From Hydrogenovibrio sp. JE_KL2 (lineage in GTDB: Bacteria; Pseudomonadota; Gammaproteobacteria; Thiomicrospirales; Thiomicrospiraceae): DNA of 64,000 nucleotides. This document shows positions 1 to 64,000 of the stretch, one piece after another; the first letter of the stretch is position 1, and each line of letters opens with the position of its first letter. The notes beneath the pieces are model-generated. The model had not been told where the DNA came from. It searched no databases and saw only the letters and a program-made list of their open reading frames with translations. The stretch covers positions 124,001 through 188,000 of the forward strand of contig NZ_WBJR01000001.1 of the NCBI RefSeq assembly GCF_009296185.1. The letters run 5' to 3'. Both the position numbers and the translations under genes were made by a program.

Positions 1-17
1 AGATCTGTTTTTTTGAA

Positions 18-923
18 TTATTTTTTTCTTGCCATCAAAAATTCTAGCAAGGCTTTTTGTGCGTGAAGTCGATTTTCGGCTTCATCCCATACAACAGTGC
101 CGGGTGCATCTATGACTTCTGCAGTCACTTCCTCACCTCTGTGTGCAGGTAGGCAGTGCATGAAAAGAGCATCCTTATTCGCACGTTGCATCAGTGCGCT
201 GTTGACTTGGAAGTCTTTGAACGCTTTTTCGCGTTTTTTCTGTTCTTCTTCCTGCCCCATGCTTGCCCAAACGTCTGTTACGACCAAGTCGACGTTCTCT
301 GCGGCTTCCATTGGGTCGCGGAAGATTTCTACACGATCGGCATGAGCCAGAACCAATTCTGCATTAGGGTCGTAGCCCTCAGGTGCAGCAATACGTAGTT
401 TGAAATTATATTGAGCGGCAGCGTTGATGTAGGAATGACACATGTTGTTGCCATCACCAACCCACAGCACAGTTTTGCCTTTAATGGCACCTCGGTGCTC
501 GTAGTAGGTTTGCATGTCAGCCAAAAGTTGGCAAGGATGGAAATCATCTGTTAATGCATTGATTACTGGAACAGAAGAGTGTTCTGCAAAGGTTTCAACG
601 ATGTCATGTCCGAAAGTACGGATCATAATGCCATCCGCCATGCTGGAAATGACTTTTGCGCTGTCTTCAATCGGTTCGCCACGACCAAGTTGCGTTGCTT
701 CTGGCGACATGAATAGGGCGTGTCCACCAAGTTGGGTCATGCCGATTTCGAATGAGAGGCGCGTACGCGTCGAAGATTTTTCGAAAATCATCGCCAGCGT
801 TTGGTTTTTTAAAGGTTCGTAGATTTCACCGGCTTTTTGCATGGCTTTCAGTTCGGTTGCGCGAACCAAAAGCGATTGCAGCTCGTCCGTGGTGAAGTCT
901 TTTAATGTTAAAAAATGTCTCAT
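18..923 (-). CDS. argF: Ornithine carbamoyltransferase
   Basis: Cytosolic enzyme joining carbamoyl phosphate to ornithine to give citrulline in arginine synthesis. The 301-residue protein has the usual family length. It carries the carbamoyl-phosphate motif STRTR near residues 51-55 and the ornithine-binding HCLPAHRG near residue 256. The ATG start is in the expected place for the family (MRHFLTL). It lies 24 bases downstream of argD on the same strand, so the two probably form an operon. Only 17 bases of downstream sequence are in the window, so its terminator cannot be judged. Identification is secure; the operon is inferred from spacing. Confidence 0.97.
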
Positions 924-947
924 AATCTTAATCGGTTAGTTTAATTT

Positions 948-2141
948 TTATTGGGCCTGGTGGTTTTTTACCAAATCGACCACTTTTTCAATCATTTCAT
1001 CAATTTGTTGGTTCTGGATCACAAAAGGCGGTAGCAGACGAATGGTGTCGCCATGCGTTACATTGATGAGTAGGTTTTGTTCTAAAGCCTGTTGTACCAA
1101 ATTACCGCATGGGCGGTTGAGTTGAATACCAATCATGAAGCCTTTGCCGCGAACGTTGACAACGTGAGCAACATCTTTCAGCGCTTCTTTAAAGCGTTCG
1201 ACAATCATTTTTCCTTTGGAGTCCACATGTTCGATAAAGTTGTGCGTTTCCATGATGTGCAGGGTGGCAAGTCCTGTCGCACAGGCAAGCGGGTTGCCTC
1301 CGAAAGTGGTGCCGTGGTTACCAGGTACCAGTACTTCGGCAGCTTTACCTTTCGCTAAACAAGCACCAATCGGCACGCCGTTTCCGAGTGCTTTGGCAAG
1401 GGTCATGACATCTGGAACAATGCCATCGTGCTGGTGGGCAAACCATTTTCCGGTTCTACCGATACCAGTTTGAATTTCATCTAGCATCAATAGCCAATCG
1501 TTTTGTTCGCAAAGTGTTTTTAAAGCTTTCAGATAACCGTCTTTTGGAACGTGCACACCGCCTTCGCCTTGAACCGGTTCCACCAGAATCGCGACAATAT
1601 CAGGATCATTGCTAAGGGCTTTAACAGCATCAATATTGTCATAAGGTACACGGACGAATCCTTCCACAAGTGGGTAAAAGCCGTCTTGAACCTTTTCGTT
1701 TCCGGTTGCAGAAAGGGTAGCAAGGGTTCTGCCATGGAAACTGTTTTCCATAACAATCACCTTTGCGCGATCAATGCCTTTTTGGTGCCCGAACTTACGG
1801 GCGATTTTTAATGCCGCTTCGTTGGCTTCCGCACCTGAGTTGCTGAAGAAAACACGATCCATGTTGGATAGGGTAATCAGCTTTTCTGCTAGCTGCATCT
1901 GCTTTTCAACTTGATACAGATTGGAGGTGTGAATCAATTGGCTGGCTTGATTGCAAATGGCTTCGGCAATCGCAGGGTGTGCGTGCCCAAGGCTACACAC
2001 GGCAATACCGCTAACGGCATCAAGGTATTCTTTGTTATGGTTGTCTTTGAGCACGGCACCTGAGCCGGACACAAACATAACAGGTAGTCGAGCGTAGGTG
2101 TTCATAATCGGTTCAGAAGGCGTTGTCATACTCGGTTTCAA
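948..2141 (-). CDS. argD: Acetylornithine aminotransferase
   Basis: PLP enzyme that makes N-acetylornithine from the semialdehyde; family members often also act in lysine synthesis as succinyl-DAP aminotransferase. Class III aminotransferase features are clear: the SNSGAEANEAALK segment, LDEIQTGIGRTG, and the PLP lysine in LAKALGNGVPIGA. Length (397 residues) is normal. The start is uncertain. The TTG at 2141 has an AGAG-type ribosome site close upstream; in-frame ATGs at 2129 and 2105 have none. It is first gene of argD-argF. The leader contains a strong terminator-like hairpin (2207-2237), suggesting premature termination as control. Confidence 0.95.
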   Translation of the reverse strand: MKPSMTTPSEPIMNTYARLPVMFVSGSGAVLKDNHNKEYLDAVSGIAVCSLGHAHPAIAEAICNQASQLIHTSNLYQVEKQMQLAEKLITLSNMDRVFFSNSGAEANEAALKIARKFGHQKGIDRAKVIVMENSFHGRTLATLSATGNEKVQDGFYPLVEGFVRVPYDNIDAVKALSNDPDIVAILVEPVQGEGGVHVPKDGYLKALKTLCEQNDWLLMLDEIQTGIGRTGKWFAHQHDGIVPDVMTLAKALGNGVPIGACLAKGKAAEVLVPGNHGTTFGGNPLACATGLATLHIMETHNFIEHVDSKGKMIVERFKEALKDVAHVVNVRGKGFMIGIQLNRPCGNLVQQALEQNLLINVTHGDTIRLLPPFVIQNQQIDEMIEKVVDLVKNHQAQ

Positions 2142-2200
2142 TGTCTCTTTAATTTTTTAAGGTACGTTTGAATTGCTTTGTTTTGTTGCTGTGCCATAAA

Positions 2201-2237
2201 ACAAAAAAGCAATCGCAAGACGGGCTTGGGATTGCTT
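2201..2237 (-). terminator. Intrinsic terminator in the argD leader (attenuator or sRNA end)
   Basis: Read on the minus strand, AAGCAATC pairs with GATTGCTT. Inside these, after one C-C mismatch, CAAG pairs with CTTG around a CCCGT loop. The hairpin is followed directly by six T. It lies about 65 bases before the argD start and downstream of a plausible minus-strand promoter (2281-2308), so it would stop transcripts before argD. No gene upstream needs a terminator here, because ilvE runs the other way. Attenuator or end of a short RNA; the sequence alone does not decide. Confidence 0.65.
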
Positions 2238-2280
2238 TCTTCATGAAAGTGGCATTTTTTGATTAGGAATCAAAGTAATG

Positions 2281-2308
2281 ATTTTAGCGATAAAAAAATG
2301 AATTTCAA
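2281..2308 (-). promoter_or_regulatory. Putative sigma-70 promoter for argD-argF leader
   Basis: On the minus strand TTGAAA (2308-2303) and TAAAAT (2286-2281) are separated by 16 bases. Transcription would start near 2274 and reach the leader terminator after about 40-70 bases. Prediction from motif match only. Confidence 0.4.
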
Positions 2309-2379
2309 GCAAAAACGCGGTTATTTAGTTGTTATTTAGTCAGTGATTTGTCATCTTTTCATTTTATAAAACGCGACGA

Positions 2380-2408
2380 TTGGGATAAAATGATACGTTT
2401 AAGATAAT
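2380..2408 (+). promoter_or_regulatory. Putative sigma-70 promoter of ilvE
   Basis: TTGGGA (2380-2385), 17-base spacer, GATAAT (2403-2408). The ilvE ATG lies 31 bases further on with an AAGGA ribosome site at 2428-2432, so the leader would be short. The rest of 2142-2439 holds only the argD leader signals and no gene that I can support. Confidence 0.5.
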
Positions 2409-2439
2409 AATTAAATCATAATTAACGAAGGATATTGCA

Positions 2440-3366
2440 ATGCGTACAATGAGTGACCGTGATGGCCTGATTTGGTTTGATGGTGAAATGGTGGACTGGC
2501 GTGAAGCCAAGACTCATGTGTTAACCCACACATTACACTACGGAATGGGTGTTTTTGAGGGGGTGCGTGCGTATGAAGCAGAGCAAGGAACTTCTATTTT
2601 CCGCCTAGAGGCGCATACAGACCGTTTGTTCAACTCGGCAAAAATTATGAACATGCCGATGCCTTTTTCAAAAGAAGAGATCAACGAAGCGCAACGTGCA
2701 GCGGTTCGCGAAAACGACTTAAAATCTGCCTACATTCGCCCGATGGTTTTTTACGGATCAGAAGGAATGGGTTTGCGTGCAGATAACCTGAAAACGCACA
2801 TTATTGTTGCCGCATGGGAATGGGGCGCTTATATGGGTGAGGAGAACTTACAGCGCGGTATTAAAATCGCGACTTCTTCTTTCACGCGTCACCATGTTAA
2901 CGTCACTATGACCAAAGCGAAATCAAACGGTGCCTACATGAACTCAATGTTGGCGTTGCAAGAAGCCATTAGCCACGGTTGTGATGAGGCGTTGTTGTTG
3001 GATACAGAAGGTTATGTATCAGAAGGTTCTGGTGAGAACTTCTTTATGGTGAAAGACGGTGTGCTTTACACGCCTGAGTTGACAGCTGCTTTGGATGGTA
3101 TTACTCGTAAATCGATCATTCAAATGGCGAAAGAAGAAGGGTTTGAAGTTCGCGAAAAACGTATTACTCGTGATGAAGTTTATATCGCTGACGAAGCTTT
3201 CTTTACGGGTACTGCGGCTGAAGTTACGCCGATTCGTGAGTTGGATAACCGTCAAATCGGTTCAGGTTCTAGAGGGCCGGTAACTGAGTTGCTACAAACG
3301 AAATATTTTGATGTTGTGCATGGCCGTTCAGCCAAGCATATGGATTGGTTGACGCCAGTCGCTTAA
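2440..3366 (+). CDS. ilvE: Branched-chain amino acid aminotransferase
   Basis: PLP transaminase for the last step of valine, leucine and isoleucine synthesis (fold type IV). The N-terminal block LTHTLHYGMGVFEGVRAYE is typical of the family, as is the region around the PLP lysine (TMTKAKSNGAYMNSMLALQEA in outline) and the acidic SEGSGENFF segment. It has 308 residues, a normal length. The ATG at 2440 has AAGGA seven bases upstream; a second ATG three codons later (MSDRDG) is possible. A zinc-ribbon gene follows 24 bases downstream and is probably cotranscribed. Confidence 0.95.
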   Translation: MRTMSDRDGLIWFDGEMVDWREAKTHVLTHTLHYGMGVFEGVRAYEAEQGTSIFRLEAHTDRLFNSAKIMNMPMPFSKEEINEAQRAAVRENDLKSAYIRPMVFYGSEGMGLRADNLKTHIIVAAWEWGAYMGEENLQRGIKIATSSFTRHHVNVTMTKAKSNGAYMNSMLALQEAISHGCDEALLLDTEGYVSEGSGENFFMVKDGVLYTPELTAALDGITRKSIIQMAKEEGFEVREKRITRDEVYIADEAFFTGTAAEVTPIRELDNRQIGSGSRGPVTELLQTKYFDVVHGRSAKHMDWLTPVA

Positions 3367-3390
3367 GATTTACGTTTTAAGAGAGAAGAT

Positions 3391-3582
3391 ATGTCGAATC
3401 AAACTGTTGTAAAAATCACCTATGACGATGTTCCTTTAACTTGTCCGATGAAAGGGCAGGAGCAATGGAACTCTCACCCGAAAGTGATGTTGCCGATTGA
3501 AGAAACTGGTAAATCAAAATGCCCGTATTGCGGGACCGAGTATGTGCTGGAAGGCTGGGATCCAAGTCATAGTTCTCATTAA
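3391..3582 (+). CDS. Small zinc-ribbon (CHCC type) protein
   Basis: A 63-residue protein with a potential zinc site: Cys in LTCPM (about 18), His in SHPKV, and the pair CPYCGTEYVLEG near the C terminus. This matches the short CHCC zinc-finger family related to the C-terminal part of mitochondrial complex I subunit NDUFS6. In proteobacteria its function is not established. The GAGAGAAG ribosome site precedes ATG. It follows ilvE closely, as this family commonly does in gammaproteobacteria. A copy of the 19-bp repeat begins nine bases after its stop codon. Confidence 0.85.
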   Translation: MSNQTVVKITYDDVPLTCPMKGQEQWNSHPKVMLPIEETGKSKCPYCGTEYVLEGWDPSHSSH

Positions 3583-3590
3583 TGGTATGC

Positions 3591-3609
3591 CCCCAACCTG
3601 GTAGATTTT
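3591..3609 (-). repeat. 19-bp dispersed motif, copy 1
   Basis: CCCCAACCTGGTAGATTTT, the complement of AAAATCTACCAGGTTGGGG. Full match to the consensus. Intergenic, between the zinc-ribbon gene and the terminator that follows it. Confidence 0.9.
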
Positions 3610-3623
3610 GCTGGGTATGAGTG

Positions 3624-3666
3624 AAAAAAAAGCCCCGAAGTTGGAAACAATTTCGGGGCTTTTTTA
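3624..3666. terminator. Bidirectional intrinsic terminator
   Basis: AGCCCCGAA (3631-3639) pairs with TTCGGGGCT (3652-3660). After a G-T pair, TTG pairs with CAA around a GAAA loop. A-runs on the left and T-runs on the right let it serve both the ilvE pair and the convergent SbmA-type gene. Confidence 0.9.
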
Positions 3667-3686
3667 TTGGGTTAATGATTGTTCAT

Positions 3687-4694
3687 TTAAACAGAGTAAT
3701 CTTTTGGTGTGATCACCAAGTTAGGGTGGTTCGGTTCGATACCATGTATCAGGTGTTTTTCAAACTCGTTCAAACGTTTCACTACAGAGATGAATTTGGT
3801 GATGTCGGTCCATCGGTCAATTAAGTATGAGAAGCTGTCATTGACTTTTCCAAAGGCATTCCCTGTTTGAGTGACAATCCCCAGTGAAATCACGCCGGTA
3901 AAGAGTGACGGTGCCATTAGAAGGTAAGGCAGGATAATCATCACTTGGCTATAAAGTGTACTCCAGAGTGTGAAGTAGGAGTAGTGGTTGAACATACGGA
4001 AATAGTTGGTTCTGAGTCCGGTGAAGAGTTCTGTCAAAGAAGGAATGTTGGCGAAGGCCTTGTCATCTTCAGAATAGACAAGCTGTTTCCGGTAGGCAGC
4101 TTCAACGCGCTGGTTGTTATATTCCAAACCGGGAAGCTTAATGCCCACGAAGTAGGAAATCAGTATTCCACCAATGGAGGTGATTAGAGCAATCCATACC
4201 AGTGACCCTTCTATGTGGTCTAAGTAAGGTAGGGTGACTTTACTGGAGAGTGTCCAAAGGATTGGAATGAAGGCGATTAACGTTAGGGTCGCTCGAAACA
4301 TACCAAGCCCTAAACTTTCTAAGCTTTTTGCAAAGTCATAAGTGTCTTGCTGAATACGCTGTGAAGCCCCCTCTATGGTATGAGGTGAGTTTTCCCAGTG
4401 AGGCAGGTAGTGAAAGGTAATTGCTTGACGCCAGCGGAAAGAAAAATGCTGTGCAAAATAAAAGGCGAACATAGCAATGAAAATATAAGGGATGGCGATG
4501 TAGGTGAACTCAATCATGCTGTGCCAAAAAGCTTGTATGTCATTGGCTTTTTGCAGGATGTCGTAAAATTTTCCATACCAGGAGTTTAGTAATACAGTGA
4601 GGTAGACTTGAAGCCAAGTCACCGCAATTAATAGGAAGATTCCTCCCCACGCCCACAAAGCCCATTCTTTTCGCCAGAAAAAACTTTTTAACAT
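3687..4694 (-). CDS. SbmA/BacA-type inner-membrane transporter
   Basis: Polytopic membrane protein of the SbmA/BacA family, which imports peptides and some peptide-like antibiotics by proton motive force. Recognised from overall resemblance: the LQVYLTVLLNSWYGKFYDILQ segment, the FRWRQAI/LPHWE region, the conserved NPRIEGASQRIQQDT-like stretch (here SPHTIEGASQRIQQDTYDF in part) and the helical core. At 335 residues it is shorter than E. coli SbmA (about 406), mainly at the ends. No ATP-binding domain is present, unlike the ABCD-type relatives. AAGGA lies six bases before ATG. Single gene, with terminators on both sides. Substrate unknown. Confidence 0.8.
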   Translation of the reverse strand: MLKSFFWRKEWALWAWGGIFLLIAVTWLQVYLTVLLNSWYGKFYDILQKANDIQAFWHSMIEFTYIAIPYIFIAMFAFYFAQHFSFRWRQAITFHYLPHWENSPHTIEGASQRIQQDTYDFAKSLESLGLGMFRATLTLIAFIPILWTLSSKVTLPYLDHIEGSLVWIALITSIGGILISYFVGIKLPGLEYNNQRVEAAYRKQLVYSEDDKAFANIPSLTELFTGLRTNYFRMFNHYSYFTLWSTLYSQVMIILPYLLMAPSLFTGVISLGIVTQTGNAFGKVNDSFSYLIDRWTDITKFISVVKRLNEFEKHLIHGIEPNHPNLVITPKDYSV

Positions 4695-4819
4695 TGATTG
4701 TCCTTGTCTATTTTTGCTTTGTCGCCCAGTTTAGTGGATATTTCAGTGCGGCAGAAGCTTTGTTGCTGTATTTTCATAATGCATTCAGCGTTTTTAAAAC
4801 TTTGCTTGAATTTCAGGTA

Positions 4820-4848
4820 TAAAAAAACCCGCGCGAAGCGGGTTTTTT
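4820..4848 (-). terminator. Terminator of glnA
   Basis: CCCGC (4828-4832) pairs with GCGGG (4838-4842) around a five-base loop, flanked by A- and T-runs that lengthen the stem. It lies 17 bases past the glnA stop and could also act for the opposite strand. Confidence 0.85.
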
Positions 4849-4864
4849 AGCAGTCGAATATCGA

Positions 4865-6271
4865 TTAACTTGAATAGTACATGTCGAATTCGATTGGGTG
4901 AGTTGTTGCACGGAAGCGAGTAACTTCTTCCATTTTCAATGCGATGTAAGAATCGATTGCTGCATCAGTGAATACCCCACCTGCTTTCAGGAAGTCGCGG
5001 TCTTTATCCAACTCAGCCAAAGCTTCGTCTAGAGACGCACAAACTGTTTTGTAAGTTGCTTCTTCTTCTGGAGGAAGATCATATAGATCTTTCTCAGCTG
5101 GTTCGCCTGGGTCAATCTTGTTAAGAATACCGTCTAGACCAGCCATCATAGAAGCTGCGAACGCCAAGTATGGGTTTGCAGTAGGATCTGGGAAACGTAG
5201 CTCAACACGACGTGAACGCTCAGAAGGTGCGTATGGGATACGGATAGAAGCAGAACGGTTTTTACCAGAGTAAGCCAATAGGATTGGCGCTTCGAAACCA
5301 GGAACCAAACGCTTGTAAGAGTTTGTACCAGGGTTAGTGAAAGCGTTCAATGCGCGAGCATGCTTCATCAAACCACCAATGTACCAGATCGCTTCTTGAG
5401 AAAGACCTGAGTAAACGTCACCAGCAAAGATGTTTTTACCATCTTTAGACAAAGACATGTTGATGTGCATACCAGAACCGTTATCACCAACGATTGGTTT
5501 AGGCATAAAAGTCGCTGTTTTACCCAAAGCTTGGCAAGTATTGTGTACTGCGTATTTCAAAATTTGAACTTCATCAGCTTTTGCTGTCAAAGTGTTACCA
5601 GCAACTGCTAGCTCACATTGACCACCGTTTGCTACTTCATGGTGGTGAGCTTCAAGCTTAAGACCCATGGCTTCAGCCATTGCGCAGATGTCAGCACGGA
5701 CTTCGTGAAGTTGGTCAACTGGAGGAACTGGGAAGTAACCACCTTTAACTTTAGGACGGTGACCCATGTTACCGCCTTCATAAACTTTTTCTGTGTTCCA
5801 AGCGGCTTCGTTACCATCGATTTTAACGAAACTACCTGACATGTCCGCACCCCAGCGAACATCGTCGAAAATAAAGAATTCTGGTTCTGGGCCAAAGAAC
5901 GCAGCATCAGCAACGCCAGTTGATTTAAGGTAAGCTTCCGCTTTTTTAGCGATACCACGAGGATCTTTTTCGTAAGATTCCATGGTTGCAGGTTCAACGA
6001 TCATACAACGGATGATAAGTGTTGGATCGTTAGTGAACGGATCAATGAAGAAACCGTCTGTTTGCGGCATCAATAGCATGTCAGAATCGTTAATGCCTTT
6101 CCACCCCTGGATGGAAGAACCGTCAAATGTTTCACCATCGGCAAAAAAGTCTTCGTCAACTTTCGATGCTGGAATCGTAACGTGTTGCTCTTTACCATGG
6201 GTGTCAGTGAATCGAAGATCAACCCACTTAACGTCGTTGTCTTTCATTAGATCAAAGATTTCTTGTGACAT
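4865..6271 (-). CDS. glnA: Glutamine synthetase, type I
   Basis: ATP-dependent ligase making glutamine from glutamate and ammonia; forms a dodecamer. The 468-residue length, the signature FDGSSIQGW near residue 50, [13 protein letters not shown] and the [14 protein letters not shown] region identify GSI-beta. The tyrosine in [10 protein letters not shown] (about 397) is the family adenylylation site, so activity is probably controlled by GlnE. AAGGA precedes the ATG. It stands alone, without glnL-glnG in the window. Upstream are a sigma-54 promoter and an NtrC-type site, so expression should rise under nitrogen limitation. Confidence 0.98.
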
Positions 6272-6301
6272 GCTGTGTCCTTATCGTTGTGTTAAGAGCG
6301 C

Positions 6302-6319
6302 AAAAACAGCGCTGTTTTT
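6302..6319. promoter_or_regulatory. Perfect 18-bp palindrome in glnA leader
   Basis: AAAAACAGCGCTGTTTTT is a perfect dyad between the predicted sigma-54 start point (near 6332) and the glnA ATG, so it would lie in the mRNA leader. Operator, RNA stem or chance; no regulator is assigned. Confidence 0.5.
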
Positions 6320-6343
6320 ATAGATTTAAACAGGCAAGATGAT

Positions 6344-6359
6344 AGCTTGAACCGTGCCA
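6344..6359 (-). promoter_or_regulatory. Sigma-54 promoter of glnA
   Basis: Minus strand TGGCACGGTTCAAGCT: the -24 GG and -12 GC are exactly 10 bases apart, and TGGCACG is a full match to the upstream consensus. The two bases before GC are AA rather than TT. The predicted start lies about 60 bases before the glnA ATG. Confidence 0.75.
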
Positions 6360-6455
6360 AAATTCCAATTATTTTTTTGAATAACATAACTGTATGAAAT
6401 GTAAGAAAAAAGATCTTTTTGGATGATATGGGCTGATAATGAAAATAGCTTATTT

Positions 6456-6472
6456 TGCATCAAAATAGTGCA
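6456..6472. promoter_or_regulatory. NtrC-type activator site for glnA
   Basis: TGCATCAAAATAGTGCA is a 17-bp near palindrome matching the NtrC consensus TGCAYYA-N3-TRRTGCA. It lies about 100 bases upstream of the sigma-54 promoter, a normal enhancer distance. Confidence 0.75.
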
Positions 6473-6936
6473 AATGTTTTTCTTTTTTGGGGCGTAATAA
6501 AACTGTCAAGTTTACCCTGAAAGTTTAACCTACTTGTCATTTCCGTAAGCTATATTTCTTGGCATAACTCATTGGTTAAGAGTTTCGCATTTTTTCTTAC
6601 ATTTTGTGCGAGTGGATTTCAAGTGAATGTGTTGATTCACATTTTAGAAATCATTGCTTTTTTGCTACCGAATCAAGTCAATTCGGACAGGAATCTATTT
6701 AGAGCAAAGAAGTTTTATTTGAAAAATACGGAACCTAAGTTTACATTACTTCGATAAGACCTGCTTTGTGCATAAAGAAAAAGCTATATGTGCACTACAT
6801 AGCCTGTCAGAACAGGATGTAAAGCCAGGGTGCTAATTCAAGTTTTGGAGTAGGTGCAAATTTCAAGCGATATTGCTTTTGTTTGCGGATGTTCTGGATA
6901 GGCAGGCAGGTTTTAGAATTTTAAGAGGAAAGGTAG
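6473..6936. other. Long leader region before phoU, no gene supported
   Basis: About 460 bases without a convincing coding region; a 61-codon frame at 6572-6757 has no ribosome site. A weak Pho-box-like pair (GCGTAAT and CTGTCAA, 11 bases apart, 6492-6513) might drive phoU from far upstream, but the match is poor. A small dyad CCTGT-N4-ACAGG lies near 6804-6817. Confidence 0.4.
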
Positions 6937-7677
6937 ATGGACAAAAGAGAATTTACATCACACATTTCAGGCGAGTTGAATCGCAACCTAGAAGATTTGT
7001 TTAACCATATCTTAGAAATGGGTGGTTTGGTCGAGAGCCAGTTTGAAGGGGCGATGATGGCTTTGACCGAAAGCAATGTTAATCGTGCACAAGAAGTTAT
7101 TTTGTTGGACAGAGCAGTCAATAATGCAGAAATGGTGATTGATAAGCTTTGTGCAAAAGTCTTGGCAAGACAGCATCCTACAGCGTCGGACTTAAGGCTG
7201 ATTATTGCAACGATTCGCATCGCGATTGATTTGGAACGTATCGGTGATGAAATCGTTAAAATTGCCAAAATGGTGCTGACATTTGCAAATGAGCAGGTTG
7301 ATAATTGCGCAGTGTTGCCGGGCTATATGCCGTTGATTGATATATCTAACCGCTCTATCAATATGTTGCATGATGCGCTGGACGGTTTTGCGCGCGTTAC
7401 AACTGAAGCTTCTATGAGGTTGGTTCAAGAAGAAGAAAGCGTCGATAAAATCTACAAAGATGCGTACAAAGATGTTATTGAAGGATTCAAAACATCACCT
7501 GAACACGCGGCGTGCCTTGCAGAAATTCTAATTACGCTTCGTGCTGTAGAGCGTATTTCTGATCATGCACGTAACATCGGTGAAAGTATTATTTACTTGA
7601 TTAAAGGTAAAGACGTGAGAGAATTGGATAAAGCAAGCCTATTTGCCTTTATCAATTCATTTGATCACGAGGGTTAA
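6937..7677 (+). CDS. phoU: Phosphate signalling regulator PhoU
   Basis: All-helical cytosolic protein of two PhoU repeats that restrains PhoR when phosphate is plentiful. The 246-residue length is normal. The repeated metal-binding pattern appears as DLERIGDEIVKIAK (about 88-101) and VERISDHARNIGES (about 206-219). GAGGAAAGGT precedes the ATG. phoB begins six bases after its stop and phoR follows, making a phoU-phoB-phoR operon. No pstSCAB genes are nearby; the low-affinity-type PiT transporter is the convergent neighbour. Confidence 0.96.
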   Translation: MDKREFTSHISGELNRNLEDLFNHILEMGGLVESQFEGAMMALTESNVNRAQEVILLDRAVNNAEMVIDKLCAKVLARQHPTASDLRLIIATIRIAIDLERIGDEIVKIAKMVLTFANEQVDNCAVLPGYMPLIDISNRSINMLHDALDGFARVTTEASMRLVQEEESVDKIYKDAYKDVIEGFKTSPEHAACLAEILITLRAVERISDHARNIGESIIYLIKGKDVRELDKASLFAFINSFDHEG

Positions 7678-7683
7678 GACAAG

Positions 7684-8379
7684 ATGTCAGATCGCCATAC
7701 GGTGTTGGTTGTTGAGGATGAAGCCGCAATCCGAGATATGCTGAACTTCACTTTATCAGCAGCCGATTTTAGCGTTATAGAAGCGCCGAATGCCGAACAA
7801 GGTTGGAACTTACTTTTAGAACACAAGCCTGATTGCATTATTCTAGACTGGATGCTTCCTGGTACATCAGGTGTTTCTTTAGCGCAAAGAATTCGTCAGC
7901 ATGATCAAGTCGGTCATACTCCGATATTGATGTTGACGGCAAAAGGTGAAGAAAACGATCAAGTAAAAGGCTTTGAAGCCGGGGCGGATGACTACGTCGT
8001 TAAGCCTTTTTCGCCGCGTGCGTTGGTGGCAAGATGTCATGCATTGCTTAGACGTCATATGCCCGATAAGCATTCTTCCGAAATTATTAAAGCAGGCACA
8101 CTTCAGTTGGATTTAAGCAGTTATCGCTTCACGGTTGATGGTGAAGAGGTGAAGCTTGGTCCTACTGAATTTAAGTTGATGCACTTTTTTATGACACATT
8201 CGAATCGTGTCTATACTCGTTCCCAATTATTGGATCATGTCTGGGGTGAAAGCATTATCGTTGAAGAAAGAACGGTGGATGTTCACATTAGACGCCTTAG
8301 AAAAATCTTAGAGCCTGTTGGTGCTGCTAACGTTATCCAAACCGTTAGGGGTGCAGGTTATCGTTTTTCTACCGAATAA
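7684..8379 (+). CDS. phoB: Phosphate response regulator PhoB
   Basis: DNA-binding response regulator (231 residues) for the Pho regulon. The receiver domain shows the acidic pair E11-D12, the phospho-acceptor D55 in LDWMLPG, and K107 in VVKPF. The C-terminal OmpR-type winged helix contains the typical GPTEFKLMHFFM, LLDHVWG, RTVDVHIRRLRK and TVRGAGYRF blocks. It lies between phoU and phoR. Two Pho-box-like sites about 3 kb downstream (11346-11428) are its likely local targets. Confidence 0.96.
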   Translation: MSDRHTVLVVEDEAAIRDMLNFTLSAADFSVIEAPNAEQGWNLLLEHKPDCIILDWMLPGTSGVSLAQRIRQHDQVGHTPILMLTAKGEENDQVKGFEAGADDYVVKPFSPRALVARCHALLRRHMPDKHSSEIIKAGTLQLDLSSYRFTVDGEEVKLGPTEFKLMHFFMTHSNRVYTRSQLLDHVWGESIIVEERTVDVHIRRLRKILEPVGAANVIQTVRGAGYRFSTE

Positions 8380-8399
8380 TCGCAAGTAGGTTTATCGCA

Positions 8400-9701
8400 T
8401 TGACCGAAAGTGTATCAAGAGAACTCACCTGGACAATTGCAACCCTTTGGGGGGCGCTTTTCATTGGCTGGCTGATTGAAGATTATGAGATTGCCGTTGC
8501 AGGTTATCTGGTTTTTTATCTAGCACGTCATTTCTACAGTCTAAGAAAGTTTGAACTCTGGATAAAAGGGAGCTCAAAAGTGCCTTATCCACCGGGGTCC
8601 GGTTTTTGGTCTGAAATCGGTTATCTGGTTTCGCGAAAACAGCGTTCGCTGGAAAAGTTGGCAGAGTTGCAGGCAAATAAATATCAGCAATTGCAAGCGG
8701 CGTCAATGTCGATTCCCGACGCCATTATCTCCATTGATCCCAATGGTAAAATCGAGTGGTTTAATGCAGCTGCAAAGCGCTTATTGCATCTAAGACATTC
8801 GGATGTTACCCGCTCTTTGGAGCCTTTGGTCAGAGTTCCTGAGTTTATCACTTATCTTAAAAAAGAGGATTACTCCAAGCCGCTTATTTTGCCTTCATTT
8901 AAGGGGGTGAAGCGTGTACTGAGTGTATCGGTTTTCGAGTATTACCAGCATCACCGATTGATTGTTATTAAAGACATTCATGAGTTATACAATCTTGCGC
9001 AGATTCGTAAAGATTTTATTGCTAATGCCTCGCACGAATTAAGAACGCCTTTGACTGTATTTAACGGCTATCTTGAAATGATGATTGATATGCCAACGCA
9101 GGATGTGACTTGGCAGAAGCCTTTAGAACAGATGCACAAGCAATCCTTGAGAATGCAATCTATTATCAATGACCTATTGACCTTGTCGGCAATGGAGTCT
9201 GAGACGTTGACTCAAGACAAGCAGGTAGTGGATGTGCCTTCCATTTTGGGAGGCTTGCAGCAAAATGCAGGGCTTATCAGTGCTGACAAGCACCAGTTTA
9301 CTTTTGAAGTTGAAGCGGATTTGAAAATAGTCGGTTATCTGATGCCATTAACCAGTGTGTTCACAAATCTCATCTCCAATGCTGTGCGTTATACGCCTGA
9401 AAACGGTCGCATAACGGTTCGTTGGTATCAAACACCAAAAGGCATTTTCTTTGAGGTAGAGGATACGGGTATCGGTATTGCTCCAGAGCACATTCCTAGA
9501 GTCACTGAACGTTTCTATCGTGTCGATACGGCAAGATCCAGAGATACCGGTGGTACGGGTCTTGGTCTGGCAATTGTGAAGCATATTCTTGAAAGACATC
9601 AGGCGGTGCTTACGATTCAAAGCCAGATTCGTGTGGGCTCAAAGTTTATCTGTCGTTTTCCATTGGATTTGAAAGTGGACGAGAAAGCGGAGGAAGTTTA
9701 A
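8400..9701 (+). CDS. phoR: Phosphate sensor histidine kinase PhoR
   Basis: Inner-membrane histidine kinase partner of PhoB. There are two N-terminal hydrophobic segments (about residues 10-45) with no large periplasmic loop, as in PhoR. A PAS-like region (about 100-195) follows, then the H-box ASHELRTPL with His212, N-box NLISNAVRYTPE, and the DTGIGI and GTGLGLAI ATP-binding motifs. The start is the TTG at 8400; a later start would cut the membrane anchor. The ribosome site is weak (AGTAGGT, about 9 bases upstream). It ends 18 bases from the convergent PiT gene. Confidence 0.95.
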   Translation: MTESVSRELTWTIATLWGALFIGWLIEDYEIAVAGYLVFYLARHFYSLRKFELWIKGSSKVPYPPGSGFWSEIGYLVSRKQRSLEKLAELQANKYQQLQAASMSIPDAIISIDPNGKIEWFNAAAKRLLHLRHSDVTRSLEPLVRVPEFITYLKKEDYSKPLILPSFKGVKRVLSVSVFEYYQHHRLIVIKDIHELYNLAQIRKDFIANASHELRTPLTVFNGYLEMMIDMPTQDVTWQKPLEQMHKQSLRMQSIINDLLTLSAMESETLTQDKQVVDVPSILGGLQQNAGLISADKHQFTFEVEADLKIVGYLMPLTSVFTNLISNAVRYTPENGRITVRWYQTPKGIFFEVEDTGIGIAPEHIPRVTERFYRVDTARSRDTGGTGLGLAIVKHILERHQAVLTIQSQIRVGSKFICRFPLDLKVDEKAEEV

Positions 9702-9719
9702 CTTCCTCTTGCTTCAAGA

Positions 9720-11291
9720 CTACGGTAGCATGATGCCGCGGATCGTAAAATAAATAAGTGCTGCAAGGAATGCAGAAGCAGGTACGGTAATCAGCCAAGC
9801 AGCAACGATTCTCAAGAATGCTGAGCGCTTAACCAATTCTTTTTGATAAACCTTATTCAGTGACTTACGTTCTTTTTTAGTAAGCTCCACAGATGCTCTA
9901 TGTTGCTTAAGCTCTGCTAGCATATGTTTCTTCTGAATCAAGCTGGCACTCGAAAATTGTTTAATAAATTGATCGACATCCGTTTGACCTAAGCTTTGAT
10001 AGTGCTCGCGAATTTTTTGGATGGTTTTTGCATGATTGCGCTTCAGGTATTCTCGTAAGAAACCAACGCCGAAAATTCCACCCACAGCAATATGTGTCGA
10101 GCTTACGGGTAAGCCCAGTTGAGAAGCAACAATGACGGTGATGGCTGCCGACATCGCAATGGAGAAGGCTCTCATTTGATCCAGGTCAGTAATTTCTTCG
10201 CCAACTGTTTTAATCAGTTTAGGGCCAAAGAGTGCTAACCCTAAGCTGATACCCAATGCGCCGATTAACATAATCCAAAGAGGGATACTGGCGGTGGATG
10301 CAACACCGTCATGGGCGATAGCGTCATTAATCGCGGCAAGTGGGCCAACTGCATTCGCGACGTCGTTAGCCCCATGGGCAAAACTCAAAAGTGCAGCGGC
10401 AAAAATAAGTGGGATGGTGAAAAGGGTGTTGACACTGGCCTTTTCATTTTTCATGGTGTGGGCCTGTTTTTTCATGACCTGTCTTAGTACCAGATAAACC
10501 AAAACCGCAATACCAAAGCCAATTAGTGCGGCGATAGAAAAGTCAGTTTTCCAGATCTTTTTGAAACCTTTTAGAATGATGTATGTCGAAAAAGCCCAAG
10601 CCATAATGGCGATAAGCAAAGGGAGCATTTTTCTAGCAGCCGCAACCATATCTTCCTGATAGGTAATACTGCGTTTTATCCAAAGTAGGAAGCCTGCGGC
10701 AATGACACCTCCAATGACAGGAGAGATGACCCAACTCGCGACGATGGACCCCATTCTATCCCAGTTAGCGATATCCCAGCCTGCGGCAGCAACGCCGGCG
10801 CCTAAAACGCCACCAACGATGGAGTGTGTGGTAGAAACCGGGGCACCAAGTGCCGTAGCAACATTGAGCCAGATAGCACCCGACAACAAAGCTGCCATCA
10901 TCAGCCAAACAAAGGTATGCCCGTCTTTGATTAATGCTGGGTCAATAATGCCGCTTTTAATCGTGTTGACGACATCGCCACCGGCAATTAATGCTCCGGC
11001 AGACTCGCAGATAGCGGCGATGATAATGGCGCCTGTTAAGGTGACGGCCTTTGAACCCACTGCAGGTCCGACGTTGTTGGCAACATCGTTAGCACCGATA
11101 TTCATGGCCATGTAGCCACCAATCATTGCACCGACGACCAGCTCAATGTTGAAGCTACCCGAACCTATGTGTAGGTTGGCGGAAAAAATCATGATGAAGA
11201 TGATAAAAAGAAGTGCTGTTCCGAGGCGAAACATTTCTCGGCGACTTTTTAATGTTGCGTCTTCGATTTCATTTATGTTTTGGAATTCCAT
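9720..11291 (-). CDS. PiT-family phosphate transporter
   Basis: Polytopic inner-membrane inorganic phosphate symporter (523 residues). It carries the duplicated family signature: GANDVANNVGPAVGS near residue 66 and GANDVANAVGPLAA near residue 307, each followed by hydrophobic helices and a second VSTTHS/VSSTHI motif. A long hydrophilic stretch (about 415-490) separates the last helices, as in many bacterial PiT proteins. A Pho box sits about 55 bases upstream, so it is probably phosphate-starvation induced and serves the role played elsewhere by Pst. It converges with phoR. Confidence 0.92.
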   Translation of the reverse strand: MEFQNINEIEDATLKSRREMFRLGTALLFIIFIMIFSANLHIGSGSFNIELVVGAMIGGYMAMNIGANDVANNVGPAVGSKAVTLTGAIIIAAICESAGALIAGGDVVNTIKSGIIDPALIKDGHTFVWLMMAALLSGAIWLNVATALGAPVSTTHSIVGGVLGAGVAAAGWDIANWDRMGSIVASWVISPVIGGVIAAGFLLWIKRSITYQEDMVAAARKMLPLLIAIMAWAFSTYIILKGFKKIWKTDFSIAALIGFGIAVLVYLVLRQVMKKQAHTMKNEKASVNTLFTIPLIFAAALLSFAHGANDVANAVGPLAAINDAIAHDGVASTASIPLWIMLIGALGISLGLALFGPKLIKTVGEEITDLDQMRAFSIAMSAAITVIVASQLGLPVSSTHIAVGGIFGVGFLREYLKRNHAKTIQKIREHYQSLGQTDVDQFIKQFSSASLIQKKHMLAELKQHRASVELTKKERKSLNKVYQKELVKRSAFLRIVAAWLITVPASAFLAALIYFTIRGIMLP

Positions 11292-11345
11292 GATACGACT
11301 TGGTTATGAATACTTGGTGTGCAAATTGTAATCAATTAAAGGTGG

Positions 11346-11366
11346 TTTATGACAAAAATGTGACAA
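11346..11366 (-). promoter_or_regulatory. Pho box for the PiT gene
   Basis: On the minus strand TTGTCAC and TTGTCAT form a direct repeat with an exact 11-base period, matching the PhoB box (CTGTCAT repeats). A -10-like TTTAAT follows about four bases after the second repeat. Confidence 0.75.
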
Positions 11367-11406
11367 AAAATATTTGTTGCAGGCATTTTGTTCAGTTGCA
11401 GAAGGT

Positions 11407-11428
11407 CTGTCATCAAAATGTCATTCAA
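11407..11428 (+). promoter_or_regulatory. Pho box facing the small exported peptide gene
   Basis: CTGTCAT and ATGTCAT form a direct repeat with an 11-base period on the plus strand. A -10-like TAACAT begins at 11432. It is divergent from the PiT Pho box and points at the short gene starting at 11497. Confidence 0.65.
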
Positions 11429-11496
11429 GCTTAACATTCTGTTTGGGTTTCTAAGCCAAAATATTTGTTTTGGATTTTTATTTCGGAGAGTTAAGT

Positions 11497-11622
11497 GTGA
11501 AGCAAATTGTTATGTTTACAATTGGGGTATTAAGTTCTTTGGCTTCAACGCAAGCGATATCGCAAACAACTCAATTAACTTCTGTCGACAAGTATAAGGT
11601 TTATTGCAACCTTACGAAATAA
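11497..11622 (+). CDS. Small exported peptide, 41 codons, unknown function
   Basis: A short gene starting with GTG: GGAGAG (11485-11490) lies six bases before it. The product begins MKQIVMFTIGVLSSLASTQA, which reads as a signal peptide: a lysine, a hydrophobic core and a TQA cleavage site near residue 20. The mature part would be about 21 residues, rich in Thr, Ser and Gln, with one cysteine (VYCNLTK end). It follows a plus-strand Pho box, so it may be phosphate regulated. A hairpin lies seven bases after the stop. I do not recognise a family. It could be a truncated gene remnant; the good ribosome site and signal peptide argue for a real product. Confidence 0.55.
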   Translation: MKQIVMFTIGVLSSLASTQAISQTTQLTSVDKYKVYCNLTK

Positions 11623-11628
11623 TGGCAT

Positions 11629-11650
11629 GGCCTTATTGTGAAATAAGGCC
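11629..11650. terminator. Hairpin between small peptide gene and ferredoxin gene
   Basis: GGCCTTATT pairs perfectly with AATAAGGCC around a GTGA loop. There is no good T-run on either side, so as a terminator it is weak. It sits between two convergent genes. Confidence 0.55.
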
Positions 11651-11659
11651 GAAATCGTC

Positions 11660-11911
11660 TTAGATTAATTCTATTTCAATATCACTAATCGGAATGACGC
11701 TACAAGTAAGAATGTGGGCTTCGTCCGTTTCATAAACGGTATCTTGAATATTCTCGACTTTGCCGGATAGTAATCTTACTTCACAGGCTCCGCAGTTTCC
11801 GCCGCGGCAGCTATAAGGCATATCAAACCCTGCTTCATCTAAACACTCCAATAATGTAAATTGATCTTCAAATTCACATTCTCCCTGACCGACTACGGTG
11901 ATTTTGTGCAT
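11660..11911 (-). CDS. Plant-type [2Fe-2S] ferredoxin
   Basis: An 83-residue electron carrier with the cluster ligands C35, C40 and C43 in SCRGGNCGAC and C70 in LTC, the spacing of plant/photosystem-type ferredoxins. It is a bare ferredoxin domain without a reductase fusion. The physiological partner is unknown; no reductase or oxygenase gene is adjacent. It is followed by the hairpin at 11629-11650 and preceded by the terminator of the DsrE-like gene, so it is probably a single-gene unit. Confidence 0.9.
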   Translation of the reverse strand: MHKITVVGQGECEFEDQFTLLECLDEAGFDMPYSCRGGNCGACEVRLLSGKVENIQDTVYETDEAHILTCSVIPISDIEIELI

Positions 11912-12011
11912 GGTGTTTCCCTATTGTTTATTTCAATTCAATCAAAGTTATTCTAACAGATTACGCTAAAACGATAAGTTAGGTTTGTGAAAGCTCATTA
12001 GGTCTATAAAA

Positions 12012-12042
12012 ACAAGAAAGGAGCCTGTTTAGCTCCTTTTCA
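12012..12042 (-). terminator. Terminator of the DsrE-like gene
   Basis: AAAGGAGC (12017-12024) pairs with GCTCCTTT (12032-12039) around a seven-base loop. On the minus strand it is followed by TTGTTTTTA. Confidence 0.8.
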
Positions 12043-12054
12043 GATTGGCTTGGG

Positions 12055-12588
12055 TTACCAAACCAATAGCTTATAGCCGTGCTCTTGAAGAGCCATAAGC
12101 GCAGCTGCACCAACCTGTGCGTATTCAGCAAAAGGTCGAATATCTTTATCTGTCCAACCAATGGTTTTCATCGTGTTGCCACAAGCAATCCAGCGCACGT
12201 GGTAGTCTTTTGCAAGACTTTTGACGCGAGCGTAGATTTCTGGTGGCACTTTACGCTGTGGATGTTTGGCTAAAACATGAATACCGGGTCCGATGGCGAC
12301 GACAGCAATGGCAACATTGTCTCCAAATTCAGTAATCATGGCTTGGATAGAGTTTAGGATATGTGTCTGATAATCCGGATCGGATTTGTTCCACATATAA
12401 ACCGCTTTATGCTCCGGCGGATCGCCAGGGAAACGATCGCTAGGAGGGGTTTGAAGCTCAGGAAAAACCTTTAGGGTATGGTTGGCTGGATTGGTCATTT
12501 CTGCGTAGCCAGATAGAGGAATCATTAGCAGCAGAACCAAAGAAAACAGATTGAATCTGAAAAATCGAGTGCTGGCGATGTGTTTCAT
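12055..12588 (-). CDS. Exported DsrE-family protein
   Basis: About 177 residues. A signal peptide (MKHIASTRFFRF, then a leucine-rich core ending SGYAEM) precedes a DsrE/DsrF-like domain. The domain has an alternating strand-helix layout, with VAIVAIGPGIHVLAKHP, a cysteine in WIACGNTMKTIGW and a C-terminal GAAALMALQEHGYKLLVW. Family members handle sulfur transfer in the cytosol, but this one is exported, so its role is uncertain. The ATG at 12588 is chosen because AAGGA lies seven bases upstream; the longer frame from 12624 starts with TTG and has no ribosome site. Confidence 0.75.
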   Translation of the reverse strand: MKHIASTRFFRFNLFSLVLLLMIPLSGYAEMTNPANHTLKVFPELQTPPSDRFPGDPPEHKAVYMWNKSDPDYQTHILNSIQAMITEFGDNVAIAVVAIGPGIHVLAKHPQRKVPPEIYARVKSLAKDYHVRWIACGNTMKTIGWTDKDIRPFAEYAQVGAAALMALQEHGYKLLVW

Positions 12589-12689
12589 ATCAAGTCCTTT
12601 ATGAGGTTTGATGAAAAATTTCAAGTGTATTGCTTTAAGTTTAAACGCTATTATATAGCGAATTATTCCAAATTATGATTGAGAAAAAA

Positions 12690-12992
12690 ATGAGTTTACA
12701 GAGTGTTATAGAGACAAAAATAGAAAGTGCGTTTCAAGTTAATTATTTAAATATGGAAAATGAGAGCCATATGCACTCGGGCCCAGTAACAGAATCTCAC
12801 TTTAAAATGACATTGGTAGCGGATGAGTTTGAAGGCTTGTCGAAAGTGAAACGGCATCAAGCTGTATATAAGGTTTTAGCGGAAGAAATGCCAAAGTTTC
12901 ATGCACTAGCATTGCACACGTTTTCACCGAAAGAGTGGTTGGAATCACCACAGGTTGCAGACTCACCGCTTTGTCGAGGCGGTGGAAAATAA
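12690..12992 (+). CDS. bolA: BolA family protein
   Basis: Small stress/morphology protein that binds monothiol glutaredoxin with an Fe-S cluster and DNA. The hallmark parts are present: ESHFKMTLV, the FEGLSKVKRHQAVYKVL helix and HALALHTFSPKEW, close to E. coli BolA, with the same SPLCRGGGK-type C terminus. The start at 12690 (MSLQSVI) has GAG nine bases upstream; an ATG five codons earlier (12675) is also possible. It is divergent from the DsrE-like gene and convergent with an unknown membrane protein gene. Confidence 0.92.
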   Translation: MSLQSVIETKIESAFQVNYLNMENESHMHSGPVTESHFKMTLVADEFEGLSKVKRHQAVYKVLAEEMPKFHALALHTFSPKEWLESPQVADSPLCRGGGK

Positions 12993-12993
12993 A

Positions 12994-13566
12994 TTACTCT
13001 TCTTGTTCGTAGTTAGGATCGGTTTCAGGATGTTTTAGTCGCCAAATATAAATGAACTTTTCGCGGTCCAGCTTGTTTTGCAAAAGTTTCATTGCGGCGA
13101 CGTACTGCTCAATATAGACGAAGTTTTTTCTACGGACGGTTTGCCATAAATGACGATATTTTGTAGGCAAAAAGTCGTTGAAGTGTGGCAGTAGGCCATA
13201 TTCGCCTTCAAAGGCTTCAATACGTTTCATAGCTTCTATGCGTGCTAGGCTTTTAAACTTTCGCTCGTATTGATCTAGCATTTGTCCAATAATGAATATG
13301 AAAGTTGCGCCGATGATAAAGCTGGCAATGAAGTAACCTGTTAAAAAAGTACCAAGTAGGGTAACGATCACCAAAAATAAGGCACTGACAGGCATTGTCA
13401 TGACAAAAAGCCAAGCTTGGTTGCCTTTTGCTTCTTCCATCAATTGTTTCAAGTCCAAATCGCCTAGATCAACATTGTGCAGGCGTTCAAGCATTTCTTC
13501 TGCAGTTGGCTTTAAAGGAAAGACTTCATCTTCAATTTGGGCTGTTTCGTCTAGTTGCTCTGCCAT
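12994..13566 (-). CDS. Two-helix membrane protein, unknown function
   Basis: A 190-residue protein I do not recognise. It has an acidic N-terminal stretch (residues 1-50), two adjacent hydrophobic helices (about 52-98) and a charged C-terminal cytosolic part of about 90 residues rich in Lys, Arg and aromatic residues. It ends with an acidic tail. It lies 14 bases downstream of apaH on the same strand and is probably the last gene of the lptD-surA-pdxA-rsmA-apaH run. Its stop lies one base from the convergent bolA stop. Confidence 0.75.
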   Translation of the reverse strand: MAEQLDETAQIEDEVFPLKPTAEEMLERLHNVDLGDLDLKQLMEEAKGNQAWLFVMTMPVSALFLVIVTLLGTFLTGYFIASFIIGATFIFIIGQMLDQYERKFKSLARIEAMKRIEAFEGEYGLLPHFNDFLPTKYRHLWQTVRRKNFVYIEQYVAAMKLLQNKLDREKFIYIWRLKHPETDPNYEQEE

Positions 13567-13580
13567 GAGTAATTCGCTGG

Positions 13581-14414
13581 TTATTTACGATAATTTTCCG
13601 CGCAGCATACGGTATGTCGCTTGTCAGTTTCCAGACAATAAGCGGTGAGTTCTCCACCCCATAGACAACCGGTATCTGTTGAATGTATTTCATAAGCATC
13701 GATTGCGCCAAGTGTCGACCAGTGCCCGAAAAAAATCTGCTTGTCGAGGTTTTTACGTTCATCAATGGTAAACCAAGGCTGATATTTCGCTTTGCGAGTC
13801 TTGTCTGACGGTGCCATCTTGCTTTTGAAATCCAGTTTACCGTTTTTATCGCAATAGCGCATTCTTACCAGTGCATTTAAAATATATCGGATACGATCCC
13901 AGCCTTTCAGCTTGTCGCTCCACTCATTCGGTTCGCTGCCGAATAGGTGGTGCCTTAGGCTTTGCTTCCAATCATCTGCCTGAATGACGGCTTCCACTTC
14001 TTTTGCATAGCCTTTTGCTTGCTCGATAGTCCATTGAGGGGGGATGCCTGCATGCACCATTACTACAGGATGGGTTGGGTGTTCTACCATCAGAGGCTGA
14101 TGTCTCAACCAGCTGACAAGTTCGTCGACATCATCCGCTTTCAGAATGGGTTGTAGGGTATCGGTCTTGGCGCGATATTTGTCCAATCCAGCATAGGCGG
14201 CAAGCAGGTGAAAGTCATGATTACCCAGTACCATTTTTCCTGAGTCGCCAAGTTCTTTGACAAACCTTAAGCATTCCAGTGATTTTGGGCCTCGATTAAC
14301 GATATCGCCGGCAAACCATAGCTCATCGTTACCGGAATCGTATTCGATTTTGTCCAGTAAGCGCATTAGATCATCATAACAGCCTTGTAGGTCTCCTATA
14401 ACGTAGGTTGCCAT
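13581..14414 (-). CDS. apaH: Bis(5'-nucleosyl)-tetraphosphatase, symmetrical
   Basis: Metallophosphatase that splits Ap4A to two ADP and also removes nucleoside-tetraphosphate RNA caps. The PPP-type metal motifs are at the N terminus: GDLQGCYDDL (7-16), GDIVNRGP (about 36-43) and GNHDFHLLA (about 64-72). The second half has the APSDKTRKAKYQPWF and FGHWSTLGA blocks. It is 277 residues long, normal for the family. rsmA lies directly upstream (three-base gap), the usual gammaproteobacterial order. Confidence 0.96.
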   Translation of the reverse strand: MATYVIGDLQGCYDDLMRLLDKIEYDSGNDELWFAGDIVNRGPKSLECLRFVKELGDSGKMVLGNHDFHLLAAYAGLDKYRAKTDTLQPILKADDVDELVSWLRHQPLMVEHPTHPVVMVHAGIPPQWTIEQAKGYAKEVEAVIQADDWKQSLRHHLFGSEPNEWSDKLKGWDRIRYILNALVRMRYCDKNGKLDFKSKMAPSDKTRKAKYQPWFTIDERKNLDKQIFFGHWSTLGAIDAYEIHSTDTGCLWGGELTAYCLETDKRHTVCCAENYRK

Positions 14415-14417
14415 GCT

Positions 14418-15239
14418 TTATAAAGTCTCCCGATAAAAATTTGCCAGTTTTACAAACCCTTCAATGTCGACGCTCTCCGCTCTGTCTGAAGGAGTAATGC
14501 CACACGCTTCGATTTGCTCTGCCGTTAACCAACCTTTCAAATTGTTGCGTAGCGTTTTACGCTTCTGTGAGAAAGCTTGTTTCACCAGCTCCGCAAAGGT
14601 TTTGTCGTCTGTCGCCTGAAAAGGTTTTGAACGGTAGGGGATTAGCCTAACGATGGCTGAATCCACTTTGGGAGGTGGGGTGAAATTTTCTGGACCAACG
14701 GTGAATAAATATTCCGCCTGACAAGCATATTGCATCATTACGCTGAGTCGCCCGTAGGTTTTGACGCCAGGGCTCGCTGTCATGCGTTCAACCACTTCTT
14801 TCTGCAACATGAAATGCATGTCTTCAATTAAAGACGAGTATTCCAATAAATGGAACAGAAGTGGACTGGAAATATTATAGGGAAGGTTGCCGACAATTCT
14901 CAATGCCGCCGTTGGGTTTTCTTCATTTTCAACCAGAGTTGCGTAATCAAAGGTCAAGGCATCATGGTGGTGGAGATTGAATGCATTCCTATCGCCGAAT
15001 CGCTTGGTCAGCGGACCAATAAGATCATTGTCAATTTCGATAATGTCCAGTTTTCTCACGACTTGAAGCAATGGCTCTGTCAATGCAGCTTCACCTGGGC
15101 CGATTTCCACCAAATGTTGTTCAGGTTGAGGACGGATTGCCGCGACAATCTGGTCGATAATTTTAGGGTTGTTTAGAAAGTTCTGGCCGAAACGTTTCTT
15201 GTGCTGATGGCCTGAAGATTTGGTGTGCTTTTCTCTCAT
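14418..15239 (-). CDS. rsmA: 16S rRNA (adenine1518/1519-N6) dimethyltransferase
   Basis: Ribosome biogenesis methyltransferase (KsgA), 273 residues. The SAM site is visible in VEIGPGEAALTEPLL (about 44-58), and the catalytic motif is NLPYNISSPLLFHLL (about 117-131). The N-terminal KKRFGQNFLNNPKIID matches the family. Its ATG overlaps the end of pdxA by four bases, suggesting coupled translation. Confidence 0.97.
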   Translation of the reverse strand: MREKHTKSSGHQHKKRFGQNFLNNPKIIDQIVAAIRPQPEQHLVEIGPGEAALTEPLLQVVRKLDIIEIDNDLIGPLTKRFGDRNAFNLHHHDALTFDYATLVENEENPTAALRIVGNLPYNISSPLLFHLLEYSSLIEDMHFMLQKEVVERMTASPGVKTYGRLSVMMQYACQAEYLFTVGPENFTPPPKVDSAIVRLIPYRSKPFQATDDKTFAELVKQAFSQKRKTLRNNLKGWLTAEQIEACGITPSDRAESVDIEGFVKLANFYRETL

Positions 15240-16234
15240 GGCTTTCCTGTCATCTCAAGCGCAACCTGAATCGCGTATTGAAAGCTGTTGATGTCTGCTT
15301 TCCCTGTGCCGGCGATACCTAAAGCGGTTCCGTGGTCAACTGAAGTGCGCACAAAGGGTAGCCCCAGCGTCACATTTACGGCTTTGCCAAAGCCAAGCGT
15401 TTTCAAAACAGGTAATCCTTGATCATGATACATGGCAAGAAAAGCATCGGCAGCTTCGAGGTTGCTCGGGCTGAAAATGGTATCAGCAGGCAAGCTGCCG
15501 ATTAAATCCATGCCTTCCTGGTGAAGCTTTTTGATAACAGGGTTAATCACGGTAATTTCTTCAGTGCCAAGGTGTCCATCTTCTCCAGCATGCGGGTTTA
15601 GGCCCATGATGAAAATTTTAGGCTGCTCAATCCCAAACTGGTTTTTCAAAGCGTTATGCAGGATGCGGATAACACTTTCCAACAGTTCCGGCGTAATGGC
15701 GTCAGGTACTTCGCGTAGCGGCAGGTGTGTCGTCACCAAAGGCACGCGCAGTTGTGGTGTGGCAAGCATCATGACCACTTGTTCTGTATTGGATGCTTCT
15801 GCCAGAAGTTCAGTATGACCGGTAAATTTCAAGCCAGCTTCATTGATAATACCTTTGTGGATAGGGCCTGTGACCATGGCGTCAAAGTCATGGCTCATGC
15901 AGCCCTGAATCGCGGTGCCCAGCATTTGCAAAACATAGTCGGCGTTCTTGACATTGAGCTGTCCAGCCACAGAGGGTTCTGCCAATGGAATATCGATGAG
16001 TCTGACCCAACCTGGCAGATTTTTACTGGCAGGTTGGTTGAAGTCGAAGTGCTCAATATTGATGGGCAGCCCGATTTGTTTGGCTCTGTCTTCCAATAAA
16101 GTTTTGTTGCCGATGACAACGCATTCGACATTTTGATCGAAGTTTAAGCCGGACTGCACTAGTTGAACGATTTGTTCGGGACCAATGCCAGCAGGTTCTC
16201 CTGAGGTGATGACAATGCGTTTGAAGTCAGACAT
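15236..16234 (-). CDS. pdxA: 4-hydroxythreonine-4-phosphate dehydrogenase
   Basis: NAD-dependent, divalent-metal enzyme of pyridoxal phosphate synthesis, 332 residues. Typical blocks are TSGEPAGIGPE at the N terminus, TGPIHKGIINEAG, FTGHTELLAE, GLNPHAGEDGHLG and ADTIFSP, with MYHDQGLPVLK near the C terminus. It overlaps surA upstream by one base and rsmA downstream by four. A copy of the 19-bp motif lies inside the gene and encodes KNLPGWV near residue 71. Confidence 0.97.
   Translation of the reverse strand: MSDFKRIVITSGEPAGIGPEQIVQLVQSGLNFDQNVECVVIGNKTLLEDRAKQIGLPINIEHFDFNQPASKNLPGWVRLIDIPLAEPSVAGQLNVKNADYVLQMLGTAIQGCMSHDFDAMVTGPIHKGIINEAGLKFTGHTELLAEASNTEQVVMMLATPQLRVPLVTTHLPLREVPDAITPELLESVIRILHNALKNQFGIEQPKIFIMGLNPHAGEDGHLGTEEITVINPVIKKLHQEGMDLIGSLPADTIFSPSNLEAADAFLAMYHDQGLPVLKTLGFGKAVNVTLGLPFVRTSVDHGTALGIAGTGKADINSFQYAIQVALEMTGKP
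16007..16025 (-). repeat. 19-bp dispersed motif, copy 2 (inside pdxA)
   Basis: Complement reads AAAAATCTGCCAGGTTGGG plus T, one mismatch in the final G-run. Within pdxA it is read as N-L-P-G-W. Confidence 0.8.
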
Positions 16235-17586
16235 TAATTGATGTCCGCCTTCTCATTATCAAGATCATTTTGTTTGCCGAGATTGATGTCGATAATAGCG
16301 TCATCTTTCAAACGGCGCAGCCAGATTTCATAAGCTTCGTTGGCTTTTTTCAATCGCAGTGTTTCCATTGCCTGTTTGCGTTTGTTGGCGGCATTCAAGT
16401 CTTGTTGGCGTTTGTCATCAAGGTACAAAATAATCCACCCCTGTTCGGTGGCAAACGGAATTGCAGCATGTTTTGGTTTTACGCCGGCAATGGCTTTGGC
16501 ATATTGCAATGGCATTTGCTGGATGGTTTGCCAGCCCAAATTACCATGAGCATTCACGGAAGCAGGAATGTCTGAGTACTGCTTATTCAACTTCTTGAAG
16601 TCTTCAAGGGATTTGATGTTATTTGCCAGTTCAACCAACGCTTTTGGTGGTGCAGCTTGTTTTTGTGCATTGTCGGATAGCAAGATAAAGCGGTACAAGT
16701 GATATTGCTCTATCAGTTTGCTTCCTTTGTCTCGTTTTCCAAGCAGTTTGATGATGTGATATCCGATTGGGCTTCTGATAATGCCGCTTAATTGCCCCAC
16801 CTTAAGTGATTCTACAATGCTGGTAAAGAAGGTCGGAATCTGATCTGTGGTCAGCCATCCCAAGTCACCACCGTTCAATGCTTTGGTGCCTTCCGAGTAG
16901 CGAACGGCTACCTGGCTAAAGTCTTCACCGTCTTCAAGTTTTTTTAGAATGGTTTCGGCTTTCTTTTTGGCATCATCACGCTGTGCCGGGGTAGCGGAAT
17001 CCGGCAGATTCACCATGATATGGCCGATGTGGTACTCGTAATTATTCTGTATCAAACTCTGACGTTGAAGATAGTTGTTGATTTCGTCTTCAGTGACTTG
17101 TGTTTGGTCCAGTACCTCAACTTGTCTAAGCTTTTGGAATAGCATCTGTTGACGGATGCGTTCACGAAAATGCTGGAATCCGTCAGGCTCAGACAGGTTC
17201 AGGCGATCTCTCAGTTCTAAAACCGTTAGATTGTTGCGCTTGGCGATGTCTTCAACTTGTGCCAGTACTTCTTCGTCTTGAACCTGTATGCCGCGAGATT
17301 TGATTCGTTGCATTTGCAGTTTGTCCATGATCATCTTATCCAGCACTTTGCGTTTCAGTTGATCTAAGTCGGCAATATGGACATTACGGGCAGCAAGATC
17401 CTTTTCGGTTTCGGCAACTTGACGATCCAGTTCACTTTTCAGAATGATATCGTCGTTGACCGTGGCTACGATACGGTCAAGCAATTGTCCCTTTTCCGGC
17501 TCAGCAAATGAGGAAATGGGGAGGAGTGCGGTTGATGCCAAGACTAAGACAAGCAGAGAATGTCGCCAAGTGTTTGATAGTGTCAT
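16234..17586 (-). CDS. surA: Periplasmic chaperone and prolyl isomerase SurA
   Basis: Helps outer-membrane proteins fold, including LptD. The 450 residues comprise a signal peptide (hydrophobic core about 10-26, cleavage near SSFA-EPEK), the SurA N-terminal helical domain starting LLDRIVATVNDDIILKSELD in part, and two parvulin repeats. These begin near 183 (HIGHIMVNLPD) and near 295 (YRFILLSDN), each with the RYSEG or GNLGW type features. It lies one base downstream of lptD, the common gene order. Confidence 0.95.
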   Translation of the reverse strand: MTLSNTWRHSLLVLVLASTALLPISSFAEPEKGQLLDRIVATVNDDIILKSELDRQVAETEKDLAARNVHIADLDQLKRKVLDKMIMDKLQMQRIKSRGIQVQDEEVLAQVEDIAKRNNLTVLELRDRLNLSEPDGFQHFRERIRQQMLFQKLRQVEVLDQTQVTEDEINNYLQRQSLIQNNYEYHIGHIMVNLPDSATPAQRDDAKKKAETILKKLEDGEDFSQVAVRYSEGTKALNGGDLGWLTTDQIPTFFTSIVESLKVGQLSGIIRSPIGYHIIKLLGKRDKGSKLIEQYHLYRFILLSDNAQKQAAPPKALVELANNIKSLEDFKKLNKQYSDIPASVNAHGNLGWQTIQQMPLQYAKAIAGVKPKHAAIPFATEQGWIILYLDDKRQQDLNAANKRKQAMETLRLKKANEAYEIWLRRLKDDAIIDINLGKQNDLDNEKADIN

Positions 17587-17587
17587 A

Positions 17588-19990
17588 TTAGAAATCTAGT
17601 TTGTTGGTTAAGTATTTTGAAAAAGGTGTTCCGACGGAACTGAGACCTTTGAGTTCAATCATGTACTGGACGCTGTAATTATACAAGCCATTTGCCAATT
17701 GTGCTTCTTTAACTGACAGCTCACTTGCCCAGCAACAGCTGTCGTATCGAATCGCCGAATTGAGTTCGGTTTGTCGTTTTGCAGTGAAGTCATAATTCCA
17801 ATAACTTCCCAAGGTCCATTTGTCGTTGATGCGCCAGTTAAACCCTGTCGCAACATTTTCCTGCTCCCCGGGCTGATTGTTATTCACAACCGTATTGGTC
17901 AGTAAAAATTTAAACCTAGGGGTGAGATCAAGTTTCATACGGTTGTTAGCATTCGTCAACTCGTAATTGTGGTGCGAATATTGGCTGGTTGAAGCAAAGC
18001 TAAATTTTCCGAGGGTAAGTCCGAGGTTTAGATAGTAGTCGGATATGCGGCTGGTATCAACACTGGTGCCAGTCAGTTGCACCTTGCGGTCATCCAGATA
18101 AAAAATTTGACCGATGCCTGCTTGGGCCAGAGGCGTTCCGTCTGCTGTCAGGAAACGTGTGGTTAAAGCAGTAGAGACTTGGTTGGTATCACCGATTCGG
18201 TCATAACCCGAAAAACGGTTATAGGAAAACAGATTACTGAAATCCAAACTTTGAACGGCGGTGTCGAATACGGGAATGTTGCTTTGGTTTTGGTAGGGCA
18301 CATACAAGTATTGAACTTGGGGTTCAAGCGTTTGAATAAAGTCATTTGAACCGAAGCTGAAGTTACGTTCGAATGTGAGCCCCCCGTTAAGTGCATATTG
18401 CGGTACGGTGATGTCGTGTTCATCGGAGCCGGTGGTGTTGTAGCCATTGTTTGTCATTGTGTAGTGAACTTTGTTGGCAACCACTTCCGCTTTTAAATGA
18501 CCATAGGGTTTAACGAGCGTGTAATCCACACTCGGTGATAAATAGGATCGCTTGGCTTCGGGTTTTTGTGCAAGAGAGGAGGATACTTGAAAGTCGGTAG
18601 CTTCCGCTATGATGTTGGTGCTGACATTCTTTAGCGCGCCTTTATCGAAGTTGTGGAAGTAACTCATACCGATTTCAGGCTTTTTCTCATAGTTGTATGG
18701 TGCGTCTTTTCGCAGTCTCAAGTAATCCAACATGGAAATATGGGAGTTGAAGTTCTGGTTTTGATAGGTCAGATTAATGTGTCGTTCAGCCGTGGTGACG
18801 GTGTCAAGTGTTGTGTCAACCGGAATGTCGGCATAGAAGCTTTTATCTGAGACTTCACGCCAGGAGATGTTGCTGTTCAAGCCTTCTGCCCAATGTTGCT
18901 GGGCCGTCAGTTGAGCATCCCAACGATCCGTTACTGGATTGGTGTGCTGTAAGTTGCCGCTACTGTCTAGGTAAGCAATGCCGTCTTTTGCTGTGAGGTT
19001 ATCTCGTAACCAATGGGTGGTTAGGGTTGCGCTGTGGTTGGGTTGCAGGTAGCGGAATTCGTTGCCTAGCACTGTGCCGCGTTTCGACATTTGCATCACG
19101 GTCAAGGTGTCGTCGTAATTTGGTGCGATATTGAAATAGTAGGGAATCGCTAAATAGGACTCTGGAGAAGTTTGGTTGATGGATTGTTGTGTCCCGAATG
19201 TAGGGAATAAGAAGCCGCTGGCGCGGTTATCCATCGGGAAGTTGATGTAAGGCGTATAAAAAACCGGCAAGGTCTGAAAATATAGGACGGCGTTTTTGCC
19301 GTAGATGCGACGTTTGGCATCGTCGATTTTCAGGTGGCTGAAGTCCAGCTCCCAATCGTACTTTTTATCCTGTTGAGCCGTTTTGCCTTGCCAGAAAAAG
19401 TGCGTGAGTTTACAGGTGGTGAAGTTGGCATCATCCAAATTGGCAAGGCGATCTTGTTGGTCAATGGCTACGCTTTTTGCTGCACCATGCGCTCGCGTGT
19501 CGGTAAACTGGTATTGTGATTCATTGATGGTTGCCGTTTTGTCGCTTTGGTTCAAGGTGGCAGTGCTACCGGTCAAAATAATGTCGCTACGATGAAGTTC
19601 CACTTGTCCGAACACATGAGCGGTTTGTTTGATGCGATTGAATAATGCTTCATTTGAAATCAAAATACTGCCAGGTCGCTCTATGACAACGTGCCCGAGT
19701 AGTTTATAGTCATCGGGCGAAGTTTGGATCAATTCATCGGCTGAGGCATTGTCTTGGATGTTGGTTCCCGGTATGGGGCGAGGTGTTGCAATCCAGTCAG
19801 GTTTGCAAGACTCTTGCTCGGAAAGTAGCGTTTCGCAGCTAGCAGAAGAGGTGGTTTCGGTTTTAATTTTCGTTTGCTGAACGGTTTCATTTGCGTACGC
19901 AGAAGACAGGATTCCCCACAAGCCAAATGCAAAACTTAGCGTAAAAAAAAATGACCCTATTCGTAGAAGAAAACGAAGATGAATTGACAT
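17588..19990 (-). CDS. lptD: LPS-assembly outer-membrane protein LptD
   Basis: Beta-barrel that inserts lipopolysaccharide into the outer leaflet with LptE. The 800-residue protein has a signal peptide, an N-terminal OstA/jellyroll region (about 95-230) and a long barrel. Cysteines at about 52 and 62 and the adjacent pair in RYDSCCWAS near the C terminus match the disulphide pattern of LptD. The protein ends in aromatic F, as barrels do. It heads the minus-strand run and is divergent from amgK with a 75-base gap that must hold both promoters. Confidence 0.96.
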   Translation of the reverse strand: MSIHLRFLLRIGSFFFTLSFAFGLWGILSSAYANETVQQTKIKTETTSSASCETLLSEQESCKPDWIATPRPIPGTNIQDNASADELIQTSPDDYKLLGHVVIERPGSILISNEALFNRIKQTAHVFGQVELHRSDIILTGSTATLNQSDKTATINESQYQFTDTRAHGAAKSVAIDQQDRLANLDDANFTTCKLTHFFWQGKTAQQDKKYDWELDFSHLKIDDAKRRIYGKNAVLYFQTLPVFYTPYINFPMDNRASGFLFPTFGTQQSINQTSPESYLAIPYYFNIAPNYDDTLTVMQMSKRGTVLGNEFRYLQPNHSATLTTHWLRDNLTAKDGIAYLDSSGNLQHTNPVTDRWDAQLTAQQHWAEGLNSNISWREVSDKSFYADIPVDTTLDTVTTAERHINLTYQNQNFNSHISMLDYLRLRKDAPYNYEKKPEIGMSYFHNFDKGALKNVSTNIIAEATDFQVSSSLAQKPEAKRSYLSPSVDYTLVKPYGHLKAEVVANKVHYTMTNNGYNTTGSDEHDITVPQYALNGGLTFERNFSFGSNDFIQTLEPQVQYLYVPYQNQSNIPVFDTAVQSLDFSNLFSYNRFSGYDRIGDTNQVSTALTTRFLTADGTPLAQAGIGQIFYLDDRKVQLTGTSVDTSRISDYYLNLGLTLGKFSFASTSQYSHHNYELTNANNRMKLDLTPRFKFLLTNTVVNNNQPGEQENVATGFNWRINDKWTLGSYWNYDFTAKRQTELNSAIRYDSCCWASELSVKEAQLANGLYNYSVQYMIELKGLSSVGTPFSKYLTNKLDF

Positions 19991-20065
19991 CCAATTAAAA
20001 ATCGTGAATTATGAATTAAACCCTTATTCTAACCGAGATTACTCTCAGTACGACCAAAGATTTGC

Positions 20066-21106
20066 ATGACGGAACGTTTTCAAAAATTACTCACCTGGCT
20101 CGAGCAGCTAAATTCCTTCGATAAAGATGTCTTTACAATGCCGGAACCGGCATCGAATGACGCCAGTTTTCGGCGCTATTATCGTATTCAATTAACGCAA
20201 GATGTTGACACTTATCGACAGGGTCAGACGTTCATTATTATGGACGCGCCACCTGAACATGAAGATTGTCGCCCGTTTATCAAAGTCTCTCATGATATGT
20301 CGGCGATGGGCCTGAATGTCCCTAAAGTGCTTGAGCAGAACCTTGAGTTAGGGTTTTTGCTATTGACAGATTTGGGGGCAGATACCTATGCGTCGAAACT
20401 TAATGATTCGACCGTGGATTATCTATACCGGGATGCGATGCGCGCATTAATCAAGTTGAACAGTTTGGGGGAATCTTACGCAAAAGACTTAAAGCCTTAT
20501 GATAGCCAGCTGTTAACCACTGAAATGACATTGTTTAGTGATTGGTTGGGAGAAAAACATCTCGGGCTGGGGATGAGTCAATTTGAAAAAATAGAGTGGC
20601 AGAATACGCAGGATGTTTTGATTAAGTCGGCACTACAGCAACCGAAAACCTATGTGCATCGTGATTACCATAGTCGAAACTTGATGGTGTTGGCAAAAGG
20701 CAATCCGGGGGTTTTAGATTTTCAGGACGCGGTTCATGGTCCGCTAACCTATGATGCGGTTTCATTGTTTAGAGATTGTTATGTACGCTGGCCGGCGGAA
20801 CAGGTTCGAGAATGGATTCGTGAGTATTTCCTGAGATTGGTTGAAATCAGACTGCTGTCTCGTGACGAGTGGAAAGGTTTTTCGAAGGCGTTTGATTTGA
20901 TGGGGGTGCAGCGTCATTTGAAGGCCTCCGGTATTTTTGCACGGCTTTATCACCGCGATGGCAAAGACGGCTATCTTGCCGATATTCCCAACACACTAGA
21001 TTACATTGTCGAAGTGGGAAGAGAACACTCGGAAATGCGCTTTATTGTTGACTGGGCGGCAGAAAAAGTTTTGCCGAGATTGATGGAAATCAATAAAGCA
21101 TCATGA
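20066..21106 (+). CDS. amgK: N-acetylmuramate/N-acetylglucosamine anomeric kinase
   Basis: Aminoglycoside-phosphotransferase fold kinase, 346 residues. The catalytic loop is VHRDYHSRNLMV (about 197-208) and the metal-binding motif is GVLDFQDAVHGP (about 214-225). With murU directly downstream and lptD upstream this is the arrangement of Pseudomonas AmgK, which phosphorylates MurNAc in the wall-recycling bypass that feeds UDP-MurNAc. Function is inferred from that context and family resemblance; the start is the ATG at 20066. Confidence 0.88.
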   Translation: MTERFQKLLTWLEQLNSFDKDVFTMPEPASNDASFRRYYRIQLTQDVDTYRQGQTFIIMDAPPEHEDCRPFIKVSHDMSAMGLNVPKVLEQNLELGFLLLTDLGADTYASKLNDSTVDYLYRDAMRALIKLNSLGESYAKDLKPYDSQLLTTEMTLFSDWLGEKHLGLGMSQFEKIEWQNTQDVLIKSALQQPKTYVHRDYHSRNLMVLAKGNPGVLDFQDAVHGPLTYDAVSLFRDCYVRWPAEQVREWIREYFLRLVEIRLLSRDEWKGFSKAFDLMGVQRHLKASGIFARLYHRDGKDGYLADIPNTLDYIVEVGREHSEMRFIVDWAAEKVLPRLMEINKAS

Positions 21107-21154
21107 CGGTAATCATGATGGCGAGATGAGACGGAAATTGGTGGTAAATTAGAG

Positions 21155-21859
21155 ATGAACAGGCGTGCAATGATTTTGGCGGCGGGCAGAGGCAATCGCC
21201 TAAGGCCCTTGACGGATTCCATTCCCAAGCCTTTGGTGACCGTGGGGTTTTATTCCCTGATTGAGCATCACTTGCATAAATTCTGCCAGGTTGGGGTCAA
21301 GGAGATTGTTATCAATCATGCTTGGCTTGGCGACAAGATTGAAGCAGCATTGGGAGATGGCTCGCGCTATGGTGTCAATATCGCCTATTCTGCGGAGCCG
21401 GAAGGTGGTTTGGAAACGGCGGGAGGCATTTTGCAAGCGTTGCCGTTGTTGTCGGATGGACAGCAACCTTTTTGCGTCGTCAATGGGGATGTTTTTACCG
21501 ATTATTCCTTCGATAAAATCTCTCAGTTGACATTGGCGACTGGCATAATGGCGCACCTGATATTGGTTCCCAATCCTGACTTTAAATCCGAAGGCGACTT
21601 TGGTTTGGAGCAGGGTATGGCTACTTTGGATAAGATCTATACCTTTTCAGGGGTGAGTGTACTGCACCCGGCATTGTTTGAAGGGTTGGAGCCTGGAAGG
21701 CTAGCATTGGGGGGTATCTTGAAGCAAGCCATTGCTGAACGGAAAGTCACCGCAGAGCTTTATGAAGGCTATTGGAGTGATGTGGGTACGCTGGAAAGAT
21801 TAAATAAAACAAGACAAGATTTTGAATCAAATAACAAAATGAAAATGGAGAAACTATGA
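21155..21859 (+). CDS. murU: N-acetylmuramate-1-phosphate uridylyltransferase
   Basis: Sugar-nucleotide transferase of 234 residues. The N-terminal pyrophosphorylase loop reads MILAAGRGNRLRPLTDSIPK. The GDVFTD metal motif is near residue 109 and the C-terminal GYWSDVGTLERL is typical of MurU. It acts after AmgK to form UDP-MurNAc, by-passing part of de novo synthesis. It overlaps the next gene by four bases. A copy of the 19-bp motif lies inside it. Confidence 0.88.
   Translation: MNRRAMILAAGRGNRLRPLTDSIPKPLVTVGFYSLIEHHLHKFCQVGVKEIVINHAWLGDKIEAALGDGSRYGVNIAYSAEPEGGLETAGGILQALPLLSDGQQPFCVVNGDVFTDYSFDKISQLTLATGIMAHLILVPNPDFKSEGDFGLEQGMATLDKIYTFSGVSVLHPALFEGLEPGRLALGGILKQAIAERKVTAELYEGYWSDVGTLERLNKTRQDFESNNKMKMEKL
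21278..21296 (+). repeat. 19-bp dispersed motif, copy 3 (inside murU)
   Basis: AAATTCTGCCAGGTTGGGG, one mismatch to the consensus. Read here in a different frame (K-F-C-Q-V-G) from the pdxA and sufD copies. Confidence 0.8.
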
Positions 21860-22116
21860 GTCATAAACATCAAGCAATGATCGATAAGGTATTTGCCCAT
21901 CCAATGGCGATGAATTTGGATTGGAAAAAGCTTTCTTCAGCATTGACGCACTTTGGCGCGGAAATCGCAGTATCTGAAAGTAATCATGCGAAAATCGTGA
22001 TCAACGGAAATGAATTCAACTTGAGCCTGCCTCACCACGGTCATGAGTTGAACAACCGTGATGACATTGCCAAGTTGAAACACTTTTTAGAAGATAACGG
22101 CATTTCCGGTAGCTAA
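21856..22116 (+). CDS. HicA-like small protein
   Basis: An 86-residue protein whose middle (DWKKLSSALTHFGAEI, then KIVINGNEF and LPHHGHEL) resembles the HicA/YcfA double-stranded RNA-binding-like fold. No HicB partner is adjacent. It belongs to a stand-alone branch sometimes labelled as HicA toxin. Toxin activity should not be assumed: histidines occur at the end of the second strand rather than in the usual GSHHxF motif. It overlaps murU by four bases, so it is cotranslated with the recycling genes. Function unknown. Confidence 0.75.
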   Translation: MSHKHQAMIDKVFAHPMAMNLDWKKLSSALTHFGAEIAVSESNHAKIVINGNEFNLSLPHHGHELNNRDDIAKLKHFLEDNGISGS

Positions 22117-22186
22117 AACATCATAAAAAGACGATAGCCTCGGATAAAGAAATTCTCTGTAAGTAACTTCGGGGTTTGGTTGCAAT

Positions 22187-22211
22187 CACATTATTAGTGT
22201 TTAATAATGTG
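22187..22211. other. Hairpin upstream of the small lipoprotein gene
   Basis: CACATTATTA pairs perfectly with TAATAATGTG around a five-base loop. There is no T-run after it. It lies 44 bases before the lipoprotein ATG and 70 bases after the HicA-like stop. Confidence 0.5.
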
Positions 22212-22255
22212 GCGGACTTCTTAAGTTTTAATCAATCTGAATGAAAGGATAAAAA

Positions 22256-22429
22256 ATGAGATTAACTGGTCTTTTACTAGCAATGATGATGGCTTTAGGT
22301 TTGACAGCATGTTCAGGTGGTAGCGACAAGTCTGCTGATAAAGCTGCGGCTGCACCAGCGGCTTCTGCACCAGCAGCGGCTCCGGCAAAAGCTTACAACC
22401 CTGATAAGGATACAGACGGAGATTGCTAA
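22256..22429 (+). CDS. Small alanine/proline-rich lipoprotein
   Basis: A 57-codon gene with AAAGGA six bases before its ATG. The product has a lipoprotein signal: MRLTGLLLAMMMALG, then the lipobox LTAC with Cys19. The serine at +2 after Cys points to the outer membrane. The mature part is only 39 residues: a Ser/Asp/Lys start, an Ala-Pro linker and the ending PDKDTDGDC. That tail resembles a calcium-loop-like DxDxDG motif with a terminal cysteine. Family not recognised. A strong terminator follows directly, so it is a compact separate unit. Confidence 0.8.
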   Translation: MRLTGLLLAMMMALGLTACSGGSDKSADKAAAAPAASAPAAAPAKAYNPDKDTDGDC

Positions 22430-22454
22430 GTTTTTAGGCAACTCAATCTGATTG

Positions 22455-22490
22455 AAAAAAGAGCTAGTGCATTTGCCTAGCTCTTTTTTT
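22455..22490 (+). terminator. Terminator of the lipoprotein gene
   Basis: GAGCTAG (22461-22467) pairs with CTAGCTC (22477-22483), extended by A- and T-runs, and followed by seven T. Confidence 0.9.
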
Positions 22491-22561
22491 ATGTCATAAA
22501 TAAATTCATCCGCTTAAAATACTAATATGATTTTTGTATGCAGTGAAAGGAGACGTTGAGA

Positions 22562-23338
22562 ATGTTGTTTGTAATTTCCCCGGCCAAATCTTTGGATGAA
22601 TCGCCGGTTTCATTGAATATTAAAGAAACGCAATCGGACTTTCTCGATGAATCTCAGATTCTTATAAAGCAGTTGAAAGAATACGGCCCAGTGGATATTG
22701 CGGGTTTGATGGGGTTGAGTGATAAGTTGTCGGAGTTGAACTATCAGCGTTTTCAGGATTGGCAATTGCCTATGCCGTCAGAACATGCACGCCCTGCGGC
22801 GTTTTTATTTAAAGGTGACGTCTATCAGGGGCTGGATATTCGAAGCATGGATGAAAAGCAAGTGGCTTACCTGCAAAAGCATCTGGGGATTCTGTCCGGG
22901 CTGTATGGTATTGTCCGCCCCATGGATACGATTTTGCCTTACCGTTTGGAAATGGGTACCGGTCTTGAAAATACACGAGGCAAAAACCTCTATCAGTTTT
23001 GGGGTGAGCGTTTGACGGATTGGGTGAATAATCATCTTGATGCGTCGACCGGCAAGGTATTAGTGAATTTGGCGTCAAATGAGTATTTTAAAGCGGTAAA
23101 CCCAAAGAAAATCAACGCAACCGTTATCACGCCTCAGTTCAAAGATTGGAAAAACGGCCAGTATAAAATGATCAGTTTCTATGCAAAAAAAGCGAGAGGG
23201 TTGATGGTGCGTTATGCCGCGGTAGAGCAAATAGAGCAGGTAGAAGATTTAAAGCACTTTGATGATGAAGGCTACCGTTTTGCCCCAGATTTATCGAATG
23301 AAACAGATTGGGTGTTTACGCGTCGCCAAGAAGATTAA
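22562..23338 (+). CDS. yaaA: Peroxide stress protein YaaA family
   Basis: A 258-residue protein of the YaaA/DUF328 family, which lowers free iron and protects DNA during hydrogen peroxide stress and can bind DNA. It begins [13 protein letters not shown], matching E. coli YaaA. Other family blocks are [38 protein letters not shown] and [19 protein letters not shown] lies eight bases before the ATG at 22562; a TTG six bases earlier is less likely. Confidence 0.93.
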
Positions 23339-23347
23339 TTAGGTTTC

Positions 23348-23476
23348 TCAAAGAATGGGGTTGCCCATTTTGTACATAGAAAGCACGCCAAGAATCGCTA
23401 GGGTCGATAATGTAATCAATAGCATATAAGGGCGTGCTTGCCTTGCGGGTTGTTTTTTAGCTGAATGTGCGTTCAT
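23348..23476 (-). CDS. Tiny single-helix membrane protein
   Basis: A 42-codon frame (57 codons if the ATG at 23521 is used). The product has a basic N-terminal part (SAKKQPARQARPY) and then one hydrophobic helix (MLLITLSTLAILGVLSMY), ending KMGNPIL. The positive-inside pattern suits an inner-membrane protein with its N terminus in the cytosol. AAAGAGAATAAAG precedes the inner ATG; the outer ATG has no ribosome site. It converges with yaaA and is divergent from rnpB. No family recognised. Confidence 0.5.
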   Translation of the reverse strand: MNAHSAKKQPARQARPYMLLITLSTLAILGVLSMYKMGNPIL

Positions 23477-23586
23477 GTCTTTATTCTCTTTTTCATGTCT
23501 ACGAACTTTATCAGACGACATTTTCGGAATCTAATCAGACTTATTTATCTTGAGATAAATGCCAGAGAATAAAACCGGTTTTATCT

Positions 23587-23616
23587 TTAGACTTTTCGAG
23601 AGGACTTCTGTATAGT
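23587..23616 (+). promoter_or_regulatory. Putative rnpB promoter
   Basis: TTAGAC (23587-23592), 18-base spacer, TATAGT (23611-23616), about seven bases before the expected 5' end of RNase P RNA. Confidence 0.5.
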
Positions 23617-23622
23617 TGCCGC

Positions 23623-23985
<363 letters not shown>

Positions 23986-24341
23986 ATTTTTACCTCATTC
24001 TGAGGTCGGTTTATCAGAAACCCACTTTTCTCCAAAAATTGAATTTTTTTGAAAAAATCCCCACTTCTCCCCACTATTTTTTAAACCAGAACTGAAAGTA
24101 CCATATATTGTGCCAAGTTTTATGTCTGACACTATATGTGTACTTTGTCCTGTCTTGAACTAAAAGTTTAATCTCTTCAATCTCTTGTTGTGCCTACCTA
24201 ATGCTTTGTTGTATGTATGTTTTTTAAGTTATTGAGTTTAAATATAAAATTTTTTATACATTTTTTCATTTTTTACCCGCTTGATGACGCTAAGTTATTG
24301 GTCTGCTTAGGAAAAATCTATAAAAATCCTATTTGCACGGC
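23986..24341. other. Long AT-rich interval between rnpB and the mraZ promoter
   Basis: No gene seen. Read on the minus strand it contains two GTGGGG boxes exactly 10 bases apart (24059-24064 and 24069-24074) and a single GTGGG at 24021-24025. These resemble the MraZ boxes of the nearby promoter but face the other way. The rest is AT-rich with several T-runs. Confidence 0.5.
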
Positions 24342-24370
24342 TTGACAGTGGTGATGAAGTTGCATATAGT
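24342..24370 (+). promoter_or_regulatory. dcw cluster promoter upstream of mraZ
   Basis: A near-perfect sigma-70 promoter: TTGACA (24342-24347), 17-base spacer, TATAGT (24365-24370). Transcription should start near 24377, giving a leader of roughly 33 bases. Confidence 0.85.
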
Positions 24371-24402
24371 GGCGTCAAGTGGAGAAATGTGGTGTAAAGT
24401 GG
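24369..24402 (+). promoter_or_regulatory. MraZ operator: four GTGG boxes in 10-bp register
   Basis: GTGG occurs at 24369, 24379, 24389 and 24399, an exact 10-base period on one face of the helix. It begins in the -10 box and runs through the start region. MraZ is known to bind repeated TGGG-type boxes before its own gene, so autorepression of the cluster is expected. A further GTGG at 24348 lies in the promoter spacer. Confidence 0.8.
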
Positions 24403-24409
24403 AAACATA

Positions 24410-24868
24410 ATGTTGTTTTTCAGAGGCATAAACTCAATCAACATGGATACGAAGGGGCGGCTTGCCATTCCCAAGAAGTATCGCGAGTCGATTGAAGAAG
24501 CGAGCGAAAGTCAATTGGTGGCAACCATTGATTTAAATAGCCCGTGCCTGCTGATCTACACCATGGATGAATGGGAAGTGATTGAGCGTAAATTGATGTC
24601 GCTTCCAAACATGGATCCACAAGCAAGATTGGTTCAGCGACTATTGCTTGGGCATGCGTCTGAAATGGAGATGGATTCCCAAGGCCGTATTTTGCTTCCA
24701 AGTATGTTGAGGGAACACGCAAAGTTGGACAAGAATGTGATCTTGCTTGGACAAGGAAATAAATTTGAACTCTGGTCTCAAGAGGCATGGGATGCATCGA
24801 GACCAGATATGTTGGATACCGCTTCGACCGGTCAGGTGTCCGATGCGCTTTCAACGTTGAGCCTGTAA
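24410..24868 (+). CDS. mraZ: Division and cell wall cluster regulator MraZ
   Basis: A 152-residue DNA-binding protein with two AbrB-like SpoVT repeats: INSIDTKGRLAIPKKYR-like start (here NMDTKGRLAIPKKYR, about 10-24) and EMDSQGRILLPSMLRE (about 85-100). It forms ring oligomers and represses the dcw promoter. It is the first gene of the cluster. Its TAA overlaps the rsmH ATG (TAATG), coupling the two. Confidence 0.96.
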   Translation: MLFFRGINSINMDTKGRLAIPKKYRESIEEASESQLVATIDLNSPCLLIYTMDEWEVIERKLMSLPNMDPQARLVQRLLLGHASEMEMDSQGRILLPSMLREHAKLDKNVILLGQGNKFELWSQEAWDASRPDMLDTASTGQVSDALSTLSL

Positions 24869-25806
24869 TGACTGAAACTACAAGTGCCGAATTTACGCAT
24901 TATTCGGTGATGTTGAAAGAATCGGTAGAAGGGTTGGCAATCAAACCGGATGGTATTTATGTCGATTGCACCTTTGGTCGGGGTGGTCACAGTAGAGAAA
25001 TATTGAGTCATTTGTCGAGTGGACACTTGATGGCGATTGACCAGGACCCGGAAGCGATAGAGTTTGCAAAGCAGCACTTTGTAGAGAGTAATTTCGGAAT
25101 ACAGTACGGCAGTTTTGAGCAGTTGAAAGAGTACTGTGATTCAAGGGGTTGGACTGGAAAGGTTGATGGGGTGTTGATCGATTTGGGTGTTTCGTCACCC
25201 CAGTTGGATGATGCGAGTCGCGGTTTCAGTTTTATGCGTGAAGGCCCTTTGGATATGCGCATGAACCCTGAAGAAGGATTGTCGGCGAAAGAGTGGTTGG
25301 CTGAGGTGGATGAAAAGACCTTGGCGCAAGTTTTAAGGCAGTACGGCGAAGAGAAGTTTTCAGGTCGAATTGCGAGAAATATAAAAGAAGCTGTGCAGGC
25401 TGGAAAGTTGGAGACCACGCTTGATTTGGCTGAGCTAGTCAAAAGAGCCTCTCCAAAGACAGAAAAAAACAAACATCCTGCCACGCGTACGTTTCAAGCA
25501 ATCAGAATTGCGGTGAATCGTGAGTTGGATGTGCTGAAAAATGTGTTGGAGGCCGCTGTTCAAGTTTTGGGTTCGGGCGGGCGATTATCCATCATCAGTT
25601 TTCACTCACTGGAAGACAGAATTGTAAAACAGTTTATTCGCGATCAGTCTCAGATGAAGGACTTGTTCCCAGACTCTCCTATACAGTTGGAAGTTGTGGA
25701 GCCAGTGTTGAAAAAAGTAGGTAAGCCTATTTTTCCTTCAGATAAAGAATGTCGTGAAAATCCACGCTCGCGCAGCGCGGTATTGAGAATAGCGCAAAAA
25801 ATTTAA
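24868..25806 (+). CDS. rsmH: 16S rRNA (cytosine1402-N4) methyltransferase
   Basis: SAM-dependent RNA methyltransferase (MraW), 312 residues from the ATG at 24868. That start overlaps the mraZ stop and gives the normal N terminus (HYSVMLKESV). The SAM-binding block is DCTFGRGGHSREIL (about 32-45); later blocks are DLGVSSPQLDDASRGFSF, KTEKNKHPATRTFQAIRIAVN in part, and SFHSLEDRIVK. An upstream in-frame extension inside mraZ is not supported. Confidence 0.96.
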   Translation: MTETTSAEFTHYSVMLKESVEGLAIKPDGIYVDCTFGRGGHSREILSHLSSGHLMAIDQDPEAIEFAKQHFVESNFGIQYGSFEQLKEYCDSRGWTGKVDGVLIDLGVSSPQLDDASRGFSFMREGPLDMRMNPEEGLSAKEWLAEVDEKTLAQVLRQYGEEKFSGRIARNIKEAVQAGKLETTLDLAELVKRASPKTEKNKHPATRTFQAIRIAVNRELDVLKNVLEAAVQVLGSGGRLSIISFHSLEDRIVKQFIRDQSQMKDLFPDSPIQLEVVEPVLKKVGKPIFPSDKECRENPRSRSAVLRIAQKI

Positions 25807-25882
25807 TGTAATTTCATTTGTGAAATTGCAAGGACAAGTTGGACAAAGTTTTTTAACGTGTGCTTATTAAGGGGAGAATCAC

Positions 25883-27052
25883 ATGAAGTTTAATCTGCAA
25901 GAAACCATTCCAGAAGATGCTGGTATGCCAAAAATCAAGGTTATCGGCCTTGGCGGTGGCGGCGGTAATGCTGTCGATTATATGGTGCGCTCACAAGTAG
26001 AAGGTGTGGATTTTGTTTGCGCCAATACGGACGTGCAGGCACTGAAAAACTCAAGTGTTGGTACTTGTATCCAACTTGGTTCAAACGGTTTAGGTGCTGG
26101 TGCCAACCCTGAAAAAGGGATGGAAGCGGCAAAAGAAAATATCGAACAGGTCAAAGAAGCATTGAAAGGTGCTGACATGGTCTTTATTACTGCCGGTATG
26201 GGTGGTGGTACTGGAACAGGATCTGCTCCGGTTGTTGCGCAAGCGGCAAGAGAAATGGGTATTTTGACAGTTGGTGTGGTGAGTAAGCCATTTGGTTTTG
26301 AACGACGCCATAAAATTGCAGAAGCCGGTATTGAAAGATTGGCTGAACATGTTGATTCTCTAATCACAGTGCCAAATGACAAACTATTAAAAGTACTGGG
26401 TAAGGATTTCGTTCTTGCTAAGGCTTTTGATTATGCAAACGAAGTGCTTCACGGTGCGGTTCAAGGGATTTCAGAGTTAGTAACTCGTCCTGGAATGATC
26501 AACGTTGACTTTGAAGATTTACGCACAGTGATGACTGAGCGTGGTGTTGCCATGATGGGTGTTGGTCATGCAACAGGTGAAGATCGTGCAATCAAAGCAG
26601 CAGAAAAAGCCATTGCAAACCCATTGTTGGAAGATATCTCGGTATCAGGTGCAAAAGGGCTGTTGGTAAACATCACTTCAGGTTTGGACTTTACGCTAGG
26701 TGAGTTCAATGAAGTGGGTGAGGTTATCGACCAAGTTGCTTCTGAAGACGCTAAAGTGATTATTGGAACCTCTATTGATGAAACTATGACGGATGAGATT
26801 CGTGTAACGGTTGTTGCAACCGGCCTGAGTGATATTACCTCAAGTGCACAGCGTCCAGAAATGGTTAAGCCTAACCTGCAAGCAGTAGAGGCAAACAAAG
26901 CTGAAGAAAAGCAGCAAGTGATTGAAGAAGTAGAGAAGAAGCCAGAAGTCGTTAGACCGAAAATGGTGGTAAACGGTGGTGTAACCGCTAGTGTGGAATC
27001 TAATTCTAACTATCTAGATATCCCAGCGTTTCTACGTCGTCAAGCTGACTAA
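25883..27052 (+). CDS. ftsZ: Cell division GTPase FtsZ, in an unusual position
   Basis: Tubulin-like GTPase that forms the Z ring. The 389-residue protein is complete: GTP-binding GGGGGNAV (about 24-31), the tubulin signature GGGTGTGSA (107-115), the T7 loop (NVDFEDLRTVM region), a linker rich in Glu, Lys and Val, and the C-terminal ZipA/FtsA-binding peptide DIPAFLRRQAD. GGGGAG lies seven bases before ATG. It is placed between rsmH and ftsL, whereas the usual site, after ftsA, is empty here (ftsA is followed by lpxC). A small dyad AATTTCA-N4-TGAAATT precedes it at 25810-25827. Confidence 0.97.
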   Translation: MKFNLQETIPEDAGMPKIKVIGLGGGGGNAVDYMVRSQVEGVDFVCANTDVQALKNSSVGTCIQLGSNGLGAGANPEKGMEAAKENIEQVKEALKGADMVFITAGMGGGTGTGSAPVVAQAAREMGILTVGVVSKPFGFERRHKIAEAGIERLAEHVDSLITVPNDKLLKVLGKDFVLAKAFDYANEVLHGAVQGISELVTRPGMINVDFEDLRTVMTERGVAMMGVGHATGEDRAIKAAEKAIANPLLEDISVSGAKGLLVNITSGLDFTLGEFNEVGEVIDQVASEDAKVIIGTSIDETMTDEIRVTVVATGLSDITSSAQRPEMVKPNLQAVEANKAEEKQQVIEEVEKKPEVVRPKMVVNGGVTASVESNSNYLDIPAFLRRQAD

Positions 27053-27058
27053 CCCTTA

Positions 27059-27081
27059 GACTGAAAGGGTTCCTTTCGGTC
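27059..27081 (+). other. Hairpin between ftsZ and ftsL
   Basis: GACTGAAAGG pairs with CCTTTCGGTC (one G-T pair) around a GTT loop, starting six bases after the ftsZ stop. No T-run follows, so it is not a classic terminator. It may stabilise the ftsZ message or be an RNase processing site that lets FtsZ be made in excess of FtsL. Confidence 0.6.
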
Positions 27082-27096
27082 GATGAGTCCAGCAGC

Positions 27097-27477
27097 ATGA
27101 TGATGCAATCTCTCCCCAGTTCAAGTCAGCTAAAGCTTTTTAGCTGGCCAAGAACTATTGCACTTCTGCTGTTGGGCTTTATTTGTTTTCTTTTAATTCT
27201 TATCGTACAAGTCCAACATCAAGTAAGACATCTTGAAACACATTATGCGAAAGCACTTCAAAAGGAAGTGGATTTGCATCAAGAGTTTGGCAAACTTACC
27301 CTTGAGTTACACCATCTGACTGCTCTAGCAAGAGTGGAAGAAATCGCCGTTACTCAACTCCATATGACCATCGACAAAACACCTGAACACAACAATATTC
27401 AAACCATCTTTTTAAATCCGGTTGCGAAGTCTGCTACGCAAAGTGGTACTGTCTCAAAAGGAGAGGGTGATGAATAG
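27097..27477 (+). CDS. ftsL: Cell division protein FtsL
   Basis: Bitopic division protein of 126 residues: a short cytosolic N terminus, one strong transmembrane helix (about 19-40), then a periplasmic leucine-zipper-like coiled coil. It works with FtsB and FtsQ to activate FtsWI. Position before ftsI is standard. Three consecutive ATG codons exist at the start and the ribosome site is weak, so translation may depend on upstream mRNA. It overlaps ftsI by eight bases. Confidence 0.9.
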   Translation: MMMQSLPSSSQLKLFSWPRTIALLLLGFICFLLILIVQVQHQVRHLETHYAKALQKEVDLHQEFGKLTLELHHLTALARVEEIAVTQLHMTIDKTPEHNNIQTIFLNPVAKSATQSGTVSKGEGDE

Positions 27478-29362
27478 CGTTAATCAATATCGACGAATTC
27501 ATCGTGATTCAGTTGTTTACGGTTTGATTTTTTTGTTGTTCATCGCGGTTTTCGCAAAAGCTATCGATGTCCAAATTATTCAATCTCATTTTTTGCAAGA
27601 AGAAGGTAATAAGCGTCAAATACGTGCAATGACGATACCTGCCCCAAGAGGTGAAATCTATGACCGAAATGGTAATCTACTCGCGCTCAGCACGCCTATT
27701 GATTCCATCTGGGTAGATCCTAAAATCCTAAGCTACTACCTTGATCCAGCTCAACAGCAACAAGCGGCAGCGGCAGAAAACCTGTCTGCGAAGGAATTAC
27801 AACAACAGCAAACTCAAGTTGCAGCGGATGTTAAAAGCTATCATCAAATGTTGAAGTTGCTCGGGCTGGATGAAAAAAATATCACAGCGACTCTTCTTGA
27901 GAAAAAGGATAAACGTTTCCTGTACATCAAACGCAGTGTATTGCCACCGGTTGCCAAAAAGATTGAAGCGCTAGATGTGCCAGGTGTTTTTGTGCAAAAC
28001 CAATATAAGCGTTATTACCCGGCAGGAGAAATACTAGGTCATGTCGTTGGTTTTACCAATATCGATGATAAAGGGATTTCCGGCATTGAAAAAGCCTATG
28101 ACAAATGGCTGACAGGTCACCCAGGCAAGAAAGAGGTCATTAAAGATCGAGCAGGAAGAGTGGTCGATTTCGTTAAGGATCTAGTGCCTGCCAAACCCGG
28201 TCATGACATTACCTTAAGTATTGATAAGGACATTCAGTTCTTCCTTTATCATGCTTTGAAAAAAGCTTACATACGCCATCAGGCGAAGTCAGTTCAGTCC
28301 GTTATTTTGGACGCAAAGACCGGGGAAATTCTTGGGATGGCGACCATTCCAAGCTTTAACCCGAATAACCGTAGTCAATTGCAGGGTAGCCGTTTAAGAA
28401 ACCGGGTTGTAACCGATGTGTTTGAACCTGGGTCGCCAACCAAACCCTTTATTATTTCCAGAGCACTTGATTTAGGGTTGATTAATCTTGATACGGTGAT
28501 TGATACTTCTCCGGGAGCAATGTGGATTCAAGGGCAACGAATTACCGATACCAGAGATCATGGCAAGTTGACACCGCAGGGCATTATCGAAAAATCGAGT
28601 AATATCGGTGCCAGTAAGGTTGCGTTTAAAATGACGCCAGATCAAGAGTGGCAGATGCTAAACAACGTCGGTTTTGGTCAGGACTTGGGTATTTTCATGC
28701 CTGGGGAGTCTTTGGGCTATATGAAGTCGCCCGTTGAATGGCAAAAAATAGATCAAGCGTCGGCTTCTTTCGGTTATGGTTTTAACATCAATTTATTACA
28801 GCTTGCGCGTGCCTATACGATTTTTGCCAATCACGGTGTGTTAGAACCTGTTTCTTTAATCAAGTTGACGCCAAAACAAGTCGCGGAACGTAGAGCAGCG
28901 GTTTCTCAAAATGTATCCGGCAAAAATTCAAATGAAAAAGATATTAATCTGGACACAAGCTACTCTGCCACAGAAGTACACCGAGTGATTTCTGCTAAAA
29001 GTGCGGACGAAGTTCTGAAAATGATGCAAACCGTTGTTTCCCCTGATGGAACAGCCCCAAAGGCCAGAATTCCTGGATATAAGGTGGCCGGTAAGACAGG
29101 AACGGTTCATAAAACCAAAGCCGGTGGGTATCATCAGAACGAATATTTCTCGGTATTTGTTGGTTTGGTTCCGGCCTCCGACCCAAAATACATTATGGCA
29201 ACCGTTGTTAATGAACCAAGTAGAGGGGTTTATTATGGGGGGTTAGTTGCTGCGCCCATTTTCAAAGAAGTGATGCAAGATGTTCTTAGAATCAAGAACG
29301 TGCCACCTGATGAAACGCAGGAGAGTCTAGAAGGGCACGGTTTGGTGAAGGGGGAGCGATGA
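27470..29362 (+). CDS. ftsI: Septal peptidoglycan transpeptidase FtsI (PBP3)
   Basis: Class B penicillin-binding protein that crosslinks septal peptidoglycan. The start at 27470 follows GGAGAGGG inside ftsL; the longer frame is not supported. About 630 residues: membrane helix (about 16-32), dimerisation domain starting PAPRGEIYDRNG, and a transpeptidase domain with Ser322 in SPTK, SSN (376-378) and KTGT (about 546). A glutamine/alanine-rich insertion at about 95-120 is unusual. The C-terminal end overlaps murE by four bases. Confidence 0.96.
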   Translation: MNSVNQYRRIHRDSVVYGLIFLLFIAVFAKAIDVQIIQSHFLQEEGNKRQIRAMTIPAPRGEIYDRNGNLLALSTPIDSIWVDPKILSYYLDPAQQQQAAAAENLSAKELQQQQTQVAADVKSYHQMLKLLGLDEKNITATLLEKKDKRFLYIKRSVLPPVAKKIEALDVPGVFVQNQYKRYYPAGEILGHVVGFTNIDDKGISGIEKAYDKWLTGHPGKKEVIKDRAGRVVDFVKDLVPAKPGHDITLSIDKDIQFFLYHALKKAYIRHQAKSVQSVILDAKTGEILGMATIPSFNPNNRSQLQGSRLRNRVVTDVFEPGSPTKPFIISRALDLGLINLDTVIDTSPGAMWIQGQRITDTRDHGKLTPQGIIEKSSNIGASKVAFKMTPDQEWQMLNNVGFGQDLGIFMPGESLGYMKSPVEWQKIDQASASFGYGFNINLLQLARAYTIFANHGVLEPVSLIKLTPKQVAERRAAVSQNVSGKNSNEKDINLDTSYSATEVHRVISAKSADEVLKMMQTVVSPDGTAPKARIPGYKVAGKTGTVHKTKAGGYHQNEYFSVFVGLVPASDPKYIMATVVNEPSRGVYYGGLVAAPIFKEVMQDVLRIKNVPPDETQESLEGHGLVKGER

Positions 29363-31008
29363 AGAGTTTGCATGAAATGATCGAGTTTCTGGCGATAGAT
29401 CTACAGCAGCAGAAAATGGCGGCTAGCGAGTCACTGGTGCTGATGCGTCAGTTGTCACATTTATACACCAGTTCTTCTGAAATAACCGAAAACAGTGTGT
29501 TTATCGCACAGCCGGGAAGTCGATGTCACGGCATAGAGTATATGGACCAAGCGATAGAGCGCGGTGCCGTTTGTATTCTGACAAATCATTTGCCAGAACA
29601 TATCGAAAGCACGGATGTCCCCATATTTCTAGTGAATGATTTGGTGGAGCAGTTGTCAGGCTTGGCGGATTGGTTCTACCAAAGACCGAGTCAACGGGTG
29701 AAAGTGATTGGTATAACGGGCACAAACGGTAAGACTTCTACAGCACATTACATTGCCCAGCTTCTAAGTCAGCAGCATTCAGTGGGGGTTCTGGGAACAC
29801 TGGGTAATGGTGTTTTAGGACAATTGATTCCCTCTGCAAATACCACTTTGGAGGTGGTTTCCCTGAATCGAAAACTCGAAGAATTTGCCAGGTTGGGGGT
29901 TGAGTATGTGGTGATGGAAGTTTCTTCACATGCTATCGCGTTAGGTAGAATCCAAAATATACGTTTCGAAGGCTTGGCTTTGACGCAGGTGACTAGAGAT
30001 CATTTGGACTTTCACGAGACTGAAGAGGCTTATCGTGAAACAAAGGCCAAATTGTTTTTGGAGTATCCGGCCAAATTTAGAGTATTGAATTTAGGAGATT
30101 CGCTAGGTAAGTCCATTATGGAAACACTTGCCCAGAGTGTCGGAGAGGTTGTGTTCGGTTATGCATTGAATGACTCCTTTTGCGAGTTGGCCAAGTCTGA
30201 TCTGAAATCGGAAAGTGATGCGATGTTCTCATGTGTTTCCTTCAAGGAACTGAGTTTTGTTCCGGCTGGCATGGAAGGTGTAATATCGCTTTCCTTATTT
30301 AAGGAAAATGAATCATTGGGGCATTCCGAGCTCACATTTAACGCGGGGTTGATGGGTGCCTTTAATGCAGAAAACCTCCTATGCACCGTTACTGTCGCTT
30401 ATGGTTGCGGGTTGCCGCTTTCAGAGATTGAGGCGGGCGTTCATGCTTTAACGCCTGTGAGTGGGCGCATGGAAAAAGTTCACGAACATCCATTGATTTT
30501 GATTGATTATGCTCACACCCCTGATGCGCTGGCATCGGCACTGCACGCTGTACAACAACACTTTGCATCAAGCGGGGATGACGAGCAGAAACAAGGCAAG
30601 TTATGGTTGGTTTTTGGTTGTGGTGGTGACAGAGATAAAGGCAAACGTCCATTGATGGGGGAGGTTGCGGAAAAGCTCGCTGACTTTGTCATTATTACGG
30701 ATGACAATCCTCGTAATGAAGCACCGGAAGACATTGTGGCTGATATCATCAAGGGGATGTCAAAGGCATCGGCAGCACAAATTATCCATGATAGAGCGCA
30801 AGCAGTGGAATACGCGATTAGACATGCGGAACCCTGTGATATTGTGATGATTGCCGGGAAAGGACATGAGAATTATCAGGAGATCCAAGGGCAGCGGTTT
30901 TTCATGAGTGATGCTGTTTTAGCGGATTTAACCTTGAGAGAAATTAAGCAGGAAGCGGTGAGTGCAGTGGATATGAGAACAACCGACACAGGGAAAATCG
31001 ATTTATGA
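29359..31008 (+). CDS. murE: UDP-MurNAc-tripeptide synthetase (meso-DAP adding)
   Basis: Cytosolic ATP-dependent ligase that adds the third residue to UDP-MurNAc-L-Ala-D-Glu. Features: P-loop GITGTNGKTSTAH (about 116-128), HLDFHET metal/ligand region, GRMEKV, and DDNPRNE, which specifies meso-diaminopimelate. At 549 residues it is longer than E. coli MurE (495), with extra length in the N-terminal domain, the middle and the C-terminal tail. It overlaps ftsI and murF by four bases each. It contains a weaker copy of the 19-bp motif. Confidence 0.95.
   Translation: MKSLHEMIEFLAIDLQQQKMAASESLVLMRQLSHLYTSSSEITENSVFIAQPGSRCHGIEYMDQAIERGAVCILTNHLPEHIESTDVPIFLVNDLVEQLSGLADWFYQRPSQRVKVIGITGTNGKTSTAHYIAQLLSQQHSVGVLGTLGNGVLGQLIPSANTTLEVVSLNRKLEEFARLGVEYVVMEVSSHAIALGRIQNIRFEGLALTQVTRDHLDFHETEEAYRETKAKLFLEYPAKFRVLNLGDSLGKSIMETLAQSVGEVVFGYALNDSFCELAKSDLKSESDAMFSCVSFKELSFVPAGMEGVISLSLFKENESLGHSELTFNAGLMGAFNAENLLCTVTVAYGCGLPLSEIEAGVHALTPVSGRMEKVHEHPLILIDYAHTPDALASALHAVQQHFASSGDDEQKQGKLWLVFGCGGDRDKGKRPLMGEVAEKLADFVIITDDNPRNEAPEDIVADIIKGMSKASAAQIIHDRAQAVEYAIRHAEPCDIVMIAGKGHENYQEIQGQRFFMSDAVLADLTLREIKQEAVSAVDMRTTDTGKIDL
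29880..29898 (+). repeat. 19-bp dispersed motif, degenerate copy (inside murE)
   Basis: AGAATTTGCCAGGTTGGGG, 17 of 19 matches. Read as E-F-A-R-L-G. It may be a decayed or chance copy. Confidence 0.5.
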
Positions 31009-32423
31009 AATGGACACTTAACGATTTGATTGTGGCAACAGGCGGAGAGCTAAGTGCTCAGTTTGCAGACAAAGAGGCTGTCGGCTTCGATTTTGTCTCC
31101 ACCGACAGTCGAGAGATGTCGGAATCCGGCTTGTACATCGCCGTTAAAGGAGCAAATTTCGATGGTCATGCGTTTGTATCTCAAGCGGTTGCGCAAGGTG
31201 CCTCTGTAGTATTGGCATCCGAGCCTGTTGAGGCTTCTGTGCCGGTTGTTTTAGTCGATGACACGCGTATTGCATTAGGCCAGTTTGCCGCTTGGCACCG
31301 TAAGCAGATGCCGCTGAAAAAATTGATAGCCGTGACCGGGAGTAATGGAAAAACCACCTGCAAGAATATGATTCAACATTTGTTGTCAAAGCAAGCTAAA
31401 GTGCTGGCGACACAAGGAAACCTTAATAATGACTTCGGTGTGCCACGAACTTTATTGCAGCTGACGGCAGAGCATGAGTTCGCAGTGGTAGAAATGGGCG
31501 CGAACCATCACAAAGAAATTGAATATTTAACCCAACTGGCAAAGCCAGATATTGCCATAATTACGCTGGCAGCCGGAGTGCACCTGGAAGGTTTTGGCTC
31601 TCTGGACGGTGTGATTCATACCAAAGCTGAAATATTGTCGGGGTTGCAGGATAAAGTTGGGGTTGCCGTGTTGAATACGGATTCACCCGGTTTTGATGTT
31701 TGGCAAGACATATGCCGAGAGCGAGCACTCTCCGTACTGACGTTTGGCTCGACTGCTGTTGCTGATGTGCATTACGAGCAGTTTGAACAATCGTCTGATG
31801 TGATTGAGTTTGATGTGATTTCCACCGCGGATAAGGTAATCCATCAAGGAACATCCCATGTTGTCGCCCCTATGCTGGGAGAACATAATGCGATGAATGC
31901 CTGTGCAGCCTTAACAGGAGCCATGGCGTGCGGATTCAAATTGGAAACCTTGACCCCCAACCTGGCAGATTTTGGCGGGGTTTCGGGACGTTTGCAAAAA
32001 GTATCGTTACCAAATGGTATTTTGATTGACGACAGCTATAATGCTAATCCAGATTCGGTGAAAGCTGCCTTAAGAACCCTTGTTGCGCTCTCCGGTAAAA
32101 GTCTAGCTTGTTTGGGCGCTATGGCAGAGATCGGTGAAACTTCAGCTTCCGCTCATGCAGAAGTGGCAAGTTATGCAAAGTCATTGGGTGTGTCTTATCT
32201 ATTGATTTACGGCGAAGCGGCAAAGTCGATGATCGACGCTTTTGGTGAGGGCGCTTTTTGGTTTGAGTCTCATCAGGCATTAACGAATAAGGCAATTGAA
32301 TTGATAGAGAAAGACGGCCTGAATCATTGTCTGGTGAAAGGGTCTCGATCCAGCAGAATGGAAACCGTTGCCCAAGGCATTTCAGAACACTTTACTAACC
32401 ATTTAAAACCACAGAATACTTAG
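31005..32423 (+). CDS. murF: UDP-MurNAc-pentapeptide synthetase (D-Ala-D-Ala ligase step)
   Basis: Adds D-Ala-D-Ala to the UDP-MurNAc-tripeptide; 472 residues, a normal length. Mur ligase motifs: VTGSNGKTTCKNM (about 109-121), EMGANHHKEIEYL, LGEHNAMNA, and DDSYNANPDSV with the ADP-site lysine region. The four-base overlap with murE indicates coupling. The gene holds a full 19-bp motif copy, translated as T-P-N-L-A-D-F. Confidence 0.96.
   Translation: MKWTLNDLIVATGGELSAQFADKEAVGFDFVSTDSREMSESGLYIAVKGANFDGHAFVSQAVAQGASVVLASEPVEASVPVVLVDDTRIALGQFAAWHRKQMPLKKLIAVTGSNGKTTCKNMIQHLLSKQAKVLATQGNLNNDFGVPRTLLQLTAEHEFAVVEMGANHHKEIEYLTQLAKPDIAIITLAAGVHLEGFGSLDGVIHTKAEILSGLQDKVGVAVLNTDSPGFDVWQDICRERALSVLTFGSTAVADVHYEQFEQSSDVIEFDVISTADKVIHQGTSHVVAPMLGEHNAMNACAALTGAMACGFKLETLTPNLADFGGVSGRLQKVSLPNGILIDDSYNANPDSVKAALRTLVALSGKSLACLGAMAEIGETSASAHAEVASYAKSLGVSYLLIYGEAAKSMIDAFGEGAFWFESHQALTNKAIELIEKDGLNHCLVKGSRSSRMETVAQGISEHFTNHLKPQNT
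31955..31973 (-). repeat. 19-bp dispersed motif, copy 4 (inside murF)
   Basis: CCCCAACCTGGCAGATTTT, the complement of AAAATCTGCCAGGTTGGGG. Full consensus match, antisense to the gene. Confidence 0.9.
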
Positions 32424-32432
32424 GATAGGCTT

Positions 32433-33518
32433 ATGTTAATTTATTTAACCGAATTTCTAGCACACTACATCTCCGGTTTCGGTGTTTTTAAATACATTAC
32501 CATGCGCACCATCATGAGTGTGCTGACGGCACTGGTACTATCATTTATCATCGGCCCCAGGGTTATCCGTTGGCTGATTCGCTTGAAAGTTGGGCAAAGC
32601 GTTCGTTTGGATGGGCCTGAAAGCCATTTGGTGAAAACGGGTACTCCGACCATGGGCGGCGTGATGATTTTGTTCTCTGTGACGATTTCGGTTTTGTTAT
32701 GGGGAGATTTGACAAACCACTATTTGCTGATTGTGACGCTGACCATGCTGGCATTTGGAGTGATTGGGTTTATCGACGACTATAAAAAAGTCGCTTACAA
32801 AGACCCAAAAGGCATGCGTTCACGCACCAAATATCTATGGCAATCCATTATCGGGTTAATTGCCGCCTACAGCTTGTTTGCAATGGCACAAGTTCCTACC
32901 GAACATGAGTTATTGATTCCTTACATGAAAGATACGTTTATCCACCTAGGTGCTTGGACGGTGGTGTTGTCTTATTTTGTTATTGTCGGAACCTCTAACG
33001 CGGTTAACCTGACGGATGGGTTGGATGGCTTGGCGATTATGCCGACAGTAATGGTTTCAGCCGCTTTGGGTGTGTTTGCTTACATGACAGGGCATTTGTA
33101 CTTTTCGGCTTATCTGACGATTCCGTATATTCCTGGCGTGGAGGAATTGACCATCTTCTGTGCAGCTTTGGCGGGCGCGGGATTAGGCTTTCTTTGGTTC
33201 AATGCACACCCGGCGCAAGTGTTTATGGGAGACGTTGGGTCTTTGTCTATCGGTGCCGCGCTAGGGGTCGTTGCTGTTGCCGTGAAGCAAGAGTTGGTTT
33301 TATTCATCATGGGTGGGATTTTTGTTGCGGAAACCTTATCTGTGATTTTGCAAGTAGGGTCATACAAGCTGCGTAATGGAAAACGCATTTTCCTGATGGC
33401 ACCTCTGCATCACCACTTTGAACAAAAAGGCTGGCACGAGTCGCAAGTAATTGTGCGTTTTTGGATTATCACCATCTTTTTGGTGTTGATTGGTTTGGCC
33501 AGTTTGAAGATTCGTTAA
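32433..33518 (+). CDS. mraY: Phospho-MurNAc-pentapeptide transferase (lipid I synthesis)
   Basis: Polytopic membrane enzyme joining UDP-MurNAc-pentapeptide to undecaprenyl phosphate. The 361-residue length is normal. Signature blocks: GTPTMGG (about 70), FIDDYKKV (about 113), [13 protein letters not shown] (about 190-202), the catalytic region FMGDVGSL (about 264) and HHHFEQKGW near the C terminus. About ten hydrophobic helices. It starts nine bases after murF. Confidence 0.97.
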
Positions 33519-33564
33519 GAAAAATAAACAAGAACAAAAAGAATAAGAAAAAAAGGGAACAACT

Positions 33565-34929
33565 GTGCATCTTGTCGTGGGTTTAGGGATTACTGGAAAA
33601 AGTGTTTTACACTATTTGCTGTCGCAAGGCGAAGAGTGCTTGGCTTTTGATACCAGAGAAGGCTTTGACCTGACTGTTCTACAGATAGAGTTTCCATCCG
33701 TGCAATTTGCCTGCGGTCAGTTGCCTGTAGAGTGGGTGAGTCAAGTTTCGGCTGTTGTTATCAGTCCAGGGGTCGCTACTTCAGAACCTTGGTTGGACGT
33801 ATTTCATCAGGCAGGTGTTCCGATTATTGGGGACATTGAATTATTCGCTAGAGCAGTCGGTAAGCCTGTTGTGGCAATCACCGGGTCAAATGGTAAAAGT
33901 ACGGTGACAACCTTAACGGCACAGGTGCTTGCAGAAGCCGGTTATCGTGTTGGTCTGGGCGGCAATATTGGTGTGCCTGCACTGGATCTATTAAGAAGTG
34001 GACAAGGCTTTGATGTCTTTGTGTTAGAGCTTTCCAGTTTTCAATTAGAGACAACCTATTCCTTACAACCGACTTCGGCAACCGTGCTCAACGTGTCGGA
34101 AGACCATATGGATCGTTACACAGGACTGGAAGACTATCTTCAAGCCAAAATGACGATTCTCAACAACACGCAATGGAGTATATTGCCGTTTGACCTTGCG
34201 GATAGCCCAAGTAGTGATCCATCGCATGCTTTGCATTTTGGTTTACGACAAGCTACAGATGGTCGACCAGTTCCTTTGGCTGACACGCAATATGGGTTGA
34301 TTGAAAAGGATGGCGTTGATTGTTTAGGCTATAACCATACACCATTGTTAAAAGTAGAAAGCATGGCATTGAAAGGCGAGCATCATCAGTTGAATGCACT
34401 TGCGACCATGGCTTTGTGTAGACCTTTCAATGTATCGCCTCAAAACTATGAACGTGTTTTTGCAGCCTTTACCGGGTTGCCGCATCGCACGCAATTGGTG
34501 ATGGAAGAAGAGGGTATTCAATGGATTAACGATTCAAAAGGCACCAATGTTGGTGCAACTCAAACAGCAATTAAAAGTTTTGCCAAACAAACCAAAGACT
34601 CTGGCGGGCAAGTGATTTTGATTGCGGGTGGGGTCGGTAAGGAAGCGGACTTCTCTTTGATGGCGGAAGATGTACAAAATGCCTGTCGTAGCGTTATTTT
34701 GTTTGGTAGAGATAAAGACATTATCCGCAACGCGTTAATACCAAAGGTTATGGACGCGAAAATGCATTTGGTGGACGATTTAGCTCAAGCGGTTAACCTT
34801 GCTCGAGAAACGGCAGAAAAAGGCGATGTGGTGCTGTTTTCACCAGCCTGTGCCTCGTTCGACCAGTTCGCCAACTATATGGAGCGTGGAGACGTTTTTG
34901 AAAAACTTGTGAAGCAACTTTTTGAATGA
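33565..34929 (+). CDS. murD: UDP-MurNAc-alanine:D-glutamate ligase
   Basis: Adds D-glutamate to UDP-MurNAc-L-Ala; 454 residues. GTG start at 33565 with AGGGAA upstream gives HLVVGLGITGKSVLHYLLSQG, the Rossmann N terminus of MurD. Mur ligase motifs: ITGSNGKSTVTT (about 109-120), LSSFQLE (about 156), NVSEDHMDRY and INDSKGTNVGAT. It overlaps the possible TTG start of ftsW. Confidence 0.95.
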   Translation: MHLVVGLGITGKSVLHYLLSQGEECLAFDTREGFDLTVLQIEFPSVQFACGQLPVEWVSQVSAVVISPGVATSEPWLDVFHQAGVPIIGDIELFARAVGKPVVAITGSNGKSTVTTLTAQVLAEAGYRVGLGGNIGVPALDLLRSGQGFDVFVLELSSFQLETTYSLQPTSATVLNVSEDHMDRYTGLEDYLQAKMTILNNTQWSILPFDLADSPSSDPSHALHFGLRQATDGRPVPLADTQYGLIEKDGVDCLGYNHTPLLKVESMALKGEHHQLNALATMALCRPFNVSPQNYERVFAAFTGLPHRTQLVMEEEGIQWINDSKGTNVGATQTAIKSFAKQTKDSGGQVILIAGGVGKEADFSLMAEDVQNACRSVILFGRDKDIIRNALIPKVMDAKMHLVDDLAQAVNLARETAEKGDVVLFSPACASFDQFANYMERGDVFEKLVKQLFE

Positions 34930-34957
34930 CAACCTTCAAGGTAAAACTGAAATTTTT

Positions 34958-36133
34958 ATGAAGCAAACTGATGAATCTCTTTCTCTCCACCGAGTGCGTG
35001 ACTGGCGAGAGCTCAGCAAGCAATGGCCAATTGATTTTTGGCTGCTAGGCGCATTGCTGATTCTGATGGTCATCGGTTTAACGATGGTATCCTCCAGTTC
35101 CGTTGCCATTAGTGAAAAGCGTTTTGGCAATACACTGCATTATTTCTTACGCCAGGCATTTGCAATGGGGTTGGGTGTCTTTGCTGCTTATATCGTGTTG
35201 CATGTTCCCTTGTCTTTTTGGGAAAAACACCGCGGTCGAATTTTTATTTTCGGTTTGGTCTTGCTGGTGTTGGTTTTGGGTGTTGGTAGGGAAATCAATG
35301 GCTCCAAACGTTGGTTGCCGTTGATCGTTATGAACTTCCAAGTTTCGGAGTTTATGAAATTAGCCGTTGTAATTTTTATGGCGGGTTATCTGAATCGTCA
35401 TGCAAATGCGGTTAGAGAAAGTTTTGAAGCCGTCATGCGCCTGGCGATACCTTTCGGGGTGATGGCGATTTTGCTATTGCTTGAGCCGGATTTCGGAAGT
35501 ACCTTTGTTATTGCCGTGGTAATTACCGGTATGCTATTGATTGCCGGTGCGCCTTGGCGTTTCTTTGTATTGACCGTATTACCGATGGCCGCCATTTTGG
35601 TTACGATGGTTATCACTTCACCTTATCGTATGGCAAGGGTGACAAACTTCCTTGACCCTTGGTCCGATCCGTTTGGTAAAGGGTATCAGCTAACCCAAGC
35701 GTTGATTGCCAGTGGTCGTGGTGAGTGGTTTGGTGTCGGCATTGGTCAATCTGTGCAAAAGTTGCTGTACTTGCCGGATGCACACACGGATTTCCTTTTT
35801 TCCATCTACGCTGAAGAGTTTGGCTTAATTGGTGTTGGTTTCCTGATTTTCCTTTATCTTTGGATTTTGTTCCGTTGTTTCCGCATCGGCCGTAAGGCGA
35901 TTGAAAGCTCCAAGGCATTTGGCGGCTTAATCGCCTATGGCGTTGGGATTTGGATTGTACTTCAAGCCATTATCAACATGGGGGTAAATCTAGGGCTGTT
36001 CCCGACCAAAGGGTTAACCTTGCCATTTATGAGTTATGGGGGAAGTAGTGTCTTGCTACTTTCCATTGCCATCGCCTTGGTGTTCCGGGTTGATTATGAA
36101 ACTCGTTACTATAAAGCGGAGGAGCCTGAATGA
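34958..36133 (+). CDS. ftsW: Septal peptidoglycan glycosyltransferase FtsW
   Basis: SEDS-family polymerase that builds septal glycan strands with FtsI; about ten membrane helices. Conserved blocks: LTMVSSSSVAIS, GREINGSKRWL near residue 107, LEPDFGSTFV, and the C-terminal FPTKGLTLPFMSYGGSS. Start is uncertain: the ATG at 34958 (391 residues) is used here. A TTG at 34922 would add 12 residues and overlap murD by eight bases; neither has a strong ribosome site. It overlaps murG by four bases. Confidence 0.94.
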   Translation: MKQTDESLSLHRVRDWRELSKQWPIDFWLLGALLILMVIGLTMVSSSSVAISEKRFGNTLHYFLRQAFAMGLGVFAAYIVLHVPLSFWEKHRGRIFIFGLVLLVLVLGVGREINGSKRWLPLIVMNFQVSEFMKLAVVIFMAGYLNRHANAVRESFEAVMRLAIPFGVMAILLLLEPDFGSTFVIAVVITGMLLIAGAPWRFFVLTVLPMAAILVTMVITSPYRMARVTNFLDPWSDPFGKGYQLTQALIASGRGEWFGVGIGQSVQKLLYLPDAHTDFLFSIYAEEFGLIGVGFLIFLYLWILFRCFRIGRKAIESSKAFGGLIAYGVGIWIVLQAIINMGVNLGLFPTKGLTLPFMSYGGSSVLLLSIAIALVFRVDYETRYYKAEEPE

Positions 36134-37179
36134 AGCGAATACTGATTATGGCTGGTGGAACGGGCGGACATGTCTTTCCAGGTTTGGCGTTGGCGGCTAG
36201 TTTCAAGCAAAAAGGGATTGAAGTTGCCTGGCTTGGTACGCTGGGCGGGATGGAAAAAGAGTGGGTCGAGAAGGCACAGATAGATTTTTTTCCTATACGA
36301 ATCAAAGGATTGAGAGGGAATGGTTTGCTGGGATGGTTGAAGGCACCGATAAATGTCTTGAGAGCCTGGATTCAAGCCCGGCACATTATTAAACAGGTTC
36401 GTCCAGACATTGTTCTCGGAATGGGCGGGTTCGTGTGCGGTCCGGGTGGCTTGGCAGCAAGAAGCCTTGGGATCGATTTGGCTTTGCATGAACAAAATGC
36501 CATCGTGGGGTTAACAAACCGCTGGTTGGCACCTTTTGCTAAGCACATCATTACTGCTTTTCCGCAAAATCAGCTTCAGGGTGACAAGGTCGTATGCTTA
36601 GGAAACCCTGTAAGAGAAGGCTTGGAAGCGATTGCAACTGTCAACACGCATCGACCATTGCATTTATTGGTATTAGGGGGAAGTCGCGGCGCATTGGCGC
36701 TCAATAAAACGGTTCCTCAAGCACTTGCATTACTGCCCGAATCGGAACGTCCGGTTGTGATTCATCAAACCGGTACCAAAACGCTTGAAGAAGCACAGCG
36801 TGCTTATCAAGCAGCAGGTGTCAGCGCCAAAGTCGTGCCTTTTATTGAGGATATGGTCGAGGCTTATGAACATGCAGATTTGGTGGTTTGCCGTTCTGGT
36901 GCGCTAACGGTGTCGGAGCTGATGGCATCCGCAAGACCCGCTATTATGGTGCCTTTTCCTTTTGCGGTAGACGATCACCAGACTGCCAATGCAGAAGTGT
37001 TGGCTGCTATTGGTGGAGGAGAAGTGATTCAGCAAAGCGATTTGACGCCGGAAGGCTTGGTAGAACGCTTGCAGTTTTGGCAGCAAGGCGACGCGTTAAA
37101 AGCTGCCTCTGAACACATTCGAGCACAAGCCCCCCAACAAGCAAAAGAACAGATAGTCGAATTGTTGATCAATTCCTAA
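36130..37179 (+). CDS. murG: Lipid II synthase MurG
   Basis: Membrane-associated GT-B glycosyltransferase that adds GlcNAc to lipid I. 349 residues. N-terminal MAGGTGGHVFPGLA (8-21) binds the lipid phosphate. GMGGFVCGPGGLAA, LALHEQNAIVGLTNR, and the donor site VCRSGALTVSELMA and PFPFAVDDHQTANA follow. It is the last gene of the first dcw block; murC, normally next, lies 17 kb further on. Confidence 0.97.
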   Translation: MKRILIMAGGTGGHVFPGLALAASFKQKGIEVAWLGTLGGMEKEWVEKAQIDFFPIRIKGLRGNGLLGWLKAPINVLRAWIQARHIIKQVRPDIVLGMGGFVCGPGGLAARSLGIDLALHEQNAIVGLTNRWLAPFAKHIITAFPQNQLQGDKVVCLGNPVREGLEAIATVNTHRPLHLLVLGGSRGALALNKTVPQALALLPESERPVVIHQTGTKTLEEAQRAYQAAGVSAKVVPFIEDMVEAYEHADLVVCRSGALTVSELMASARPAIMVPFPFAVDDHQTANAEVLAAIGGGEVIQQSDLTPEGLVERLQFWQQGDALKAASEHIRAQAPQQAKEQIVELLINS

Positions 37180-37233
37180 CCTGTATAAAGCCTTCTTTAA
37201 ATAATCAAGACAAAAGTATGAACTGGAGTGGAG

Positions 37234-38046
37234 ATGTCAATGCAACCAAATAACCCCGCCTTTCCTGACTTAAAAGGTAAACGAATTTTAATTACAGGGG
37301 CATCCAGTGGTATCGGAGCAGGCATGGCAAAAGTGTTGGCCGATGCTGGCTGCCGCTTGGTGTTGCATTATCACGCCAATCCGGAAGGACTTGCCCGAAC
37401 GCTTGATTCAATAAAGGATACGGGCGTTGAAGTGGAAACCGTACAATGCGACTTTAGTCAGTTGTCATCTATCAAGCCTTTTTTTGAAAAGGCATGGGCA
37501 GCTTTTGCCGGGTTGGACGGTTTGGTCAATAATGCGGGCGTTATTACCAAAAGTTTAAGTTTGAAGGATGATGAGGCAGAAGCGTATGACTATACCTTGG
37601 CCGTCAACCTTCAAGCGCCCTATCGCTTGAGTACGTTGTTTGCCAAGCATTGTATCTCAGCCGAGCAGTCGGGAGTGATCGTGAATAACTCCAGTATTCA
37701 TGGGCAAGCGACTTGCGAGTGGTTTGCAGCCTATGCGTCCTCCAAAGCGGGATTGGATGCGATGACGAAGGTGCATGCAGTCGAGTGGGGTCAGTATGGT
37801 ATTCGTGTCAATTCTTTGGCGCCGGGAGTGGTACCGGTAGAAAGAACCTTTGATGTGTTGTATCAACCGGCTATGGAAAAGAAGTGGGTGGGCGCCATGC
37901 CTGCCGGGCGCTATGGTACGGTTGAGGATATGGGGATGGCGACAGCATACCTTTTGTCTGACGCAACAAGCTGGATGACTGGCAGTGTATTAACCTTGGA
38001 TGGTGGGCTGATTGCTAGAGGAAATTATCCTCGTAGAGATGCTTGA
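37234..38046 (+). CDS. Short-chain dehydrogenase/reductase
   Basis: A classical SDR enzyme of 270 residues: cofactor loop [12 protein letters not shown] (about 20-31), NNAG (about 93-96), catalytic Ser in NNSSIHG, and YASSK (Tyr and Lys). The C terminus [12 protein letters not shown] is common in SDRs of the 3-oxoacyl-ACP reductase/glucose dehydrogenase type. Substrate cannot be told. GGAG sits five bases before the ATG at 37234; a GTG two codons earlier is weaker. It stands at the murG break point of the dcw cluster. Confidence 0.85.
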
Positions 38047-38111
38047 CGAAACGTTTGGCATTTTTTTTGCTATGTTCGAAATGTCGAAAAAATTATAAAA
38101 CGGATGGAGTC

Positions 38112-40133
38112 ATGGTGGATTTTCTTAGTAAGCTGACAGTCAAGCGAAAAATGCGTTTCGGTTTTGGCGTGATTTGGGCTGTTCTAGCAATCATCACTAT
38201 TCAAGCTGCAGTCAATTTATACATCGTTAGGGTAAATGTCCAGAAGGTCGTTGACGTTAAACAACCCGTGGCTTTGAAAGCCAGTGAAATGTCGATGACA
38301 CTGGAAAAAAGCATGAACTCGTTAAGCATGTTTATGCTGACGGATGATGCTAAAAGTCTAGATACCTATGAAGATGGGCTGAAAAAAGCAGAAAAGCTTT
38401 TGGTCGAAGTCCGAAAAAACGTTGCAAATAGCGACTCCAAACAAAATGCTGATTTGAACTCTATCCAGAAATCTTTAAAAGAACTTCCTCCATTAGTGGA
38501 CGAAGTTAAATTATTGCAAACTGATCGAAACAAAAAATTTCCAGCATTTGAGTTCGTGAATAAGAACATGATCGGTCCTGCGCAAAAAATTCAGCAACAG
38601 ATCAGTTTGATGATCTCTTCCGAGCTGGAAGATTTGCAATCAAGCAGAAAGCCTGTTTTATCTACTTTGTTGTCAATGCAAAAAGATTGGCTGAACGTGC
38701 TAAGCAGTATTCGTGGTTATGTTGCTTTTAGAACCGATGGCATGGCGGCAGATGCGGAAAACTACCTTAACCAGTTTGAGGCAGGTATCGATAAACTGTC
38801 ACAGCAAAAAGAGATTGAATTAACACTTGAAGAAGATGACGGTATTGACGCAATTAAAGCACAATATGTTGATTACCGTGAAAGCTTTATGAAGCTTAAG
38901 GAAATCCATCAAGGGCCTAAATGGCGTATGGATACTTGGTTGATGGAACATAAAATTCAGCCAGTGTTCAAACAAATTGAAGAGCATTTGAACTCGATTT
39001 CTAGCCAAGCAATCAGTGATATGCAAAACACCAGTCAGACGGTTGTTGATAGCACGTTGCGTAATTTGATTTTGCTATTGAGCTTATCCATTATCGGACA
39101 ATTCGTTGGTATGTTGATTTCTCGTAAAGTGACTCGAGCGGTTGTACATCCGGTAGAGAACTTAGCCACTGCAATGAAAAATATCTCGCAGGGTGAAGGG
39201 GATCTGACTAAGCGTTTGACGATTAAAGGTCAGGACGAGTTGGCGGATTTGGCTAACTATTTCAACTTGTTCATCAGTCGTATTCAGGAAATGCTAAAAG
39301 AAGTGACTGAAACTGTCCATGAGTTGGAGCAGGCTTCAAGTGGTTTGCTAAGAGTCACCCATGAGACGAAAGACGGCGTTGAAGAGCAAATGCTGGCTTC
39401 AGAGAAGCTGAGTAATTCTATGGTTATCATGGATGAGAAGGCGAAAAGTGTTGAAGATCATTCGCACAATACTTCAAGTGCCACTGCACAAGCTGTGTCA
39501 CGCGTTAAGGAAAGTGGAGAAGTGGTTACCAGTGCTGCCGAGACAATCAAGCTGGTATCTAACCGAATGGATGAGATTACTCAAGCCGTTATGCAGTTGA
39601 ATAACGACAGTCAAACCATCAGCACAGTTATTAATGTGATTCGTGAAATCGCAGAGCAAACTAACTTGTTGGCATTGAATGCGGCAATCGAGGCGGCAAG
39701 GGCTGGTGAACATGGACGAGGATTTGCCGTTGTTGCCGATGAAGTACGTGGCTTGGCTCAAAGAACGCAAGAGTCTACGTTGCAGATTGAAGCGGTTATC
39801 GAAAAAATCCGTAAGGCGACAGAAGAAACCGTTACGGTGGTCGAGCAAGGACAAGAGACAACAAAAATCGGTTATGACTCGGTCATGAAAGTACAGAAAG
39901 TGTTGAGTCCGGTTATTATTTTGATGGATGACATTAATAATATGAGTAACCAAATGTTGGCATCGGCGCAGTCACAAAATGAACTTGTGAATGAAGTGAA
40001 CGGCAATATCAACCAAATTCACAAAGTGACTCGCAACACGGTTGAAGGCGCAGCCAATACGGAAACCTCCGGTAACCAGTTGCAGCACTTGGCTGATAAG
40101 CTTGAGCAGCTGGTTCATCAATTTAAAATCTAG
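38112..40133 (+). CDS. Methyl-accepting chemotaxis protein with helical sensor domain
   Basis: Chemoreceptor of about 673 residues. N-terminal membrane helix (about 14-36), a periplasmic helical domain (about 37-320) of the four-helix-bundle kind, second helix (about 322-340), HAMP ([25 protein letters not shown] in part), then a signalling domain with the conserved tip [35 protein letters not shown]. Start at 38112 has GGAG just upstream; a longer frame back to 38043 would add cytosolic residues without a ribosome site. Ligand unknown. A terminator follows. Confidence 0.9.
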
Positions 40134-40147
40134 TTTGATTCAATGAT

Positions 40148-40173
40148 AAAAACTGCCTGCGGGCAGTTTTTTT
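40148..40173 (+). terminator. Terminator after chemoreceptor gene
   Basis: AAAAACTGCC pairs with GGCAGTTTTT around TGCG and ends in a run of seven T. Confidence 0.9.
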
Positions 40174-40275
40174 ATGTCTCATAAGAGATATTCATTTTCG
40201 CTTACGCTCCGGTTTTGCTAGACTTACGTTTTATAATTTTTTAGTCGTAGAATATTAACTTCAGTTTTAGCATTT

Positions 40276-41082
40276 ATGTGGACTTATCCCTCAATCGATC
40301 CTATCGCACTGGCCTTGGGGCCATTACAAATTCACTGGTACGGGCTTATGTATTTGGCAGGGTTTCTCTGCTTCTGGTTATATGGCTCTTATCAAGCAAA
40401 AAACAATCAATATTGGAATAAAGATTTAGTTGGTGATTTCTTATTCTACGGCGCGCTAGGGGTGATTCTCGGCGGACGTATTGGCTACATTCTTTTCTAT
40501 GATTTGCCACACTATATTGACCATCCGCTGGATATGTTCAAGTTGTGGATGGGCGGCATGTCTTTCCACGGTGGACTGATTGGTGTTATTTTGGCAATGC
40601 TTTGGTTTGCCCGTCATAAAATGAAAGTACCTTTGTTTGTGGTGTCAGACTTTGTTGCACCTATGGTGCCATTTGGCTTGTTCTTTGGGCGTATAGGCAA
40701 CTTCATCAATGGCGAATTATGGGGTAAGGTTGCCGATGCGCATTCCTACTTTGCGATGAAAGTTTTTGATCCGGCATTAAATCAGGTTGTTCCCAAGTAT
40801 CCGACACAATTGTTGGAAGCCTTTTTGGAAGGGCTGATGTTGTTTATCCTATTGGCTATCTACCAAAAGGGGAATCGACCTATGGGCGCTGTTTCCGGTA
40901 TGTTTTTAGTGTTGTATGGAATGTTCCGCTTTTTTGTGGAGTTTTTCAGAATGCCGGATCCTCAACTGGGTTACTTAATGTGGGGCTGGCTGACCATGGG
41001 GCAAATCTTGTCCTTCCCAATGATTTTGATTGGTTTAGGTTTGATAGCTTGGGCGTATCGCAAACAGAATAAAGAAGCGTAA
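40276..41082 (+). CDS. lgt: Prolipoprotein diacylglyceryl transferase
   Basis: Inner-membrane enzyme that adds diacylglycerol to the lipobox cysteine of prolipoproteins. 268 residues, seven hydrophobic helices. The family signature GRIGNFINGELWGK lies near residue 138, with HWYGLMYL near the N terminus and the FHGGLIG block near 95. The pair lgt-thyA is conserved in gammaproteobacteria; thyA follows after 12 bases. The ribosome site is weak. Confidence 0.96.
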   Translation: MWTYPSIDPIALALGPLQIHWYGLMYLAGFLCFWLYGSYQAKNNQYWNKDLVGDFLFYGALGVILGGRIGYILFYDLPHYIDHPLDMFKLWMGGMSFHGGLIGVILAMLWFARHKMKVPLFVVSDFVAPMVPFGLFFGRIGNFINGELWGKVADAHSYFAMKVFDPALNQVVPKYPTQLLEAFLEGLMLFILLAIYQKGNRPMGAVSGMFLVLYGMFRFFVEFFRMPDPQLGYLMWGWLTMGQILSFPMILIGLGLIAWAYRKQNKEA

Positions 41083-41094
41083 TTCGAGAAAACG

Positions 41095-41928
41095 ATGAAA
41101 CAGTATTTGGATTTGTTACAACACATTATTGATAACGGCTATGACAAGGGCGATAGAACAGGAACGGGTACTCGTTCGGTTTTCGGTTATCAAATGCGAT
41201 TTAACCTACAAGAGGGTTTTCCTTTAGTCACCACCAAAAAACTCCATTTGAAATCGATTGTGTATGAACTGTTGTGGTTCCTGAAAGGTGACACCAATAT
41301 TCATTATTTAAAAGAGCATGGTGTGCGCATCTGGGATGAATGGGCAACGGAAGAGGGTGACTTGGGGCCTTTGTATGGTAAGCAGTGGGTTGCTTGGGAA
41401 AAGCCGGATGGCACCACGATTAATCAGATTCAGGAAGTCATTGACACCTTGAAAAAGAATCCCAACAGCCGCCGTATGATTGTGTCAGCCTGGAATCCGG
41501 CCGATTTGCCAGATGAGTCCATTTCACCTCAGGAAAATGTCAAACAAGGGCGGATGGCTTTGGCGACTTGCCATGCGTTTTTCCAATTTTATGTGGCTGA
41601 CGGCAAACTGTCGTGCCAGTTGTATCAACGAAGCGCGGACACCTTCTTGGGGGTGCCGTTTAATATTGCCAGCTATGCCTTGCTGACACATATGATTGCG
41701 CAACAGACGAACTTGGACGTTGGAGATTTTGTCTGGACGGGTGGGGATGTCCATCTTTACAACAACACCATGGAACAAGCCAAGCTTCAACTGACCAGAG
41801 AACCTTTTCCTTTGCCTAAGCTTCATATTAAGCGTAAACCAGCGTCTATTTTTGACTATGACTTTGATGATTTTGAGATTTTGGATTATGAATCTCATCC
41901 CCACATCAAAGCACAGGTTTCAGTATGA
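41095..41928 (+). CDS. thyA: Thymidylate synthase
   Basis: Converts dUMP to dTMP with methylenetetrahydrofolate. 277 residues, slightly longer than the 264 of E. coli because of an insertion around [17 protein letters not shown]. The nucleophile cysteine is in [12 protein letters not shown], followed by [22 protein letters not shown] in part and the HLYNNTMEQ block. It overlaps folA by four bases; the two enzymes act in the same folate cycle. Confidence 0.97.
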
Positions 41929-42446
41929 TGGAAAACACGAATTTCGATTTTTCGGCATGTAATCTTTCAATGATTGCCGCCATGGATTTGAACCGAGTGA
42001 TCGGTATCGACAATCAAATGCCATGGCATTTGCCGGATGATTTGAAGTTTTTTAAAGCTAAGACAGTAGGTAAAACTGTGTTGATGGGGCGTAAGACATT
42101 CGAGTCATTAGGTTGCCGACCTTTGCCGAATAGACGTAATCTTATTATCACTCGCAATGCTGACTACATTGCAGAAGGGGCTGAGGTGTACACCTCCATT
42201 GAGAAGGCACTGGAGAGTTGCCAGGCGGAAGCAGAAATTGTCATCATGGGGGGCGGCGAGCTTTATAAGCAGATGTTGCCATATGCTAATAAACTTTATG
42301 TGACATGGGTGCAGACAAAGGTAGAGGGAGATACCAGTTTTCCAGCATGGGATGATGCAGATTGGTCCGTTCTGGAAAAAGAGTGGCATGACGCAGATGA
42401 AAAACATCAATATGCATTTGAATTTGTGACATTAAAAAGAAAATAA
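41925..42446 (+). CDS. folA: Dihydrofolate reductase
   Basis: NADPH-dependent enzyme that regenerates tetrahydrofolate after the ThyA reaction. 173 residues. The core starts at [27 protein letters not shown], with Trp and Asp of the active site, [12 protein letters not shown], and [13 protein letters not shown]. An N-terminal extension of about 13 residues precedes the fold. It overlaps thyA by four bases; ATGATG leaves a one-codon ambiguity at the start. Confidence 0.96.
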
Positions 42447-42478
42447 AAATATAAATTAAAAAAACAGAGAGAGGTGAC

Positions 42479-44947
42479 ATGAGTATCAAGACACGAATGT
42501 TCATTGGTATTTTTGGAGCGGTGTTTTTCTTGTTTGTCTCAAACATGATTGCTCAATATGTGTTTAGTATTACTACGGGCACAGCAACTGAAATCACTGA
42601 TAAAAACTACAAAAAAGTAGATATGTTGAACAGGTTGAAAAACTTGTCTGACACCAGAGCGATTTATTTCCGAGATTTGGTGATCTACGAAAAGCCAGAG
42701 TTGCTTAAGCAAACCCGTACGGCTTTAACGCAAACTGCCAACGATATCGGTGCGATCTTCAAACAACTTGATAGTGCCCATTTAAATCCAAAGGAAAAGG
42801 CGCTGTTTGAGCAAATACGTGACAATGTCGTGAGTGCCAACCAATCTTTTGGGAGTTTCATTACGGCATTGGATGCTGGTTTTCCTGAAGATGCCAGAGA
42901 CATTCTGATCAATGAGTTCAATCCGAAGTTTATTGCCTTTTCGAAACTTGTTTCAGAATTCAAATCTTATGAAGAAGTGCAAAATAAGCAACTGGTTAAA
43001 AAGCTAGATAATCAGCAATCATGGGGTAAAAAAGCCCTATGGACTGTCTTGGTGATGAGTATTTTGATCTTCTCAATTGTCGGTATTATCATCGCGAATA
43101 AATTCCTCAAGCCAATCAGTGCAATGAGAGATACCATGGCAAAAATTATTGATACAGGTGATTTGAGCCATCGCACACCTATCTATTCCAAAGATGAAAT
43201 CGGGCAAAGTGCGCAGGCAATCAATGAACTGTTATCGACCATTCATGCCGCGATTGATGATGTGAATTTTGTCATGTCGGAAATTTCCAACGGTAGCTTC
43301 ACACAGAAAATCGAGAACGATTACCGAGGCGATTTTGAAACCCTCAAGGCTGGGGTGAACAGCTCCTACGATCAAATTTATAACATGGTAGTCATGTTGC
43401 GTGGCACGGCGTCCAACTTGCGAAATGGTGCATTGGAGGCTATCCGTAACGAGCACGCTGAAATGAAAGGGGATTATGCAGCGGTCATTTCCGATATAGC
43501 GGTGGCAATGGATGCAATTCGTTATACGGTAGAAGATATTTCACTCACGTTGAGCAGTTTGTCGAAAGGTGATTTCTCTAGACGTGTGGAAGTCGAGACC
43601 TCTGGTGAGTTCATTACACTCAAAGATGCCATTAACCAGACCATTGATAACCTCGATCAATTCGTAGGTGAAGTGGTGAGTGTTCAGACAAAAATCAGTG
43701 ATGGTGATTTGACTGATTTTGTGAAGAAAAATTACCAAGGCAAAATGGCTGCGTTGAAAGACAGCTTGAATTTCTCTACCCAAAACATTGCGACCATGAT
43801 TGCAAAAGTGGGCGCGGTGACAAGATTGGTTGCAGATGAAGCCAATACGATTGCAGATAGTAGTGCAGCGGTTTCCGACCGTATCCAAGAGCAGACATTG
43901 GCGCTTGAATCGACATCAACGCAAATGGAGCACATGACTCAAACGGTTCAGCAAAATGCGGATGCAGCTTCTAATGCGAATCAGATGACTCAGGAAGCAC
44001 AAGAAAAACTGACTACCGGTGTCGAAATCATGGGGCGTGCATTGGCTTCAATGGATCAGATGACCGAGGCGAGTAAGAAAATCAACGACATTATCTCGAT
44101 TATCGACAGCATTGCATTCCAAACCAATTTGCTGGCACTAAACGCTGCGGTTGAAGCCGCTCGTGCCGGTGAGCATGGACGAGGTTTTGCAGTGGTTGCC
44201 GGCGAGGTTCGTAGTTTGGCAGGTAAGTCTTCCGATGCGGCAGCTGAAATCAAGAAATTGATTGAGAACTCAGTCAATATCAGTGATGAAAGTGGGCGTT
44301 ACGTTAAGCAAACCAGTGATGCGTTGGTTGAAGTGAATGAATCTATGCAGCAAATGTCGAAAATGATTTCAGAAATTGCTTCGGCAACCAGAGATCAGGC
44401 AAACGGCATTTCGAAGGTGAATGAATCTATCGAGGGAATGGAGTCCAGCACACAGCAAAATGCTGGTCTGATTGAGGAGTCTGCTTCTGGAAGCCAGGAT
44501 TTGTTTGCCCAATCTGAACAGTTATTGCAGTTGGTGCAAGGTTTCAAATTGGATAATAGCGTGGTTCACCGTGTCGAGCGCCACCAGCAGCACTCTGAGT
44601 TGGCACAACAATTTGAAAAAATGGTTGAGGCGCACCGAGCTTGGAAAGGCAAAATCCGCGGGTTTGTCGACGGAATGGATATAGGGGTTACCTATGAGGT
44701 TGCAACTGACCATACCGCCTGTATTCTAGGAAAATGGTACTATGGCGACGGACAAAGCTTGATGCACATGCCTTTGATGCAAGAGCTTGGACAAGAGCAT
44801 ATGGAAATGCATCAGGCTATCAAGAAAGTAATGGATGCCAAAGAGATTGGTGACGACGATTTGGTTGCAGAAGGTTTGACTCAAATCGATAAGAAATCTG
44901 AAAAAGTGGTGGCAATCCTAGAGCAGTTGGAAGATGAAGTCTCCTAA
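42479..44947 (+). CDS. Chemoreceptor with C-terminal zinc-binding CZB domain
   Basis: An 822-residue methyl-accepting protein. Membrane helices lie at about 8-28 and 182-204 around a helical sensor region; HAMP-like segments follow in a long series (about 205-420). The signalling tip is [35 protein letters not shown]. The last 100 residues form a CZB domain: His719, Cys748 in [12 protein letters not shown], and His774/His778 in EHMEMH are the probable zinc ligands. It lies next to, and convergent with, zinc uptake genes. GAGAGAGG precedes ATG. Confidence 0.92.
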
Positions 44948-45031
44948 CTGAGTGTCACATTCTAAACGGGCAAGTGCTGTTTTCACGGTGCTTGCCTGTT
45001 TCTATTCTATAGATTCGCTCTGAATCAAAGA

Positions 45032-45050
45032 CCCCAACCTGGTAGATTTT
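45032..45050 (-). repeat. 19-bp dispersed motif, copy 5
   Basis: CCCCAACCTGGTAGATTTT, full match, in the gap between the convergent CZB chemoreceptor and znuB genes. A weak GGCAAG/CTTGCC hairpin at about 44969-44996 may terminate the chemoreceptor message. Confidence 0.9.
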
Positions 45051-45076
45051 AATAAAGCTGATAAGCGGAATGGCTT

Positions 45077-45880
45077 TTAGATTGGTTTTCTGATTAAGCT
45101 TGCTAGGAAAATCAAGCTGGCAACCACTACGATGGATGGTCCGGCTGGGGTGTCCCACTGCATGGAAAACACTAGCCCAAAAACGATAGACAACAATGCA
45201 AATAGATAGCTGATGGAGAGCATCTGTTCTGGTGATTTTGACAGTCTGTGTGCGGCCGCCGAAGGAATAATCAATAAAGAGGTAATCAATAGAATACCGA
45301 CAACCTTGATTGCCAGCGCAATCAACAGTGCCAACAAAAGCGTATACATCAGTTGTACTGATTGCGTGCGAACCCCTTCAACCTGTGCCAATTCAGTATT
45401 CAAAGTGATATTGAGCAAGTCTTGCCAATAGCGCAAAAAGTAAAGTACAACAGCCACCAGTAGTACAGCCATCAAGATGATGTCTGTGGTGTTGATACTG
45501 AGAATATCACCGAAAAGATAACTCATGATATCGATCTGGATATGGTTCTGGAAGCTGAGAATCACTAGCCCCAAGGCCAAAGTGCTATGTGCCAGTAACC
45601 CTAAAAGCGTGTCAGACGATAAGGCGGTTTTTTTCGATAAAAAGAAAATCGATAACGCAATCATCACAGAAGTCAACATGACAGCCAATGTCAGGTTGAG
45701 TTGTAAGAGAAGCCCTAAACTGACGCCCAATAATGCCGAGTGTGCCAAGGTTGCACTGAAATAGGATTGGCGCTGCCAAACCATGAAAACACCTAGCGGC
45801 GTGGCGATAGACGCTACCAATAAGCCGCCCAATAATGCAAGAACCAGAAACTCAGGTGGGTGTAATAGAATATCGATCAT
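45077..45880 (-). CDS. znuB: Zinc ABC transporter permease
   Basis: Inner-membrane subunit of the ZnuABC importer, 267 residues with about eight hydrophobic helices. The family region VGILLITSLLIIPSAAAHRLS is visible in outline near residue 200, with the N-terminal LLGGLLVASIATPLGVFMVWQR start. Its ATG overlaps znuC by four bases. Zinc rather than manganese specificity is inferred from the His-rich ZnuA nearby. Confidence 0.93.
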   Translation of the reverse strand: MIDILLHPPEFLVLALLGGLLVASIATPLGVFMVWQRQSYFSATLAHSALLGVSLGLLLQLNLTLAVMLTSVMIALSIFFLSKKTALSSDTLLGLLAHSTLALGLVILSFQNHIQIDIMSYLFGDILSINTTDIILMAVLLVAVVLYFLRYWQDLLNITLNTELAQVEGVRTQSVQLMYTLLLALLIALAIKVVGILLITSLLIIPSAAAHRLSKSPEQMLSISYLFALLSIVFGLVFSMQWDTPAGPSIVVVASLIFLASLIRKPI

Positions 45881-46701
45881 TTCAATAGTCCATGAGTATG
45901 GTCGCAGGTATCGCCATGGTGGTGTTCATAAATCGCGATTTCATCGAATTCCTGACCGAATAGATTTTTAAAAGCAGGAGACTCGCTAACGGTTTGAGGG
46001 TGCCCTGAGCAGCAGATATGTTCGTTCAAACAAAGCACTTGATGGGTGCTTTTCATGACGATATGCAGGTCATGACTCACCATTAAAATGCCGCAATGCA
46101 AGGTATCTTTAATCTCATTGATAAGGTGGTAGAGTTCAACTTGACCTTGCAGGTCTACACCTTGTACGGGTTCATCCAGCACCAACAAGTCCGGCTTACG
46201 GATTAACGCGCGCGCCAGCAAAACGCGCTGCATTTCACCGCCGGACACTTTTTGGATGGGCGTGTTCAGTAGTTTTTCCAGCCTCAGAAGTGACACGGTT
46301 TGCATCAGCTCTGTGGTAAAATTCGCTTCCGTTTTTTGGCTAGAAAAAAAGTGGGGTTTGCGTAATCCCAGTTTGAGAAAACGGGCAACGGTCATCGGCA
46401 AAGAAGCATCGACTTGAATTTTCTGAGGCATGAATCCGATAGACAGGTGAGGTGAACGCCAAATTTTCCCGAGAGTGGGTTGAATCAGATCAATCAGGAT
46501 TTTCAGTAAAGTGGATTTTCCCGCACCGTTTGGACCGATTAAGGTCGTGATCTCATTCCGCTTTAGCGTGAGGTCGATATTTTGCAATACACGCTTTTCA
46601 CCGAAGAAATGGGTGATATTGGTTGCTTGCACCAGAATTTCATTGGTGTTAATTTTGGAAAGATTAAGGGATGCGTTCATAGCGACTATTGTATGTGACA
46701 C
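45877..46701 (-). CDS. znuC: Zinc ABC transporter ATP-binding protein
   Basis: Cytosolic ATPase of ZnuABC, 274 residues. Walker A GPNGAGKST (about 57-65), signature VSGGEMQRVLLARAL, Walker B LLVLDEP and the switch His in MVSHDLH are all present. The C-terminal tail is unusual in being His-rich (EHHHGDTCDHTHG), which could bind zinc. It is divergent from znuA; the 72 bases between the start codons must hold both promoters. I could not see a clear Zur box there. Confidence 0.94.
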   Translation of the reverse strand: MSHTIVAMNASLNLSKINTNEILVQATNITHFFGEKRVLQNIDLTLKRNEITTLIGPNGAGKSTLLKILIDLIQPTLGKIWRSPHLSIGFMPQKIQVDASLPMTVARFLKLGLRKPHFFSSQKTEANFTTELMQTVSLLRLEKLLNTPIQKVSGGEMQRVLLARALIRKPDLLVLDEPVQGVDLQGQVELYHLINEIKDTLHCGILMVSHDLHIVMKSTHQVLCLNEHICCSGHPQTVSESPAFKNLFGQEFDEIAIYEHHHGDTCDHTHGLLK

Positions 46702-46773
46702 TTTATGTTCTGTGCACCAGATTTTATGAGAATATTAACCAATACGATTAAAAACCCGTTTGAGGATTTTGAG

Positions 46774-47709
46774 ATGAACAAGTTATTGAAGTCTATACTC
46801 TTGCCAGTGGCATTGATGCTGATGATGCAAGCTGCCGAAGCGGCAAGAGTTGTTGTGACGATTCCGCCACTGTTATCCGCCATTAAGCCTTTGTTGGGTG
46901 CGCAAGATAAAGTCACGGTTTTACTGACCAGAGGTCAATCACCGCATGGTTTTACCATGAAGCCGTCACATGCTTTAGCGTTACAACAAGCCGATATTAT
47001 TGTTACCGTAGGGTCCGGGGTGGATCAATGGGCGCAAAAAGCCATCGAGAACGCGAAGCAAAGTCATTCTGCTGAAGTGGTGAGAATGACGGATATCTCC
47101 GGCATGACTCTGATAGAGGGTGGGCATGATGGTGAAAAACATGGCTCGCATGATCACGCGTTGCATGAAGAACATCATGATGAAGATGGTGATGCGCTCA
47201 TGAACATCAACCCTCACCTGTGGTTGGATATTGGAAATATCGAGAAATTGGTTAAGGCTTTCAGTAATGCCTTGCAGAAAAAAGACGAGAGCCGTGCTGG
47301 AGAAATCGCCAACCAAACGAAAACATGGCTGGCCAAATTGCAAATGACGGATAACGACATCAAGCAACAACTGTCTCCAGTAAAGCAAGTGCCTTACTTG
47401 GTGCTTCATAACGCCTTTGTCTATTTTGAAAAACGTTACGGATTGAATAACAAAGGTGCGTTACATAATAGTGCCGAACGTAAAGCAGGTGTAAAACGTC
47501 TTGTTGATGTTGACGACATGATTCAGTCCGGCAAAGTGAAATGTGTTTTCCAAGAGCCTCAGTTATCGAACAAGCAGTTAACGGGATTGATCAAAGGTTC
47601 CAACGTCAGGTTGGGTACATTGGATCCTCTTGGTGACGGTAGTTTGGATACAGCGCAGTTCATGGAAAAGTTGACGCATCAATACCTGAGTTGCTTGGCC
47701 GCGAAATGA
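46774..47709 (+). CDS. znuA: Periplasmic zinc-binding protein ZnuA
   Basis: Cluster A-I solute-binding protein. The start at 46774 (MNKLLKSILLPVALML) gives a signal peptide with cleavage after AEA; GAGGA lies eight bases upstream. The longer frame from 46705 would bury the signal. Zinc ligands are expected at His in SPHGFTMKPS and in INPHLWLD. Between them is the His/Asp/Glu-rich loop (GSHDHALHEEHHDED) characteristic of zinc-specific members. About 311 residues. Its TGA overlaps the next ATG (ATGA). Confidence 0.94.
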   Translation: MNKLLKSILLPVALMLMMQAAEAARVVVTIPPLLSAIKPLLGAQDKVTVLLTRGQSPHGFTMKPSHALALQQADIIVTVGSGVDQWAQKAIENAKQSHSAEVVRMTDISGMTLIEGGHDGEKHGSHDHALHEEHHDEDGDALMNINPHLWLDIGNIEKLVKAFSNALQKKDESRAGEIANQTKTWLAKLQMTDNDIKQQLSPVKQVPYLVLHNAFVYFEKRYGLNNKGALHNSAERKAGVKRLVDVDDMIQSGKVKCVFQEPQLSNKQLTGLIKGSNVRLGTLDPLGDGSLDTAQFMEKLTHQYLSCLAAK

Positions 47710-48398
47710 GTTATGACGTTCTGCTACTGGGATTGCCAGGCTGTGGTAGAAATCGCTTTTCCCAAGCATTGATAGCGCATTGCCAAAAGCACCAGATGCC
47801 GACTCCAGTATGTATGAAAAGTCTTGAAGTTGGTTCGCAGGCAGAAAAGCGGGTTTGGACATTGATTGATATACGATCCGAATTGCATCATGTCGAGGCG
47901 GAGAGCTATTTGTTGGCTTGTCTTGCACAGAGTTCCGCGGTGGTATTCTTGTTTGCAGAATCGGCGGATTTAACGACACAAGCTTTCTGGCAGAATTGGT
48001 TAAAACGCCAAGGGATTGATCTACCCGTTTTGCGCTGGTTTTCGCAAACCTTTACGGATGATTGGCATTGGCAGTCGTTCGGTGATGACGTCTTAGTGAA
48101 TCAAAGTGCACTGCCAAAGTTGTCTTTGCAGAGCATGGCATTTGAGCTGGGCACTGTTTCCCTGGAGCACCTGTTGTTCGGCTTGGATTCGATCAAGCAG
48201 AACTTGGGTGTCGAGCTTTGGCGTGTGAAGGCTAGTGTACAAACTCAAGAGTATGTGAATCCTGTTTCGATAGAAGGCACGATTAATCGCTGGGATACCT
48301 ACGCTGCTGAACAAGCTACCGGGAAGCTGACAATTTTAGGAACGTCACTTGATAAAACTTTATTGACCGAGATTGTTGAAGCGAGCGCATTGGCATAA
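47706..48398 (+). CDS. CobW-like protein with degenerate P-loop
   Basis: A 230-residue protein coupled to znuA by an ATGA overlap. The N terminus looks like a P-loop NTPase (YDVLLLGLPGCGRNRF) but the Lys and Ser/Thr of Walker A are replaced (GRN). A Walker-B-like WTLIDIRS follows, and no NKxD guanine motif is seen. The C-terminal part (ELWRVKASVQTQEYVNPVSI, then EGTINRWDTYAAEQ) resembles the CobW C-terminal domain of metallochaperone GTPases. I infer a zinc-related role from context. It is shorter than CobW/ZNG1 proteins (320-400). GTPase activity is doubtful. Confidence 0.6.
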   Translation: MSYDVLLLGLPGCGRNRFSQALIAHCQKHQMPTPVCMKSLEVGSQAEKRVWTLIDIRSELHHVEAESYLLACLAQSSAVVFLFAESADLTTQAFWQNWLKRQGIDLPVLRWFSQTFTDDWHWQSFGDDVLVNQSALPKLSLQSMAFELGTVSLEHLLFGLDSIKQNLGVELWRVKASVQTQEYVNPVSIEGTINRWDTYAAEQATGKLTILGTSLDKTLLTEIVEASALA

Positions 48399-48449
48399 CG
48401 CATGGCATTTTTATGAGATGGGTTTTTTAATCGAAAGCACCCTGAAAAC

Positions 48450-48478
48450 TGGACAATAAAACAATAACCGACTAAAAT
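48450..48478 (+). promoter_or_regulatory. Promoter of the suf operon
   Basis: TGGACA (48450-48455), 17-base spacer, TAAAAT (48473-48478), 32 bases before the sufB ATG. The -10 box is inside the IscR-type site. Confidence 0.6.
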
Positions 48479-48488
48479 ACTCGGATAT
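48464..48488. promoter_or_regulatory. IscR-type (Rrf2 family) operator over the suf promoter
   Basis: A 25-base site starting ATAACCGACTA and ending CTCGGATAT. It matches the type 1 IscR consensus (ATASYYGACTR-W3-YAGTCRRSTAT) at all but about three positions and covers the -10 box. This predicts repression by a cluster-bearing Rrf2 protein. No iscR-like gene is in the window. Confidence 0.7.
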
Positions 48489-48510
48489 TAAATTAGAAGT
48501 TGTAGCACCT

Positions 48511-50004
48511 ATGTCAGAAGCGACTCAATACGAAGAGATAAACGACCTATTAAGCAAGAAAACTGGTTACAAAGAAGGCTTTGTAACTCAGACAAGCGTT
48601 GAAACCTTTGAGAAAGGAATTAGCGAGGAGGTCGTGCGTGCGATTTCGGCGAAAAAGAACGAACCGGAATGGATGCTCGAATTTCGTTTGAAGGCCTATC
48701 GTCATTGGTTGACGATGGAAGAACCTCATTGGGCGAAAGCCAACTACAATCCACTGGATTACCAGGATTACAGTTATTATTCGGCACCTGAGTGTTCTGC
48801 GTGTGGTGGCGATACCTGTGCGGCAGATGAAGCTAAAAAGGCTGAAATTGCCGAGATGGATTTGGAAGTCGCTAAAGCCTTCGCTGCACTGGGAGTGCCG
48901 ATTGTCGGGAGTGAAAACGAAAATACCAATATCGCGGTAGATGCGATTTTCGACTCGGTTTCAGTGTCAACCACCAAGCGCGAAGAGTTGGAAAAGCTGG
49001 GCATTATCTTTTGTTCGTTCTCCGAAGCGGTTCATGAGCATCCAGAACTGGTTCAAAAGTATTTAGGAACGGTTGTTCCCTATCATGACAACTATTTTGC
49101 GGCGTTGAACTCCGCAGTGGCGTCTGATGGCACTTTTGTTTACATTCCAGAAAACGTTCGTTGCCCGATTGATCTATCGACTTACTTTCGTATCAATGAA
49201 GCGAAAACAGGGCAGTTTGAACGTACTATTCTGATTGCCGATAAAAACAGCTATGTCAGTTATCTTGAAGGGTGTTCCGCGCCTGTTCGCGATACTTACC
49301 AGCTCCATGCTGCGGTGGTAGAAGTGATCGTACTGGATGATGCCGAGGTGAAATACTCTACGGTGCAAAACTGGTATCCAGGCGATGATGATTGCGAAGG
49401 TGGTATTTTGAATTTTGTAACCAAACGCGGTATTTGCGAAGGGAAAAATTCAAAACTGTCTTGGACGCAAGCCGAAACCGGTTCTGCCATTACTTGGAAA
49501 TACCCTAGCTGTATTTTGAAAGGCGACAACTCAATCGGCGAGTTCTACTCGGTTGCGCTGACCAATCGTCGTCAGCAAGCGGATACAGGAACCAAGATGA
49601 TTCACATTGGTAAGAACACGCGTAGCACGATTATCTCTAAAGGGCTGTCTGCCGGTAGATCGGATAACACTTACCGTGGTTTGGTGAAGATTTTGCCGTC
49701 AGCCGAGAACGCGCGTAATTTCACCCAGTGTGATTCGATGCTGATTGGCGACCAATGTGGCGCGCATACCTTCCCTTACATTGAAGTGGAAAATGCGACA
49801 GCGAAGATGGAGCATGAAGCAACGACTTCCCGTATTGGTGAAGACCAGTTGTTCTATTGCCAGCAACGCGGCATTAGCGAGCAAGATGCGATTTCCATGA
49901 TTGTGAACGGCTACTGTAAAGAAGTATTTAAAGAATTGCCGCTGGAGTTCGCACAAGAAGCGGAAGAATTATTGGCAATCAGTTTGGAAGGCTCTGTCGG
50001 ATAA
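48511..50004 (+). CDS. sufB: Fe-S assembly scaffold SufB
   Basis: Core scaffold of the SUF system, 497 residues. It has the family start ([30 protein letters not shown] in outline), the sulfur-accepting region YLEGCSAP, and the C-terminal core [28 protein letters not shown] and [15 protein letters not shown], with the Cys and Glu seen in SufB. First gene of sufBCDS; no sufA or regulator gene precedes it. Confidence 0.96.
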
Positions 50005-50089
50005 AGACAGGTCAATATTGACGCTCGCAATCACAAGAATTTAGAAATGAATGGTCTGCATGAATGCAGACTGAATAGGGTTAAAAAAC

Positions 50090-50863
50090 ATGTTACTCAA
50101 CGTTGAAAATTTAAAAGCTGAAGTAGCCGAAGACGGCAAGCAAATCTTGAAAGGCTTGAATCTGCAAGTAAACCCAGGTGAAGTTCATGCCATCATGGGA
50201 CCTAACGGAGCAGGGAAAAGTACTTTCTCAAGCGTACTGGCGGGTCGTGAAGATTATGAAGTGACAGAGGGTACTGTTGATTTCGATGGTGAAGACTTGT
50301 TGGAAATGGACGCGGAAGAACGTGCTCGCAAAGGGTTGTTCCTTGCTTTTCAATACCCAGTTGAAATCCCTGGTGTCAGTAACAAGTTGTTCATGCAAAC
50401 TGCATTGAACGCCATTCGCGAAGAAAAAGGGCTGCCTGCGCTGGATATGTTCGACTTTGACGAATACGTGCAGGAAAAAATGGAATTGATGGGCATGCGT
50501 AAAGACATGCTTGAGCGTTCGGTTAACGTTGGCTTCTCCGGTGGCGAGAAAAAGCGTAATGATATTTTCCAAATGGCATTGCTTGAGCCGAAACTTTGCA
50601 TTATGGATGAAACCGATTCCGGTCTGGATATCGATGCTCTTAAAGTGGTTGCCAATGGGGTGAACTCACTTCGTGACCCGAACAGAAGCTTTATTGTCGT
50701 AACGCATTATCAGCGTTTGCTGGACTATATCAAACCTGATTTCGTTCATGTTTTATATGATGGGAAAATCGTTAAATCCGGCGGTTTTGAGTTGGTACAT
50801 GAACTGGAAGATCAAGGGTACGATTCCATTATCCAATCTCATGAAGCGCAGCTAGCGGGATAA
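50090..50863 (+). CDS. sufC: Fe-S assembly ATPase SufC
   Basis: ABC-type ATPase of the SufBC2D complex, 257 residues. Walker A GPNGAGKST (about 39-47), signature FSGGEKKRNDIFQMAL, Walker B CIMDETDSGLDID and the switch His in VVTHYQRLL. The GEKKRN signature is typical of SufC and differs from transporter ATPases. sufD starts five bases after its stop. Confidence 0.97.
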   Translation: MLLNVENLKAEVAEDGKQILKGLNLQVNPGEVHAIMGPNGAGKSTFSSVLAGREDYEVTEGTVDFDGEDLLEMDAEERARKGLFLAFQYPVEIPGVSNKLFMQTALNAIREEKGLPALDMFDFDEYVQEKMELMGMRKDMLERSVNVGFSGGEKKRNDIFQMALLEPKLCIMDETDSGLDIDALKVVANGVNSLRDPNRSFIVVTHYQRLLDYIKPDFVHVLYDGKIVKSGGFELVHELEDQGYDSIIQSHEAQLAG

Positions 50864-50867
50864 TTTT

Positions 50868-52169
50868 ATGGCGGCTGTGAATTCAATCAAACCTAGGAAA
50901 CAAAGCCCGGTAGCGCAAAAAGCGATTGAGCATTACATTGGCTTGTCTCAGAGCCTGAACGCGAAGACGCAAAATCAGATGTTGTCGGCCAAACGTTTGG
51001 ACGCGCAGAAAAAGCTTCAGGCACTTGGGTTGCCGATGCGTCGAGATGAGGATTGGCAGTACACTTCGCTGAACCACTGGATGCAAACCGCATTTGAGCA
51101 AAATCTACCAGGTTGGGGTAAGGTTAACCCAGACCAACTGAAAGCGATTTTGCCAATATTCGGAACGCACCGTTTTGTTTGGATTGATGGTGTCTTCTCC
51201 CAAGACTTGTCATGTGATTCAGCCAGTTTGCCATCAGGGTTGACGGTAGAGAGTGCGGAAATCACCAATGCCGATTTGGTGGATTCCAATCATGCCTTTG
51301 AACTGTTGCATGATATGTTGGCTGAAAATCGTACTAAAATCCGCGTTCAGAAGAATGTGGCAATCGAAAAGCCTGTTGAGTTGGTTTACATCCAGACTCA
51401 GCCAAAAAGTCTTGCGACCTTGAGCTTAGATGTTCAGGTTGAAGAAAATGCGCAGCTGACCTTGATTCAACAGGTGGTTTCTTTTGCCGATGAGCCTGTT
51501 TGTATCAACGGGGTGTTGCAAATGGAGTTGGCTGCACAGGCAATTTGTAAACAGTATGTGGTTCAGGATTTAAACACCAACGACTTCTATTTCAATAATC
51601 AGCACGTACATCAACAGGCATCCTCCGTATTTGACACCTTGTATGTCGGGTTGGGGGCAGAAGTGTCTCGCCATCAAAACACCGTGAACCTGTGTGGTGA
51701 GTATGCTGACGCTTCTCAAAACACTATTGCTTTTGGTAAAGGTGAGCAAACGATTGATTCGCGTACTGATACACAACATCTTGCGCCGCATTGTAACAGT
51801 CAGCAGCTACATAAATTTGTGCTGGATGAACAGTCCAGAGGCGTGTTCAACGGCATGATTTATGTCGCAAAAGGCGCGCAAAAAACGGATGGGCAGATGG
51901 ATAACAAGAATTTGCTCTTGTCCAACAATGCCAAGATGGATACCAAGCCACAGCTTGAAATCTATGCGGACGATGTGAAGTGTTCGCATGGTTGTGCGTC
52001 CGGCCAAATAGATGAAAACCAAGTTTTCTATTGTCAGGCGCGTGGTATACACCAACATGATGCCGTTCAACTGATTACCAAAGCATTCTTGCTAGAGCCT
52101 TTGGATAATGTGTCGAATGAGGCTATCCGTGACTGGCTGATGCAACGCGTCAGCAAGTTGCTAGCTTGA
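50868..52169 (+). CDS. sufD: Fe-S assembly protein SufD
   Basis: SufB paralogue completing the SufBC2D complex, 433 residues. The helical N-terminal half is followed by the beta-helix, with LCGEYADASQNTIAFG and the C-terminal KCSHGCASGQIDENQVFYCQ core (conserved His/Cys). A perfect copy of the 19-bp motif lies in the N-terminal part, translated as Q-N-L-P-G-W-G. Confidence 0.95.
   Translation: MAAVNSIKPRKQSPVAQKAIEHYIGLSQSLNAKTQNQMLSAKRLDAQKKLQALGLPMRRDEDWQYTSLNHWMQTAFEQNLPGWGKVNPDQLKAILPIFGTHRFVWIDGVFSQDLSCDSASLPSGLTVESAEITNADLVDSNHAFELLHDMLAENRTKIRVQKNVAIEKPVELVYIQTQPKSLATLSLDVQVEENAQLTLIQQVVSFADEPVCINGVLQMELAAQAICKQYVVQDLNTNDFYFNNQHVHQQASSVFDTLYVGLGAEVSRHQNTVNLCGEYADASQNTIAFGKGEQTIDSRTDTQHLAPHCNSQQLHKFVLDEQSRGVFNGMIYVAKGAQKTDGQMDNKNLLLSNNAKMDTKPQLEIYADDVKCSHGCASGQIDENQVFYCQARGIHQHDAVQLITKAFLLEPLDNVSNEAIRDWLMQRVSKLLA
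51100..51118 (+). repeat. 19-bp dispersed motif, copy 6 (inside sufD)
   Basis: AAAATCTACCAGGTTGGGG, full consensus match, same strand as the gene. Confidence 0.9.
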
Positions 52170-52196
52170 TCCTTTCTTAAGTGATTGCCCCTTTTT

Positions 52197-53426
52197 ATGA
52201 GTGATTCTATGAACGATTTTGCACAAATCCGTCAGCATTTTCCTATCTTGAAACAAACAGAGAACGGTCAACCACTGGTTTATTTAGACAGTGGCGCCAC
52301 CTCACAAAAGCCACAGGAAGTTATCGACGCGATTACTCGTTACTACACGCTTGAAAACGCCAATGTACATCGTGGTGTTTATGGATTGAGTGAAAGGGCG
52401 ACAGAGGCCTATGAAGGTGCCCGCGAGAAAGTCAGAAAATTCATGAATGCCGCTTCCATAAAAGAAGTGGTTTTTGTCCGTGGCACCACCGAGGCGATTA
52501 ATCTTGTAGCGGCAACCTGGGGGCGCGCAAACCTGAATCCTGGTGATGAAGTTATCATTACTGAGATGGAGCATCACTCAAATATCGTGCCTTGGCAGTT
52601 GTTGCGCGATGAATTGGGGATTCGCCTCACCGTGCTTCGCATCAATCAAAAAGGCGAAGTCTGTCTGAATGCATTGGAAAGCTTGCTGTCTGAGAGAACC
52701 AAATTGTTGTCTATTACTCATATGTCAAATGCACTGGGAACCATCAATCCGGTTAAGGAAATGACAGCATTAGCGCATAAAGTCGGCGCGAAGGTTTTGA
52801 TTGATGGTGCTCAAGCGGTGCCGCACATGAAGGTTGATGTACAAGATATCGGTTGTGACTTCTATGCCTTCTCCGCACATAAAATGTATGGCCCGACGGG
52901 TATTGGTGTGCTCTATGGTAAAGAATCTTTATTGGAAGCCATGCCGCCGTATCAAGGAGGTGGGGATATGATCTATTCCGTTACCTTCGAGCGAACGGAA
53001 TACAACGTTCTTCCTTACAAGTTTGAAGCAGGTACGCCCCATATTGCCGGTGGTATCGGCTTGGGAGCCGCGGTAGATTTCATGGCGTCCATCGGGCAAG
53101 ATAAAATCGCTGAATATGAAAACCAACTGTTGAAATATGCCACGGATAAATTGAAGGCGATTGATGGGCTACGCATTATTGGTGAAGCTGACAATAAAGG
53201 TGGCGTTATTTCGTTTATCGTCGATGGCGCACACCCTCACGATATGGCGACTTTGATGGATCAGGATGGTATCGCAGTGCGTGCGAGCCACCATTGCGCC
53301 ATGCCTGTGATGCAGCACTTTGATGTGCCTGCAACCGTTCGTGCATCACTGGGCGTTTATAATAATTTTGATGATATAGATCGTCTTGTCGCTGCAGTGA
53401 TCGAAGCTAGGGATATGCTGCTTTAA
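52197..53426 (+). CDS. sufS: Cysteine desulfurase SufS
   Basis: PLP enzyme that takes sulfur from cysteine as a protein persulfide for SufBCD. About 409 residues. The PLP lysine is in AFSAHKMYGPTGIGVLYG; the active Cys is in RASHHCAMPVMQHF, followed by RASLGVYNN. Other blocks are DSGATSQKP and ANVHRGVYGLSERAT. The start is not certain: ATG at 52197 or 52209, with no strong ribosome site. SufE/SufU, its usual sulfur acceptor, is not in the window; two unknown small genes follow. Confidence 0.95.
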   Translation: MSDSMNDFAQIRQHFPILKQTENGQPLVYLDSGATSQKPQEVIDAITRYYTLENANVHRGVYGLSERATEAYEGAREKVRKFMNAASIKEVVFVRGTTEAINLVAATWGRANLNPGDEVIITEMEHHSNIVPWQLLRDELGIRLTVLRINQKGEVCLNALESLLSERTKLLSITHMSNALGTINPVKEMTALAHKVGAKVLIDGAQAVPHMKVDVQDIGCDFYAFSAHKMYGPTGIGVLYGKESLLEAMPPYQGGGDMIYSVTFERTEYNVLPYKFEAGTPHIAGGIGLGAAVDFMASIGQDKIAEYENQLLKYATDKLKAIDGLRIIGEADNKGGVISFIVDGAHPHDMATLMDQDGIAVRASHHCAMPVMQHFDVPATVRASLGVYNNFDDIDRLVAAVIEARDMLL

Positions 53427-53520
53427 TGTCCTGTATTCTCAGGGTGATTTCGAGATTTTGGACTGATTAAAAGGTTTGGAGTATGATTGCTCTATAGAAG
53501 TTTTTTTATGGAGGAATGGT

Positions 53521-53733
53521 ATGGAAGAACTTAAAAAAACCGCCGAAACCATGATCAAGGAAGATCAATCAACCGGCTTAGCGGCAAAGTTTAAAACTGC
53601 TTGGGCCGAGCTAGAAACCTATCAAAAAGTTTTCCTTATCTTTGTTTTGATTGCCTTTCCGTTGGGACTAATTTTTCCACCTGTGATGGAAATCTTATTA
53701 TTGCCTTTCGCTTTCGTAACTTGTTCCGGTTAA
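53521..53733 (+). CDS. Small membrane protein, unknown function
   Basis: A 70-residue protein. ATG at 53521 with GGAGGAA ideally placed upstream; longer versions of the frame are not supported. The N-terminal half is a charged amphipathic region (MEELKKTAETMIKEDQ, then KFKTAWAELETYQK). The C-terminal half is hydrophobic (VFLIFVLIAFPLGLIFPP, then MEILLLPFAF), forming one long or two short helices. It lies 94 bases after sufS and 12 bases before the next small gene. I do not recognise a family. Confidence 0.75.
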   Translation: MEELKKTAETMIKEDQSTGLAAKFKTAWAELETYQKVFLIFVLIAFPLGLIFPPVMEILLLPFAFVTCSG

Positions 53734-53745
53734 AGGAGACAAGTG

Positions 53746-54066
53746 ATGTCAGATGCTTATGACTGGATTCGATTGGAATGTATTCCTCTTCCTGACAGTG
53801 GTTTTGATCCCTGTATCGTTTTTTGGAACCCGACAGAACAGAAAATATTAGGGGATGCGGCAGAGCAGATTCTAAAGTGGGTCAGAGAGGCAGAAGAACA
53901 AGGCTTTATCAGTACGCCAACGCTTAGTCACTTTGAAATTGTCAGCCCTTTAACGCAACCGTCAGAGCTGGCCGCTATTTTGGCGCAGTATTATTGGGTG
54001 ATTCCTGTTCCGGTGGAATCACCTGAACAATCAACCACTAACGATGATAACCCCGTACTACATTAA
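53746..54066 (+). CDS. Conserved-looking small soluble protein, unknown function
   Basis: A 106-residue, acidic protein with no membrane segment. AAAGGAG lies seven bases before the ATG at 53746; a GTG directly before it is an alternative start. Notable are DPCIVFWNPTEQKILG and a helical DAAEQILKWVREAEEQG, then a Pro/Thr/Asp-rich tail. It is the second gene after sufS and the last before murC. No family recognised. A Fe-S role could be guessed from position only. Confidence 0.7.
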   Translation: MSDAYDWIRLECIPLPDSGFDPCIVFWNPTEQKILGDAAEQILKWVREAEEQGFISTPTLSHFEIVSPLTQPSELAAILAQYYWVIPVPVESPEQSTTNDDNPVLH

Positions 54067-54200
54067 AAGTAACTTGCGCCGAATGATGCATTTCATTCAA
54101 CCTTAAGCTTAGGTTTTGGTTATCATATAGCGAAAAATAACACAAAGATAAACAACTCAAAACAGGCTATGCCTGTACCGGGCGAGATTCTACCCATTTT

Positions 54201-55586
54201 ATGAAAGATTACGTCAAGCAAATTCATTTTGTCGGCATCGGTGGTGTCGGCATGGCAGGGATTGCGGAGGTCTGCCTAAACCTAGGTTACCAGGTCTCCG
54301 GCTCAGATATCCGTGAAAATATCACCATTACACGTCTAAAATCACTTGGTGCACAAATTCAAATTGGGCATGACGCCAGTTATGTCAAAACCAGTGATGT
54401 AGTTGTTGTTTCGACAGCAATCGGCAAAGAAAATCCAGAAGTCAGTTACGCCCGTGAGATGCGTATTCCGGTGATTCCTAGAGCGGCAATGTTGGCTGAG
54501 TTGATGCGGATGCGTTTCGGCATCGCAATAGCCGGTACGCATGGTAAAACCACAACGACCAGTTTGGTGGCTTCGATTCTGACACAGGGTGGTTTGGATC
54601 CTACTTTCGTAATCGGTGGCAAATTGAACCAAGTAGATGCCAATGCCAGGCTAGGTTCTAGCCAATATTTGATTGCCGAGGCGGATGAGTCTGATGCTTC
54701 CTTCTTGCATTTATCGCCAATGATGTCTGTGGTGACTAATATTGATGAAGATCACATGGAAACCTATCAAGGTGATTATCAGCAATTGGAAAACACGTTC
54801 ATAGAGTTCGTTCATCGCCTTCCGTTTTATGGGATTGCAGTATTGTGTGTGGATGATCCAAATATTCAAGCGATTATTCCTAAGCTGTCGAGAAAGATTT
54901 ATACCTACGGTTTTTCCGAAGGGGCGGATGTTCGTGGTACTGACATCAAGGCAAAAGGCTTGCAAATGCAATTCACGGTTGAGGCAAATGATGCTCCACA
55001 ATTTGAAGTGGTGCTGAATCAGCCTGGACGACATAATGTATTGAATGCGCTGGCAGCAATCACCATCGCCTTGGAATTGGATGTTTCCGTTCAAGATATT
55101 CAAGCCGCTTTGGCCGATTTTGGCGGTGTGGGAAGGCGCTTTGAAGTTTATCCGAATCGTTTGATCGGCAATAAAGCGGTGACGGTTGTGGATGATTATG
55201 GACATCACCCAACTGAATTGGCAGCAACCTTGAAAACAGCACGAGAAGCCTTTCCTGATAAACGTTTGGTGTTGGTGTTTCAACCACACCGTTACTCGCG
55301 AACAAGAGATTTGTTTGATGATTTCGTGCAGGTCTTAATGGAACCGGACTTGTTGGTACTGATGGATGTTTACGCTGCCGGTGAAGCACCGCTTACTGCG
55401 TTCGACTCCAAGGCTTTGCTGCAATCTTTAAGATTGCTAGGACGTAAAGAAAGTGTGCATGTGGAAGATCGCCAGCAACTGGATGACGTGATGCCGAACT
55501 TACTGATAGAAGATGATGTGGTCTTGGTCATGGGAGCCGGTGATGTTGGGCAGATCTCAAAAGACTGGAAGGAACAAGGAGCATAA
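54201..55586 (+). CDS. murC: UDP-N-acetylmuramate:L-alanine ligase
   Basis: First amino-acid ligase of peptidoglycan precursor synthesis, 461 residues. N-terminal Rossmann start HFVGIGGVGMAGIAEV (about 9-24). Mur ligase P-loop IAGTHGKTTTTSLVAS (about 111-126), EADESDASFL, NIDEDHME, and the C-terminal DDYGHHPTE and FQPHRYSRT. It begins the second dcw block, separated from murG by 17 kb. murB is absent; ddl follows two bases later. Confidence 0.97.
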   Translation: MKDYVKQIHFVGIGGVGMAGIAEVCLNLGYQVSGSDIRENITITRLKSLGAQIQIGHDASYVKTSDVVVVSTAIGKENPEVSYAREMRIPVIPRAAMLAELMRMRFGIAIAGTHGKTTTTSLVASILTQGGLDPTFVIGGKLNQVDANARLGSSQYLIAEADESDASFLHLSPMMSVVTNIDEDHMETYQGDYQQLENTFIEFVHRLPFYGIAVLCVDDPNIQAIIPKLSRKIYTYGFSEGADVRGTDIKAKGLQMQFTVEANDAPQFEVVLNQPGRHNVLNALAAITIALELDVSVQDIQAALADFGGVGRRFEVYPNRLIGNKAVTVVDDYGHHPTELAATLKTAREAFPDKRLVLVFQPHRYSRTRDLFDDFVQVLMEPDLLVLMDVYAAGEAPLTAFDSKALLQSLRLLGRKESVHVEDRQQLDDVMPNLLIEDDVVLVMGAGDVGQISKDWKEQGA

Positions 55587-55588
55587 TC

Positions 55589-56530
55589 GTGACCGACCCT
55601 ATTGATATTAAAGCATTGGGAAAAGTAGCGGTATTGATGGGCGGTACCGCGGCAGAAAGAGAGGTTTCTTTAAAAAGTGGTAAGGCCGTTTTAGACGCGC
55701 TGGTGTCTCAAGGTGTTGATGCAGAAGGTATTGATGTTGTTTCCGTAGAGCAACTATTGGATATTGCCAAACGCTATGATCGAGTATTCAATGTTGTGCA
55801 TGGACGCTGGGGCGAAGATGGTGGTATTCAAGCAGTGCTGGATGCGTTGGATGTACCCTATACCGGTAGTGAAATGGCGGCGTCAGCTTTGACGATGGAT
55901 AAGTTGCGTACCAAGTGGCTTTGGCAGGGCGCGGGGTTGCCAACGCCTGAGTTTGTTCGCGTGGCCGAAACGCAGCCATTTGATGCGCAACGTTTTTCGT
56001 TGCCCTTTCCGGTGATTGTGAAGCCTTGTCACGAAGGCTCCAGCATCGGTATGCGCAAAGTCGAAAATTTGGCGCAATTGATTGAAGCGGTAGATTATGC
56101 ACAAGAATTCGACTACGAAGTTTTGATTGAGCAATGGATTACCGGTCGTGAATTTACCTGTGCCATTTTAGACGGTGAAGCTTTGCCTTTGATTGAGCTT
56201 CGGACATCTCACTCTTTCTATGATTACGACGCGAAGTATCTAGCGAATGATACCCAATATATTTGCCCAACAGATTTGCCGGCAAATCAGGAAGCGGCTA
56301 TTCAACAGCTTTGTTTACAGGCGTTTGATGTTGCAGGGTCTCGCGATTGGGGAAGAGTCGATTTAATGATGGATCCAAGTGGTCATGTTTGGCTGATCGA
56401 ATTGAATACCGTTCCTGGCATGACAGACCACAGCTTGGTACCGATGGCAGCCAAGGTTAAAGGAATCAGTTTTGAGCAGTTGGTCGTCAAGTTGTTAATG
56501 TTGACGCTCAAACATACCAAAGAGTCCTGA
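55589..56530 (+). CDS. ddl: D-alanine-D-alanine ligase
   Basis: ATP-grasp enzyme that makes the D-Ala-D-Ala dipeptide for MurF. 313 residues from a GTG start with AAGGAG well placed. Blocks: VLMGGTAAEREVSLKSG (about 15-31), VVHGRWGEDGGIQ, VKPCHEGSSIGM, EQWITGREFTCAIL, and the metal/ATP region RVDLMMD and LIELNTVPGMTDHSLVPM. Lies tightly between murC and ftsQ. Confidence 0.97.
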   Translation: MTDPIDIKALGKVAVLMGGTAAEREVSLKSGKAVLDALVSQGVDAEGIDVVSVEQLLDIAKRYDRVFNVVHGRWGEDGGIQAVLDALDVPYTGSEMAASALTMDKLRTKWLWQGAGLPTPEFVRVAETQPFDAQRFSLPFPVIVKPCHEGSSIGMRKVENLAQLIEAVDYAQEFDYEVLIEQWITGREFTCAILDGEALPLIELRTSHSFYDYDAKYLANDTQYICPTDLPANQEAAIQQLCLQAFDVAGSRDWGRVDLMMDPSGHVWLIELNTVPGMTDHSLVPMAAKVKGISFEQLVVKLLMLTLKHTKES

Positions 56531-56541
56531 TTGAGATTGGA

Positions 56542-57252
56542 ATGCTGAATAAGAAGCTGGCCTCAACGATTTTCTTACTGCTGATACTCATCGGAGCATT
56601 AGGCTGGATTATCTTTTCACCAAGCCACGTATTGAAAAGCTACCAAATCAAAAACAGTCTGAAAAAAGTCGAGTCCTCTCAAGTGGGGGCAGTAGTCAAA
56701 CCTTATTTGGGTCAATCTTTTTGGCGCTTAAATCTAGATGAACTTCACGCGCAGATAGTGAGATTGGATTGGGTGTATCGTGCCTCGGTCACTCGCCATT
56801 GGCCAAGTCAGGTGGATATCACCATTGAGGAACAACAGCCGGTTGTACGTTGGGGTAAAGATGGCTTGTTGAATAAGAATGGTGATATTTTTTATCCAAG
56901 TGATATTAAGGCTTTTCAGAATCTTGTCGAGCTGGATGGTGACGACAGCAAAGCCAAACAGTTGCTGAAGGATTTAGTGATTTTTCAGAAGGCTTTTGAC
57001 CAATTGGGATGGACAATTTCCAGGTTGGTGATGAACGCCGATAATGTCTGGCAGATATACTTTGTTAAACAGCCGACAGTCGAGCTGGACTCAATGGATT
57101 GGCAGCATAAATTGAATCGATTTATTCGCGCTTATCCATTAGTCAAAGAAGCACTAAGAAAAAATGCACGTCTGTATGATTTGCGCTATAGTAATGGCTT
57201 CGCGATCAAACAAAATTCTGAAACGCAACAAACGGATAAAACAGGTTCTTAA
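56542..57252 (+). CDS. ftsQ: Cell division protein FtsQ
   Basis: Bitopic division protein of 236 residues linking early and late division proteins. A short cytosolic end, a membrane helix (about 8-27), a POTRA-like domain (about 30-100) with ARLDWVYRASVTRHWPSQVDI-type sequence (here IVRLDWVYRASVTRHWPSQV), then the FtsQ beta domain. Followed by ftsA after 85 bases. Confidence 0.93.
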   Translation: MLNKKLASTIFLLLILIGALGWIIFSPSHVLKSYQIKNSLKKVESSQVGAVVKPYLGQSFWRLNLDELHAQIVRLDWVYRASVTRHWPSQVDITIEEQQPVVRWGKDGLLNKNGDIFYPSDIKAFQNLVELDGDDSKAKQLLKDLVIFQKAFDQLGWTISRLVMNADNVWQIYFVKQPTVELDSMDWQHKLNRFIRAYPLVKEALRKNARLYDLRYSNGFAIKQNSETQQTDKTGS

Positions 57253-57337
57253 TGCGAGTTATCGCAACAAAGCTTAAGAATGTTTACCTGAGTTTAAGCA
57301 AATTGCAATGAGACTGAACCAAAAGGTAATGATGTAA

Positions 57338-58594
57338 ATGGCAAAAAAGCAAACCACTTCTCACTCAAATATCGTCATCGGGTTGGATATCGGCACATCA
57401 AAAATCGCTGCCATCGTCGGTAAAGTGAAAGACGACGGCGAAATTGAAGTGATTGGAATGGGGACGCACCCTTCCAAGGGCCTTAAGAAAGGGGTGGTTG
57501 TTAATATTGATTCCACAGTTGAATCCATTCAAAGAGCCATTGATGAAGCCGAGCGTATGTCGGGTATTCAAGTGAATTCAGTATCGGTGGGAATTGCTGG
57601 AAGCCACATCAACAGCTTCAACTCAAACGGTATGGTGGCTATTAGCCATCAAGAGGTGCAAGAGCAGGATGTGCAACGCGTTATTGATGCGGCGCAAACC
57701 ATTGCTATCCCTGGAGATCAGCAAGTCCTTCATATTTTGCCGCAAGAGTTCATGATTGATAACCAAGGTGGTATCAGAGAGCCGATCGGAATGTCTGGTG
57801 TGCGTTTGGAAGCCAAAGTACACATGGTCACAGGTTCGGTCAGTGCGGCTCAGAACATTACAAAATGTGTTGAAAAATGCTCGTTGACTGTTGATAACCT
57901 TATTTTGGAGCAGTTGGCTTCAGCGGAAGCGGTTCTGTCTGAAGATGAGAAAGAGCTAGGTGTTTGTCTGGTTGACATCGGTGGGGGTACAACGGATATT
58001 GCCATTTTCCAAAATGGGGCGATTCGCCATACCGCCGTTATTCCCGTTGCCGGAGATCAAGTCACGAATGATATTGCGGTAGCTTTGCGTACGCCAACGC
58101 CGGCAGCAGAACAAATCAAGCGCCAATACGCTTGCGCGTTGCCACAACTGATTAACCAAGATGAAGAGATTGAAGTGGCATCGGTGGGTGATCGTCCTGC
58201 GCGCTGTCTATCTAGAAATACCTTGGTGGAAGTGATTGAACCTCGTTATGAAGAACTGTTTCAGTTGATTCAAGCCGAGTTGAGACGTACCAATTTTGAA
58301 AACAAGATTGCCGCTGGTATCGTATTGACCGGTGGAAGCTCCATGGTGGAAGGTGCCGTTGAGTTAGCAGAAGAAGTATTCCATATGCCGGTGCGCCTTG
58401 GGGTACCAATGGGCGTGAGTGGCCTGAAAGACGAAGTCTCCAGCCCAGCATTTGCGACAACAGTCGGTTTGTTGCTTTATGCTAAAGAACATGAAACCTT
58501 TTCTCAGCATACCGATGTCGGTAAGCGCAAACAAACAATGAGCCAAGAATCCGTTCTGGAAAAAATGAAAAACTGGTTCAGCAACAGTTTCTAA
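57338..58594 (+). CDS. ftsA: Cell division protein FtsA
   Basis: Actin-like ATPase that tethers FtsZ to the membrane. 418 residues: phosphate-1 loop GLDIGTSKIAAIVG (about 15-28), the 1C domain, VDIGGGTTDIAIF (about 213-225), and VLTGGSSMVEGAVEL. The C-terminal amphipathic membrane helix reads SVLEKMKNWFSNSF. In most gammaproteobacteria ftsZ follows directly; here only 107 bases separate it from lpxC. Confidence 0.97.
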   Translation: MAKKQTTSHSNIVIGLDIGTSKIAAIVGKVKDDGEIEVIGMGTHPSKGLKKGVVVNIDSTVESIQRAIDEAERMSGIQVNSVSVGIAGSHINSFNSNGMVAISHQEVQEQDVQRVIDAAQTIAIPGDQQVLHILPQEFMIDNQGGIREPIGMSGVRLEAKVHMVTGSVSAAQNITKCVEKCSLTVDNLILEQLASAEAVLSEDEKELGVCLVDIGGGTTDIAIFQNGAIRHTAVIPVAGDQVTNDIAVALRTPTPAAEQIKRQYACALPQLINQDEEIEVASVGDRPARCLSRNTLVEVIEPRYEELFQLIQAELRRTNFENKIAAGIVLTGGSSMVEGAVELAEEVFHMPVRLGVPMGVSGLKDEVSSPAFATTVGLLLYAKEHETFSQHTDVGKRKQTMSQESVLEKMKNWFSNSF

Positions 58595-58610
58595 ACTACA
58601 TTTCTTTCGC

Positions 58611-58655
58611 GGCGAATTTTTCTGTAGTCAACATTACAGTATGGTAGAATTCGCC
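58611..58655 (+). other. Dyad and promoter region between ftsA and lpxC
   Basis: GGCGAATT (58611-58618) can pair with AATTCGCC (58648-58655), and inside it CTGTA (58622-58626) with TACAG (58635-58639). It overlaps an extended -10 element, TGGTAGAAT (58642-58650), that may be the lpxC promoter. This is where ftsZ would normally lie. Confidence 0.45.
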
Positions 58656-58701
58656 TCTTATCTACTCTAGCGATCCGACTCAACTAGGAGCAAAAAGCGG
58701 C

Positions 58702-59622
58702 GTGAAACAAAAAACTTTGGCAAATCCTATCAAAGCAAGAGGTGTTGGCCTTCATACCGGTCATGAGGCCTTAATGACTCTCAAACCTGCGCCAGCAGAT
58801 ACAGGAATTGTGTTTCGCCGAATTGATGTTTCTCCTGTGGTTGAGTTTCCTATTTCACCTGAACTGGTGCAAGAAACCACTTTGTGTACCACGATCGTCA
58901 GAGATGTCGAAGACAAACAAGTGAAGATCGCGACCATAGAGCACTTGATGTCTGCATTAGCCGGTATGGGGATTGATAATCTTTATATTGATATTGATTC
59001 CGATGAAGTGCCGATTATGGATGGTAGTGCATCCCACTTCATTTTCCTATTACAGGCTGCCGGTATTGACTACCTGGATGCTCCCAAAAAATTTATTCGG
59101 GTGTTGAAGCACGTACGAGTGGAAAATAACAAAGGTGGTGTTGCCGAGTTCCGTCCTTATGAAGGCTATCGTTTGAATTTTTCAATTGAATTCGATCACC
59201 CGGCATTTGAGCAAACCGCAGAAAAGATGACATTGGACTTTTCATCGACGGCTTACTTCAAAGAAGTCAGTCGTGCGCGTACCTTCGGTTTTATGAAGGA
59301 CATGGAAAGATTGCGTGCACAGAATTTAGGCTTGGGTGCTGGGTTACATAATGCAATCGGCTTGGACGATAACGGCGTTATGAATCAAGAAGGTTTGCGT
59401 GACAAGGACGAGTTTGTGCGCCATAAAATCCTTGATGCGGTGGGCGATTTGTTTATGGCAGGGCATCCGATTGTCGGTGAATTTACCGCTCATAAGTCAG
59501 GACATGCATTAAACAACCAGTTGTTAAGAGCGCTGATGTCCGATCCAGAATCCTACGAAATCGCTGATTATTTGGGCAAGGAACCGCCAATCGAATATGG
59601 TAGTTCCAAGGTCTTATTGTAA
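58702..59622 (+). CDS. lpxC: UDP-3-O-acyl-GlcNAc deacetylase
   Basis: Zinc amidase making the committed step of lipid A synthesis, 306 residues. GTG start with AGGAG-type site (TAGGAGC) upstream. Family features: GVGLHTGHEALMTL at the N terminus, zinc ligands in EHLMSALAGMG (first His) and RHKILDAVGDL (His and Asp), the catalytic His in AHKSGHALNN. Linked to ftsA, as in other gammaproteobacteria where ftsZ lies between them. Confidence 0.97.
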   Translation: MKQKTLANPIKARGVGLHTGHEALMTLKPAPADTGIVFRRIDVSPVVEFPISPELVQETTLCTTIVRDVEDKQVKIATIEHLMSALAGMGIDNLYIDIDSDEVPIMDGSASHFIFLLQAAGIDYLDAPKKFIRVLKHVRVENNKGGVAEFRPYEGYRLNFSIEFDHPAFEQTAEKMTLDFSSTAYFKEVSRARTFGFMKDMERLRAQNLGLGAGLHNAIGLDDNGVMNQEGLRDKDEFVRHKILDAVGDLFMAGHPIVGEFTAHKSGHALNNQLLRALMSDPESYEIADYLGKEPPIEYGSSKVLL

Positions 59623-59640
59623 CGCCTGAAAACACTCTTA

Positions 59641-59663
59641 AACCTTGGTGTTCTACCAAGGTT
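59641..59663 (+). terminator. Hairpin after lpxC
   Basis: AACCTTGGT pairs perfectly with ACCAAGGTT around GTTCT, 18 bases after the lpxC stop. The T-run is poor, so it is a weak terminator or an mRNA end stabiliser. Confidence 0.55.
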
Positions 59664-59713
59664 AACATCTTGTTACTTCTCAAGATTATCTCATCATTTT
59701 TTGCATGGACTTA

Positions 59714-59722
59714 TGCTAGAAT
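59714..59722 (+). promoter_or_regulatory. Putative secA promoter (extended -10)
   Basis: TGCTAGAAT is a good extended -10 element about 120 bases before the secA ATG. No convincing -35 box. No secM-like gene lies in the 219-base gap. Confidence 0.4.
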
Positions 59723-59841
59723 AAGCCTCATTTTTAATCTTATTGAAACTTTAGCGTGCTTAGATGAATCAAGCCTGATCGCTAGGCGACAACAAAAAGA
59801 TTCAAACACAATTTAACGCTTAAACCTGGACTGTATTACGA

Positions 59842-62583
59842 ATGGACTTGTCTTTTTTCACCAAAATTTTTGGCAGCCGAAACGATCGTTTACTTAAAAA
59901 ATATTATAAGAGAGTGCAACAGATCAATGCACTTGAACCGGAAGTTTCCGCTTTATCTGATGAGCAGTTGAAAGAAAAGCAACAAGCCTTCAAAGAAAGA
60001 ATTGCTGCTGGCGAAAGCTTAGATCACATTTTGCCGGAAGCTTTTGCTGTGGTAAGAGAAGCCGGGAAGCGTGTTCTGGGTTTACGTCATTATGACGTCC
60101 AGTTGATAGGTGGAATGGTGCTACATGAAGGTAACATCGCCGAAATGCGTACCGGGGAAGGGAAAACCTTGGTTGCTACCTTACCAGCGTATTTGAATGC
60201 GCTATCGGGCGAAGGTGTTCACGTTATTACCGTTAACGACTATTTGGCATCTCGTGATGCCGAGCAAATGGGACAACTATACGGTTTTCTAGGCTTGTCG
60301 ACAGGTGTCATTCTATCGGGTCAAAGCAGCGAAGAAAAGCAAGCTGCTTATGCCTGTGATATCACTTACGGAACCAACAATGAGTTCGGTTTCGACTATC
60401 TTCGTGACAACATGGCAATTCAAGCTGAAGAGCGTGTTATGCGTGCGCAAAACTTCGCGATTGTCGATGAGGTGGACTCTATCCTGATCGATGAAGCCAG
60501 AACGCCATTGATCATTTCCGGTCCCGCTGAAGACAAGTCTGAGCTTTACCAAAAAATCAATCCATTGATTGCTCACTTGGAACGAGGTGAAGAAGACAAA
60601 GAGAACAAAACGGCAACGGGTGACTACACCATTGACGAAAAAAACAAGCAGGTTCATTTGACGGACGAAGGTCACGCGAAAATCGAGGCTATGCTGGTTG
60701 AAGCAGGTTTGATTGGTGAGCACGAATCTTTGTACGATGCTGAACATATCAGCTTGATGAAACATATCAACGCAGCGTTACGCGCAAACCTGTTGTTTGA
60801 AAAGAACCGCGATTACATTATTGAAGAAAATGAAGTCGTGATTATCGATGAATTTACCGGGCGTAAAATGCAAGGACGTCGCTGGGGCGATGGGTTGCAT
60901 CAAGCGGTTGAGGCGAAAGAAGGCGTTCAAATCCAAGCAGAAAGCCAAACCTACGCATCGATTACCTTCCAGAACTATTTCCGTCAGTATGAAAAATTGT
61001 CAGGTATGACGGGGACGGCCGATACGGAAGCAGGTGAGTTCCTATCAACCTATTCCTTAGAAGTTGTCGTTATTCCAACCAATATCCCACCAAAACGTAT
61101 CGATTTACCGGATTTAGTGTTTTTGGATATTGAAGGGAAATTCGCTTCTATCGTTCGTGATATCAAAGAAGTTCACGCCACGCAGCAACCTATTTTGGTT
61201 GGGACGGCTTCTATTGAAATGTCAGAGGTTCTGTCTGAACTTTTGGATAGGGAAAAGATTCCACATAACGTTCTGAACGCGAAACAACATCAGCGCGAAG
61301 CTGGCATTATCGCTGAAGCGGGTCGTCCTGGCGCAATCACTATTGCGACAAACATGGCCGGTCGTGGTACCGATATTGTATTGGGTGGTAACTTGGAAGC
61401 CGAGTTGGCGACATTGGAAAATCCATCTGAAGAAAAGATCGCCGAAGTCAAAGCCGCATGGAAAGAGCGTCACCAACAAGTATTGGATGCAGGCGGTTTG
61501 ATGGTCATCGGTTCGGAACGCCATGAATCACGTCGTATCGACAATCAGTTGAGAGGGCGTTCCGGTCGTCAAGGTGATCCGGGTGTGACGCGTTTCTACC
61601 TGTCACTTGATGATGACTTGATGCGTCGTTTCGCATCTGAAAAAGTTAAAAACATGATGCGCCGTTTGGGCATGAAATCAGATGAAGCCATTGAACACAA
61701 TATGGTGACGAAATCGATTGAGCGTGCGCAGAAGCAAGTTGAGCGTATGCATCAGGACGAGCGTGCGAACTTGTTGAAATTCGATAATATTTCGAACGAA
61801 CAGCGTAAAGTGGTTTATGCGCAACGTAACGAGTTGATGGAAGAAGAAGATGTTTCTGAAGTCATCGATTCTCTACGTGAAAACGTATTTGAATCAGTTA
61901 TGGCTAACTATATCCCACCGGGAAGTCTTGAAGAGCAGTGGGATATTGCAGCATTTGAAGCGACCCTGAAAGAAGACTTTGCAATTGACTTGCCAGTTTC
62001 AAAATGGGTTGAAGAAGACAAATCGCTTTATGAAGAACTGCTTCGTGATAAGTTGATTGCAGAAATCAAAGCCTTGTATGACACCAAAATGCAGGTACTT
62101 GATGAACGTACGCGTCATCATTTCGAAAAAGAAGTGTTGTTGCGTACCATTGACCAGCAATGGCGTGAGCATTTGAACGAGATGGACTATCTTCGTCGTT
62201 GGATTCACTTGAAAGGGTTTGCACAAAAAGATCCTTTCCAAGAATATCGCTCAACGTCTGCCGAAATGTTCGAAGCCTTCTTGAACGCGGTTATGTATGA
62301 CACTATTCAAACCTTGTCTTTGGTTCAGATTCACGGTTCTGATGACGTTGATGCGTATGAGAAGCAGCAACAGGAAGAACGTCCTCAGCAGTTGGAAGCC
62401 AACCACCCGGCGGCACAATCACTGACGCAAGCGATGGGGCTTGAGTCTGCAGAGCAGATGCCAAGTGAAGAACCGTCTGAGCAAACGACATTTAAACGTG
62501 AAACCCCGAAAGTAGGGCGTAACGATCCTTGTCCATGCGGTTCGGGCAAAAAATATAAACAATGCTGTGGAAAACTGGATTAA
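59842..62583 (+). CDS. secA: Preprotein translocase ATPase SecA
   Basis: Motor ATPase driving protein export through SecYEG. 913 residues: N-terminal [12 protein letters not shown], Walker [12 protein letters not shown] (about 102-112), [16 protein letters not shown], helicase motif [14 protein letters not shown] (about 505-518), [10 protein letters not shown], the scaffold and C-terminal linker. The last residues carry the SEC-C zinc motif [13 protein letters not shown], which binds SecB and ribosomes. A Gln/Glu/Pro-rich linker precedes it. Confidence 0.98.
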
Positions 62584-62620
62584 TTATCGCTATTATTTAA
62601 TTCAGTAGAACGCAAATCCG

Positions 62621-62656
62621 AAAGCCCACTTGTCATTGATACAGTGGGCTTTTTTA
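62621..62656 (+). terminator. Terminator of secA
   Basis: AAAGCCCACT (62621-62630) pairs with AGTGGGCTTT (62643-62652) and is followed by T-rich sequence. Confidence 0.9.
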
Positions 62657-62692
62657 GTTTGACCCTCTAAATATTTGTTACTAGGAAGTGCT

Positions 62693-63901
62693 ATGAGCGC
62701 AAATACGGTTATCCATCCTGTTCAAGGTGTTTACGCTGGAACAACTTGTGCCAAGATCAAAAAATCCGGCAAGGAAGATTTTGTCTTGTTCCAATTTAAT
62801 GATGCAGCGGTCACGGTCGCAACCTTTACGCTCAATGCGTTTTGTGCTGCGCCGGTTACCTTGGCAAAACGCCATCTTGCTGCAAAGGCGCCGAAAGCGC
62901 TGGTTATTAACAGTGGTAATGCCAATGCGGGTACCGGAAAACAAGGCATGATGGATGCCGAGCAAACCTGCGCTTGGGTAGCAAAAGAGCTAGGCTGTAG
63001 TGCGGATGAGGTTTTGCCTTTTTCAACGGGCGTTATTGGTCAAAACTTGCCAATGGATAAAGTGCAGCAAGCCATTCCAATGGCAGCAGCAAACCTGAAA
63101 ATCGATGGTTGGGATGGTGCGATGAAAGGCATTATGACGACCGATACCGTTGAAAAGATATACAGCGAAAAAGTCTCTATTGGTGGACATGAAGTCACTT
63201 TTACCGGGATAGCAAAAGGTTCTGGAATGATTCATCCGAACATGGCTACGATGCTTGGGTTTGTGGCTACTGATGCGAAAATTACCAAAGCCTGCTTGCA
63301 GCAAGCCATGACGGATGCAACCAATTTATCGTTCAACCGCATCACGGTTGATGGTGACACTTCAACCAACGATGCTTGTACTTTGACCGCAACGCAGCAA
63401 GCTGATATGCCGACAATCGAAGATTGCAACTCAATGGCCTATCAAGAGTTTGCAAATGCGCTGAATCATTGCATGATGACTTTGGCTCAGAAAATTGTAA
63501 GAGATGGAGAAGGTGCCACCAAATTTGTCGCGGTGGAAGTCGAGAATGCACGAACTTCTGAAGAAGCTTTAAAGGTGGCTCATGCAGTGGCTTTGTCGCC
63601 CTTGGTGAAAACGGCATTGTTTGCTTCTGATCCGAACTGGGGTCGTATTTTGGCGGCTGTAGGCCGTGCAGGAGTTGAGGACTTCGATATTGATGCTATC
63701 CAAATCTATTTGGGTAATGTGCTGTTGGTAGAAAACGGTGGGCGTGCGGATTCTTATACGGAAGAAGCGGGTCAAGCGGTGATGAATGAAACCGATATTA
63801 CGATTAAGATTATCTTGAATCGTGGTGAAGCCGGTGAAGTGGTCTGGACAACTGATTTTTCTTACGAGTATGTAAAAATCAACGCCGAATATAGAACCTA
63901 A
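62693..63901 (+). CDS. argJ: Glutamate N-acetyltransferase / amino-acid acetyltransferase
   Basis: Bifunctional enzyme of the cyclic arginine pathway: moves acetyl from N-acetylornithine to glutamate. About 402 residues. The autocleavage site and nucleophile Thr are in GMIHPNMATMLGFV (about 184-197). N-terminal GVYAGTTCAKIKKSG and C-terminal DPNWGRILAAVGR are typical. The ATG at 62693 has AGGAAG eight bases upstream; a frame six codons longer lacks a ribosome site. It complements argD-argF at the other end of the window. The inverted 19-bp repeat pair follows 37 bases after its stop. Confidence 0.96.
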   Translation: MSANTVIHPVQGVYAGTTCAKIKKSGKEDFVLFQFNDAAVTVATFTLNAFCAAPVTLAKRHLAAKAPKALVINSGNANAGTGKQGMMDAEQTCAWVAKELGCSADEVLPFSTGVIGQNLPMDKVQQAIPMAAANLKIDGWDGAMKGIMTTDTVEKIYSEKVSIGGHEVTFTGIAKGSGMIHPNMATMLGFVATDAKITKACLQQAMTDATNLSFNRITVDGDTSTNDACTLTATQQADMPTIEDCNSMAYQEFANALNHCMMTLAQKIVRDGEGATKFVAVEVENARTSEEALKVAHAVALSPLVKTALFASDPNWGRILAAVGRAGVEDFDIDAIQIYLGNVLLVENGGRADSYTEEAGQAVMNETDITIKIILNRGEAGEVVWTTDFSYEYVKINAEYRT

Positions 63902-63938
63902 ATATTCCTTAATTAAGTATTCTTTAATTTACTATCAT

Positions 63939-63990
63939 AAAATCTGCCTGGTTGGGGTCGCAATGCTTTGCCCCCAACCTGGTAGATTTT
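63939..63990. repeat. 19-bp dispersed motif, copies 7 and 8 as an inverted pair (terminator-like)
   Basis: 63939-63957 reads AAAATCTGCCTGGTTGGGG (one mismatch) and 63972-63990 reads CCCCAACCTGGTAGATTTT (full match, opposite strand). They can pair over nearly their full length. The 14-base spacer adds GCAA/TTGC to the stem around a TGCT loop. A T-run ends the second arm, so the pair can act as the argJ terminator. Confidence 0.85.
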
Positions 63991-64000
63991 TCGTTGAATC

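Follow-up and report, generated by a model that had tools for sequence, protein, structure and literature searches.

A small reading frame behind a strong Pho box is probably the 5′ stump of a lost pit-linked pstS gene

The 64-kb window, by which we mean the whole stretch of DNA analyzed here, contains a 41-codon frame between the phosphate transporter gene pit and a ferredoxin-like gene (Table 1). We propose, with a probability of about 0.7, that this frame is the 5′ stump of a pit-linked pstS and consists of the promoter, ribosome site, start codon, and signal peptide of that gene. The original prediction had instead described a new exported peptide whose mature part, carrying the Cys, would be functional. 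Comparison with relatives does not support this idea, as neither the mature part nor its Cys is conserved in G003, one of the two closest genomes. The prediction had also conceded that a longer homolog would mark the frame as a decayed fragment, and this is largely what we observed: the same slot in relatives carries a pstS of 318–323 aa behind the same type of box.

Table 1. Coordinates of the small frame and of the features around it in the window
Feature	Position	Strand	Details
Small frame	11497–11622	+	41 codons, GTG start, translation MKQIVMFTIGVLSSLASTQAISQTTQLTSVDKYKVYCNLTK
Signal-peptide segment, codons 1–22	11497–11562	+	Coding constraint; apparent likeness to PstS
Frame tail, 19 codons + stop	11563–11622	+	Not conserved in G003
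Pho box facing the small frame, putative former pstS promoter	11407–11424	+	CTGTCATCAAAATGTCAT
Pho-box-like site facing pit	11351–11368 (about)	−	TTGTCACATTTTTGTCAT, 14/18
Candidate −10, CAAAAT	11457–11462	+	32 nt past the box; weak (4/6), other 4/6 positions exist
Hairpin, stems GGCCTTATT/AATAAGGCC	11629–11650		Between the small frame and the convergent ferredoxin gene
pit, PHO4-family phosphate transporter, divergent neighbor	9720–11291	−	Pfam
2Fe-2S ferredoxin-like gene, named from its sequence	11660–11911	−	Comes after pstS in relatives
glnA–phoU gap, pstC-pstA-pstB present there in G009	6272–6936		Gene-order comparison

To place the frame in its context, pit orthologs and their upstream DNA were taken from 30 genomes; the genome studied here is G000, and its closest relatives are G011 and G003. 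The gene order in the window is glnA (−), phoU, phoB, phoR, pit (−), the small frame (+), the ferredoxin-like gene (−), and a DsrE-family gene (−). In relatives from this genus and from the sister genera covered, pstS is the gene that diverges from pit. A Pho-like box precedes its start, the same ferredoxin gene comes next in convergent orientation, and the copy in G009 matches Pfam PBP_like_2 (PF12849). The small frame thus sits in a conserved slot between pit and the ferredoxin gene, with a pit-side intergenic length of 208 nt versus 211–357 nt in the pstS-bearing relatives. A genus-wide search recovered the pit-type pstS (∼322 aa) in 9/9 other genomes of the genus, whereas G000, G011, and G003 all lacked it; no pit-type PstS was found anywhere in G000. 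The pit tree groups these three species in a single clade (support 100/100), and the small frame was found only in this clade, which has lost the pit-linked pstS. Pit was not found in G002 or G008, though both retain pstS; in G007 the two genes sit on separate contigs, each close to a contig end.

The intergenic region is a divergent pit/pstS control region. A plus-strand PhoB-type site had been predicted ahead of the frame, and this box indeed agrees with 16/18 positions of the enteric consensus CTKTCATAWAWCTGTCAY; it is the sole match in the window at or above 16/18, with 0 such matches in 20 Markov shuffles. Across the 2.44 Mb genome it is also the sole zero-mismatch match to the relaxed pattern CTKTCATNWAWNTGTCAY, which was loosened at two positions where this box itself deviates from the consensus. 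The start codon lies 90 nt from the box, compared to 83–112 nt for pstS in relatives, so the Pho-box promoter diverges from pit at a distance that matches pstS. In most relatives' pstS promoters, a −10-like hexamer begins 32 nt past the box, the same spacing as for the candidate −10 here. The strong forward box is retained in G000 and G011; in G003 it is displaced and weaker (14/18). The minus-strand box facing pit is identical in G011 and G003. We consider that the frame's location and orientation, together with its promoter, spacing, and ribosome site, point to a pstS stump.

The elements of translation and export were as originally described: a good ribosome site, GGAGAG, lies closely 5′ of the GTG start, and the N terminus combines a basic n-region with a hydrophobic core, a clear signal peptide. 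A single Cys follows further on, also as described, but the 21-residue mature part is only modestly rich in Thr/Ser (6/21). When G000 was compared with G003, changes in codons 1–24 numbered 6/2/16 at codon positions 1/2/3 (chi-square p = 0.0015), and those in codons 9–22 (IGVLSS.ASTQAIS) numbered 1/0/10. Neighboring intact genes show the same bias, with third-position divergence near 50% and low divergence at first and second positions, so the signal peptide changes in the manner of coding DNA. G000 and G011 have the same frame length and tail, and between them 3/72 sites of the signal peptide (4%) and 9/54 sites of the tail (17%) have changed (Fisher p = 0.03); about one amino-acid change was seen in ∼54 sites (p = 0.02 versus a 10% rate, the reference being the noncoding glnA–phoU gap). 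The data behind these statistics are few (three species and 24 codons), and the p values are borderline. The tail of G003 could not be aligned reliably to that of G000, and the Cys is kept in G011 and missing in G003. As to the expectation that relatives would conserve the frame, the signal is therefore kept throughout the three-species clade but the Cys is not, and coding constraint is confined to the signal-peptide half. The best reading is that the constrained part is the hydrophobic signal and not the "mature" peptide; the data fit a kept signal peptide with a drifting tail, the opposite of what a working secreted peptide would show.

We then compared the frame with PstS itself. A PstS N-terminal profile was built from 24 N termini, and 209 signal peptides served as controls. 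With default weighting, the three clade frames ranked 1–3, above all 209 controls (E 0.005–0.02). The top pairwise score against PstS was 45 for the frames, and no control exceeded 41. When counts were left unweighted, G000 and G011 no longer stood apart from the controls. The profile thus gives moderate evidence for a PstS-like signal peptide, with the caveat that signal peptides resemble one another through convergence. At the DNA level, a profile of pstS 5′ regions recovered the Pho box but no stretch of the frame itself. Given the moderate profile evidence and a DNA profile that finds the box only, we infer descent from pstS and do not regard it as proven. The tail has no reliable match to either PstS end. 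A fusion of the PstS N- and C-terminal ends ("VDKYK..NLTK" versus "VEKYRAIVNK") was considered for the tail and dropped, because the best match, between the G000 tail and the PstS C terminus, stood at 18/500 shuffles and was not repeated in G011 or G003.

Searches for other identities returned little. No Pfam family, DUF1127 included, was found in the 41-codon product at E 0.001, and at this length it does not contain a periplasmic phosphate-binding domain (PBP_like_2). An Rfam scan gave a single chance match, well under its cut-off. No convincing homolog was present beyond the three-species clade among 94 genomes, and no earlier description of the feature was found in the literature searched. 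The hairpin predicted after the frame is there, but it has no T-run and so was not scored as an intrinsic terminator. A leader-peptide role was ruled out because the next downstream gene is convergent.

The loss of pstS is accompanied by a second loss nearby. In G009, pstC-pstA-pstB-phoU comes after glnA; in G000, G011, and G003, ∼565–660 nt of noncoding DNA separates glnA from phoU, and the order glnA-[pstCAB]-phoU-phoB-phoR-pit-[pstS]-fdx-dsrE is preserved around both losses. The clade has a different, unlinked pstS-pstC-pstA-pstB set (G000 contig 8, L090 5810–9647); in G000, a Pho-like box (14/18) lies ∼115 nt ahead of the pstS of this set. With pstS and pstCAB lost and another pstSCAB present, the clade appears to have swapped one Pst system for another. 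We also noted a Pho-like half-site, AATAAAACTGTCAA, near 6495–6510 inside the glnA–phoU gap, the scar of the pstCAB deletion. phoU (6937–7677) is 60% identical to that of G009 and phoB 78%; the higher divergence of phoU might stem from the exchange of Pst systems. Separately, contig 1 of G005 (L089) has a second pstS paralog, of 71% identity, away from pit.

We reasoned that a deletion removed the remainder of pstS, that it is most simply placed in the ancestor of the three-species clade, and that the same ancestral lineage would also have lost the pstCAB beside phoU; its descendants carry the unlinked pstSCAB. At low phosphate, PhoB would still fire the old pstS promoter, and a short message would be translated from the GTG into a 41-residue product that would enter the Sec path. 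The tail would be drifting waste with no role in transport. The signal half keeps its amino acids while third positions change, suggesting that the stump product is probably still made, and in the membrane it may either be tolerated or bring a slight benefit.

Whether the stump is useful is where a related explanation departs from ours. It accepts descent from pstS and holds that the signal segment was retained after the loss as a low-phosphate membrane peptide, acting for example on Pit or PhoR. The third-position bias between species, the slower divergence of signal peptide than of tail between G000 and G011, and the strong box kept in both genomes are consistent with it, as are precedents among small proteins that act on PitA or PhoR (below); a retained signal peptide is also unexpected of a dead stump. 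The numbers behind the bias are few, however, the forward box of G003 has shifted and weakened, and the product, with no Pfam match, is likened to those precedents by function only. We regard this explanation as possible but doubtful, and its fuller form, a PhoB-controlled membrane micropeptide that originated as the signal peptide of a transporter whose gene was deleted, is kept by selection, and possibly acts on Pit/PhoR, as rather unlikely.

The reverse view is that all three frames are dead, pstS having been lost twice, once in G003 and once in the ancestor of G000 and G011. The G003 and G000 tails are unalignable, as two separate deletions would give, and the G000–G003 codon pattern could in that case be partly inherited from the intact gene. 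The loss of pstCAB and the second pstSCAB are nevertheless common to all three species, and the G000–G011 comparison still hints at constraint; a double loss therefore seems unlikely to us. A new, independent exported peptide with a functional mature part, unrelated to pstS, would account for the complete frame, its ribosome site and Pho box, and the coding signature in the signal peptide. Against it, the frame takes the slot of pstS solely in genomes that have lost this gene, its tail and Cys are not conserved, and the 94 genomes hold no convincing homolog elsewhere, making this origin very improbable.

The pstS stump matters for small-protein annotation, since what looks like a persuasive, unannotated "secreted peptide", preceded by a Pho box among the best in its genome, may turn out to be what is left of a transporter gene that was displaced. 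Were the stump still functional, it would offer a clear case from nature of a signal peptide retained and reused after cargo loss. MgtS, a 31-aa small protein of E. coli, acts on PitA (PMC10710835); like the frame product it is a short hydrophobic peptide under nutrient-stress control, and pit adjoins the frame here, which raises the idea that the two work alike. Unlike MgtS, which has another regulator, the frame product is shaped like a signal peptide, and the two are compared by function only. Small DUF1127 proteins, often <50 aa, bind PhoR (PMC12501420) and are likewise short and tied to phosphate control, whereas the frame has neither DUF1127 nor any other Pfam domain. By analogy, these precedents make a membrane job for the signal possible, neither being tied to the frame. 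Compared with PstS, the frame is without the entire ∼300-residue binding domain and starts with GTG where PstS starts with ATG, but it shares with PstS the slot, the orientation, the divergent Pho boxes, the start spacing, the following ferredoxin gene, and an apparent resemblance in the signal peptide.
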